A stretch of DNA of 39,737 bases from assembly GCA_019455105.1 (NCBI GenBank), contig JACFMZ010000013.1:1-39737 (forward strand). Reading direction: 5' to 3'. Below are positions 1 to 39,737 of this stretch, piece after piece. How positions within the stretch are numbered: position 1 is the first letter of the stretch; the number at the start of each line of letters is the position of its first letter. Source of the DNA: Bacteroidota bacterium. GTDB lineage: Bacteria > Bacteroidota > Ignavibacteria > UBA10030 > UBA8401. The notes under the pieces are model-generated. The model saw only the letters and a list, made by a program, of their open reading frames with translations, ran no database searches and was not told the DNA's origin. The translations under genes and the position numbers were made by a program.

Positions 1-150
1 AGCCGTTAAGCGCTCGGCTAACCCTTCACCGAACGAAAGCAGCAGCATCACGGAGACCGTTCCCCACGTAACGGCAAGAAGCGTAAGAAATGCCCGCGTT
101 CGCTGAGCGCGTAAATCATAAAAAAATTCTTTGAGAAGTTCAATAAACAT
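1..150 (-). CDS. ABC transporter permease, MacB type, partial (N-terminus only)
   Basis: Only the first 50 codons are in the window; the gene runs off the left edge. The ATG at 148-150 lies 4 bases after the stop of the preceding permease. The translated start (MFIELLKEFFYDLRAQ) followed by a hydrophobic stretch with TWGTVSVMLL closely parallels the first 45 residues of the permease at 155-1387 (MQQFFNIVREFLADLRAQ, TWGTVAIIVLM), so this is a second MacB-type permease of the same operon. The N-terminal part should be the cytoplasmic lead-in and first membrane helix. No ATPase is visible; it may lie further downstream, outside the window. The pair of similar permeases suggests tandem duplication or a heterodimeric transporter. 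Confidence 0.85.
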   Translation of the reverse strand, partial: MFIELLKEFFYDLRAQRTRAFLTLLAVTWGTVSVMLLLSFGEGLAERLTA

Positions 151-154
151 ACCG

Positions 155-1387
155 TTATCGCAAACATTCTATAACATTAAGATTTGCCGCACGACGCGCC
201 GGCATTAACCCTGCTGTGAAACCGACAACTGCCAAAATAACAACTGCCGCCGCCGCTACTTCAATCGATAATTCCGGAACACCAACAAATTCCTTGATCG
301 GCAGAAATGTTAATCCTTCCATAATTCCTAACGAAAGAAGAAACCCGAGCGACGAACCGATGAAAATAATTAAGAGCGTTTCCATAAAAAATTGAAACAA
401 CACATTGGAGCGTTTTGCGCCAACCGCACGTTTGATTCCTATTTCCTGTGTTCGTTCCTGCACTACAATGTACATAATATTCGCCACGCCGACACCGCCG
501 ACGCCAAGCGTAAAACTTCCGATCAGTCCCATAAAAATATTGAAGGCTAAAAAGAAATAGAAAAAGAATTTATCGAATTCATTGGTATCCCAAATCCACA
601 CGGCATCGCGGTCCGTCGGGTCGAAATGATATTTTCCGCTTAACGCGGCACGAACATCATCGGTGGTTTGTTCCGCCGTTACCGGGTTTTGAATTTGAAA
701 AATAATATTGCTTAAATGAATTTCTCCGAACATTGAGGAGAACGTTGAAGCAGGAATAAAAACACGATCCTGATCGCGCGCGTTATACGAAGAGTTCTGG
801 TTTTTTTTCTGCATAACTCCGATAACGAGAAACGGAACATTGGCAACTTCAACATATTTTCCGAGCGCTTCTTCCGTGCCGAAGAGTAATTCCTTTACTT
901 TATCGCCGAGAAGAATAACGCGCCGGTTGTTTTTTAAATCCAAATCATCAATAAACCGCCCGCCTTGTTCGGGAAGAATATTTCGCATGGGACTATATTC
1001 CGGATAAATGCCGGTGATAACTGGATTCATAATATTTTTTTCAACGCGAACCGGCACGCCGTTACGGGAATATTCCGGACTGATGGCAGAAATATTCCGG
1101 ACGCGGGAACGAAGAAGATTTACATCTTCTTCCACAAACGACATTCTTCTTCCGATACCGAATCCCTGATACGCTTTCGAAGTCTGTCCCGGAAACATCA
1201 CGGCAATATGCTCTCCCATTCCGTGAGCATTAATGGAAAGCTGTTTCTTAAATCCCATACCGAACGCCATAAGAACAATAATTGCCACCGTTCCCCACGT
1301 TATGCCGAACAGCGTCATGCTGACGCGGAGTTTTTGAGCGCGGAGATCCGCAAGAAATTCTCGAACGATGTTAAAAAATTGCTGCAT
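155..1387 (-). CDS. MacB/FtsX-type ABC transporter permease
   Basis: Inner-membrane permease of 410 residues. A first membrane helix lies at about residues 23-45. A large periplasmic domain of the MacB_PCD kind spans about 46-275. Three further helices at about 278-305, 333-357 and 377-400 form an FtsX-type C-terminal domain. The conserved QERTQEIGIKRAVGA motif, typical of MacB/FtsX permeases, lies between helices two and three. MacB-type permeases do not move substrate through the membrane themselves but transmit ATPase motion to the periplasm. Unlike E. coli MacB there is no fused ATPase domain, so a separate ATPase is expected. The gene starts one base after the stop of the adaptor gene and ends 4 bases before the next permease, so the three are one operon. 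The exported substrate cannot be told from sequence. Confidence 0.9.
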   Translation of the reverse strand: MQQFFNIVREFLADLRAQKLRVSMTLFGITWGTVAIIVLMAFGMGFKKQLSINAHGMGEHIAVMFPGQTSKAYQGFGIGRRMSFVEEDVNLLRSRVRNISAISPEYSRNGVPVRVEKNIMNPVITGIYPEYSPMRNILPEQGGRFIDDLDLKNNRRVILLGDKVKELLFGTEEALGKYVEVANVPFLVIGVMQKKNQNSSYNARDQDRVFIPASTFSSMFGEIHLSNIIFQIQNPVTAEQTTDDVRAALSGKYHFDPTDRDAVWIWDTNEFDKFFFYFFLAFNIFMGLIGSFTLGVGGVGVANIMYIVVQERTQEIGIKRAVGAKRSNVLFQFFMETLLIIFIGSSLGFLLSLGIMEGLTFLPIKEFVGVPELSIEVAAAAVVILAVVGFTAGLMPARRAANLNVIECLR

Positions 1388-1388
1388 G

Positions 1389-2480
1389 TTAGTTAATTTT
1401 CTTTATCGGCTTTTCCATAACTTCATCTTGTTCCGTTAATCCGGCAAGGACTTCAACGTTAATGGCATCGCTTAATCCTGTGTGAATATATTTTTCGTGC
1501 GAGGTATGTTCTTTTCCGGCAACCGTAACGAACGAAGAATCGTTGCGAAAGGTAACAACACGTTCAGGAACCATAAGCACGTTGGATTTTTTCTGAATAA
1601 TAATATTTGCATTGGCAGAATATCCGGCGCGCAGGGTTATCGTTTTGGATTTGGGAATAATAATTTCTATCGGAAAGACTGTTGCGTTTTCTTTCTTTTC
1701 CGCTTTCAGCCAGATTTTTCTTAACGAGCCGCGAATGGTATCGTTCGGCAGCGCGCCGATTTTAATTTCCGTTTCCATTCCCTCTTTCAATTTTCCGACA
1801 TCAATCTCATCCACTGTTCCTTTGAAAAGCAGTTTTTCCATTGACGCCATTTTCATCAGCACTGTTCCTTCTTGATACGAAGTGAGCGGAATAACCGGAT
1901 CGCCGACTTCCACCGTTTTATTCAGCAAATAGCCGCTAATCGGCGCTTTTACAATGGATTCAATCTCTGTGTTGCCGATATTAACTTTTCCGCTTTCTAA
2001 CAGTGCAAGTTTTTCTTTTGCAATTTTTAATCGAAGGTCGCTTTCCTGGTACCGGCGGATAAAATCTTCATAATCTTTTTGTGCAATAAGATTTTTTTCT
2101 TTCAGTGATTCCTGCCGGACTTTTTCCTTCACCAGAGCAGAAAATTCAACATCGCATAGTTCCACTTGTCTCTTTGCATCCGCCAGTTCAATTGGTGTCG
2201 GGTCTGGTTTTACTTCCAGAAGCGGATCGCCGGCATTAACAAACTGCCCGACATCAACATAGATGCGTTTTACCACGCCGGAAACTTTTGACTTTACGGA
2301 AATTTCGTTTTCCGGCTCAATAGTGCCGACGGCGAGAGATTTATCAACAATGGTGCCGCGCTGAACTTTAATATTCGGAAGGGTCTCCGTGCCGGCAGAA
2401 TTTGAACCGGTAAGCAGAAAAACGCCGGTTACAACAACCGCCGTAACTCCGAGTGAAACAGCAATAATATTTTTTTTCAT
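1389..2480 (-). CDS. Periplasmic adaptor subunit of efflux transporter (HlyD/MacA-like)
   Basis: Membrane-fusion protein of 363 residues that would bridge the inner-membrane permeases to an outer-membrane channel. An N-terminal membrane anchor lies at about residues 5-24. Two half-lipoyl segments follow (around 62-92, with VDVGQFVNAGDPLLEV, and around 172-200, with KAPISGYLLNKTVEVGD), separated by a coiled-coil hairpin rich in K, E and L at about 97-165. The beta-barrel and membrane-proximal domains come after. The start ATG has a good ribosome binding site (GGAGAG, 5 bases upstream). It is the first gene of the operon with the two MacB-type permeases. No outer-membrane factor is encoded nearby in the window. 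Confidence 0.9.
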   Translation of the reverse strand: MKKNIIAVSLGVTAVVVTGVFLLTGSNSAGTETLPNIKVQRGTIVDKSLAVGTIEPENEISVKSKVSGVVKRIYVDVGQFVNAGDPLLEVKPDPTPIELADAKRQVELCDVEFSALVKEKVRQESLKEKNLIAQKDYEDFIRRYQESDLRLKIAKEKLALLESGKVNIGNTEIESIVKAPISGYLLNKTVEVGDPVIPLTSYQEGTVLMKMASMEKLLFKGTVDEIDVGKLKEGMETEIKIGALPNDTIRGSLRKIWLKAEKKENATVFPIEIIIPKSKTITLRAGYSANANIIIQKKSNVLMVPERVVTFRNDSSFVTVAGKEHTSHEKYIHTGLSDAINVEVLAGLTEQDEVMEKPIKKIN

Positions 2481-2552
2481 ATCATCTCTCCGTTCTGTGT
2501 GATGTGTTCTCTTACGGAGATTATTGCTCGAAGTTTCAGCGAAGAAATATTT

Positions 2553-3410
2553 TTATATTATGCTTTTCAAAAAAGGAAATTTTCCCGCAATTCCGGAAGG
2601 CGGTGCAGTTGAGACCGGCAGGCGAAAGAAACTGACGGCGTTTTCAAACATCATTTTCTCTTTATCGCGCTGCGGAATGCCGAGCGAATCCATAAAATCC
2701 AAATACGATTCCATGGAAGAAATCGGCCAGTCGGTTCCATACAAACATTTGGAAGGTTCAACGCCCCAGACCATCATCTCTTGAAGCTGTTTGTGCATAA
2801 ATTTTTCAAAACGATCGGAAAAATTTCCGAGTACTAATCCGGAAATATCGGTATAGACATTTGAATTTTTGTACACAACTTCCATAGTATCGCGCATCCA
2901 CGGATTGCCGAGATGACAGATGAGAAAATTTATATCGGGATGTTCAACAGCAACTTCATCAATATTCAACGGGTGAGAATATTTTAATTTCCCTTTCGGC
3001 GTGTACGTATCGCCGCAATGAATCATTATCGGCACATGCATTTCAGCGGCAAGCGAATAGACCGGTGTTAATTTTTTATCGGCAGGATAAAACGGCTCAT
3101 AGCCGGGGTACAGTTTTAGCCCTACAACGGTGCCTTCCTGAATAAATTCTTTAATTTCATCAAGTTCGTATTGCGTGAAATTGAGATAGCTGAGCCCTGC
3201 AACAACATAGAGTGATTTTGAACCGCGAATTTTTTCTACAACCGCTTTAGTAGAAGGTCTGCCGGGAACAACCTTGTAAGAAGTGAGAATAAGAGAAATA
3301 TCAACGCGGTTGCGGCGCATTGTCTTTTGTAATTCATCAAGGCGTTCCTGTAGAAGATCTTCATTTTCATTTTCGTAATTATTTACATGAACATGGCAGT
3401 CAATAATCAT
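2553..3410 (-). CDS. Amidohydrolase family protein (Amidohydro_2 type)
   Basis: Predicted cytoplasmic metal-dependent hydrolase or decarboxylase of 285 residues with a TIM-barrel fold. The metal-binding pattern is visible: DCHVH at the N-terminus, a His in MIHCGD at about residue 132, a His in ICHLGN at about 165, and the Asp of GTDWP near 226. This order is that of the Amidohydro_2 (ACMSD-like) family rather than TatD. Substrate unknown. The ATG overlaps the stop of the upstream membrane protein by 4 bases (ATGA), so the two are probably translationally coupled. A GGAAG sequence lies upstream of the start. The C-terminus (FPFLKSII) is slightly extended compared with typical members. Confidence 0.8.
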   Translation of the reverse strand: MIIDCHVHVNNYENENEDLLQERLDELQKTMRRNRVDISLILTSYKVVPGRPSTKAVVEKIRGSKSLYVVAGLSYLNFTQYELDEIKEFIQEGTVVGLKLYPGYEPFYPADKKLTPVYSLAAEMHVPIMIHCGDTYTPKGKLKYSHPLNIDEVAVEHPDINFLICHLGNPWMRDTMEVVYKNSNVYTDISGLVLGNFSDRFEKFMHKQLQEMMVWGVEPSKCLYGTDWPISSMESYLDFMDSLGIPQRDKEKMMFENAVSFFRLPVSTAPPSGIAGKFPFLKSII

Positions 3411-4084
3411 CGCTGCTTCCTTTTTTCATTCCACATTCGTTCCAGAATTTTTGCCGCCCATTCTTTTCCGCCCAGGCCAAAAGCGAGCGCCACGCCGAAG
3501 CAAAACGCTCCGAACGCAATTTGAAAGGCGGAAACCAAAACCTGCCCGCCGATGTTTAATTGCTCCAGCGCCATGGAAACAATGAAAATAAGAATGGCGT
3601 ATTTAATAACCAAACTTAAACCTTCGGCATTATTGAGACCGATATTATTAAGATACGCGCTCACGGCGGATTGAACAAAATTGGCAAGCAGCGTTCCGAA
3701 CAAAAGAACGACAAAGGCAATTAAGACATTCGGAATGTACAACAGCATTTGATTAAGCAAATCATTTGCCGAATGCAGTCCAATACTGTTTAAGAGAGCC
3801 AGCGTAAACGTAAACAGGATAAACCAATAAATTAATTTTGCCAGCAGCGTGGATGTTGTAAATTTTACTCCGCCGCGGTAGAGAAAATTTTCTATTCCGG
3901 CTTTCTCGGCAAGGTCTTCCAGTTTAATAATGCGGAATATTTTTATAAAGAGTTTTTCTACAAGGCGGGCAAAGATCCAGCCCAGAAGAAGCAAAAGAAG
4001 AGCTGCAACTATTTTCGGCATCTGCAGTTTGAACTGTATCCAAAAATTTTCCAGTGAAATAAGAAATGCCTGAAGTTGATCCAC
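3407..4084 (-). CDS. Membrane protein with MscS-type conserved TM helices
   Basis: I chose the GTG at 4082-4084, giving 225 residues, because AGAGGAA lies 5 bases upstream. The longer frame to 4171 would begin inside the terminator of the previous gene. The protein has an N-terminal helix, then about four to five membrane helices (for example IVAALLLLLLGWIFARLVEKL, FILFTFTLALLNSIGL, NVLIAFVVLLFGTLLANFV, GAFCFGVALAFGLGG). The closing GLGGKEWAAK resembles the pore helix of MscS-like channels. The soluble beta domain and C-terminal vestibule of MscS are absent, so this is the conserved-TM-helix family, not a full mechanosensitive channel. It is coupled to the amidohydrolase downstream. Whether it is a channel is inference. 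Confidence 0.75.
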   Translation of the reverse strand: MDQLQAFLISLENFWIQFKLQMPKIVAALLLLLLGWIFARLVEKLFIKIFRIIKLEDLAEKAGIENFLYRGGVKFTTSTLLAKLIYWFILFTFTLALLNSIGLHSANDLLNQMLLYIPNVLIAFVVLLFGTLLANFVQSAVSAYLNNIGLNNAEGLSLVIKYAILIFIVSMALEQLNIGGQVLVSAFQIAFGAFCFGVALAFGLGGKEWAAKILERMWNEKRKQR

Positions 4085-4089
4085 GACCG

Positions 4090-4096
4090 TTCCTCT
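4090..4096 (-). promoter_or_regulatory. Ribosome binding site that fixes the GTG start at 4084
   Basis: AGAGGAA on the minus strand, 5 bases before the GTG codon. It is the only good Shine-Dalgarno match near this reading frame and lies downstream of the terminator at 4143-4182. Confidence 0.7.
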
Positions 4097-4142
4097 TTGA
4101 TAGTGAGAATTCAAAGTAATGGTAATGTACAATAAGTTCGAT

Positions 4143-4182
4143 AAAAACAAAAAATCCGTCTCACTTATCATGAGACGGATTT
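4143..4182 (-). terminator. Rho-independent terminator closing the cytochrome cluster
   Basis: A perfect 12-bp stem (4152-4163 with 4171-4182, AAATCCGTCTCA and its complement) has a 7-base loop and is followed on the minus strand by a T-rich run (TTTTTTGTTTTT). It lies about 45 bases after the stop of the 6-haem cytochrome gene, so it marks the end of the multihaem transcription unit. Confidence 0.88.
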
Positions 4183-4225
4183 GATTTCAGGTAGGTTTTG
4201 TTTATTTGCGAGTTGAGGTAAGAAA

Positions 4226-5377
4226 TTATTTGCGTGCTTCGACAATTGAGGCACGAACAATATCATTCATGTAAGCAGGGTTATGAACTCCATTGCTGCC
4301 GTCATGAAGCAGAGTCATATAGTTCATCAAAATTCCTGCGCGTGCTGCCGGTTTGAAGACAATCGGTTTTGCTGAAGTAGCAAGAATACCATTATCATTG
4401 TCAATCCAACCCTTAGCTACTAACAATGATTTCAAGGTGTCCATGTTAGCTTGAAATGCGGTTTGTTTGCCGTTATAATCAAACTTTGTAATTGAAGTAT
4501 GGCAGGTTTTGCAGGTCGTTAATAACTGTGCAGGTGTTGTTGAGCCGTGAGCGACAAATTCCATTTTCATCGTATGACCGCCAATTTGCGCACCGTATGC
4601 TTGTCCCGGAGTAATCGGACTTACATTTTCCATATGGCATGCTACACAACCATCGGTTTTAATTACGCCGCTTGAGTGTGCAGCAGTTTTTGTATAAGTT
4701 GCTGCAGTTGTAAATTGGAATGCGCCGACGCCGGTTAACATTTGGCTTTGCACTCCGTAGTGTGTATACCATCGGTTATTAGTTACAACAAGAGAATCCG
4801 TTGCGCCTGTTTTTGTCGGATCCGGCATCGGGCTAATTGTACGCGGGCGATGGCATGAGGCGCACAAATTTCCTTTTCCTAAATCAAACGTTGCATCTGC
4901 AACGCCAACAATACTTGCCGGTAATGCTACAGGAGTTGTGGTGCGGAGTGAAAAATCTCCGGTGGAATGAGGCTTATGACAGGCAAAGCATCCTGGAGGA
5001 GTCGGATTAAGAATATTGGTTACCGGCTTGCCTGCTTGTTTCAGTTGGTATGCTTCGGTGGTATGGCATTCTGCGCAGCCTGAGCTATATTCTGACCACG
5101 CTGTGCCATTGCCGTGTGTTGAATTTTCCCACTGTTTAACTTTCCCGGCAACAAAAAATGTTGTGTCAATATCAGGAGTATGACATGTTGCACATTTTAA
5201 ATCTGTTTTAAAACCGTCAAAATAGACAAATCCGGCATTTGCACCATCTTTTCCATTAAGACCATCTTTTCCATCTTTGCCTGCTAGACCTTGCGGACCG
5301 GCGGGACCTTCCGGACCTTTGCAAGCATTAAGAGAAAAAGCAAGCGCTATAAGTACAATAGTAGCTAACTTTTTCAT
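4226..5377 (-). CDS. 6-haem c-type cytochrome lipoprotein with collagen-like stalk
   Basis: I chose the ATG at 5375-5377 (383 residues) because it has AGGAG about 10 bases upstream and begins a signal peptide (MKKLATIVLIALAF) ending in the lipobox LNAC. Straight after the lipidated Cys19 come nine Gly-X-Y triplets (residues 21-47, GPE GPA GPQ ... GKD GAN), a collagen-like linker. Six CXXCH motifs follow (CATCH, CAECH, CFACH, CASCH, CVACH, CKTCH), with scattered extra His residues that could be distal ligands. Predicted to be an outer-membrane-anchored electron carrier, with the stalk holding the haem domain away from the membrane. It is the last gene of the cluster. The 127-base gap upstream holds a 19-base palindrome and may contain its own promoter. 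Role inferred, not shown. Confidence 0.85.
   Translation of the reverse strand: MKKLATIVLIALAFSLNACKGPEGPAGPQGLAGKDGKDGLNGKDGANAGFVYFDGFKTDLKCATCHTPDIDTTFFVAGKVKQWENSTHGNGTAWSEYSSGCAECHTTEAYQLKQAGKPVTNILNPTPPGCFACHKPHSTGDFSLRTTTPVALPASIVGVADATFDLGKGNLCASCHRPRTISPMPDPTKTGATDSLVVTNNRWYTHYGVQSQMLTGVGAFQFTTAATYTKTAAHSSGVIKTDGCVACHMENVSPITPGQAYGAQIGGHTMKMEFVAHGSTTPAQLLTTCKTCHTSITKFDYNGKQTAFQANMDTLKSLLVAKGWIDNDNGILATSAKPIVFKPAARAGILMNYMTLLHDGSNGVHNPAYMNDIVRASIVEARK
5237..5317 (-). repeat. Collagen-like Gly-X-Y repeat coding segment
   Basis: Nine consecutive GXY triplets (27 residues) follow directly on the lipobox Cys of the 6-haem cytochrome. Three start GP and three are GKD. Short bacterial collagen-like tracts of this kind are known as stalks on surface lipoproteins. 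Confidence 0.9.
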
Positions 5378-5434
5378 ACGAGTACTGCTCCTTTCAAAAA
5401 TAACATCTATTTTTTTAGTGACGTTGTTCTTACC

Positions 5435-5453
5435 ATCAATCATTTTGATTGAT
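5435..5453. repeat. Perfect 19-base palindrome upstream of 6-haem cytochrome
   Basis: ATCAATCA-TTT-TGATTGAT, an 8-bp perfect inverted repeat with a 3-base centre, lies 58 bases before the ATG at 5377. There is no T-run after it on either strand, so it does not look like a terminator. It could be an operator or a leader hairpin. Confidence 0.6.
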
Positions 5454-5504
5454 ATTCTCTGCCCTCACTAAATCCATTATTCAATGGACGAATTTTTTAT
5501 TCGC

Positions 5505-6332
5505 TTAGAAATCTACCTTTCCGTTAAGATGAAGTGATTTATTTACAAAATTCAAATTTGCATCAACAACATGAACATGACATTGATAACATTGCAATAC
5601 TGTTTTTCCGTCAACTCTATTCGGATGTGTTCCTCCCTCTTCAACAGTTTTCGGACGTGCACGATCTTCTTTATCACTTCTGGTTATATCGCCATGGCAG
5701 GTTCCGCATAGAGCGCCGTTTCCTGTGGTATCAGTCCAAAGAACTTTATTAGACTGATTTCCATTTTGAAAATTTCCATGACAGTATATGTTGGAACATT
5801 TATTATCAGAAAAATTATACGACGGATTTGTTGCGAAATATCCCGTAGTATCAAAATGTATTTCTGCGCCTTTTACGCCGTCTAGATGACCGGGCGATGT
5901 TACCTTTGAAGGAGAAATATGACAGGTTGAACACGAATATCCGTAGGAAATATGCACTTGATGTGCGCCGACACCGTGAGCAGAGCGATTAATGTTTCCT
6001 GCTAAATCTGTCGGCGGCGCCGGATTGACTCCGCCGTGACAAGTTGTGCAATTTTCAGGACCATTCCGTTTTGAGTGACAGGTTAAGCACGATTTTTGCG
6101 ACGTACCGCCGGCATAGTTTGCACCGTGACATGCTTTACAGGCTTGAATATCCCAATTATGTCCCTGAATATATTTTACATGTGAGTTTGATGAAACGGG
6201 ATTAGCAAATCCTTCACCGTGAATACTCGCAGTAGGCTGTGTCGGCGGATTTTCCTGCTGCAGTTTGCTGCAAGCATTAAGAAAGAGCGAAGCAAAGACA
6301 ATTACTGCAAAAAGAGAAATTTGTTTTTTCAT
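5505..6332 (-). CDS. 7-haem c-type cytochrome lipoprotein with CX4CH motif (Geobacter-type CxxxxCH/CxxCH)
   Basis: 275 residues. The signal peptide (MKKQISLFAVIVFASLF) ends in a lipobox LNAC with Cys21. Six CXXCH motifs (CKACH, CLTCH, CTTCH, CSTCH, CGTCH, CYQCH) and one CX4CH motif (CSNIYCH, DNA 5778-5798) give seven possible haems. The order CX4CHG, then a W-containing stretch, then CGTCHG matches the C4xCH...C2xCH repeat family described from Geobacter outer-surface cytochromes. The ATG has GGTGAG upstream and lies 12 bases after the stop of the 14-haem gene, so they are co-transcribed. Predicted outer-membrane lipoprotein electron carrier. The cell-surface location is inference. Confidence 0.86.
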   Translation of the reverse strand: MKKQISLFAVIVFASLFLNACSKLQQENPPTQPTASIHGEGFANPVSSNSHVKYIQGHNWDIQACKACHGANYAGGTSQKSCLTCHSKRNGPENCTTCHGGVNPAPPTDLAGNINRSAHGVGAHQVHISYGYSCSTCHISPSKVTSPGHLDGVKGAEIHFDTTGYFATNPSYNFSDNKCSNIYCHGNFQNGNQSNKVLWTDTTGNGALCGTCHGDITRSDKEDRARPKTVEEGGTHPNRVDGKTVLQCYQCHVHVVDANLNFVNKSLHLNGKVDF

Positions 6333-6344
6333 AATGCTCTCACC

Positions 6345-7559
6345 TTACTTAGTTCCATGACAGTAACCGCAGAAACCGATTCCTGCTTTTCCGTTAATTT
6401 TTGAATTTGGATCGGTATGACAGACGTAACAATTTGCACCGCGGTCATCGTGCCATGGTCCGTGGACATCTTTCATAAAACCAATTTTATGCGTTCGCGG
6501 ATTCGTTCCTTTCACTCCATCCGGATCGATATGGCATGTCGTACACGTCGGGTCATCGCCTTCCGCATCATGACATGAAGCGCACGAGGCAATATCACGT
6601 TTAGCAAGTGTTGCATGCACTCCGCCGCCCGAACCGACACCGAGTGTGGTAAATCCCGGTTGGTCGTGGCTGATTGGCTTCGCTCCGCCAAGTGCTGCAC
6701 TTCCGTTTTGATGGCAGTCAGAGCAAAATTGCTGATCACGATGGCAGGTCTGGCAATCCAATGCCTTTCCTCTTGCTTCAATTCCATGCGTAAACCGGAA
6801 ATTAATATCGTGAACCATTTGTCCTTTTAATGCAAGCGCACCGTTGTTTCCTGCCGTTCGAGGAGAAATTAAACCGATACTTTCCTTCGGATTTAATTTT
6901 GTCAAATTATCGCCGTCATGACATTGTTCGCAGAAATTAGCGCTGTGGCATGATTGACACTGTGCATCCATTGTACGCAATCGCGTCATCTGTCCGTGTT
7001 CTTTTTTAAATGAAGCGAGTGAATGAGAAACCGGACGAAGATTGGCAACATTCTTATGGCATGTTTCACATTCATTATTTGTTCTTACATTATTATGACA
7101 CGTTGAGCAGGTTGCCATATCAGGAAGATTAGCCGCCATTGCAAAATCCGTTTTATCCATATTTTTATGGCAGGTTTCACATTCAACTTTTTGTTCTTCA
7201 ATATGCATTTTATGATTAAAATTAATATCAAAGACCGGAGTCGGAAGCGGCTGCGGATCGTCGCCGTTGGCATGGCAGAATGCGCAATCTTCATCGACTT
7301 TTTCTTGATGGCAGGACTGGCATTGATCATGTCCCGGTAAAACTTTTTCAGTAGAATTCGTACTTTCAGAAATTTTATCATGGCACGCAGCACAATCAAC
7401 ACCGAGTTCAGCATGTTTGCTGTGTGAGAATTTAAAGAGTTTTGTTTTATCCGTTTGCTGGAATTCATCGTCAGAGGCGAAACCTTTCCCGACTGATAAT
7501 AAGGCGGCAACAAGAATAACAATACCGAAGAACAGAATTTTTGATGTTATAGATTTCAT
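6345..7559 (-). CDS. 14-haem periplasmic c-type cytochrome
   Basis: I chose the ATG at 7557-7559 (404 residues). The in-frame GTG at 7574 overlaps the GAGGA ribosome binding site that serves this ATG. A cleavable signal peptide (residues 1 to about 28, ending near GFAS) has no lipobox Cys, so the protein should be soluble in the periplasm or bound to the barrel. Fourteen CXXCH motifs were counted, many preceded by FSHSKH- or NFNHKMH-type His motifs about 10-20 residues before, as in cytochrome c7/c3-type repeats. No CXXCK or other reductase signature is present, so an electron conduit rather than an enzyme. It starts 11 bases after the barrel gene, suggesting they form a pair. Confidence 0.88.
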   Translation of the reverse strand: MKSITSKILFFGIVILVAALLSVGKGFASDDEFQQTDKTKLFKFSHSKHAELGVDCAACHDKISESTNSTEKVLPGHDQCQSCHQEKVDEDCAFCHANGDDPQPLPTPVFDINFNHKMHIEEQKVECETCHKNMDKTDFAMAANLPDMATCSTCHNNVRTNNECETCHKNVANLRPVSHSLASFKKEHGQMTRLRTMDAQCQSCHSANFCEQCHDGDNLTKLNPKESIGLISPRTAGNNGALALKGQMVHDINFRFTHGIEARGKALDCQTCHRDQQFCSDCHQNGSAALGGAKPISHDQPGFTTLGVGSGGGVHATLAKRDIASCASCHDAEGDDPTCTTCHIDPDGVKGTNPRTHKIGFMKDVHGPWHDDRGANCYVCHTDPNSKINGKAGIGFCGYCHGTK

Positions 7560-7570
7560 ATTCTTCGTCC

Positions 7571-8860
7571 TCACAATAAATTCAATTTATCTGATAAATA
7601 ATAACTTGCCTTGATAAAAACACGCAGGTCATTTTTAAATTGCGGATTATTCATCCATTGTAATTGGAAGTCCGTCATAAGCATCTTCATCGGGCGGTAG
7701 GTTACACCGGCAAGCAGACTTAACACAGAATTACTTGGTGCTTCTTTACTTAATTTATACGAGGCATATCCGAAACCGACCGAAGGCGTAAGCAAAAGAT
7801 CTTGCAGCGGATAAACGGCAAACACATTGATGCCGTTTAGATCTCCCGCATAGCCGAAATTTTTTGTATAATTAAACGTTAAAAAATCATACATACCGCC
7901 AATGGATAACCGCTGACTGTTATCATCGACATACGACACATTTGCAAACCGTGCAAACAATCTCGTCTTTGGAAGAATTTGATATTCAACGGAACCTTCA
8001 AGTTCTTTTGTACTGCCGAAGTTAAAAACAGAGAAGATAGAATTATATGCTAAGCGCGGCTCGTGAAACAAATAATCCGCGGCTATTGATAAATTTTTCA
8101 CAACAAAATATTTTGCGGAAATCTGAGCCCGTGAAAATTTCTCTCCAATCATATCATAATCAGAGCGTGCATACACATTGAACGATTCCGGTGAATCATA
8201 CAACAAATCAATGCTGGTAAATTCTTCTTCGTTCGGACGGCTGTAAAACACAACATACTGCGGGTCAAATGATGAATCGGCAAGGTTCGGACGAATGCCG
8301 CTGTAGCTTTCTCGTTTCCATAACTTGCTTATGTAACTGATTCCGATTGCTCCGTTTTCAATTGGGGAATATGAAAGAAGCGCGCCGTACATTGAATTAT
8401 CTGTTAACGATTGGTTCAAGTTCCAATCGCGGGTACGGATGACATTCAAACCGCCGTATGCCGTAATGCCGAACGTGTTATCAAAAAATTTTCGTTCTAC
8501 TAAATAACCGTCCATAATGCCGCTGCCGACACCGGCATAAACAAATTGGCGGCCCACAGAAATATCTGCAACGCCGCCAATATTGTTTCCTTTCACCATT
8601 AAGGAGGGGATTCGTAATTCAGGATCCGATGCTATCGCTGTTCCGAAATCATTGGAAACCTGAAAGTTGGTAAGAAATTGAAATTGCTCATTAGCAATAT
8701 TAAGATGCACCTGTTCATAACCGCGTGCATAGAGCGTGCTTGATCGTGCGCTGTCAATTCCCTGCCAGCCGTAGAACGATGTAGTAAACCGGCTCGTTAA
8801 AAGTTGTGCATGCGATGCAAACACAACAGCAAAGATTAGCGCTAAACTTGTTTTGAACAT
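7571..8860 (-). CDS. Predicted outer-membrane beta-barrel protein of the cytochrome cluster
   Basis: I chose the ATG at 8858-8860 (429 residues) because AAGGA lies 7 bases upstream and it begins a signal peptide (MFKTSLALIFAVVFASHAQ). The mature part has no Cys and consists of alternating polar/aromatic strands (FTTSFYGWQG, FQFLTNFQVSNDFG, FNVYARSDYDMIG, RVFIKASYYL), the pattern of a barrel with perhaps 16-20 strands. It lies between a c554-type and a 14-haem cytochrome with short gaps. By analogy with porin-cytochrome complexes (MtrB, OmbB) it could carry a multihaem protein across the outer membrane. I do not recognise MtrB motifs. The C-terminus ends in Leu, not the usual aromatic residue, so the role is inference. 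Confidence 0.72.
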   Translation of the reverse strand: MFKTSLALIFAVVFASHAQLLTSRFTTSFYGWQGIDSARSSTLYARGYEQVHLNIANEQFQFLTNFQVSNDFGTAIASDPELRIPSLMVKGNNIGGVADISVGRQFVYAGVGSGIMDGYLVERKFFDNTFGITAYGGLNVIRTRDWNLNQSLTDNSMYGALLSYSPIENGAIGISYISKLWKRESYSGIRPNLADSSFDPQYVVFYSRPNEEEFTSIDLLYDSPESFNVYARSDYDMIGEKFSRAQISAKYFVVKNLSIAADYLFHEPRLAYNSIFSVFNFGSTKELEGSVEYQILPKTRLFARFANVSYVDDNSQRLSIGGMYDFLTFNYTKNFGYAGDLNGINVFAVYPLQDLLLTPSVGFGYASYKLSKEAPSNSVLSLLAGVTYRPMKMLMTDFQLQWMNNPQFKNDLRVFIKASYYLSDKLNLL

Positions 8861-8912
8861 AGACAAATCCTTCTCTTTCGTTTGCATCGGCACATAACGA
8901 TTCACATCAAAA

Positions 8913-9428
8913 TTATTTTTTTAACGGATGAGCAATTTTTGCCATCGCTTCCTTAAAGTTAAATCCTTTAAAGGTCGGGCTATCGCTGTTATGGCATTCT
9001 TTACAAGTTTTTTCATCACCAATAACTAAACCGGCAGCTTTTGCTTTTTCCTTGTTTTCGGGTTTGCTGTGAATAGTTTTATATGCTGATGCAGCGCCGT
9101 GGCAGGATTCGCATTGAACGCCTTCATCAATTTTATATGTTTTATCTTGCGGCTTTCCGTAACCGGCAACGTGACATTTTAAACACTCAGGAGATTCTGC
9201 GGCTGGTTTTGATAAGCCTTTTTTCTTTGCAATTTCATTTGCCTTATCAGTCAACAAAGTTTTATACGCTTTAGCGTGATCAGAACCTTCCCATATCTTT
9301 ACCTGATTTCCATTTTTCTCTAATTTGTGGCAGGTGCATCCTTTCATGCCGATATATTTATTCTGCCCAAACGCGGAAACTGCAAAAATCATTACGCCAA
9401 AAACCAGTAGAGTAGCAATTCGTTTCAT
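8913..9428 (-). CDS. Cytochrome c554-type tetrahaem protein with a CXCH first motif
   Basis: 171 residues. The signal peptide (MKRIATLLVFGVMIFAVSAFG) is followed by IWEGSDHAKAY, GYG, EGVQCESCHG and KTCKECHNS, the framework of the cytochrome c554/c-prime family of small periplasmic electron carriers. Three normal motifs are present (CLKCH, CESCH, CKECH). The first site reads GCTCHK, a CXCH with one residue fewer than the standard CXXCH (codons at 9327-9338). Whether it still binds haem is unknown. The ATG has a strong AAGGAG site upstream. It heads the second half of the cluster after a 177-base gap and is probably the soluble carrier between the inner-membrane and outer-membrane components. 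Confidence 0.86.
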   Translation of the reverse strand: MKRIATLLVFGVMIFAVSAFGQNKYIGMKGCTCHKLEKNGNQVKIWEGSDHAKAYKTLLTDKANEIAKKKGLSKPAAESPECLKCHVAGYGKPQDKTYKIDEGVQCESCHGAASAYKTIHSKPENKEKAKAAGLVIGDEKTCKECHNSDSPTFKGFNFKEAMAKIAHPLKK

Positions 9429-9605
9429 AATATCTCCTTTTTGTGTTTTGTTTTAAGTAGTCGTTCTAAATTATGTAATTACAATATTAACAAACATTAT
9501 GCCGTTAAAAAGAGTCAAAATTGGCAATTATTTAATATTTTTTTGGCTCAAATTCTTATCGTTGAAAAATTCAATCATTTCCTTTCTCAACACTGAAAAA
9601 CCACT

Positions 9606-11105
9606 TTATTCCCCTGTATGGCAGTCATTACAATTCATCGTCTGCCATGAATCGCCTATATCCACCGGATGAATAAATTCTTCACCCTTGGGAGAAAGGT
9701 GCGTTAATTTATCATTCGGACCTTGAGAAAGAATTGTATGACAGGTATTGCAATCTTTTGAAATAACTGCTCCCGTTTTTTTCGAAACATGTTTCCCATC
9801 GTGGCAGCGGAAGCATCCGGCATACGCATAATGCCCCACATTATTTGGATAATGCGTCCAATTGGCTTTCATCTCCGGGAAAATTGTGTAAGAATAGGTT
9901 CGCTGTAAACTTACAATGGCAGAATCAATTTCTGATTTGTGTTTCTTACCTACTTCAGGATACGTTATTGAATAACTATCACGAATTGTTTTTTCAATTC
10001 CCTTTAACGCTTCCGTTTCTGTAGCGTACTCTTTTGTAAACGCTGAAGAAGCAATTGTTCTAATTGAAGGAAGCTTTGGCGATACCAAGCCGGCAGACAT
10101 TAACGAATTAATTGATTCTTCCGGTGTGCGGTAAATATGCGTCGGACGATTATGGCAATCAATACAATCCATCTTTCGTTTTTCACCAGTTGCTAATTTC
10201 GTTGTATCAAAATCATCCGTTGTAACATAAACATCTTCATAGCCGTTGGGTTTTGAAATATGCACAACGGGAATTACCTGCCGCTGCGAATCAATGGATG
10301 TATAGGTAACGGCATTTTCCGGATTGACATGCCAGTGAATGCCGGATGTTGTTCCTGTTTGAAGATGTCCGCCGCTGACTTTCATTAACAGCGAAACGCT
10401 CCACGGAGAATTTTTTTCATCCTGCGCGTAATATGTTTTCGTTACCTGCTTATCCGAAATAAAATGCTGAGGCCAGTGACATTGTTCACATGTTCCCTGC
10501 GCCGGACGCAGATTATGAACCGGCGTGGGAATAGGACGTGAAAATAAATTAAATGTTACCGAAAGAATTTGATACGCACCGGAAATTTTCGATTTCACAT
10601 ACCAATCCGCGCCGGAGCCGACATGACATTCGGCGCAGGTAACACGCGCATGAGGCGAATGCCGGTACGCCGTGTATTCCGGTTTCATAACATCGTGGCA
10701 AATCTCTCCGCAGAAAACAACCGACTCGGTAAAATCGTAGACTTGATAACTTCCGAAAGCAGAAGCGAGAAAAACAAAAAGAGTGATTACTGCAAGAAAG
10801 CCAAATTTCTTTCTGTGTGCAGGGTTGTTAAAATCAATACTCGGATATTCGCCATGCTCAACGCCGGCACGCGCACGCCGTCTCTTTTCCAAGCGCATAC
10901 CGAAGGCAACAAGTAAAAGTCCGCCGATGAAAAACACCGGAAGAATAACAAATGCTATAATTCCAATATAGGGGCGGGAATGTTCCGCAATACTATCCAT
11001 AACGTACAAAAAGATAATCAGCATGAAACTTACCAGAGAAACAGCCGACCCCGCCATACTGATGGGATTATAATATATTGAGGGAAGAAATTTTTTAAAT
11101 CTCAT
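9606..11105 (-). CDS. NapC/NirT-type 7-haem inner-membrane cytochrome (ImcH-like layout)
   Basis: 499 residues. Three membrane helices at about residues 17-37, 45-68 and 101-123 are followed by a periplasmic domain with seven haem motifs: CGEICH (a CX3CH), CAECH, CEQCH, CIDCH, CFRCH, CNTCH and CNDCH. The first motif is followed by MKPEYTAYRHSPHARVTCAECH, the NapC/NrfH pattern of a Met or His ligand region. Family knowledge: NapC/NirT proteins oxidise menaquinol. Geobacter ImcH, needed for electron transfer to high-potential acceptors, has the same layout of three helices and seven haems. The start has GAGAGA upstream and lies 26 bases after the CbcL-like gene. ImcH orthology is likely but rests on layout; closer kin could be other NapC homologues. 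Confidence 0.85.
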   Translation of the reverse strand: MRFKKFLPSIYYNPISMAGSAVSLVSFMLIIFLYVMDSIAEHSRPYIGIIAFVILPVFFIGGLLLVAFGMRLEKRRRARAGVEHGEYPSIDFNNPAHRKKFGFLAVITLFVFLASAFGSYQVYDFTESVVFCGEICHDVMKPEYTAYRHSPHARVTCAECHVGSGADWYVKSKISGAYQILSVTFNLFSRPIPTPVHNLRPAQGTCEQCHWPQHFISDKQVTKTYYAQDEKNSPWSVSLLMKVSGGHLQTGTTSGIHWHVNPENAVTYTSIDSQRQVIPVVHISKPNGYEDVYVTTDDFDTTKLATGEKRKMDCIDCHNRPTHIYRTPEESINSLMSAGLVSPKLPSIRTIASSAFTKEYATETEALKGIEKTIRDSYSITYPEVGKKHKSEIDSAIVSLQRTYSYTIFPEMKANWTHYPNNVGHYAYAGCFRCHDGKHVSKKTGAVISKDCNTCHTILSQGPNDKLTHLSPKGEEFIHPVDIGDSWQTMNCNDCHTGE

Positions 11106-11131
11106 GACGTTTCTCTCAGAGGTTATAATTG

Positions 11132-13258
11132 TTATTCGTTATTTTCTTTTTGCTCTTCTTCAAGACGCTTTCTTTCTTCTTCTTTTATCCGTTCCAATTC
11201 TAAAGGATGTTCATGCGCCATTTCTTCTTCAGAAATTGTTCCTTTGAACCAGGCAAGATTCATCGGATAGACATCCGGATTGAAAATGATGAAATAGAAA
11301 TGCCACACAACAATGGCAAGGCCGGCAAGCCACGCTTCATAAAAATGAATGGTGCGGGAAACATCCCACCAGAGTTTACCGATTAATCCTAGGAATGTAT
11401 TATCAAACCATAAGATAAATCCGGTAATGCTCATAACAATGGTTCCCCAAATCAACGCCCAATATTCTGCCTTTTCAATATAGGAAAATCTATCCAGCAT
11501 CGGTTTTGTTTGCGAAAGTCCGAGATTATATTTCGCCACACCAAAAGCATCACGCAGATCCTGCAATTTGGGAAGTAAATCTTTAACTAATTTTTTCCCC
11601 CGCTCGGTAAAGAAGATATAATAAATATGATAGATACTTGTGAGAATCATAACCACGGCGGCAACGCGGTGAAGAATTCCGCGGATTTCAAAAATTGTTG
11701 CGCTGATTGAGCGAATAGAAAGCACCCAAAATGCATCGGGATATCTGAGCATAAATCCGGTAACAATTAAGGTGATAAAACTTAACGCCAGTAATCCGTG
11801 CTGGAGTCGTTCGCTGAGAGTCATGCGGAGATATAACGCATGACCGACTTCAACATGTGCAATGCCGGAACGGCGATGACGTAATTTATCGTTTGCCTTT
11901 CTCCAAAAATCTATCACGTTATGAAGAAACATTCCGCCGATAGTAACAACAATTAAAATGATATACAGATTTGAGACAAAATAAATAATATCATTATCTG
12001 TTGCCGTTGTTGTAATAACGTGAACGGCGCCTTTTGCAAAATTTTCATTTGCACCGGGATGACATTTACCGCACGTTTGAGCAAGATTTGCTTTGTTCAC
12101 CGGCGAGCGCGGATCGCTTGAAGGCAAGATATCGTGGAATCCGTGGCAGCTTGCACAATTCGCCGCTTCCGTTGAGCCGGCTTTTACCGCAAGACCGTGA
12201 TAGCTGTCCATAAAGGACTTTGTTCGTCCCGAAGGAAGTCCGTATTTTTCATTTAACTTCACCGAATTGTGACACGGCGAGCACACTTCATTGGAGAGAT
12301 GAAATTTTGAAACCGGTGAATTGGGATCTTTCGGCGCAAGAATTTTATGTTCGCCATGACAATCCGTGCAAACAGGCGAAGACATATTTCCTTTTGCAAA
12401 CGAAGTTCCGTGAATACTTTCTTTATACGTTGCGGCAATATCCGCATGACACTTCGCACAGGTGTTCGGAATATTTTTCTTATTCACAGTTGAATTGATA
12501 TCGCTCCCTTTACTCATTTCATGACTGCCGTGGCAATCAATACACGTTGCCGCTGTTCCGTTCCCATGCCGAAGCGCCTGAGCATGCACGCTCTGTTCGT
12601 ATGATTTTATAAACTGTGTCGTAACACCGGTTCCAAGATTTTTATCGCCGTGACAGCTGGTGCACATTTTTTCTTCGGCAAGTTTTACCGCCGCAGTATC
12701 TTTTCGCGCTCCGTTTGAAGGAAGCAATACCGAATGGCACTGAATACAGTTCGGCGCATTTTTATTCTGTGCAGCCAAAGCAATGCCGTGTGCCGATTTC
12801 AAAAAATGTTCTTTTTCTGTTGCATGGCAGGTTCCGCATGCCGTAACAAGATTTTCTTTGCTGAATTTTGAGCCGGCAACATTCGGAGATACAACATTAT
12901 GCGTTCCGTGACACTCTTTACATAATTTACTTTGATCGGCGCCGGAGGCCAATACCGTTTTATGAAAAGCATGTTTCGGAAGATCTTTCGCATGGCAAGA
13001 AGCGCATTGAACCGGTGTAATTTTTTCTTTGTGCGGCAAATCTTCAGGGTTAAAACCGGTATGGCACGTAACGCAGGAAAATTTTTTGTGCGGTGATTTG
13101 TTAAGAGTGCTTTCTTCAACGTAAAGAGAAATTGTCTTTCCGTTCTTCTCCATTGTAAGAGAATTATCGGAATGACATGCTAAACAATCTTCTTTTGTTT
13201 GAGATAATAAAGTCTGAATGGAAATAAATAATAGTGAAAAGAGTAGCAAACGTAGCAT
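11132..13258 (-). CDS. 13-haem cytochrome c fused to membrane cytochrome b domain (CbcL-like layout)
   Basis: 708 residues. A signal peptide (MLRLLLFSLLFISIQTLLS) precedes a periplasmic region to about residue 410 with thirteen CXXCH motifs. These include repeated CxxCHGxH units (CKECHGTH, CIDCHGSH, CTDCHGEH, CASCHGFH) each preceded by a SxHG motif, about 55-65 residues apart. The C-terminal half has about five membrane helices with candidate haem b ligands in ERLQHGLLAL, RGILHRVAAV, SIYHIYYI and VVWHFYFII, as in the FdnI/HydC-type cytochrome b family. The acidic Glu/Lys tail is cytoplasmic. Family knowledge: Geobacter CbcL has a multihaem domain fused to a b-type domain and passes electrons from menaquinol toward low-potential acceptors. 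There is no clear ribosome binding site before the ATG. First gene of the cluster. Confidence 0.85.
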   Translation of the reverse strand: MLRLLLFSLLFISIQTLLSQTKEDCLACHSDNSLTMEKNGKTISLYVEESTLNKSPHKKFSCVTCHTGFNPEDLPHKEKITPVQCASCHAKDLPKHAFHKTVLASGADQSKLCKECHGTHNVVSPNVAGSKFSKENLVTACGTCHATEKEHFLKSAHGIALAAQNKNAPNCIQCHSVLLPSNGARKDTAAVKLAEEKMCTSCHGDKNLGTGVTTQFIKSYEQSVHAQALRHGNGTAATCIDCHGSHEMSKGSDINSTVNKKNIPNTCAKCHADIAATYKESIHGTSFAKGNMSSPVCTDCHGEHKILAPKDPNSPVSKFHLSNEVCSPCHNSVKLNEKYGLPSGRTKSFMDSYHGLAVKAGSTEAANCASCHGFHDILPSSDPRSPVNKANLAQTCGKCHPGANENFAKGAVHVITTTATDNDIIYFVSNLYIILIVVTIGGMFLHNVIDFWRKANDKLRHRRSGIAHVEVGHALYLRMTLSERLQHGLLALSFITLIVTGFMLRYPDAFWVLSIRSISATIFEIRGILHRVAAVVMILTSIYHIYYIFFTERGKKLVKDLLPKLQDLRDAFGVAKYNLGLSQTKPMLDRFSYIEKAEYWALIWGTIVMSITGFILWFDNTFLGLIGKLWWDVSRTIHFYEAWLAGLAIVVWHFYFIIFNPDVYPMNLAWFKGTISEEEMAHEHPLELERIKEEERKRLEEEQKENNE

Positions 13259-13385
13259 AATATTTAATGATTATAGTAATAAAAGTTTTTTTTTACTTTA
13301 TTCTTGCAACACGTATGCCAACAAAAGAATATGCTTTAATTATTTCAGATTAGCAATATTCGTATCAAATACTTCTCATAATTAG

Positions 13386-13423
13386 AAAAAAAATAGCTGA
13401 AATTTTCAGCAATGAAAATTGCT
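13386..13423 (-). terminator. Terminator after enoyl-CoA hydratase gene
   Basis: Two alternative overlapping hairpins lie here: AGCAAT-GAAA-ATTGCT (13408-13423) and GCTGA-AATTT-TCAGC (13396-13410). On the minus strand the second is followed by TATTTTTTTT (complement of 13386-13395). They separate the hydratase gene from the cytochrome cluster, so the cluster should have its own promoter within 13259-13385. I see no convincing -35/-10 pair there. Confidence 0.7.
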
Positions 13424-13439
13424 TAAAACCGCAACAGTT

Positions 13440-14216
13440 TTATTTCCTTTTCCAAATTGCCTTTCGTTTTTCATTAAAAGCCTTCAGCGCTTCAATCCTA
13501 TCCTCTGTCGTAACAAGCGGAGCATACAGTTTTAATTCTTGTTCAAAACCCTTTTCTAAAAATTCCTTTGATGAACTTTCAACTACTTTCTTCGCTTGCC
13601 GCAAGGCAAGAGGTGCATTAGAAGCAATGGTGGCAATCAATGTTTCAAATTCAGAAGAAAATTTTTCATCAGAAAACACATAATCAATAACGCCGTCATT
13701 CTTTGCTTCTTCAGCGGAAAATTTTTGCGCGGTTAAAATCCATTTTTTAGCCGCTCCTGTTGTGCACCGCTGCGCCAAGCGATGAAGTCCGCCGGCAGCA
13801 GGAATAATTCCCAAACTTGTTTCGGGAAGACCGAGAAGTGCGGTTTGGCTTGCCGCAAGAATATCGCCGGCAAGTGCAAATTCCAATCCGCCGCCGAGCG
13901 CCGGCGCATGTATCCCCATCAAAACCGGCTGCGGTATTTCTATCCACGCTTTTGTTACGTTTTGAATTTCTTGAACAACCTGTAACACCTGCTCGTTCGG
14001 AATGCCGGCTCTCTCTTTTAAATCTGCACCGGCGCAAAATGCTTTTCCGTTGGCGCTTACGGCTGCAACCCAGATTTCATCATTATCTTTTATCCATTGC
14101 GCGCAGCGAATAAGCTCGCGGACAAATTCCTGATTTAAAGCATTAACAGGAGGACGGTTTAAAGTAACGCGCGCAATATGGTTGTTAACGGTTACCAGAA
14201 GATTTTCAAAGGTCAT
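13440..14216 (-). CDS. Enoyl-CoA hydratase/isomerase family protein
   Basis: Crotonase-fold protein of 258 residues, the usual length. The oxyanion-hole segments KAFCAGADLKER (about 57-68) and GGGLEFALAGDI (about 108-119) are present. The two glutamates of a hydratase are both visible, in GGGLEF and in GLPETSLGIIPAAGG. It should add water across a 2-enoyl-CoA double bond in fatty or amino acid degradation; the exact acyl substrate cannot be read. Similarity of the LPETSLGIIPAAGG and RCTTGAAKKWILTA regions to methylglutaconyl-CoA hydratases is suggestive only. Convergent CoA chemistry is found in hbd at 28240, but that gene is 14 kb away. No strong ribosome binding site precedes the ATG. Confidence 0.88.
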   Translation of the reverse strand: MTFENLLVTVNNHIARVTLNRPPVNALNQEFVRELIRCAQWIKDNDEIWVAAVSANGKAFCAGADLKERAGIPNEQVLQVVQEIQNVTKAWIEIPQPVLMGIHAPALGGGLEFALAGDILAASQTALLGLPETSLGIIPAAGGLHRLAQRCTTGAAKKWILTAQKFSAEEAKNDGVIDYVFSDEKFSSEFETLIATIASNAPLALRQAKKVVESSSKEFLEKGFEQELKLYAPLVTTEDRIEALKAFNEKRKAIWKRK

Positions 14217-14278
14217 AACGTATCAGAAAAATGTTTTATGAATATATTAAAAATATTTTCAAAAAAGTGAAATTCGTT

Positions 14279-15217
14279 TTATTTACCGGCAGTAATTTTT
14301 CTTACAATTCGTTCGGCAATGTTTTTCATTTCATTGACGCTTGTAATTTCAATCCAGGAAATTCTTTCTTCTTTTCGAAACCAGGTCATCTGGCGTTTTG
14401 CATAACGGCGCGTATTTTGTTTTATCAGTTCAATCATTTTTTCTTTTGAAATTTCTCTGCACAAATATTGAAAGACTTCTTTGTATCCCACCGTTTGTAA
14501 CGCTTGAAGCGATTCATCATACCCAAGAGCTTGAATATTTTTTATCTCCTCAATTAATCCCTGCTCAATCATACGGTCAACGCGCATATTGATTCGGTCA
14601 TACAGCATCTTTCGTTCCCAATGCAGAGCAAACCAATAATCATTATAAATTTTTTGATTTTGTTGATCAGCATGAAATTGTGAAATGGGGATTCCCGTTT
14701 CATAAAACACTTCAAGCGCCCGTATAATTAACGGCGTTCTTTTCTGCGGAATGCGCGCTGCCGATTCGGCATCAACCTTTTCCAACTCTCGATGAAGTGA
14801 AGCGGCGCCTTCAATACGCAGGCGTTCTTCAAGCTGCCGGCGTATGCCTTTCGAAAATTCCGGCTGCTCAAATATTCCATCCACCAGAGCTTTAAGATAC
14901 AGACCGGTTCCACCGACAACCAGCGGCAAAGCATTGCGGGAAATAATCTCTTGAATACTGCGTCTTCCCTGCTGTTGAAAATCCCAGACTGAAAATTTTT
15001 GATTCGGTTCAAGAAGATTGATAAAATGATGAGGAACTCGCTTTAATTCTTCAGGCGATGGTTTTGCCGTTCCAATGGTAAGATGATTATAGATTTGACG
15101 AGAATCGGCAGAGAGAATTTCTGAAGGAATAATTTTTGCAATTTCTAACGCAAGAGATGACTTACCGGATGCCGTCGCTCCGGCGATAATTAATATTTTC
15201 GGAAGGTCTGTATTCAT
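14279..15217 (-). CDS. miaA: tRNA dimethylallyltransferase
   Basis: Cytoplasmic enzyme of 312 residues that transfers a dimethylallyl group to A37 of tRNAs reading UNN codons. Visible motifs are the P-loop GATASGKS (about 13-20), SADSRQIY (about 37-44), IGTAKPS, HHFINLLEP, VVGGTGLYLKAL, and the C-terminal QNTRRYAKRQMTWFRKE tRNA-binding segment. Length and motif order are normal for MiaA. The ATG is preceded by an AT-rich stretch without a clear ribosome binding site. It lies between the hydratase and pcm on the same strand with gaps of about 60 bases on either side. Confidence 0.97.
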   Translation of the reverse strand: MNTDLPKILIIAGATASGKSSLALEIAKIIPSEILSADSRQIYNHLTIGTAKPSPEELKRVPHHFINLLEPNQKFSVWDFQQQGRRSIQEIISRNALPLVVGGTGLYLKALVDGIFEQPEFSKGIRRQLEERLRIEGAASLHRELEKVDAESAARIPQKRTPLIIRALEVFYETGIPISQFHADQQNQKIYNDYWFALHWERKMLYDRINMRVDRMIEQGLIEEIKNIQALGYDESLQALQTVGYKEVFQYLCREISKEKMIELIKQNTRRYAKRQMTWFRKEERISWIEITSVNEMKNIAERIVRKITAGK

Positions 15218-15276
15218 ATTTTAATTTTTTGTTGTAACGAAATATGAATCACACTTTTTAAAAATAACACCGGCGC

Positions 15277-15912
15277 TTAATTCCAGCCGCTTTTTCCGAT
15301 GAGAGGAACAAACTTAAATCCGTCATACACAGTTGTATGAAGCGTATCCTTATTTTTTTTCCCGACAACAATCTGCTGATTCGATTTTGTCCCTATGGGA
15401 ATTACAATCCGCCCCCCTTCGGCAAGCTGATTGACCAGCGGTTCCGGCATTGAAGGCGAGCCGGCGGTTACAATAATTCCGTCGTACGGCGCAAATTCTC
15501 CCCACCCTATTGTTCCGTCCCCTGCCTTCACCAAGATGCGGAGTTTTAACTGATCGAAAATTTTCCTGGCGGAAGTTACCAAACTTAAATGCCGTTCAAC
15601 GGAATAGACACGACACCCGATTGTTGCCAGCACCGCCGCTTGATATCCTGAACCGGTTCCGATTTCCAGAACTTTCATTTCTTTTTTCGGTTCAAGAGCC
15701 TGCGTCATAAACGCCACGGTGTACGGCTGCGAGATTGTTTGATCGCTGTTAATCGGCAGCGCAATATCTTTATACGCATTATCAATAAACGTCTGATTGA
15801 CAAACCGATGGCGCTCAACTTTTGCCATTGCTTCTAACACTGTTTCGTTGCTAATGCCTCGAGATCGTAACAATTCTACCATCTCTTTACGTTCTATATC
15901 AAATCGTCCCAC
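15277..15912 (-). CDS. pcm: Protein-L-isoaspartate O-methyltransferase
   Basis: 211 residues; repairs isoaspartyl sites in aged proteins by S-adenosylmethionine-dependent methylation. The family hallmarks are present: the AMAKVERHRFV segment, DQTISQPYTVAFMTQAL (about 57-73), the SAM-binding LEIGTGSGYQAAVLA (about 83-97), DGTIGW and GGRIVIPIG. The reading frame begins with GTG at 15910-15912, which gives an N-terminus of normal family length. An internal ATG at 15880-15882 is the alternative and would lose ten residues. Monocistronic-looking, with the glycosyltransferase gene ending its region 24 bases upstream of nothing else shared. Confidence 0.94.
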   Translation of the reverse strand: MGRFDIERKEMVELLRSRGISNETVLEAMAKVERHRFVNQTFIDNAYKDIALPINSDQTISQPYTVAFMTQALEPKKEMKVLEIGTGSGYQAAVLATIGCRVYSVERHLSLVTSARKIFDQLKLRILVKAGDGTIGWGEFAPYDGIIVTAGSPSMPEPLVNQLAEGGRIVIPIGTKSNQQIVVGKKNKDTLHTTVYDGFKFVPLIGKSGWN

Positions 15913-15936
15913 GCTGTTATACTTTTAAAATATTCT

Positions 15937-16602
15937 TTATTGATATTCTTTTAATAATACTTTTAAAAACTGAACTGTTGTATTAAAATGTGTCATGTGA
16001 CTTTTTTCTCCGGCATAGATGGTGGAAATAGGAATTGCATCAAAGCGAAATCCGCACAACGCCGCCTTAATAAGAAATTCCGTTTCCGCTTCAAACCCGG
16101 AACAGGAAAGCTGAACCGATCGCAGCACTTCTGTTTTAATAAAACGAAATCCGCATTGACTGTCGCGAAGCCGAACGCCCGTCCGCGCTTCCACAAGAAA
16201 TGTTGTTAATACATTCGACAGAATTCTGTGCACAGGCATTCCGCGCAGTTGGTGAAGGCGATTCCCGATAACAACATCGGCGCAGGTTTCTTCCGCCCGT
16301 CTGATGAAGTTCGGAATTTCTTTCGGTTCGTGCTGTAAATCCGCATCCATTGTAATCACCGCGTCATAGTCCGACGCAAGTATTTTAGAAAATCCCCGTT
16401 GAAGCGCCGCGCCTTTCCCGCAATTTTTTTTCAATTGTATTGTATAAACTCCGTGTGCTTCCGCAACTGAAGCGGTTGTATCAAAGGAACCGTCATCAAC
16501 AAGCAGAATATTTTCCTGCGGAACATACGCGAGAGTTTCACGAAGCAGCGGCGATAAGGTGGAGGCGGCGTTAAATGCGGGAATGAGGACGGAAACTTTC
16601 AT
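15937..16602 (-). CDS. Family 2 glycosyltransferase (DPM1-like)
   Basis: 221-residue GT-A fold enzyme without membrane helices. It has the N-terminal VSVLIPAFNAA, the nucleotide-binding LLVDDGSFDTT (about 34-44), NCGKGAALQRGF, and the DXD-type metal site MDADLQHEP (about 85-93), as in dolichol/polyprenyl-phosphate mannosyl or glucosyl transferases. QCGFRFIKTEVL matches the DSQCGFR motif of that group. It likely transfers a sugar from a nucleotide donor to a lipid carrier; donor unknown. Its ATG overlaps the cdaA stop by 4 bases (ATGA), so it is translated together with cdaA. Confidence 0.9.
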   Translation of the reverse strand: MKVSVLIPAFNAASTLSPLLRETLAYVPQENILLVDDGSFDTTASVAEAHGVYTIQLKKNCGKGAALQRGFSKILASDYDAVITMDADLQHEPKEIPNFIRRAEETCADVVIGNRLHQLRGMPVHRILSNVLTTFLVEARTGVRLRDSQCGFRFIKTEVLRSVQLSCSGFEAETEFLIKAALCGFRFDAIPISTIYAGEKSHMTHFNTTVQFLKVLLKEYQ

Positions 16603-17411
16603 TTCTTACGCATTGCCTTCTTTGCATTTTTTAATGAACGCTGCACTGAAGTAATCAGCCGCTCATGCAGTTCTTTCCGCAGCTCTTGTGTTGAAAGACG
16701 ATAATACAATTCGCCGTTTTCCGTTATTGAAACTGCGCCTGTCTCTTCCGAAACTATCACGCAAATAGCATCGGTCTGTTCTGAAATTCCGAGCGCTGCG
16801 CGGTGCCGCGTTCCGAGCTGCAAATCGCCGTATGTAGTATGTGCCGAAAGAGGCAGCGTGCAGCGTGCCGCTTCAATCGTCTGATCGTTCACAATAACGG
16901 CGCCGTCGTGAAGCGGCGAGCGCGGATTAAAAATTGAAAGCAGAAGCGATTTGCTCATCTGCGCGTTAAGCGTAATTCCGTTTTCCGTAAAACTTTTCAT
17001 TCCGGTTCCGCGGGAAATGACAATCAGCGCGCCGTACCGTTTTCGGGAAAGGTCCAGCGACGCATTGATAATATCATCAATCGTATCGGTAACGCTGAAG
17101 CGAAGAAATTTCCGTACAAAACGATTCAGCGCAATATTGGAAAGAAGCCGGCGGATTTCCGGCTGAAAAATAATGATAAACGCAATAACCCAAATATCCG
17201 ATACGGTGCGTAGCAGCCAGCTGACAGCTTTCAAATTTGTTGCTTGAGCAACAAAGGAAAGAGTAACAACAAGTATTAACCCGATAAAAATCTGTGCGGC
17301 AATTGTTCCGCGCATTGCCCGGTACAAACGGTAGAAAATAAATGTTACCAGCAGAATATCAATAACATCCGGTATGGTAATATTTAAAAACCCTATTGAA
17401 AATAATTCCAT
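16599..17411 (-). CDS. cdaA: Diadenylate cyclase (c-di-AMP synthase)
   Basis: 270 residues. Three N-terminal membrane helices at about residues 14-30, 36-55 and 72-85 are followed by a DisA_N catalytic domain. The catalytic DGA motif (PLHDGAVIV) and the GTRHRAALG motif, both needed to join two ATP into c-di-AMP, are intact. IVSEETGAVS follows. The gene starts 3 bases after the folP stop, a pairing common in Bacteroidota-related genomes. c-di-AMP usually controls potassium and osmolyte transport and wall homeostasis. The downstream glycosyltransferase is coupled to it. Confidence 0.95.
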   Translation of the reverse strand: MELFSIGFLNITIPDVIDILLVTFIFYRLYRAMRGTIAAQIFIGLILVVTLSFVAQATNLKAVSWLLRTVSDIWVIAFIIIFQPEIRRLLSNIALNRFVRKFLRFSVTDTIDDIINASLDLSRKRYGALIVISRGTGMKSFTENGITLNAQMSKSLLLSIFNPRSPLHDGAVIVNDQTIEAARCTLPLSAHTTYGDLQLGTRHRAALGISEQTDAICVIVSEETGAVSITENGELYYRLSTQELRKELHERLITSVQRSLKNAKKAMRKK

Positions 17412-17414
17412 GAA

Positions 17415-18281
17415 TTACGCCCGTTTAATTGCATCCGCAATAACTGCAACCCGTTTCATTGTTTTTACATCATGAACGCGAACAATATCAGCACCGTGAA
17501 GAATTGCCGCCGAAACCGATGCCGCCGTCCCTTCCATGCGGTCATCCACTTCAGCGTGAAGCAGTTCGCCGATAAATTTTTTCCGCGACGTGCCGATGAC
17601 AATCGGTCGTTTGAGAGATTGAAATTCCGAAAGATGTTTCAGCAGAAGAAGATTATGCCGTAAATTTTTCCCGAAACCAATTCCGGGATCAATAAAAATA
17701 TTTTCTACTCCGGCGGATTCAGCGCTGCGAAGGCTTTCTTCTAATTCCGCTTTTACTTCCGCCACTACATCATTGTACTGCGGATTAATCTGCATGGTTT
17801 CCGGCGTTCCCTGAATGTGCATAACAATTAACGCCGCATGATGTTTTGCCGCAACTTCTGCCACGTGCGGGTCAAACCGTAAGCCGCTGATATCATTGAC
17901 AATCTGTGCTCCTGCGGATAACGCCGCTTCAGCCACGGCAGATTTTGTTGTATCAATAGAAAGTAGCGTTTCGGTTTTTGCCGCAAGATATTCAATAACC
18001 GGCAACACCCGTTCTAATTCCTGCTCAGCGGAAATTTGTGCCGTTTCGCCGTACACCCCTTTCGGTCTGGTTGATTCACCGCCGATATCAATGATATCCG
18101 CGCCGTCTTCAATCATTTGCAGCGCATGCGCAACGGCGCGCTCCGTAGAAAAAAATTTTCCGCCGTCGGAAAAAGAATCAGGCGTAACATTCAACACACC
18201 CATAATGTACGTCCGCTCGGAAAAATCTAAAATACGGCTGCCAATTTTTACCGAATGCTCTGTGGTGATAGTGTCGTTCAT
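17415..18281 (-). CDS. folP: Dihydropteroate synthase
   Basis: 288 residues; joins p-aminobenzoate to the pterin pyrophosphate in folate synthesis. The family signatures are GVLNVTPDSFSDGGKF (about 28-43), GADIIDIGGESTRP (about 59-72), IVNDISGLRF, IDPGIGFGKN (about 197-206) and IGTSRKKFIGEL. An AGGA sequence lies close before the ATG. It starts 33 bases downstream of a terminator, so it either has a compact promoter there or relies on read-through from the small basic gene. It forms an operon with cdaA and the glycosyltransferase. Confidence 0.96.
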   Translation of the reverse strand: MNDTITTEHSVKIGSRILDFSERTYIMGVLNVTPDSFSDGGKFFSTERAVAHALQMIEDGADIIDIGGESTRPKGVYGETAQISAEQELERVLPVIEYLAAKTETLLSIDTTKSAVAEAALSAGAQIVNDISGLRFDPHVAEVAAKHHAALIVMHIQGTPETMQINPQYNDVVAEVKAELEESLRSAESAGVENIFIDPGIGFGKNLRHNLLLLKHLSEFQSLKRPIVIGTSRKKFIGELLHAEVDDRMEGTAASVSAAILHGADIVRVHDVKTMKRVAVIADAIKRA

Positions 18282-18313
18282 TGTTCCTAAAATACAAAAG
18301 GTTGCCGAACAAA

Positions 18314-18343
18314 CAAAGAAAAACCCCGCATCGGCGGGGCTTT
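18314..18343 (-). terminator. Rho-independent terminator after the small basic gene
   Basis: On the minus strand a stem of AAAGCCCCGC pairing with GCGGGGTTTT around a CGAT loop is followed by further T residues (TTTTTCTTTG). It begins 3 bases after the stop codon of the 32-residue gene. Confidence 0.85.
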
Positions 18344-18346
18344 ATA

Positions 18347-18445
18347 TTATGCTTTTTTATTTGCAAGAAGCGCTTTGCGTTTTGCTTTCGCCTTCGCCCG
18401 TTTCTTACGATGTTTCTTTGCCACAACATAATCTTTTTTATTCAT
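18347..18445 (-). CDS. Very small, highly basic protein (32 residues), unknown
   Basis: ATG at 18443-18445, stop at 18347-18349, with a strong ribosome binding site (GGAGAG, 5 bases upstream) and a terminator straight behind. That is a complete gene context for a 99-base frame. Of 32 residues, 16 are Lys or Arg; the rest is mostly Ala, with one Asp and no Cys (starts MNKKDYVVAKKHRKKRAK, ends ANKKA). The composition and size resemble tiny ribosome-associated proteins such as the bS22/COX24-like or bTHX peptides, but I cannot match it to either. Function unknown; nucleic-acid binding is an inference from charge. Confidence 0.75.
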   Translation of the reverse strand: MNKKDYVVAKKHRKKRAKAKAKRKALLANKKA

Positions 18446-18450
18446 AACGT

Positions 18451-18456
18451 CTCTCC
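18451..18456 (-). promoter_or_regulatory. Ribosome binding site of the 32-residue gene
   Basis: GGAGAG on the minus strand, 5 bases before the ATG at 18445. It is one of the better sites in this window and supports translation of the tiny frame. Confidence 0.7.
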
Positions 18457-18595
18457 GGTTTGTTTTATTTTTAAAAAATACGCTGATGTAATTTTTCGAT
18501 TTATAAAGTGTATTCTGACAGCTTCATGAACACTTCAAACATATTCAGTTTCTCAGTGAATTCCAAGAAGAAAATACGCTTCATTGTTTTTCGAT

Positions 18596-19237
18596 TTATT
18601 GCTGAATGTAGCCGTCTTGCTTTGCTAATTCTTCCACAACATTTTTTGATGCCAGCAGCGGAAGAGTTGCTTCAAAATGCTGAATAATAAATTGTAGTCT
18701 TCGAATTTCCGAATTCATGGAAAGGATAATGTGCCGCTGCAGTACATCTAAGCCGGCTTTTTGCGCAAGATAAAATGAATGTATTCTCTTCTGCTCTTCA
18801 CGGGGAATTTTTTTTACAATAACCGGATAAACGATGGAGACAAATTCATTATACATCTCAACCGCTTTCTCTAATAATTTTTCATCGCGGCTTTCGTCTT
18901 CATCCTCCATAGGCTGCACTTTTCCGATAAAATACGGCTTTGAGGATTCTTCAATTCCGTGAAGTACATAGCGCTGGATTCCTTCAACCACAATATCAAA
19001 CCGTCCGTCAAAATAGCGTTTTGTAATTTCAAGAATGCGGGCAGTGCATCCCACGGTGCGAATCTGCTGTTCATAAATAAGATTAATGCCGAACGACGTT
19101 GTATGCTCGTAACATTCCGAAATCATTTCTTTATACCGGTCTTCAAAAATATGCAGTGAAAGTTTTGACTGCGGAAAGAGAACAACATTAAGAGGGAACA
19201 GCGGAAGAGAATTATAAGCGTGTGGTAATTCAGGCAT
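18596..19237 (-). CDS. Stand-alone Lon substrate-binding (LON N-terminal) domain protein
   Basis: 213 residues matching only the N-terminal substrate-binding domain of Lon protease. The start LPLFPLNVVLFPQSKLSLHIFEDRY (about 11-35) is the typical LON-domain opening, and IRTVGCTARILEI and FDIVVEGIQRYVL follow in the usual order. The C-terminal half is helical. No AAA+ ATPase or protease Ser-Lys dyad is present, so it cannot be a protease on its own. Such proteins are widespread but poorly understood. It lies alone, with about 75 bases to the SOD gene upstream and 150 bases to the small gene downstream. Start ATG without a clear ribosome binding site. Confidence 0.88.
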   Translation of the reverse strand: MPELPHAYNSLPLFPLNVVLFPQSKLSLHIFEDRYKEMISECYEHTTSFGINLIYEQQIRTVGCTARILEITKRYFDGRFDIVVEGIQRYVLHGIEESSKPYFIGKVQPMEDEDESRDEKLLEKAVEMYNEFVSIVYPVIVKKIPREEQKRIHSFYLAQKAGLDVLQRHIILSMNSEIRRLQFIIQHFEATLPLLASKNVVEELAKQDGYIQQ

Positions 19238-19314
19238 AATGTAAAAGGATTGTAAAAAAAATGCATCGGCTCATGCAATTCAGAAGAACAGAACAAGCCG
19301 ATGCAATAATAAAT

Positions 19315-20040
19315 TTATTTCGCCGAGTCGAAACGCTGTGCAACGTCATTCCAGTTGACAATATTCCAGAATGCGACAAGATAATCTGCGCGGCGGTTTT
19401 GATATTTCAGGTAATATGCATGTTCCCACACATCAACGCCGAGAATCGGAGTTTTACCGTCCATCAACGGATTGTCTTGGTTTGGCGTAGAAACAACGGA
19501 AAGTTTTCCTTTATCAACAATCAGCCACGCCCAGCCGGAACCGAAACGCGTCATGCCGGCTTTTGAAAATTCTTCTTTCAATGCATCAAATGAGCCAAAC
19601 GTATTTTTTACGGCATCGGCAAGTTTTCCTGAAGCCGGCACCGCGACATCTTTTTTCAATTGCTGCCAGAACATGGTATGATTAACATGCCCGCCGCCGT
19701 TATTTCGCACTGCGGTGCGAATGGCTTCCGGAACGGTTTGTAAGTTAGAAATTAATTCAATTGCAGATTTTCCCTGCAGGTCTGCATGATTTGCCAGCGC
19801 ATTATTTAAATTGGTAACATACGCGGCATGATGTTTATCGTGATGAATCTCCATCGTCTTCGCATCGAAATACGGTTCAAGCGCATCGAATGCATACGGA
19901 AGCGGAGCGAGTTCATGTGCCATAATATTCTCCTTCGTGAGTACTGATTGGTGTGAAATGACTTTGTTCGCTTTTAAAAACAGCGGTGAAGCGGCAGCCA
20001 ACAAAGATGATTTAATAAAAACTCTTCTGTTTTGTTTCAT
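19315..20040 (-). CDS. sodA: Mn-type superoxide dismutase with Tat-like leader and alternative internal start
   Basis: The full frame is 241 residues; the enzyme itself starts near residue 40. Metal ligands are visible in MEIHHDKHH (His66), VNHTMFW, and DVWEHAYY (Asp and His). Gly in NNGGGHVNH and Gln in TPNQDNP point to the Mn rather than Fe type. The first 25 residues (NRRVFIKSS followed by [12 protein letters not shown]) form a twin-arginine signal, predicting export. However, Met40 (ATG at 19921-19923) has a much stronger ribosome binding site and begins exactly where normal cytoplasmic SODs begin. The upstream ATG at 20038-20040 has none and sits 20 bases after a terminator. One gene may therefore give exported and cytoplasmic forms, or only one form is used. 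Confidence 0.93.
19930..19935 (-). promoter_or_regulatory. Ribosome binding site for internal SOD start at 19923
   Basis: AAGGAG on the minus strand, 6 bases before the in-frame ATG for Met40. Its quality favours translation of a leaderless cytoplasmic SOD from this point. Confidence 0.7.
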
Positions 20041-20054
20041 AATATTTTCAATAA

Positions 20055-20086
20055 AAAAATACAGTGCACGCCCTCCCGTGCACTGT
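20055..20086 (-). terminator. Terminator of the SUF operon
   Basis: A perfect 10-bp stem (ACAGTGCACG and CGTGCACTGT, 20061-20070 with 20077-20086) with a 6-base loop is followed on the minus strand by ATTTTTTTAT. It begins 10 bases after the stop of the MIP18-family gene. Confidence 0.88.
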
Positions 20087-20096
20087 AGTAAAAAAA

Positions 20097-20438
20097 TTAC
20101 ATTCCCAGCGTTAAGCGCGCTTCTTCAGACATCATGCTCGGATCCCAGCGCGGCTCCCACACAACATGAACATTTGCCGCACGCACTCCTTCAACTAGTT
20201 CTGCTTTATCCCGCACTTCTGCCGGAATAATCTGCGCCGCCGGACACGACGGCGAGGTGAGCGTCATGGTAATTTCAACGGTGCGGTCGTCTCCCACCAC
20301 AACATCATAGACCATTCCGAGTTCGTATATGTTCACAGGAATTTCCGGATCATACACTGTTCGAATTTGTTCCGTTACTTGTTCTTTTAGAACCATCTTT
20401 TCAATTCCGCTGAGCGGTTGATTTTCTTGTTCACTCAT
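20097..20438 (-). CDS. MIP18 family (DUF59) Fe-S assembly protein, SufT-like
   Basis: 113 residues. The DUF59 domain is visible with [21 protein letters not shown] (about 29-49), then [15 protein letters not shown], whose Cys in the TSPSCP loop is the conserved residue of the family, and a closing [20 protein letters not shown]. Family members help load Fe-S clusters onto target proteins, as SufT does in Gram-positives. It is the last gene of the SUF operon, starting 17 bases after sufU with GAGGT as ribosome binding site. Confidence 0.9.
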
Positions 20439-20455
20439 GGTGTACCTCGTTTCTC

Positions 20456-20917
20456 TTATTCTATCGAAATTGCATTGTTCTGATTATTCAACGCGGCGTT
20501 TAATGCGTGCCAAGCAAGCGAAGCACATTTAATACGCGCAGGAAATTCTCTGACGCCGATTAACGCACCGAGCGAACCGAGTTCTTCAATTTTGTCTTCA
20601 GGAATTTCGTCGCCGATTTTTGTCATAATCAGCGAATGAAATTTTTCAAATAATTTTTGTGCTTCCTGTACGCTACGGCCTTTAACGGATGTCGTCATCA
20701 TTGAAGCAGACGATTTTGAAATAGCGCAGCCGCTTCCTTCAAAGCCGATATCTTCAATCACATTGTTGCTGACTTTTAGATAGACTGTATAATGGTCGCC
20801 GCACAACGGATTGTAACCGTCCGCAAAATGACTCGGCTTATCAATTTTTTTATAATTTCTCGGGCTTCGATTATGTTCAAGAATTAATTCTTGATAGAGT
20901 TCGTTTATTTCGCTCAT
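20456..20917 (-). CDS. sufU: SUF system sulfur-transfer protein SufU
   Basis: 153 residues of the IscU/NifU-N fold. The Zn-site residues Cys39, Asp41, Cys64 and Cys131 are present ([20 protein letters not shown]). The 67-residue spacing between Cys64 and Cys131 reflects the insertion that marks SufU rather than scaffold-type IscU. SufU takes persulfide sulfur from SufS. Its ATG overlaps the sufS stop by 4 bases (ATGA), consistent with a two-component desulfurase. Confidence 0.95.
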
Positions 20918-22164
20918 GCTTTAAATATCTCTTTAACTTTATACACTGCCTGCCCGAGCAGTTCTAAATCTTGTTTTGTGTTGTAGAATGAAAATGACGC
21001 GCGTGCTGTTGCCGGAATCTGAAAACGCTGCATTACCGGCTGGGTGCAATGGTGTCCCGTTCGGATGGCAATTCCTTCTTTATCCAAAATTGTTCCGATA
21101 TCGTGCGGATGAATATTATCCATTACAAATGAAAGAACGCCTGCCTTTTCTTTCGCCGTACCGATAATTCGCAGCCCGGGAATTGCCTGCAAAATCTGTG
21201 TTCCGTGTTCAAGCAATTCATGTTCATATTCTTGGATTGATTGAAAATCTAATTTCGAAACATAATCAATCGCCGCACCTAATCCCACGGCGCCGGAAAT
21301 ATTCGGTGTGCCGGCTTCAAATCGAAAGGGAAGCGCGTTATAGGTTGTCTTTTCAAACGTAACGGAAGCAATCATATCTCCGCCCCCCTGATACGGATTC
21401 ATCTTTTCAAGAAATTCTGCTTTTCCGTACAGCGCGCCGATTCCTGTCGGACCGAAAAGTTTATGACCGGAAAAAACAAAAAAGTCGCAGTCCAATTCTT
21501 TCATATCAACTTTACGATGCGAGACTGTCTGTGCACCGTCCACCAGCACCGGAATGTTCAGCGCATGGGCGCGTTCGATGATGTGCTTCACCGGATTGAT
21601 TGTTCCGAGCGAATTGGAAATATAGACAATTGATACAAACTTTGTTTTCGGCGATAATAATTTTTCAAATTCTTCCAGCATCAACTCGCCGTTATCGTTC
21701 ATCGGAATAACGCGGAGCTTCGCCCCTTTTTCTTCGCACAACATCTGCCACGGAACAATATTGGAATGATGTTCCATCGCCGAAATAAGTATTTCATCTC
21801 CCGCGCCGATAAACTTTCTTCCATAACCGTGCGCAATTAAATTAATTCCTTCGGTTGTGCCGCGAGTAAAAATTATTTCTTTCTGTTCATTCGCGTTCAA
21901 AAAGTTCTTCACTTTTCCGCGCGCTTTTTCATATTCAAAGGTGGAAATTTCGCTCAAGTAATGCACACCGCGGTGAATGTTGGCGTTATGTTCACGGTAA
22001 TAAGTGCTGATGGCATTTAACACCTCAACCGGTTTTTGCGTCGTCGCAGCATTATCTAAATAGACAAGAGGTTTTCCGTGAACAAAGCGGAGAAGAATCG
22101 GAAAATCTCTGCGAAGTTCTTCAACGGAAAATTTCGTCTCCAATGTTGTCAGTTCGTTTATCAT
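20914..22164 (-). CDS. sufS: Cysteine desulfurase SufS (class II)
   Basis: 416 residues, PLP enzyme releasing sulfur from cysteine as a persulfide. Visible are [11 protein letters not shown] (about 34-44), [11 protein letters not shown], the PLP lysine in [15 protein letters not shown] (about 230-244), and the catalytic Cys in [11 protein letters not shown] (about 371-381), the short-loop form of class II enzymes. Starts with an ATG overlapping the sufD stop by 4 bases. Works with SufU at 20456 to feed the SufBCD scaffold. Confidence 0.96.
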
Positions 22165-23525
22165 GAGTGGACAATTTCGGGAAGATCTTTCATCCCGAGT
22201 TTAGTTTGTAAATAATCAATAACAACCGCATCAACATACTGCCGGAATTTTTCATTCGAAATTTTTCCGGTAACTTCGGCGGCAAACCCGACTACCAGCA
22301 TACCCTTTGCAGTCTCTTCGCCGATACCTCTGCTTTTTAAATAAAATACCATCTGATCGTTCAATCCGCCGACTGCCGCGCCGTGCGTACATTTAACATC
22401 GTCGGCAAAAATTTCTAATTCCGGTTTTGTATTCACCGTTGCATTATCGGAAAGAAGAAGATTACGGTTCGTCTGTTTGGAATCCGTTTTCTGCGCTTCC
22501 GGTTCAACATACACTCTGCCGTTAAAAATTGCGCGTGAATCCTGATCCAAAATTCCTTTGAACAATTCATGGCTCGGGCAATTCGGGTGAATGTGATGCA
22601 TTAAGGTATGATGATCAACCACCTGCGTGCCGGTAACAATATACAATCCGTTGAGATTACATTCTGCCGCTTCGCCGTCAATAATAACCTGCATATCGTT
22701 TCGCGCCAGCGCTGAACCGGCGGCAAGAGAAAAGAGTGCAACGTTGCTTGTTTCTTCCTGATGCACGTGAACATTTTCATAATGAAATGATGCCGCGCTT
22801 TCATGCTGAACTTTTACTAATTCAACTCTGCTCTTTTTCTTCGCTTCAATTTCCGTTACAGCGTTGGTAAAATTTTTATTTTCTTCAAGCGAAAGAAAAT
22901 TTTCCATTATCATCAACGAAGATTCTTCTTCCGCAATCACTAAATTTCGTATTGCTGAAACATACACCTGTTCGCCGGCGCCGGAAGAAAGATAAAGCGC
23001 ATGAATCGGTTCAGCAATCTGAACGCCGCGGGGAACATACACAAAAAGTCCGTCGTACGTAAACGCCGTATTCAAGGCGGAAAAAACACTCTGTTCTGTC
23101 TTGGCAATTTTTCCTAAATACCGGCGGGCAATTTTCTGATGCGAGACAACAGCTTCCGCAAGATTGGTAAGAAGTACTCCGTCCGGAAGTTTTCCGACGG
23201 CGCTTAATTCTTTACTGAAATGTCCGTTCACGAAAACCAATAGATGCTGTGCCGTCTCCTTCAGCAACAACTGTTCAATGGATTTTTTTTCTACTTTTGG
23301 AACTGACGGCGCGGAAGAATACCGAAACTGTGAATGAAGAATCGGCGTAATATTGGTGAACCTCCACGCTTCATTTTTCTTTGTCGGGAACCCTTCCTTC
23401 TCAAAAATTTCTATTGCCGCTTTTCGAATGTCGTGAACCCACGCCGGTGATTTTGATGCACCGTTTTTTTCAAACGCCGAAAATTCGTTTTTATAATGTT
23501 GAATTTGTGACTGCGATGTATCCAT
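22161..23525 (-). CDS. sufD: Fe-S assembly protein SufD
   Basis: 454 residues. The long right-handed beta-helix domain typical of SufB/SufD is present, with [46 protein letters not shown] (about 306-327), [24 protein letters not shown] and [13 protein letters not shown] near the C-terminus. SufD pairs with SufB and two SufC in the SufBC2D scaffold. The ATG has AAGGAG upstream. It is 13 bases after sufC and overlaps sufS. Confidence 0.96.
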
Positions 23526-23538
23526 AATTTCCTGCTCC

Positions 23539-24297
23539 TTATGCCGTCACTTTAGCATCTTCTTTAATTTGATCGTACCCTTCCGCTTCAAGCTCCAGCG
23601 CCAATTCCTTCCCGCCGGATTTTACAATCTTTCCGTTGACAAGCACATGAACAAAATCGGGAACAATATAATTCAGCAGACGCTGATAGTGTGTTACAAC
23701 AATAAACGCATTGTCGGAAGATTTTAATTTGTTTACGCCGCCGGCAACAATCTTCAACGCATCAATATCAAGCCCGGAATCGGTTTCGTCCAGAATTGCC
23801 AGCTTCGGTTCAAGCACCGCCATCTGCAGAATTTCATTCCGCTTTTTTTCGCCGCCGGAAAATCCTTCGTTCACGGGACGGTAAATAAAGCTGTCCGCCA
23901 TTTCTACCAATTTCATTTTCTCTCGAAGAAGTTTTAAAAACTGCATAGAATCCAGCGGCTCTTGTCCGTTCGCTTTTCGAATTTCATTTAAGCCGGCTTT
24001 CAAAAAATAACTGTTGCTCACGCCGGGAATTTCTACCGGATACTGAAACGCCAGAAAGACTCCTGCCTGCGAGCGTTCTTCTGCTTCCATTTCCAGAAGA
24101 TCTTTTCCGTCATAAATCACCGAGCCTCCGGTTACTTCGTACGAAGGATGTCCTGCAAGCACCTGCGCCAGCGTGCTTTTTCCGGAACCGTTCGGTCCCA
24201 TAATAGCATGAATTTCTCCGGCATTGACTTTTAAATCAATACCTTTCAAAATTTCTTTTCCGGCAATACCGGCGTGTAAATTTTTAATCTCAATCAT
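23539..24297 (-). CDS. sufC: Fe-S assembly ATPase SufC
   Basis: 252-residue ABC-type ATPase. Walker [10 protein letters not shown] (about 35-43), signature [12 protein letters not shown] (about 147-158), Walker [13 protein letters not shown] (about 169-180), and the switch His in VVTHYQR are intact. The [20 protein letters not shown] stretch in the Q-loop region is the SufC hallmark. The missing transmembrane partner is normal for this family; SufB and SufD bind it instead. It follows sufB by 58 bases. Confidence 0.97.
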
Positions 24298-24355
24298 TGT
24301 GTTTTTTCCTCTTCTCTTTAAACTGCAAAATAATTTTTATTCTAAAAAATAATCG

Positions 24356-25804
24356 TTAACCGACGGAACCTTCCAGCGAAACGCCGAGAAGTTTCTGTGC
24401 TTCAACGGCAAATTCCATAGGAAGATTTTTAAATACCTCTTTTGCAAATCCGTTCACAATCATCGAAATAGCATTTTCAGTATTAATGCCCCGTTGCTTG
24501 CAATAGAAAATCTGATCTTCACCGATTTTTGACGTAGAAGCTTCATGCTCAACGCTGGATGAAGTATTTTTCACTACGATGTAAGGAAAAGTATTTGCAC
24601 TGCAGGCATTGCCGATTAACATGGAATCGCACTGCGTATAGTTGCGGGAATTTTTTGCATCTTTTGCAATAGAAACCAAACCGCGGTAAGTATTATTTCC
24701 CTGTCCTGCTGAAATTCCTTTGGAAACAATTGTGCTTCGCGTGTTCTTTCCGATGTGGTGCATCTTCGTTCCGGTATCGGCAATTTGTTTGTTGTTTGCC
24801 ACAGCGACGGAATAAAATTCACCGATGGATTCATCTCCCTGCAAAATTACGGAGGGATATTTCCAGGTAATCGCCGCGCCGGTTTCAACCTGCGTCCACG
24901 AAATTTTTGCTTTCACGCCGGCACACTTTCCTCGCTTGGTAACAAAATTATAAATTCCGCCGATGCCGTCTTTATCTCCCGAATACCAATTTTGCACGGT
25001 GGAATATTTTACTTCCGCATTGTCGAGCGCAAGAATTTCCACCACTGCGGCATGAAGCTGATTTTCATCTCGCTGAGGCGCCGTGCATCCTTCCAGATAA
25101 CTGACATACGCGCTTTCTTCGGCAACAATCAGCGTCCGTTCAAACTGTCCGGTGTTGGAAGCGTTAATGCGAAAATATGTGGAAAGTTCCATCGGGCAGC
25201 GCACGCCTTTCGGAATAAAACAGAACGAACCGTCGCTGAACACAGCGGAGTTTAATGCGGCAAAAAAATTATCGGAATACGGAACCACCGAACCGAGATA
25301 TTTCTGTACCAGTTCGGGATGTTCGCGAATTGCTTCGGACATGGAACAGAAAATAATTCCTTTTTCCCGAAGCGTTTCTTTAAATGTTGTAGCAACGGAA
25401 ACGCTGTCGAAAACCGCATCTACGGCAACGCCCTGCATTCGCTTCTGCTCATTCAGAGAGATTCCAAGCTTTTCATATGTTTCTAAAATTTTCGGATCAA
25501 CCTGATCGAGACTTTCAACTTTTTTTGCCGCCTTCGGCGCCGCATAGTAACTGATTGCCTGATAATCAATCGGCGGATATTTAAAATTTGGCCACCAGTG
25601 CGGTTCTTCCATCGTCAGCCATGCGCGGTAGGCACGCAGACGCCATTCGGTCATCCATTCCGGTTCTCCTTTTTTATGAGAGATCGTGCGAATGACATCT
25701 TCGGTTAATCCGGGGGGAATTTGGTCCATTTCTATATCAGTCGTAAAGCCGTACTTATATTCTTTACTGACTAATTCTTCTACTGATTTTTCTGAATCTG
25801 ACAT
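24356..25804 (-). CDS. sufB: Fe-S assembly protein SufB
   Basis: 482 residues from the ATG at 25802-25804, which has AAGGA 6 bases upstream; an in-frame TTG at 25829-25831 adds nine residues but lacks such a site. SufB landmarks are [16 protein letters not shown] (about 46-61), [49 protein letters not shown]-type segment [17 protein letters not shown], and [21 protein letters not shown] near the C-terminus. This is the main cluster-bearing subunit of SufBC2D. Confidence 0.97.
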
Positions 25805-25843
25805 TGTTTTTCCTTCGATAACTCTTTTCAATAATTAAAAATT

Positions 25844-26140
25844 TTACTGAGCTTTGTTCGCCGTAAATTCCGGATAATTTAAAAGCCATGTTTGATAATC
25901 CATTTTCCGCAGAATATTTTTTTTCTCAAATTCTACCGCTACTTCGCGCGTTACTTGTTCCGCTTCGGTATAACCGATTTTTGCTTTCTTCATTTTTAAA
26001 AATCCCATAACGCCGTAATGCAAATCGCGAAAGAAAACATTGGACATGTGAAAAAGCGGATAATTCTTTTTCAAATAATTAATAAACTCAACCTGATTGC
26101 CGATGATGTACTGCGATTTTTTGAACCGAATATTCAGCAT
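25844..26140 (-). CDS. 98-residue protein of unknown function within the SUF operon
   Basis: I do not recognise this protein. It has 98 residues, no signal peptide, no membrane helix and no Cys, so it cannot itself bind a cluster through thiols. It is rich in Lys, Phe and Tyr (LNIRFKKSQYIIGNQ at the start, HYGVMGFLKMKKAKIGYTE in the middle, MDYQTWLLNYPEF near the end). Its ATG shares one base with the iscS stop (TAATG) and AAGGAG lies upstream; sufB follows after 39 bases. So it is embedded in the operon and likely works with Fe-S assembly. A specific role cannot be given. Confidence 0.8.
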   Translation of the reverse strand: MLNIRFKKSQYIIGNQVEFINYLKKNYPLFHMSNVFFRDLHYGVMGFLKMKKAKIGYTEAEQVTREVAVEFEKKNILRKMDYQTWLLNYPEFTANKAQ

Positions 26141-27315
26141 TAGCGGACTCCTTCTTTTGAAAATGAACGAAGCTTTTGCACCGTTTGTGTTATTTTTTCT
26201 GAAACATAATTGACTTCTTCTTTCGTGGTAAATCTCCCCAGCCCGAACCGCAGCGTGGAATGCGCCTCTTCAGCCGAAAGACCGATCGCCTTCAGCACAT
26301 GCGAATACGATGCATTGCCGTCTTCCGCCGTGCAGGCAGAACCCGAAGAAAGCGCAATGTCGGTTAATTCCGCCATCAGCATATCGGCATTCACGCCGTT
26401 GAATGTTACGCTGAGATTATTGGAAAGACGCCGGACCGGATCGCCGTTTAATTTCACGTTTTCAATTTTTTGAAGTTTTTCCCAAAGAAGATTTCTTAAT
26501 TCAGAAAGCGTTTTGTTTTCATCAATAAAATTTTCCTGAACAAGCGAGACTGCTTTTCCTAAACCGACAATACCGGGAACATTTACCGTTCCTGAACGAA
26601 ATCCCCGCTCGTGTCCGCCGCCGTGCATTTGCGTTTCAAGAAAAACTTTCGGGTTTTTATTCCGGAGATATAATACGCCTACACCTTTCGGTCCGTAGAT
26701 TTTATGTGAAGAAAATGAAAGAGCATGAATGTTCATCTCCTTCACATTAAAAACTATCTTCCCGATTCCCTGTGTTGCATCGGTATGGAAAAAAATATTT
26801 TTTGCGGAACAGATGGCGCCGATTTCTTCCAGCGGCTGAATAGTGCCAATCTCGTTATTAGTGCTCATTACAGAAACCAGAAGCGTTTTTTCTGTTATCG
26901 CTTTTTCCACATCGCGCGGGTTAACTCTTCCGAACGAATCTACCGGCAGAATTGTAAGAACAAATCCTTTTCGCTCGAGATATCTGCACGTCTCAAGCAC
27001 AGCAGGATGCTCAACGGCTGACGTGATAAGATGATTTCCTTTGCTCTGATATGCTTCAGCAATTCCTTTCAACAGAAGATTGTTGGATTCGGTTGCGCCG
27101 CTGGTAAAAAGAATTTCTCTCGGCTCCGCCTGAAGCATATCCGCAATAATTTTTCTTGCCTGCTCAACGGCTTCTTTCGCAATCCATCCGAACCGATGCT
27201 GCACGCTGGCGGTATTTCCGAAATGCTGCGTAAAGAATGGCTGCATTGCTTCCACAACCCTCGCATCAACGGGAGTGGTTGCGTGATAATCCATATAGAC
27301 AGGCAGATGAACCAT
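26140..27315 (-). CDS. iscS: Cysteine desulfurase, IscS/NifS type (class I)
   Basis: 391 residues. Landmarks are VYMDYHATTPVDARV (about 6-20), FTSGATESNNLLLKG, SAVEHPAVLE, the PLP lysine in LSFSSHKIYGPKGVG (about 202-216), and the catalytic Cys in ALSSGSACTAEDGN (about 327-340), the longer mobile-loop form of class I enzymes. It gives the operon a second desulfurase besides class II SufS. Its ATG overlaps the stop of the Rrf2 regulator by one base (TAATG). The products could serve tRNA thiolation as well as Fe-S assembly; that is inference. Confidence 0.95.
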   Translation of the reverse strand: MVHLPVYMDYHATTPVDARVVEAMQPFFTQHFGNTASVQHRFGWIAKEAVEQARKIIADMLQAEPREILFTSGATESNNLLLKGIAEAYQSKGNHLITSAVEHPAVLETCRYLERKGFVLTILPVDSFGRVNPRDVEKAITEKTLLVSVMSTNNEIGTIQPLEEIGAICSAKNIFFHTDATQGIGKIVFNVKEMNIHALSFSSHKIYGPKGVGVLYLRNKNPKVFLETQMHGGGHERGFRSGTVNVPGIVGLGKAVSLVQENFIDENKTLSELRNLLWEKLQKIENVKLNGDPVRRLSNNLSVTFNGVNADMLMAELTDIALSSGSACTAEDGNASYSHVLKAIGLSAEEAHSTLRFGLGRFTTKEEVNYVSEKITQTVQKLRSFSKEGVR

Positions 27316-27716
27316 TAGACGATTTCCGAAACTTTCATCGATGAAAAAACCTGCTCGAGATTATATTGAATTTTCTCCAGCGGATTTTTAATTGTGCAAT
27401 TATCGTACACGGAACAGGTGTGCTCAATTTTTCCTAAACATTCTGCTATAGCCGGCTGCGTTCCTTCAATAACATGAATAACATCCATAATTGAAATCTG
27501 ATCGGCGGCTCTGGCAAGCGTATAACCGCCAAGCGAACCTTGATAGGAATAAATCACTTTTCCCTTTGCCAGCTTCTGCATAACTTTTGCCAGCAGCTCA
27601 TTGGGAATGTTATACCGTTCCGCAATTTCTTTTACTGTGGAAATTTGATTACCAAGAGAGGCAATGTGCCGAATGGCAATTAAACCATATTCTACTTTTT
27701 TAGAAAGCTTTAACAT
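27315..27716 (-). CDS. Rrf2-family transcriptional regulator (IscR-like) heading the SUF operon
   Basis: 133 residues with an N-terminal winged helix-turn-helix (LSKKVEYGLIAIRHIA, then VKEIAERYNIPNELLAKVMQKLAKGKVI) and the wing QGSLGGYTLAR (about 59-69). Three Cys at positions 93, 101 and 107 form CX7CX5C, close to the CX5CX5C cluster-binding site of E. coli IscR but two residues wider. It probably senses Fe-S status and controls its own operon. First gene of the operon; its ATG lies 84 bases downstream of the -10 element at 27800-27805. Confidence 0.93.
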   Translation of the reverse strand: MLKLSKKVEYGLIAIRHIASLGNQISTVKEIAERYNIPNELLAKVMQKLAKGKVIYSYQGSLGGYTLARAADQISIMDVIHVIEGTQPAIAECLGKIEHTCSVYDNCTIKNPLEKIQYNLEQVFSSMKVSEIV

Positions 27717-27799
27717 ATCCGACTGGAAAAGTCCTATTTATATCCAAAAAAAATCGAAGTATTCACACCAGGTCTCTTTCGTGTAAATCTTCTGATACA

Positions 27800-27828
27800 A
27801 ATATAAGAAATATTTCAAATGTTGACAA
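27800..27828 (-). promoter_or_regulatory. Promoter of the SUF operon
   Basis: On the minus strand TTGTCA (27823-27828) and TATATT (27800-27805) are separated by exactly 17 bases. The -10 also reads TATATTTG (27798-27805), which fits the Bacteroidota consensus TAnnTTTG. The leader would be about 75 bases. Confidence 0.7.
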
Positions 27829-28163
27829 GAACTTTTCGCAGAAGAAAGTTAAAGGTTTGAGAAAAGTTTGTAAAAAATTCTTATCGAAGGATTTTGGTTA
27901 TTAAGAAATAATGCTCAGGTTCTCCCTTCTCACGCATCATTTCCCGAATAATGTAAAATTTGAAAACTCAAATATCAAGTTCTAAACCTTTTCGCGTCGT
28001 TCATCTAAGGGGAAAAAATTCCCAGAGTTGCTATATTCAACGATACTTTTCGCAATTTATAAAAACATCATTTATCTTTTCTGTATAAAATTTTTAAAAA
28101 GTGTTAATTTGAACGTAAATAGAGAATATTTTTGTTACTTCTTATTAACAACTTGGCATAAGA

Positions 28164-28192
28164 TTTACATTGGTAAAGTAATTAAGTATAAT
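28164..28192 (+). promoter_or_regulatory. Promoter of hbd-ackA
   Basis: TTTACA (28164-28169) and TATAAT (28187-28192) are separated by 17 bases, 47 bases before the chosen ATG. Confidence 0.7.
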
Positions 28193-28239
28193 ACGCTCGT
28201 AAATTTTTTAAAAATTTGCACAAAGAAAGCACCTCTATC

Positions 28240-29172
28240 ATGACAAAAAATGCTCAGCTTAATGAAATTCTCGGCGAGCTGCAATTATCCAAAAAAGAGA
28301 GCGACGATATTTCTTCCATTGCCGTTATCGGATTCGGCATTATGGGGCAGGGAATTGCTCACACCATTGCCAACGCCGGAATTGAAGTAACGGTCATTGA
28401 GAAATCCGAAAAACAGCTTAAGAAACAAATGCACGCGCTCGAAGACACGCTCGATTATTTAATTAACCGCTGGTCTATGACCAAAAGCGAAAAGCGCGCG
28501 CTTCTTTCACGCATTCACGGAACAATAGATTTTAACAAAGCGGCGGAATCACCTATTGTTATTGAAGCCGTTGATGAAATTTTTGATTTGAAACAAAAAT
28601 TATTATCAAAGCTGGATGAAATTTGTCCGCCGGATACAATTATTATTTCCAACACCTCATCTTTAAATCTTACCAAGCTTGCATCGGTAACAAAACGTTC
28701 CGATAAAATTATCGGAATGCATTTTCTTAATCCTGTGCCGAAAGTACCGTTGGTAGAAATTGTTCGCGGAATGAAAACTTCCGATGACACGTTTTTAAAA
28801 GTCAAACAGCTTGCTTCACGCTTGGGAAAAACGCCGATTGAAGTTTTTGAATACCCCGGTTTTGTTACTACACGGATTATTATTCCCTTCTTAAATGAAT
28901 CCATGCATGTATTAATGGAAGGTGTTGCCACGGCGGAAAGTATTGATACGGCAATGCGGTTAGGATATAACTTTGAATACGGTCCGCTGGAACTTGCTGA
29001 CAATATGGGTTTGGATGAAGTGCTCGCCTGGATGGAATCTCTCTTTCACGAACTGGGCGATGCAAAATACCGTCCCTGTCCGCTGCTTCGGCGCATGGTG
29101 CGCGAAGGGAAATTAGGAAAGAAAGTTGGAACCGGATTTTTTACATACGATGAATATGGAAAACGTTTATGA
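28240..29172 (+). CDS. hbd: 3-hydroxyacyl-CoA (3-hydroxybutyryl-CoA) dehydrogenase
   Basis: 310 residues from the ATG at 28240; an in-frame TTG eight codons earlier is less likely. The N-terminal Rossmann motif VIGFGIMGQGIAHTIANAG (about 28-46) is followed by the NAD-binding acidic residue in VIEKSEKQ. The catalytic SNTSSLN and HFLNPVPKVPLVEIV stretches (about 140-175) include the active-site His, and the C-terminal dimer domain has YGPLELADNMGLD. An N-terminal extension of about 25 residues precedes the Rossmann fold. It oxidises or forms 3-hydroxybutyryl-CoA in butyrate-type metabolism or beta-oxidation. Its stop overlaps the ackA start (ATGA), suggesting a joint fermentative or energy-conserving role. 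Confidence 0.9.
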   Translation: MTKNAQLNEILGELQLSKKESDDISSIAVIGFGIMGQGIAHTIANAGIEVTVIEKSEKQLKKQMHALEDTLDYLINRWSMTKSEKRALLSRIHGTIDFNKAAESPIVIEAVDEIFDLKQKLLSKLDEICPPDTIIISNTSSLNLTKLASVTKRSDKIIGMHFLNPVPKVPLVEIVRGMKTSDDTFLKVKQLASRLGKTPIEVFEYPGFVTTRIIIPFLNESMHVLMEGVATAESIDTAMRLGYNFEYGPLELADNMGLDEVLAWMESLFHELGDAKYRPCPLLRRMVREGKLGKKVGTGFFTYDEYGKRL

Positions 29173-30377
29173 ATATCTTAGTGCTCAACTGCGGAAGCTC
29201 TTCCGTTAAATATCAATTAATCAATGAAGATACAAAACTTGCTCTGGCGCGCGGAAGCGTTGAACGAGTCGGCACCAGCGGCGCAATTTTAACCAATGTC
29301 CGTTCGGACGGCGATGAAATAAAAGTGACCGGAGATATTTTGGAACACACCACCGCCATTGAATATATTCTGGCAGTGCTGCTTTCAAAAAATCACGGCG
29401 TCATTACCAATAAAAATGAAATTCATGCCGTCGGTCATCGTGTAGTACACGGAGGAGAAACATTCACCGGCTCCGTTCTTATTACGGATGAAGTGATTAA
29501 AGGCATTCGCGATAATTTTGATATTGCGCCCCTTCACAATCCGCATAATCTGCGGGGCATTCACGCCTGCCAGACGCATTTAACCAACATTCCGCAGGTT
29601 GCCGTTTTTGATACGGCGTTTCATCACGAAATTCCGCCTCACGCGTATTTATACGGAATTCCGTATTCGCTTTATTCACAGTATAAAATCCGCCGGTACG
29701 GTTTTCACGGAACCAGCCACGAATATGTTGCTCACCGCGCGGCAGAATTACTTCGCAAAGATATAAAGAAATTAAAACTCATCACCGCTCATCTCGGCAA
29801 CGGCTGCAGCATTACCGCTATTGATAAAGGAATTTCCGTTGATACTTCTATGGGCTTTACGCCGTTAGAAGGATTGCTGATGGGCACGCGAAGCGGAGAT
29901 ATGGATCCTTCGGTGATTTTGTACGTTATGTCGAAAGAAGGTTTAAACTACGCCGAAGCCAATACGCTGCTGAACAAACACAGCGGTCTGCAGGGAATTT
30001 CCGGAGTCAGCAACGATATGCGGGAAGTTATCGCTGAAATGAACGACGGAAATAAACGCGCGAAACTGGCATTCGATGTTTTCTGCTACCGCATAAAAAA
30101 ATATATCGGCAGTTATGCCGCAGCAATGGGAGGCGTTGATGCGGTGATTTTCACCGGCGGCATCGGCGAAAACAGTCCGGATGTTCGAAAAGGTGTGATT
30201 GACAATCTTCAATTTCTCGGAATGGAAATAGACAAAACCGTAAATGCGAATAAGGATAAAGAAAAAGCAATTCACACCAACAAATCAGAGGTGAGCATTT
30301 TCGTTATTCCAACCAATGAAGAATTAATGATTGCCTTACAGACGAAAGAAGTTGTGAAATCAATAAAAAAGAAATAA
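29169..30377 (+). CDS. ackA: Acetate kinase
   Basis: 402 residues, the family length. N-terminal VLNCGSSSVKYQL (about 4-16), GHRVVHGGE, FHGTSHEYVAHRAAELL, LGNGCSI, the DTSMGFTPLEGLLMGTRSGDMDPS signature (about 218-241) and FTGGIGENSP (about 323-332) are all present. It interconverts acetyl phosphate and acetate with ATP formation. The usual partner phosphotransacetylase is not in the window. A T-run terminator follows. Confidence 0.97.
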   Translation: MNILVLNCGSSSVKYQLINEDTKLALARGSVERVGTSGAILTNVRSDGDEIKVTGDILEHTTAIEYILAVLLSKNHGVITNKNEIHAVGHRVVHGGETFTGSVLITDEVIKGIRDNFDIAPLHNPHNLRGIHACQTHLTNIPQVAVFDTAFHHEIPPHAYLYGIPYSLYSQYKIRRYGFHGTSHEYVAHRAAELLRKDIKKLKLITAHLGNGCSITAIDKGISVDTSMGFTPLEGLLMGTRSGDMDPSVILYVMSKEGLNYAEANTLLNKHSGLQGISGVSNDMREVIAEMNDGNKRAKLAFDVFCYRIKKYIGSYAAAMGGVDAVIFTGGIGENSPDVRKGVIDNLQFLGMEIDKTVNANKDKEKAIHTNKSEVSIFVIPTNEELMIALQTKEVVKSIKKK

Positions 30378-30400
30378 CTTATTCCGTTCTTAACAGAGAG

Positions 30401-30437
30401 TGCGGCTGTGTTTTTAAGACATTGCCGCATTTTTTTT
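30401..30437 (+). terminator. Terminator after ackA
   Basis: TGCGGC (30401-30406) pairs with GCCGCA (30424-30429) and is followed by eight T residues. The loop of 17 bases can form a few extra pairs. Confidence 0.75.
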
Positions 30438-30443
30438 ATCTGA

Positions 30444-31532
30444 ATGAAAAAACCAAATGGTATGTTCCGTTTTATACTTACAGCTCTTCTATTTATTTTT
30501 TTAAATTGTACTTCCATAACGGCTCAAGAGAAGAAATATTATTTTTATTCCGGAAAAAAATACGGAACAGAATCGCAGTTCAATCCTCTCTCTCTTATCC
30601 TGAACGGAAGTTACGATGTCGCACAGATTGAAGGAGTCGGAAGAGATATCACAAAATATCCGTATCGGCATGCTTCGCGCGAAATTTTCAGAAATCTTAC
30701 CGACCCGATTTTTTCAATACGGTCGTACGGCACGCAGCATTTTTTTATGGATCAAATTCTGCCGATTAACTTTACGCCGAATCACGGGCAGTGGTGGCCC
30801 AACTACAATCTTCATCTTCTCGGTGGCGGCATGGTGTATGCCCGCACAACGGAATGGTATGTTTATCACGGCTTCCCCGCTCCCGTGTTATTTTCCATCG
30901 GAACTATGGCAGCATACCATTTGATGAATGAAATTGTTGAAAACGGAAATTTTGCGGGACCGAATGTTGACCCGATTGCGGATATTTATTTTTTTGATAT
31001 CGGCGGAATGATTCTTTTCAGCTTCGATGCTGTAAAAGAATTTTTTTCCGAAAAAGTGATACTGGCGGATTGGTCGTTTCAACCTTCATTTTCGCTGCGG
31101 GACGGGACACTGCGAAATAACGGACAGTATTTTTCTTTTAAATGGAAATTCCCTTCTTCGGATAAATGGCACCTTTTTTATCTGGCAGGCATTGATGCCA
31201 TTGTCGGAACATCGTACAAAACAGACGAGTTTTCAATGTTTTCTGTCGGCTTTGGATTTCGCAATAAAAAATTTGAAGTGCTTGATGCAGGAAAAAACCG
31301 GCTGACGGCAAAGCTTGTGTGGAATGTGGGAATTTTTTACGATCGCGAAAATTCACTTCTTGCTTCAGCGTTTTTCAGCGGCACCTATGCGGATGCAGCA
31401 ACGCTCAATATTTATCCCGGTGTCGTTCATCTCGGAAATTTTTCGCCCGGCTTTTTTGTCACCGTTTCGCAAAAGGGAGAGCCGACATTCGGTATTACCA
31501 CTCGCTGGACTCCTGGCATTGCTTGGAATTAA
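30444..31532 (+). CDS. Exported protein of unknown function, probably outer membrane
   Basis: 362 residues. A signal peptide (FRFILTALLFIFLNCTSITAQ) with cleavage expected after ITAQ leaves a mature protein that is rich in Tyr, Phe and Trp, has no Cys and shows alternating hydrophobic stretches (for example YNLHLLGGGMVYAR, WHLFYLAGIDAIVG, FSVGFGFRNKKFEV). This suggests a beta-rich outer-membrane or periplasmic protein. The stretch FAGPNVDPIADIYFFDIGG, with internal hydrophobic segments, is unusual for a porin. I do not recognise the family. The ATG follows the ackA terminator by only six bases and has no ribosome binding site, so ATG 30462 (starting MFRFIL) is a possible start. Confidence 0.72.
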   Translation: MKKPNGMFRFILTALLFIFLNCTSITAQEKKYYFYSGKKYGTESQFNPLSLILNGSYDVAQIEGVGRDITKYPYRHASREIFRNLTDPIFSIRSYGTQHFFMDQILPINFTPNHGQWWPNYNLHLLGGGMVYARTTEWYVYHGFPAPVLFSIGTMAAYHLMNEIVENGNFAGPNVDPIADIYFFDIGGMILFSFDAVKEFFSEKVILADWSFQPSFSLRDGTLRNNGQYFSFKWKFPSSDKWHLFYLAGIDAIVGTSYKTDEFSMFSVGFGFRNKKFEVLDAGKNRLTAKLVWNVGIFYDRENSLLASAFFSGTYADAATLNIYPGVVHLGNFSPGFFVTVSQKGEPTFGITTRWTPGIAWN

Positions 31533-31577
31533 GAATGCATCTTCACTTCGGAGAAATTTTTTAAGCAATTGCCTTTG

Positions 31578-32210
31578 TTAATGGAGAACAACCGTTTTCT
31601 TTTCGGCAATTTCAGCGCTGATTTTTCCTCTGGTAACATCAATAAATTTTTGTTCAAGAAGATTCACTTCTGCCGGCGGAATGAGAACGAAAAGAATGGT
31701 TTTCTCCACATCATAGAATGTTGCATCAATGCGCAGTTTGGAAGAATGAATAAGGTTCATGACGGAATTAGTTACATCGAACGGAAAGGAAATTTTTACG
31801 ATTTGCAATTCGGCTTTGGTAATTTTCTCCACTTGAGAGAGAGCTTCCAAAGCGCTCTCAAAATATGCCCGCCCTAACCCGCCGACGCCTAATTTTGTTC
31901 CGCCGTAATATCGTGTTACAACAACAAGAATATCGGATAGATTTTTTGATTCAACCGCCGATAAAATTTTTATTCCCGCCGTACCGGAAGGTTCACCGTC
32001 ATCGGAAGAGCGTACAAACGAACGCGACGCACCGATTGCCACTGCATAACAATGATGTGTCGCGTCGAAATATTTCTTTTTAATTTCTGCTAAATGTTTT
32101 TTAGCTTCTTCTTCGGATTCAACCGGGAATGCATCGGCGATAAATTTTGAACCTTCTCTTTTTATCAGCGAGTGCGATGCCTGCCGAATCGAAAAATATT
32201 CTTCATCCAT
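31578..32210 (-). CDS. IMPACT/YigZ family protein
   Basis: 210 residues. The UPF0029 signature is complete: DDGEPSGTAGIKIL (about 70-83), then VVVTRYYGGTKLGVGGLGRAY (about 95-115). A C-terminal ferredoxin-like domain (DUF1949 type) follows. Bacterial YigZ proteins are of uncertain function; the eukaryotic relative IMPACT regulates the Gcn2 kinase. Its ATG shares one base with the stop of the porin-like gene upstream (TAATG) and lacks a ribosome binding site, so translation depends on coupling. It converges with the exported unknown; the 45 bases between hold no clear terminator. Confidence 0.92.
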   Translation of the reverse strand: MDEEYFSIRQASHSLIKREGSKFIADAFPVESEEEAKKHLAEIKKKYFDATHHCYAVAIGASRSFVRSSDDGEPSGTAGIKILSAVESKNLSDILVVVTRYYGGTKLGVGGLGRAYFESALEALSQVEKITKAELQIVKISFPFDVTNSVMNLIHSSKLRIDATFYDVEKTILFVLIPPAEVNLLEQKFIDVTRGKISAEIAEKKTVVLH

Positions 32211-33274
32211 TAATACCGGGTCGGGAAATAGACAGCCGCTGTTAAGCGAACAATTTGTGTATCTTTCACCAGCGGAGAATTTCCTTTTTTCATACTTTTA
32301 TCGTACACAATGTTCGGAATAATATGCACTTCAGGAATCGGCGCAAAATCAACCCCGACATTGAGATAAAGATGTCGGTAACTTGCTTCGCGGTAACTGG
32401 CATTGGAAATCGGCAGCGTTACTTTCGGATTTGAATTATTAAAATCATCATCAACAAAATCTACACGAAGTACACCTCGCATTCCTTTTGTAAATTCTAC
32501 CCAAGAAAACACTGAACCGCCAAGCGGTGTTCTGTCTCTTAAAACTTTTTCGATAGCAAATTTTTTGTCAATCCGGTAAAAAGCTTCTACGCCGAGTGCA
32601 AATGTCTGCGAAGTCATTCCGTAGAAAAATTTTCCGGTGAGAGAGCTTTTTCCTGTTGCAACATTTTCATAATCTACATAAAAATCTAAAACGTTGTTCT
32701 TATCCAGCCACGAACCGAATGAGAGATAGAGTTTTTTCAATTTATTATTTTCTCCAAACACCCCGCTTCCGTTTCCGGCCATAAGATTGTAATAGAATGA
32801 ACTTGAAGTGCTGCTTAATTCAATTCCTTTATCATAACCCTGCGTGAAACCGTTCCGGTCTAAAATCATTTTATCAAGAGCGCGGTATTCCCAGATTTTT
32901 TCCGGCATTTTGCTTGCTTCGGTTTTCATTAATCCGAATGTTAACGCATTCTGCGGAAAAATATTATTGATGCGCAAATATCCTTCCTGCAGATAGTTAC
33001 CGGCAGCTTCATACATAACCCGCGTGTAAAGATTCTGGTTAAAATAATATTCATAACCGATATTAGCGCGCGTAAATTCAAACTGGCTGCGCCCGCCGGT
33101 TGCAACGGAAGGATTCGCAGCTGTCGGTTCATTCAAATAATATTCTGCATGATTAAAAATTGTTCCTATAACGCGTCCGCCGCGGGGAGTTTTTGCTTTT
33201 TGAACTGTTTGAGAAAATGTAAAAGAAAACAATAAAAGAGAGAAGACAACAATCAACAGGGAACTTTTTTTCAT
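32210..33274 (-). CDS. Porin-like outer-membrane protein
   Basis: 354 residues. The signal peptide is KKSSLLIVVFSLLLFSFTFSQ. The mature part has alternating beta strands (QFEFTRANIGYEYYF, LYTRVMYEAAG, VLDFYVDYENV, FALGVEAFYRID) and ends in the aromatic residue Tyr (AAVYFPTRY), as barrel proteins do. The layout resembles the phosphate-selective porin (OprP/O) type of carbohydrate or anion porins, but the substrate is unknown. A ribosome binding site AGAAAGGA lies upstream and a promoter precedes it. It is co-transcribed with the IMPACT-family gene. Confidence 0.78.
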   Translation of the reverse strand: MKKSSLLIVVFSLLLFSFTFSQTVQKAKTPRGGRVIGTIFNHAEYYLNEPTAANPSVATGGRSQFEFTRANIGYEYYFNQNLYTRVMYEAAGNYLQEGYLRINNIFPQNALTFGLMKTEASKMPEKIWEYRALDKMILDRNGFTQGYDKGIELSSTSSSFYYNLMAGNGSGVFGENNKLKKLYLSFGSWLDKNNVLDFYVDYENVATGKSSLTGKFFYGMTSQTFALGVEAFYRIDKKFAIEKVLRDRTPLGGSVFSWVEFTKGMRGVLRVDFVDDDFNNSNPKVTLPISNASYREASYRHLYLNVGVDFAPIPEVHIIPNIVYDKSMKKGNSPLVKDTQIVRLTAAVYFPTRY

Positions 33275-33309
33275 AGAAAATCCTTTCTCAAGATTGTGTG
33301 AGCTGTTTC

Positions 33310-33338
33310 AAAATAAAAGATTTTAACCTTGTTTGCAA
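33310..33338 (-). promoter_or_regulatory. Promoter of the porin-like gene
   Basis: On the minus strand TTGCAA (33333-33338) and TATTTT (33310-33315) are separated by 17 bases, 35 bases before the start codon. Confidence 0.55.
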
Positions 33339-33347
33339 TACTTTACA

Positions 33348-33378
33348 TTGTTTCTTCATAAATTTAATTGTACGTTTA
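33348..33378 (+). promoter_or_regulatory. Possible Bacteroidota-type promoter of bshA
   Basis: TTG (33348-33350) is followed after 20 bases by TACGTTTA, one mismatch from TAnnTTTG. This is the same arrangement as seen before the SUF operon. Weak evidence on its own. Confidence 0.35.
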
Positions 33379-33401
33379 GGCAAATTTTTCTAAGGAATTG
33401 A

Positions 33402-34532
33402 ATGAATATCGGAATAACCTGCTACCCAACCTACGGCGGAAGCGGCGTCGTGGCTACTGAATTAGGCAAAGCGCTGGCAAAACGCGGACATAAAATTCAC
33501 TTTATCAGCTACGCCATGCCGATGCGCCTTAACCGTTACGACGACAATATTTTTTATCACGAAGTTGAGTTTTCCAGCTATCCGGTTTTCGACTTTCCTC
33601 TCTACACGCCGGCACTCACAAGCAAAATGGTTGAAGTCGCAAAATCAGAAAAATTGGATATCATTCATGCACATTACGCTATTCCCCACGCCATCAGCGG
33701 ATATTTAGCCAAACAGATTTTAAAACACGACAATGTAAAACTTATTACCACACTACACGGCACCGATATTACACTGGTCGGTTTGGAACCGAGTTTTCTT
33801 CCGGTGATGAAATTTAGCATTGAAGAGAGCGACGGTGTTACGGCTGTTTCCCGTTTTCTTAAAGAAAAAACTTTAACCAATTATAATATTCAGAAAGAGA
33901 TAAAAGTTATTCCAAACTTTGTCGATACGCATGAGTACAAACGAAGAGAAGATGCCTGCCGTAAACACCGACTTGCGCCGAACGGCGAAAAAGTGTTAAT
34001 GCACACTTCAAACTTTCGGGCTGTAAAACGCGTTAGCGATGTGATTAAAATTTTTGAAATCATCCAGCAGAAAGTTCCTTCCGTTCTTGTGCTTATCGGC
34101 GACGGTCCGGATCGTTCGAATTGCGAACTGGTCGCTCGTGAATTGGGAATTTATAATTCCATAAAATTTTTGGGAAAACAAGCGGAGCTCCCGGAACTTC
34201 TTTCGTGCGCGGATTTATTTTTAATGCCGAGCCAGTCGGAAAGCTTCGGACTTTCCGCGCTGGAAGCAATGGCGTGTGAAGTGCCGGTTATTTCTTCAAG
34301 TGTCGGGGGGCTGCCGGAACTTGTTGCCCATAATCAAACCGGATACATTGCCGAAATCGGCGACATTGAACGAATGGCAAAATACGCCGTTGAATTATTA
34401 ACGAACGAAACGAAACGCGCGCAATTCGCTCACGCCGGAAGAAAACGAGCCGAAGAAGAATTTAATCTTGATAAAATTGTGAGTGAGTACGAAAATTATT
34501 ACACCGAAGTGCTGGAAAAAGTTTCCGTGTAA
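33402..34532 (+). CDS. bshA: N-acetyl-alpha-D-glucosaminyl L-malate synthase (bacillithiol synthesis)
   Basis: 376-residue GT4 (GT-B fold) enzyme. The start NIGITCYPTYGGSGVVATELG, then HFISYAMPMRLN, FPLYTPALTSKM and DIIHAHYAIPHA form the BshA pattern. The donor-binding TSNFRAVKR, LIGDGPDR, SQSESFGLSALEAMACEVPVI and SSVGGLPELV motifs are present. It joins UDP-GlcNAc and L-malate in the first step of bacillithiol synthesis. BshB and BshC are not in the window. AAGGA lies 5 bases before the ATG. It converges with the chaperone gene at 34558 with 25 bases between and no T-run terminator. Confidence 0.95.
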   Translation: MNIGITCYPTYGGSGVVATELGKALAKRGHKIHFISYAMPMRLNRYDDNIFYHEVEFSSYPVFDFPLYTPALTSKMVEVAKSEKLDIIHAHYAIPHAISGYLAKQILKHDNVKLITTLHGTDITLVGLEPSFLPVMKFSIEESDGVTAVSRFLKEKTLTNYNIQKEIKVIPNFVDTHEYKRREDACRKHRLAPNGEKVLMHTSNFRAVKRVSDVIKIFEIIQQKVPSVLVLIGDGPDRSNCELVARELGIYNSIKFLGKQAELPELLSCADLFLMPSQSESFGLSALEAMACEVPVISSSVGGLPELVAHNQTGYIAEIGDIERMAKYAVELLTNETKRAQFAHAGRKRAEEEFNLDKIVSEYENYYTEVLEKVSV

Positions 34533-34557
34533 TTTTTTGGATGAGAAGGACATTCCG

Positions 34558-36084
34558 TTACGGAAGCTGAACGCTTCCCTGCTTGAGATACTGAATCCAG
34601 CCGACCTGCGGAATAACAAACGGTACGGCAAACATTCTTCCGCCGAAACCGAGAAAGCGAAAGACAAGCGAAGGCGAACGCGTTACTTCAAGCTGTTTAA
34701 GATTCTTTTCATAAATTGTCAACCGGGTTTCATTGGCAAGCGCACCGATAAATTTTTCCATTTCACCGTCAACTTTTATCGCCTTTACTTTTTCTTCCAA
34801 AAGTTTCGGATTGCCAAGCGTAACCGAATCACTCGAAAAATATTGCTTCCCTTCTTCTAAATCCTTTTGAGAAAGCGACACTGTATCGGCAATTCGCTTG
34901 CGAAGGTACTGCGCTGCATACGCATCACGCCACACTTTCATATCCTTGCGTACTTCATTCGAATGATTGAGATTTCGTTGATAGCCGAGTTCGGTTAAAT
35001 ATTCCTGATCGATGATATCGCGAAGCCGTTGTTCAAAGTCTATGCGAAGTCGTTGATATGTCGGCTGCGGAGATATCAAGCCGGCAGTAACCATCAGTTC
35101 CAAGGTCTGTTCAACGCTCCAGTTCTTGTTCGGAAAAAGCACAAGCGGCTTTTGAAAATCTACGCCCATTGCATAACGAACGGCTTCAACAGCATTGGCA
35201 CCCAAAAAAAACTGTGTGGTATCAGGAACGCGGTTATTTTCTTTATGATACTGATATAACACATCAAGTATTTTTTTCAACAGCGCTGTAACAATTTCAG
35301 TTTTTGTATTTTTTAATTCTGTCGACATAAATGCCGACATCCGCTTTAATTCTTTCCGCTTCCGAATAATCTGCAATACTTTTTCTCGTTCTGCTTTTAA
35401 TTCCTTGTCCCCGGCAACAATATTAATCGTCTTTCCCATAACTTTAACGAGATAATATCCGTCATTTAAGAAAAACGGCTTCGATGTTTCATTAAGTCTC
35501 AACGAATACACAACATTTTCCATCGGCTCTTCCGTATCGCCGAACCGAGCAACGGCAGAATCAACACTTTTAAATGACGGATGAGAAGTTACTTTCTCAA
35601 CTGTAAATGATTCAAGCGGCCGCCCATTTTTTATAAATGTATATAACGAATCGGCAGTAGATTTTTCCCGAGCAAAAAGAAAATAAATTTTCAAATCCTG
35701 CCGCAATCGCCTTATCCCTTCCTGAATTTCCCGTTCGGAGATTTCAACTTTTTGTGAAACTTCTTTCCTATACAATTCATCCCGCACCAGCAGCCGTTCC
35801 ACAGAATAAATCATTTGATTATAGAAGGAATCCGTTTCTAAATTCTGCTGTTCGGCGTTTAAGACAAGCAGTTTTTCCGCAATCATTGAAAGAAGAAATT
35901 CCGCCTTCACCGCTTCAATTGATGCTTTATTATGGCGTTGAAATCCCGGAGTCATTTCGAATCGGTTCAAAAATTCGCGTGAAGTAATTGTGATGTTTCC
36001 AACTCTTGCCAACGGCGTATCATTCAGCGGCTGTGCAAAAACCGGGAAGGCGAAAAGAAGAAAAAATGAACAATAAATTTTCAT
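34558..36084 (-). CDS. Periplasmic parvulin-like (SurA/PpiD-type) folding factor, divergent
   Basis: 508 residues. A short signal peptide (MKIYCSFFLLFAFPVFAQ) precedes the opening LARVGNITITSREFLNRFEM, characteristic of SurA_N-type chaperone domains. A helical region and then a parvulin-like segment with NGRPLESFTVEKV, FKSVDSAVARFG, LNETSKPFFLNDGYYLVKV (about 140-215) follow. The C-terminal half is helical and unassigned. Active-site residues of parvulins are not clearly conserved, so chaperone activity is more certain than isomerase activity. Acts in the periplasm, probably on outer-membrane proteins. Its ATG overlaps the stop of the CPBP-like gene (ATGA). Confidence 0.8.
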   Translation of the reverse strand: MKIYCSFFLLFAFPVFAQPLNDTPLARVGNITITSREFLNRFEMTPGFQRHNKASIEAVKAEFLLSMIAEKLLVLNAEQQNLETDSFYNQMIYSVERLLVRDELYRKEVSQKVEISEREIQEGIRRLRQDLKIYFLFAREKSTADSLYTFIKNGRPLESFTVEKVTSHPSFKSVDSAVARFGDTEEPMENVVYSLRLNETSKPFFLNDGYYLVKVMGKTINIVAGDKELKAEREKVLQIIRKRKELKRMSAFMSTELKNTKTEIVTALLKKILDVLYQYHKENNRVPDTTQFFLGANAVEAVRYAMGVDFQKPLVLFPNKNWSVEQTLELMVTAGLISPQPTYQRLRIDFEQRLRDIIDQEYLTELGYQRNLNHSNEVRKDMKVWRDAYAAQYLRKRIADTVSLSQKDLEEGKQYFSSDSVTLGNPKLLEEKVKAIKVDGEMEKFIGALANETRLTIYEKNLKQLEVTRSPSLVFRFLGFGGRMFAVPFVIPQVGWIQYLKQGSVQLP

Positions 36085-36800
36085 ACGTGCAGTAATTTCA
36101 TAAAGAAAGGAAATCCATAAAAAAACGCCTGTCCGAGCATCGGCGTAAGAACGCTGGTAGTATTTTTGTACACATAACCGGAAAAAATTCCGACGACACA
36201 GGCGGCAATAAAATTCAGTTCGGGTATTTCAGTCAGCGGAATCCCCGCATGAAGCAATGCAAACAGCAGCGCCGCAATAAGAACATCAAAATGAAGATGA
36301 ATACCGAACACTGATGCATGCGAAACATTGTTCTTCATTAATACGCTTTGCACCAGACTGAAAAATAAAATCTGATCGGCAACAGGAGACGACATCCATT
36401 GAATGAGAAAAATAAGAACGGAATTCCGATCGTTCATGTGTATGGAAATTCCTTCTGCCGTCAGCGGAAGATGCACCGCCCGCGCGGTAACATAAAAGAG
36501 AATTGTTACGCCGTACATTCCGGCAAGAAAAATCATGGAGCGTTTAAGATTATCCGAACGAATTCCATAACTCCACAAATGTCCGCGCGAAAGAATGATG
36601 ATGACCATGAATGCTAAAACAAACTGCCATGCATCCTTTTCAAAAAGAGAAGTCCACCGGTTTTCTATTCCTTGAGGAAACCAATGCTGAAATACTTGCA
36701 CCGAAGAAATTTTGGAAATGATTGCTGCCGCTGCAACCGAAAAAAAGAGCGCCGAAAACATCCGGATAATTTTTTGTTTTTGTAAGCGGTCTTCAGGCAC
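36081..36800 (-). CDS. CPBP-like membrane protein lacking the catalytic glutamates
   Basis: 239 residues with about seven to eight membrane helices. The order SPVADQILFFSLVQSV, then FALLHAGIPL, then NFIAACVVGIFSGYVYKNTTSVLTPMLGQA parallels the CPBP (CAAX protease/bacteriocin-processing) fold: motif 1 EExxxR, motif 2 FxxxH, and motif 3 with HxxxN. The EE pair is replaced by AD-QILFF, leaving a His in FALLHAG. It is probably not an active protease. The frame starts with GTG at 36798-36800, two bases after the helicase stop; ATG 36759-36761 is the alternative. Coupled to the parvulin-like gene downstream. Confidence 0.68.
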   Translation of the reverse strand: MPEDRLQKQKIIRMFSALFFSVAAAAIISKISSVQVFQHWFPQGIENRWTSLFEKDAWQFVLAFMVIIILSRGHLWSYGIRSDNLKRSMIFLAGMYGVTILFYVTARAVHLPLTAEGISIHMNDRNSVLIFLIQWMSSPVADQILFFSLVQSVLMKNNVSHASVFGIHLHFDVLIAALLFALLHAGIPLTEIPELNFIAACVVGIFSGYVYKNTTSVLTPMLGQAFFYGFPFFMKLLHV

Positions 36801-36802
36801 AA

Positions 36803-39028
36803 CTAACCCAGAATGCGGAGTTTTGCAAATTTTAACATCAGATGTTTCGGACCGATGCCGTGAAAATTTACCACGGCTTTGGATGAGTCTCCCTTGCCGG
36901 TAATTTGCAAAACTTTCCCCTTGCCGAATGTTTCATGCTCTACCAATGCGCCGGTGCGAAGATGAATTTCTTCCTGCGATTCGTTTTCATAATCTACTTC
37001 CTTATCGGGAGTGAACACTTCATTGTTCTTTTTTCGAATGGAGCGCTCATAGCGAGAGCGAGACTGCGCAATGCCGTTATAGGAGGCTTGTTGAAGTTTT
37101 GTGCGGGAAGAAATTTTCTGAATGAGAGTTTCCGGAATTTCCGAAATGAAGCGGGAAACAACCGGATATGTAACATCACCGAATCGGTACCGCACATGTG
37201 TATAGAGAAGAAATAATTTTTTCATGGCGCGCGTAACGCCGACATAACACAATCGTCGTTCCTCTTCCAGCTCGTTAAGCTCCGGCGCAGCTTGATAAAG
37301 CGGGAATAATCCTTCTTCAACGCCGGCAATAAACACCACAGGATATTCCAAACCTTTGGCGGAATGGAGCGTCATCATGGTAACAGAATTTTTTTCATCC
37401 GCCATTGTATCAACGGCAGAAACCAGCGAAACTTCTTCTAAAAATTGTTCGAGTGTTGCATTTTCGTTTTTCGCACCAAATTCCGTAACCGCCGATAATA
37501 ATTCCTGCACGTTTTCCCAGCGCCCGATTGCTTCCGGCGTTCCTTCATCTTTATACGAGCGGAGAATTCCCAACTCATCCACCACAGCGCGCGCCAGTTC
37601 GCTGATGGACATTTTCGATTTCATTTCAATGTATTTCGCAATCAATGCTGAGAACTGCGCAATAGAACTTTTTGTGCGCTCGCTGATGGAATCAACAGCC
37701 CGCGCCTGCTGAAGAGTTTGAAACAGCGAAATGCGTTTTTGCGTTGCCACCGTTAACAGTTTTTCAACCGTTGTTTCACCGATGCCGCGCGCCGGGTAAT
37801 TAATAACGCGGACTAAACTTTCCTCATCCATCGGGTTAACAATGAGACGAAGATATGCCAGCACATCTTTTATTTCTTTCCGTTTATAAAATTCCACGCC
37901 GCCGACAATGGTGTAAGGAATTCCCGATCGGCGAAGCGCATCTTCAACGGAACGGGATTGCGCATTGGTGCGGTACAAAACGGCAAAATCACGCAGGTTA
38001 AGTTTTTCTCTGCTAATGTATTCCTGAATGTGCGCGGCAATCTGCATTCCTTCATCTTTGTCATCTTCCGCTTCAATGACGGTAATTTTTTCACCCTTCG
38101 GATTTTCCGTCCACAAAGTTTTAGAAATCTGATTGCGATTATTTTTGATAACAGCATCGGCGGCAGTAAGAATACTTTTTGTTGAACGATAATTTTGTTC
38201 CAGCCGAAACACTTTGGCTTCGGGGTAATCCCGTTCAAAATCTAAAATATTGCGAATATCGGCGCCGCGAAAAGCATAAATACTCTGCGCGTCATCTCCG
38301 ACAACACATAAATTCCGAAACTGCTTTGCTAAAAGGTTAATTAAGACATATTGAACACGGTTCGTATCTTGATACTCATCGACAAGAAGATATTTGAAAT
38401 GGTACTGATATTTTTCCAACACGTTGGGAAATTTTTGAAACAATTCAATCGGCTTCAAGAGAAGATCGTCAAAATCCATTGCATTGTTTTTGAACAGTTT
38501 CGCCTGGTATTCAAAATAAATTTTTGCTACGTTCTGTTCAAAAAAATCTTTTGCGGCATCGTCATATTCCTGCGGAGAAATCATCTGATTTTTTGCGCCG
38601 GAAATTCTCGACTGCACGGCGCGAGGATTTGCCTGCTGGCGGGAAATATTCAAGCTCGTCATGATATTTTTAATCACGTTCTGCTGATCTTCCGTATCGT
38701 AAATAGTAAACGAGCGCTGATAGCCGATCTTTTCACTTTCCTGACGAAGAATACGGGCAAAGATAGAATGAAACGTTCCCGCCCAAATATTTTTTGCTTG
38801 AACACCCACAAGACGGCTGATCCGTTCTTTCATTTCATTAGCGGCTTTGTTGGTAAAGGTCAGCGCAAGAATTTCGTACGGCGGAATGTTCGATTCAAGC
38901 AAATGGGCAATGCGGTACGTGAGAACGCGGGTTTTTCCGCTTCCCGCTCCGGCAACAATCATTACCGGTCCGTTAATAACCGAAGCGGCGGATTTCTGTA
39001 CAGAATTTAATTGATCGAGTAACGACAA
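36803..39028 (-). CDS. pcrA: ATP-dependent DNA helicase PcrA/UvrD
   Basis: 741 residues. SF1A helicase motifs are in order: LNSVQ (Q motif), GAGSGKT (about 27-33), TFTNKAANEMKER, LLVDEYQDTNRVQY (about 214-227), GDDAQSIYAFRGAD, LEQNYRST, TMMTLHSAKGLEYPVVF (about 549-565) and CYVGVTRAMK. A C-terminal Tudor-like segment HETFGKGKVLQI is the PcrA type that contacts RNA polymerase. It acts in nucleotide excision repair and replication. The only sensible start is TTG at 39026-39028; no ATG lies in frame before the stop codon upstream, and the next Met is inside the Walker region. No ribosome binding site is visible. Confidence 0.95.
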   Translation of the reverse strand: MSLLDQLNSVQKSAASVINGPVMIVAGAGSGKTRVLTYRIAHLLESNIPPYEILALTFTNKAANEMKERISRLVGVQAKNIWAGTFHSIFARILRQESEKIGYQRSFTIYDTEDQQNVIKNIMTSLNISRQQANPRAVQSRISGAKNQMISPQEYDDAAKDFFEQNVAKIYFEYQAKLFKNNAMDFDDLLLKPIELFQKFPNVLEKYQYHFKYLLVDEYQDTNRVQYVLINLLAKQFRNLCVVGDDAQSIYAFRGADIRNILDFERDYPEAKVFRLEQNYRSTKSILTAADAVIKNNRNQISKTLWTENPKGEKITVIEAEDDKDEGMQIAAHIQEYISREKLNLRDFAVLYRTNAQSRSVEDALRRSGIPYTIVGGVEFYKRKEIKDVLAYLRLIVNPMDEESLVRVINYPARGIGETTVEKLLTVATQKRISLFQTLQQARAVDSISERTKSSIAQFSALIAKYIEMKSKMSISELARAVVDELGILRSYKDEGTPEAIGRWENVQELLSAVTEFGAKNENATLEQFLEEVSLVSAVDTMADEKNSVTMMTLHSAKGLEYPVVFIAGVEEGLFPLYQAAPELNELEEERRLCYVGVTRAMKKLFLLYTHVRYRFGDVTYPVVSRFISEIPETLIQKISSRTKLQQASYNGIAQSRSRYERSIRKKNNEVFTPDKEVDYENESQEEIHLRTGALVEHETFGKGKVLQITGKGDSSKAVVNFHGIGPKHLMLKFAKLRILG

Positions 39029-39029
39029 T

Positions 39030-39076
39030 GTATTTTCAAATGATGTATGTGAGGAAGATTAACAATTTGAAAATAC
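39030..39076. repeat. 12-bp inverted repeat at the helicase start
   Basis: GTATTTTCAAAT (39030-39041) and its exact complement ATTTGAAAATAC (39065-39076) are separated by 23 bases. In helicase mRNA the hairpin would end one base before the TTG start codon. No T-run follows. Confidence 0.75.
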
Positions 39077-39118
39077 GGAAATTCGGAAGGATTAACAAAC
39101 AGCAGAAAAATAATTTTC

Positions 39119-39628
39119 TTAAACGAGAATTGCTCCTTCGGCACGCAAAAGAAATTCTTTCGTTTTAATTCCGGCGGCATATCCGGTCAGCGAACCATCG
39201 GTGCCGATAACACGATGACACGGTACAATAATCGGGATAGGATTTTCTCCGTTTGCTTTTCCAACGGCTTGAAAACCTCTCGGTACGCCGGCACGCTTTG
39301 CCAGCTGCTTGTAAGAAATTGTTGAACCGTACGGAATTTTTTGCAGCTCGCGCCAGACACGCATTTGAAACGGCGTACCGAGTTGATCAAGCGATAAAGA
39401 AAACTTCGCCAGCCTGCCGTTGAAGTACCGCGTCAGTTGGTCTATCACTTCTTTGTTGCGGCTTTTATTTTCTACAACATCATCTTCTTCAAAGTGTTCG
39501 GCGAGCCATCGAAAAAAATCTTTTTTCGTTTCTTTCGGAATGGAAATTTTACACACCCCTCTTTCCGTTGAAGCAACGTAAATAGTCCCGATCTTTGATT
39601 CGAATGAAGTACAGTAAACTTTCGGCAT
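39119..39628 (-). CDS. ogt: Methylated-DNA-[protein]-cysteine S-methyltransferase
   Basis: 169 residues. The active-site IIVPCHRVIGTDGSLTGYAAG (about 132-152) has the acceptor Cys, and the DNA-binding RVWRELQKIPYGSTISYKQLAKRAG (about 90-114) and the Arg finger region precede it. The enzyme removes O6-methylguanine lesions by stoichiometric self-alkylation. No Ada-type regulator domain is fused. It lies upstream of the helicase with about 90 bases between. The ATG at 39626-39628 is preceded by AT-rich sequence; bases 39629-39737 show no further gene. Confidence 0.95.
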   Translation of the reverse strand: MPKVYCTSFESKIGTIYVASTERGVCKISIPKETKKDFFRWLAEHFEEDDVVENKSRNKEVIDQLTRYFNGRLAKFSLSLDQLGTPFQMRVWRELQKIPYGSTISYKQLAKRAGVPRGFQAVGKANGENPIPIIVPCHRVIGTDGSLTGYAAGIKTKEFLLRAEGAILV

Positions 39629-39737
39629 GTGGTCTTTAATTAAATTGAACGGCTGAAAAATATAGAGAAGTTTCTCTTTGAGGTCAAGTAGTACGCAAAG
39701 AAAATTATATTTTATTTACGCTCCACTTATTTTTTTA

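What the first reader, a model, noticed from the sequence alone, without database searches (positions are those of the whole stretch)
5237..5317. Collagen-like stalk between lipid anchor and multihaem domain
Nine uninterrupted Gly-X-Y triplets start two residues after the lipobox Cys of the 6-haem cytochrome. If these trimerise, three 6-haem heads would be held together on a rod away from the outer membrane, a simple way to build a surface haem brush.
Basis: partly seen in the sequence, partly recalled or inferred. Interest (0 to 1): 0.6.

Follow-up and report, generated by a model that had tools for sequence, protein, structure and literature searches.

The report
Collagen-like tether on surface cytochrome
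A surface-type, six-haem electron-transfer lipoprotein from an uncultured Ignavibacteria-type bacterium is joined to its lipid anchor by a short, real collagen-like Gly-X-Y stretch, but comparison with about 80 relatives suggests a variable-length tether that relatives and the well-studied MtrC also carry, rather than a three-stranded rod.

Summary
In detail: 4229-5377 (-) encodes a lipoprotein (SLNAC^KGPEGPAGPQGLAGKDGKDGLNGKDGAN-AGFVYF...) with nine uninterrupted Gly-X-Y triplets and six CxxCH motifs. It is the only 7+-triplet run in this 3.03 Mb genome. The gene ends a conserved porin-cytochrome-like cluster (barrel, 14-haem cytochrome, second lipoprotein cytochrome, this one). All 31 barrel-linked relatives found carry the tract right after the lipobox Cys.

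The trimeric "haem brush" is not supported. Tract length runs from 3 to 9 triplets among those relatives (11-15 in a few others) and changes at least nine times on the tree; 16 of 31 have five or fewer. Nine triplets with three prolines and no KGE/KGD pair should not hold a triple helix alone. Structure prediction leaves the tract disordered. Shewanella MtrC and MtrF have the same kind of 5-triplet tract, and one MtrC sits in its complex.

The tract is still not a random linker: Gly is invariant while X and Y vary, and Pro sits in X (110 versus 20). The same C-E-G-P-Gly-X-Y leader heads many unrelated small lipoproteins across the phylum. Best reading: an extended tether that lets an OcwA/NrfA-like head dock on the conduit. 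Trimers in long-tract members are not excluded.

The parts
5321..5377 (-). Lipoprotein signal peptide MKKLATIVLIALAFSLNA and lipobox Cys19 (codon 5321-5323)
   Evidence: translation; lipobox conserved in relatives; Cys19 invariant in alignment A1
5388..5394 (-). Shine-Dalgarno-like AAAGGAG upstream of ATG 5375-5377
   Evidence: sequence
5237..5317 (-). Collagen-like tract, nine Gly-X-Y triplets (residues 21-47)
   Evidence: orthologous tracts
5207..5236 (-). Conserved junction AGFVYFDGFK between tract and head
   Evidence: invariant residues A48-F53 and G55-K57 in 11 close relatives
4229..5194 (-). Six-haem head, residues 62-383; MtrC/MtrF II-IV Pfam domain, closest solved structure OcwA (6i5b)
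5505..6332 (-). Second lipoprotein cytochrome (lipobox LNAC-SKLQQ; 6 CxxCH plus one Cx4CH), no Gly-X-Y tract
   Evidence: conserved neighbour in 29 of 31 barrel-linked loci
6345..7574 (-). Periplasmic-type 14-CxxCH cytochrome, candidate trans-barrel wire
   Evidence: near the barrel in 31 of 31
7571..8905 (-). Outer-membrane beta-barrel (ORF used for the model 7574-8863), about 22 predicted strands, candidate porin of the conduit
   Evidence: mean pLDDT 82; outer-membrane barrels only
8913..9428 (-). Cytochrome c554-like small multihaem protein of the cluster (3 CxxCH)
9606..11105 (-). NapC/NirT/NrfH-type multihaem protein, candidate quinol-side partner
11132..13258 (-). Multihaem (13 CxxCH) plus cytochrome b561-type membrane protein, candidate quinol-side partner

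Best explanation
The tract is an extended, hydrophilic tether of variable length. Shown here: it lies directly between the lipobox Cys and a six-haem head; it keeps the Gly-X-Y register while X and Y vary; its length changes by whole triplets; it is present in every barrel-linked relative found. Inferred: the lipoprotein is placed on the outer face of the outer membrane, and the tether (27 residues, up to about 8 nm if fully extended) lets a single OcwA/NrfA-like head dock on the barrel/14-haem conduit, or on the neighbouring second lipoprotein cytochrome. The head then receives electrons and passes them to an extracellular acceptor. Inferred: it works as a monomer and its exact length is not critical.
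For: All 31 barrel-linked relatives have the tract but at 3-9 triplets, 16 of 31 with five or fewer. At least nine changes between long (6+) and short or absent states on a head-domain tree, including sister pairs 6/3, 6/4 and 7/3. The tract is disordered in the model, pLDDT 31-38. MtrC and MtrF have the same placement (CGGSDGNNGNDGSDGG; CGGSDGDDGSPGEPGKP), and MtrC acts as one subunit of MtrCAB (PMC7096707). The Gly-X-Y leader is also attached to many unrelated small lipoproteins in the phylum. A rod holding heads about 8 nm off the membrane would put their haems out of tunnelling range of the conduit (inference).
Against: A plain flexible linker does not need Gly at exactly every third residue. 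Gly is invariant over the first three triplets of 45 tracts, while X and Y amino-acid identity is 61% and 27% and Gly codon third bases are nearly random. That points to a structural constraint which this reading does not explain. Surface localisation and monomeric state are untested. MtrC's state in its complex is a precedent from another family.
Confidence: 0.6

Rival explanations
1. One reading: three tracts wind into a collagen triple helix, giving a rod with three six-haem heads (a haem brush).
For: Strict Gly register kept by selection; Pro mostly in X, 110 versus 20, no aromatic residue, as in bacterial collagens (PMC3368898); the 27-mer matches triple-helical collagen peptides in the PDB, best E 0.008; some relatives reach 11-15 triplets.
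Against: Many conserved orthologues have only 3-4 triplets. (Gly-Pro-Hyp)6 melts at 10 C and (Gly-Pro-Pro)10 at about 27 C (PMC7824840), while this tract has three Pro in 18 X/Y positions and no KGE/KGD pair. No trimerisation domain recognised; the closest solved head, OcwA, is a monomer/dimer. Pfam Collagen below cut-off, 18.7 versus 27.2 bits.
Confidence: 0.13
2. The first residues (Cys-Glu/Lys-Gly-Pro...) are a sorting or surface-export signal for lipoproteins, and the repeat merely grew from it.
For: 26 of 45 cytochrome tracts and 33 of about 49 unrelated lipoproteins begin Cys-Glu-Gly-Pro; most of the shortest tracts keep it; Bacteroidota lipoprotein export signals sit right after the Cys (PMC5080379).
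Against: Known export signals are K-(D/E)2, Q-A-(D/E)2 or SDDDD-like, and Cys-Glu/Lys-Gly-Pro does not match them. The neighbouring lipoprotein cytochrome in the same cluster lacks the motif. A signal would not need 9-20 triplets.
Confidence: 0.17
3. Neutral repeat expansion: a short Gly-X-Y motif lengthens by slippage and is tolerated, with no function of its own.
For: Length varies by whole triplets between close relatives (7 versus 6 in L130/L131); local runs such as GTN x4 and GPE x6.
Against: Successive triplet units differ at the DNA level and Gly codons use all four third bases, so the register is maintained by selection; present in all barrel-linked relatives found.
Confidence: 0.1

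Closest known systems
MtrC / MtrF of Shewanella (OmcA/MtrC decahaem surface cytochromes, TIGR03507)
   Same: Lipid-anchored outer-surface multihaem cytochrome with about five Gly-X-Y triplets directly after the lipobox; partner of a porin plus periplasmic cytochrome
   Different: Ten haems in four domains; tract shorter and proline-poor; the window protein does not match TIGR03507
OcwA, nonahaem surface terminal reductase of Thermincola potens (PDB 6i5b)
   Same: Best profile match (E 9e-10) and best fold match (Foldseek E 4e-4, prob 1.0)
   Different: Nine haems, not a Gly-X-Y lipoprotein, Gram-positive cell wall; TM-score only 0.41, so a fold relative, not an orthologue
Porin-cytochrome (Pcc) gene clusters, described in Ignavibacterium album and Melioribacter (PMC4245776, PMC7399161)
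   Same: Barrel + periplasmic multihaem + outer-surface lipoprotein cytochrome, with quinol-side partners alongside
   Different: 14-haem periplasmic protein, barrel without recognised Pfam/NCBIfam family, OcwA/NrfA-like six-haem surface cytochrome on a Gly-X-Y tether; homology to OmbB/MtrB not shown here
Bacterial collagen-like proteins (Scl, phage EPcl; Pfam PF01391)
   Same: Gly-X-Y register, Pro in X, GPA/GPE/GPQ/GKD triplets
   Different: Far shorter, below Pfam cut-off, no known trimerisation domain

Membership tests
Collagen-like (triple-helical) proteins | Uninterrupted Gly-X-Y register with collagen-type X/Y composition | tested here: met
Collagen-like (triple-helical) proteins | Passes the curated Pfam Collagen cut-off | tested here: not met
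   18.7 bits against 27.2
Collagen-like (triple-helical) proteins | Forms a trimeric triple helix | not testable with these tools
   only single-chain prediction available; tract disordered as a monomer
Porin-cytochrome (Pcc/Mtr) system | Outer-membrane barrel, periplasmic multihaem cytochrome and outer-membrane lipoprotein cytochrome encoded together | tested here: met
Porin-cytochrome (Pcc/Mtr) system | Barrel homologous to MtrB or OmbB | tested here: inconclusive
   no family match; generic outer-membrane barrels by fold
Porin-cytochrome (Pcc/Mtr) system | Electron transfer across the outer membrane | not testable with these tools
   needs biochemistry
OmcA/MtrC decahaem family (TIGR03507) | Family model above cut-off, ten haems | tested here: not met
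   no TIGR03507 match; six CxxCH; only the shared Pfam domain PF22113 is met (50.3 against 30 bits)
OcwA-type terminal reductases | Nine haems with OcwA fold | tested here: not met
   six CxxCH; partial fold match, TM 0.41

The most novel reading that the evidence does not exclude
In members with long tracts (9-15 triplets) the Gly-X-Y stalks do form short membrane-anchored collagen triple helices, so that surface cytochromes are displayed as trimers. This would be a collagen-built electron-transfer array, and the same leader would trimerise a wide class of small Bacteroidota lipoproteins.
Probability: 0.12. Interest if true: 0.7.

Novelty: new variant of a known kind. Interest (0 to 1): 0.36.

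Why it matters
Surface cytochromes must sit within tunnelling distance of their conduit, and how their lipid tethers are built is hardly discussed. No paper found in the open library searched links collagen-like sequence to extracellular electron-transfer cytochromes. Here a selected Gly-X-Y register of changing length recurs in porin-linked cytochromes, in MtrC/MtrF and in many small lipoproteins. That makes the question directly testable by linker swaps and oligomer-state measurements.

Tried and rejected
Chance Gly run: rejected (only such run in the genome; conserved in all barrel-linked relatives). Peculiarity of this one cytochrome: rejected. Membership in TIGR03507: rejected. A perfect link between tract and barrel: not held; all barrel-linked proteins have it, but three distant relatives (L163, L164, L174) have it with no barrel in the fetched DNA. 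Survey of OmcA/MtrC N-termini in other phyla through the genome search: not possible. Trimer prediction: no tool for complexes.

Full report
Observation. The reading is exact. On the - strand, ATG 5375-5377 (AAAGGAG upstream) starts MKKLATIVLIALAFSLNAC followed by K and nine uninterrupted triplets GPE GPA GPQ GLA GKD GKD GLN GKD GAN at 5237-5317, then AGFVYFDGFK and a head with six CxxCH motifs. The run is not chance: it is the only place in the 3.03 Mb genome with seven or more Gly codons at three-codon spacing, in six frames.

Surroundings. Reading along the - strand, the cluster is: multihaem/cytochrome b561 protein, NapC/NrfH-type protein, c554-like cytochrome, beta-barrel, 14-CxxCH cytochrome, a second lipoprotein cytochrome (6 CxxCH + Cx4CH), and finally the Gly-X-Y cytochrome. 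The barrel model has about 22 strands (mean pLDDT 82) and matches outer-membrane barrels. In the named-genome scan (79 loci, the closest mostly Ignavibacteria and Bacteroidota MAGs) 31 relatives have the barrel homologue close by on the same strand. All 31 have the 14-haem homologue and 29 the second lipoprotein cytochrome. This is a porin-cytochrome-like arrangement, a kind already described for Ignavibacterium album and Melioribacter (PMC4245776; PMC7399161). Outer-surface placement of the Gly-X-Y protein is inferred from this, not shown.

The head. Pfam gives the MtrC/MtrF II-IV domain (50.3 bits, cut-off 30). A profile search of solved structures gives OcwA (6i5b, E 9e-10) and NrfA-type nitrite reductases; a fold search of the predicted head gives OcwA (E 4e-4, TM 0.41). 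The NCBIfam OmcA/MtrC family is not met. OcwA occurs as monomer and dimer (PMC6703420).

The tract across relatives. In 45 cytochromes with a tract there are 273 triplets. Lengths range from 3 to 15; among the 31 barrel-linked ones they are 3 (6 cases), 4 (9), 5 (1), 6 (6), 7 (6), 8 (2), 9 (1) (one locus missed by the script, L143, was read by eye as six). On a tree of head domains, long tracts (6+) need at least nine gains or losses, and sister pairs differ 6/3 (L156/L160), 6/4 (L143/L147) and 7/3 (L144/L146). Distant relatives in Zixibacteria and other phyla mostly have a lipobox and no tract. So the module is conserved with tracts far too short for a rod.

Selection on the register. In the first three triplets from the Cys, Gly is invariant over 45 tracts. 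Pairwise amino-acid identity is 61% at X and 27% at Y, and Gly third-base identity is only 31%. Tracts were chosen as uninterrupted runs of at least three, so some of the invariance is by selection of data, but all barrel-linked relatives with a readable N-terminus qualified. Pro is at X 110 times and at Y 20 times, with no aromatic residue, as in bacterial collagens (PMC3368898). The charged triplet is mostly GKD (K in X, D in Y), the reverse of the usual placement reported there. This is a real collagen-like signature, and it is the main evidence that keeps the trimer reading alive.

Why a stable triple helix is unlikely. (Gly-Pro-Hyp)6 melts at 10 C and (Gly-Pro-Pro)10 at about 27 C, and KGE/KGD pairs are the stabilising charged motif (PMC7824840). 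The window tract has nine triplets, three Pro, no KGE/KGD, and bacteria lack the prolyl hydroxylase (PMC3368898). The single-chain model leaves it disordered (pLDDT 31-38). A trimer would need help from the head, and no trimerisation domain is recognised. Trimer prediction could not be run here.

How general it is. In 296 genomes of the phylum, 81 hold at least one Cys-x-(Gly-x-x)6 stretch; some of these are chance, as the reversed-pattern control shows. Of 60 candidate places read, most are small lipoproteins without haem that start Cys-Glu-Gly-Pro and carry 5-20 triplets (49 sequences; Pro 51% at X, 8% at Y). The five of these scanned have no Pfam domain beyond a sub-threshold Collagen match. 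In Shewanella, MtrC has CGGSDGNNGNDGSDGG and MtrF CGGSDGDDGSPGEPGKP at the same place. A Gly-X-Y leader after a lipobox is therefore a recurrent way to tether surface lipoproteins, including cytochromes, and MtrC is a subunit of MtrCAB with MtrA and MtrB (PMC7096707; one copy of each per complex is from my own knowledge).

Most likely mechanism. The tether model has the fewest unshown steps: an extended, soluble spacer of adjustable length lets a lipid-anchored head reach and dock on the conduit. It also respects distance: a stiff rod of about 8 nm would carry the haems away from the barrel-bound wire unless the second lipoprotein cytochrome bridges the gap (inference). What it does not explain is why Gly must come at every third residue even in short tracts; this stays open. 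A sorting role of the Cys-Glu-Gly-Pro start is a rival; it does not match the published Bacteroidota export signals (PMC5080379).

Verdict. Observation confirmed; collagen-like nature real; trimeric haem brush not supported but not excluded. Interest is moderate: no paper found in the open library searched connects collagen-like sequence with electron-transfer cytochromes, and the question is easy to test.

Noticed in passing
L080, L083, L096, L103, L111 and others: Many small lipoproteins across the phylum share a Cys-Glu-Gly-Pro Gly-X-Y leader with up to 20 triplets; single genomes (G170, G291, G303) hold seven to nine matches, some close together. The five scanned have no Pfam domain after the leader.
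   Followed up: partly
L163, residues after lipobox: A Candidatus Eisenbacteria relative has an 11-triplet tract with six GPE in a row running straight into the first haem motif, with no barrel in the fetched DNA.
   Followed up: partly
L116 (G021) and L124 (G019): Two tandem, diverged copies of the Gly-X-Y cytochrome sit side by side in these genomes.
   Followed up: partly
window 7571-8905 and 6345-7574: Barrel with no Pfam/NCBIfam match, always near a 14-haem cytochrome; possibly an undescribed porin family of Pcc type.
   Followed up: partly
window 5505-6332: The neighbouring lipoprotein cytochrome has one CxxxxCH (CSNIYCH) besides six CxxCH and no Gly-X-Y tract, so the tract is not a general feature of this cluster's lipoproteins.
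   Followed up: no
L168: A Zixibacteria contig carries a barrel and 13-CxxCH cytochrome only distantly related to the window's (barrel 23% identical) next to a relative with four Gly-X-Y triplets: a distant cluster of the same type.
   Followed up: partly
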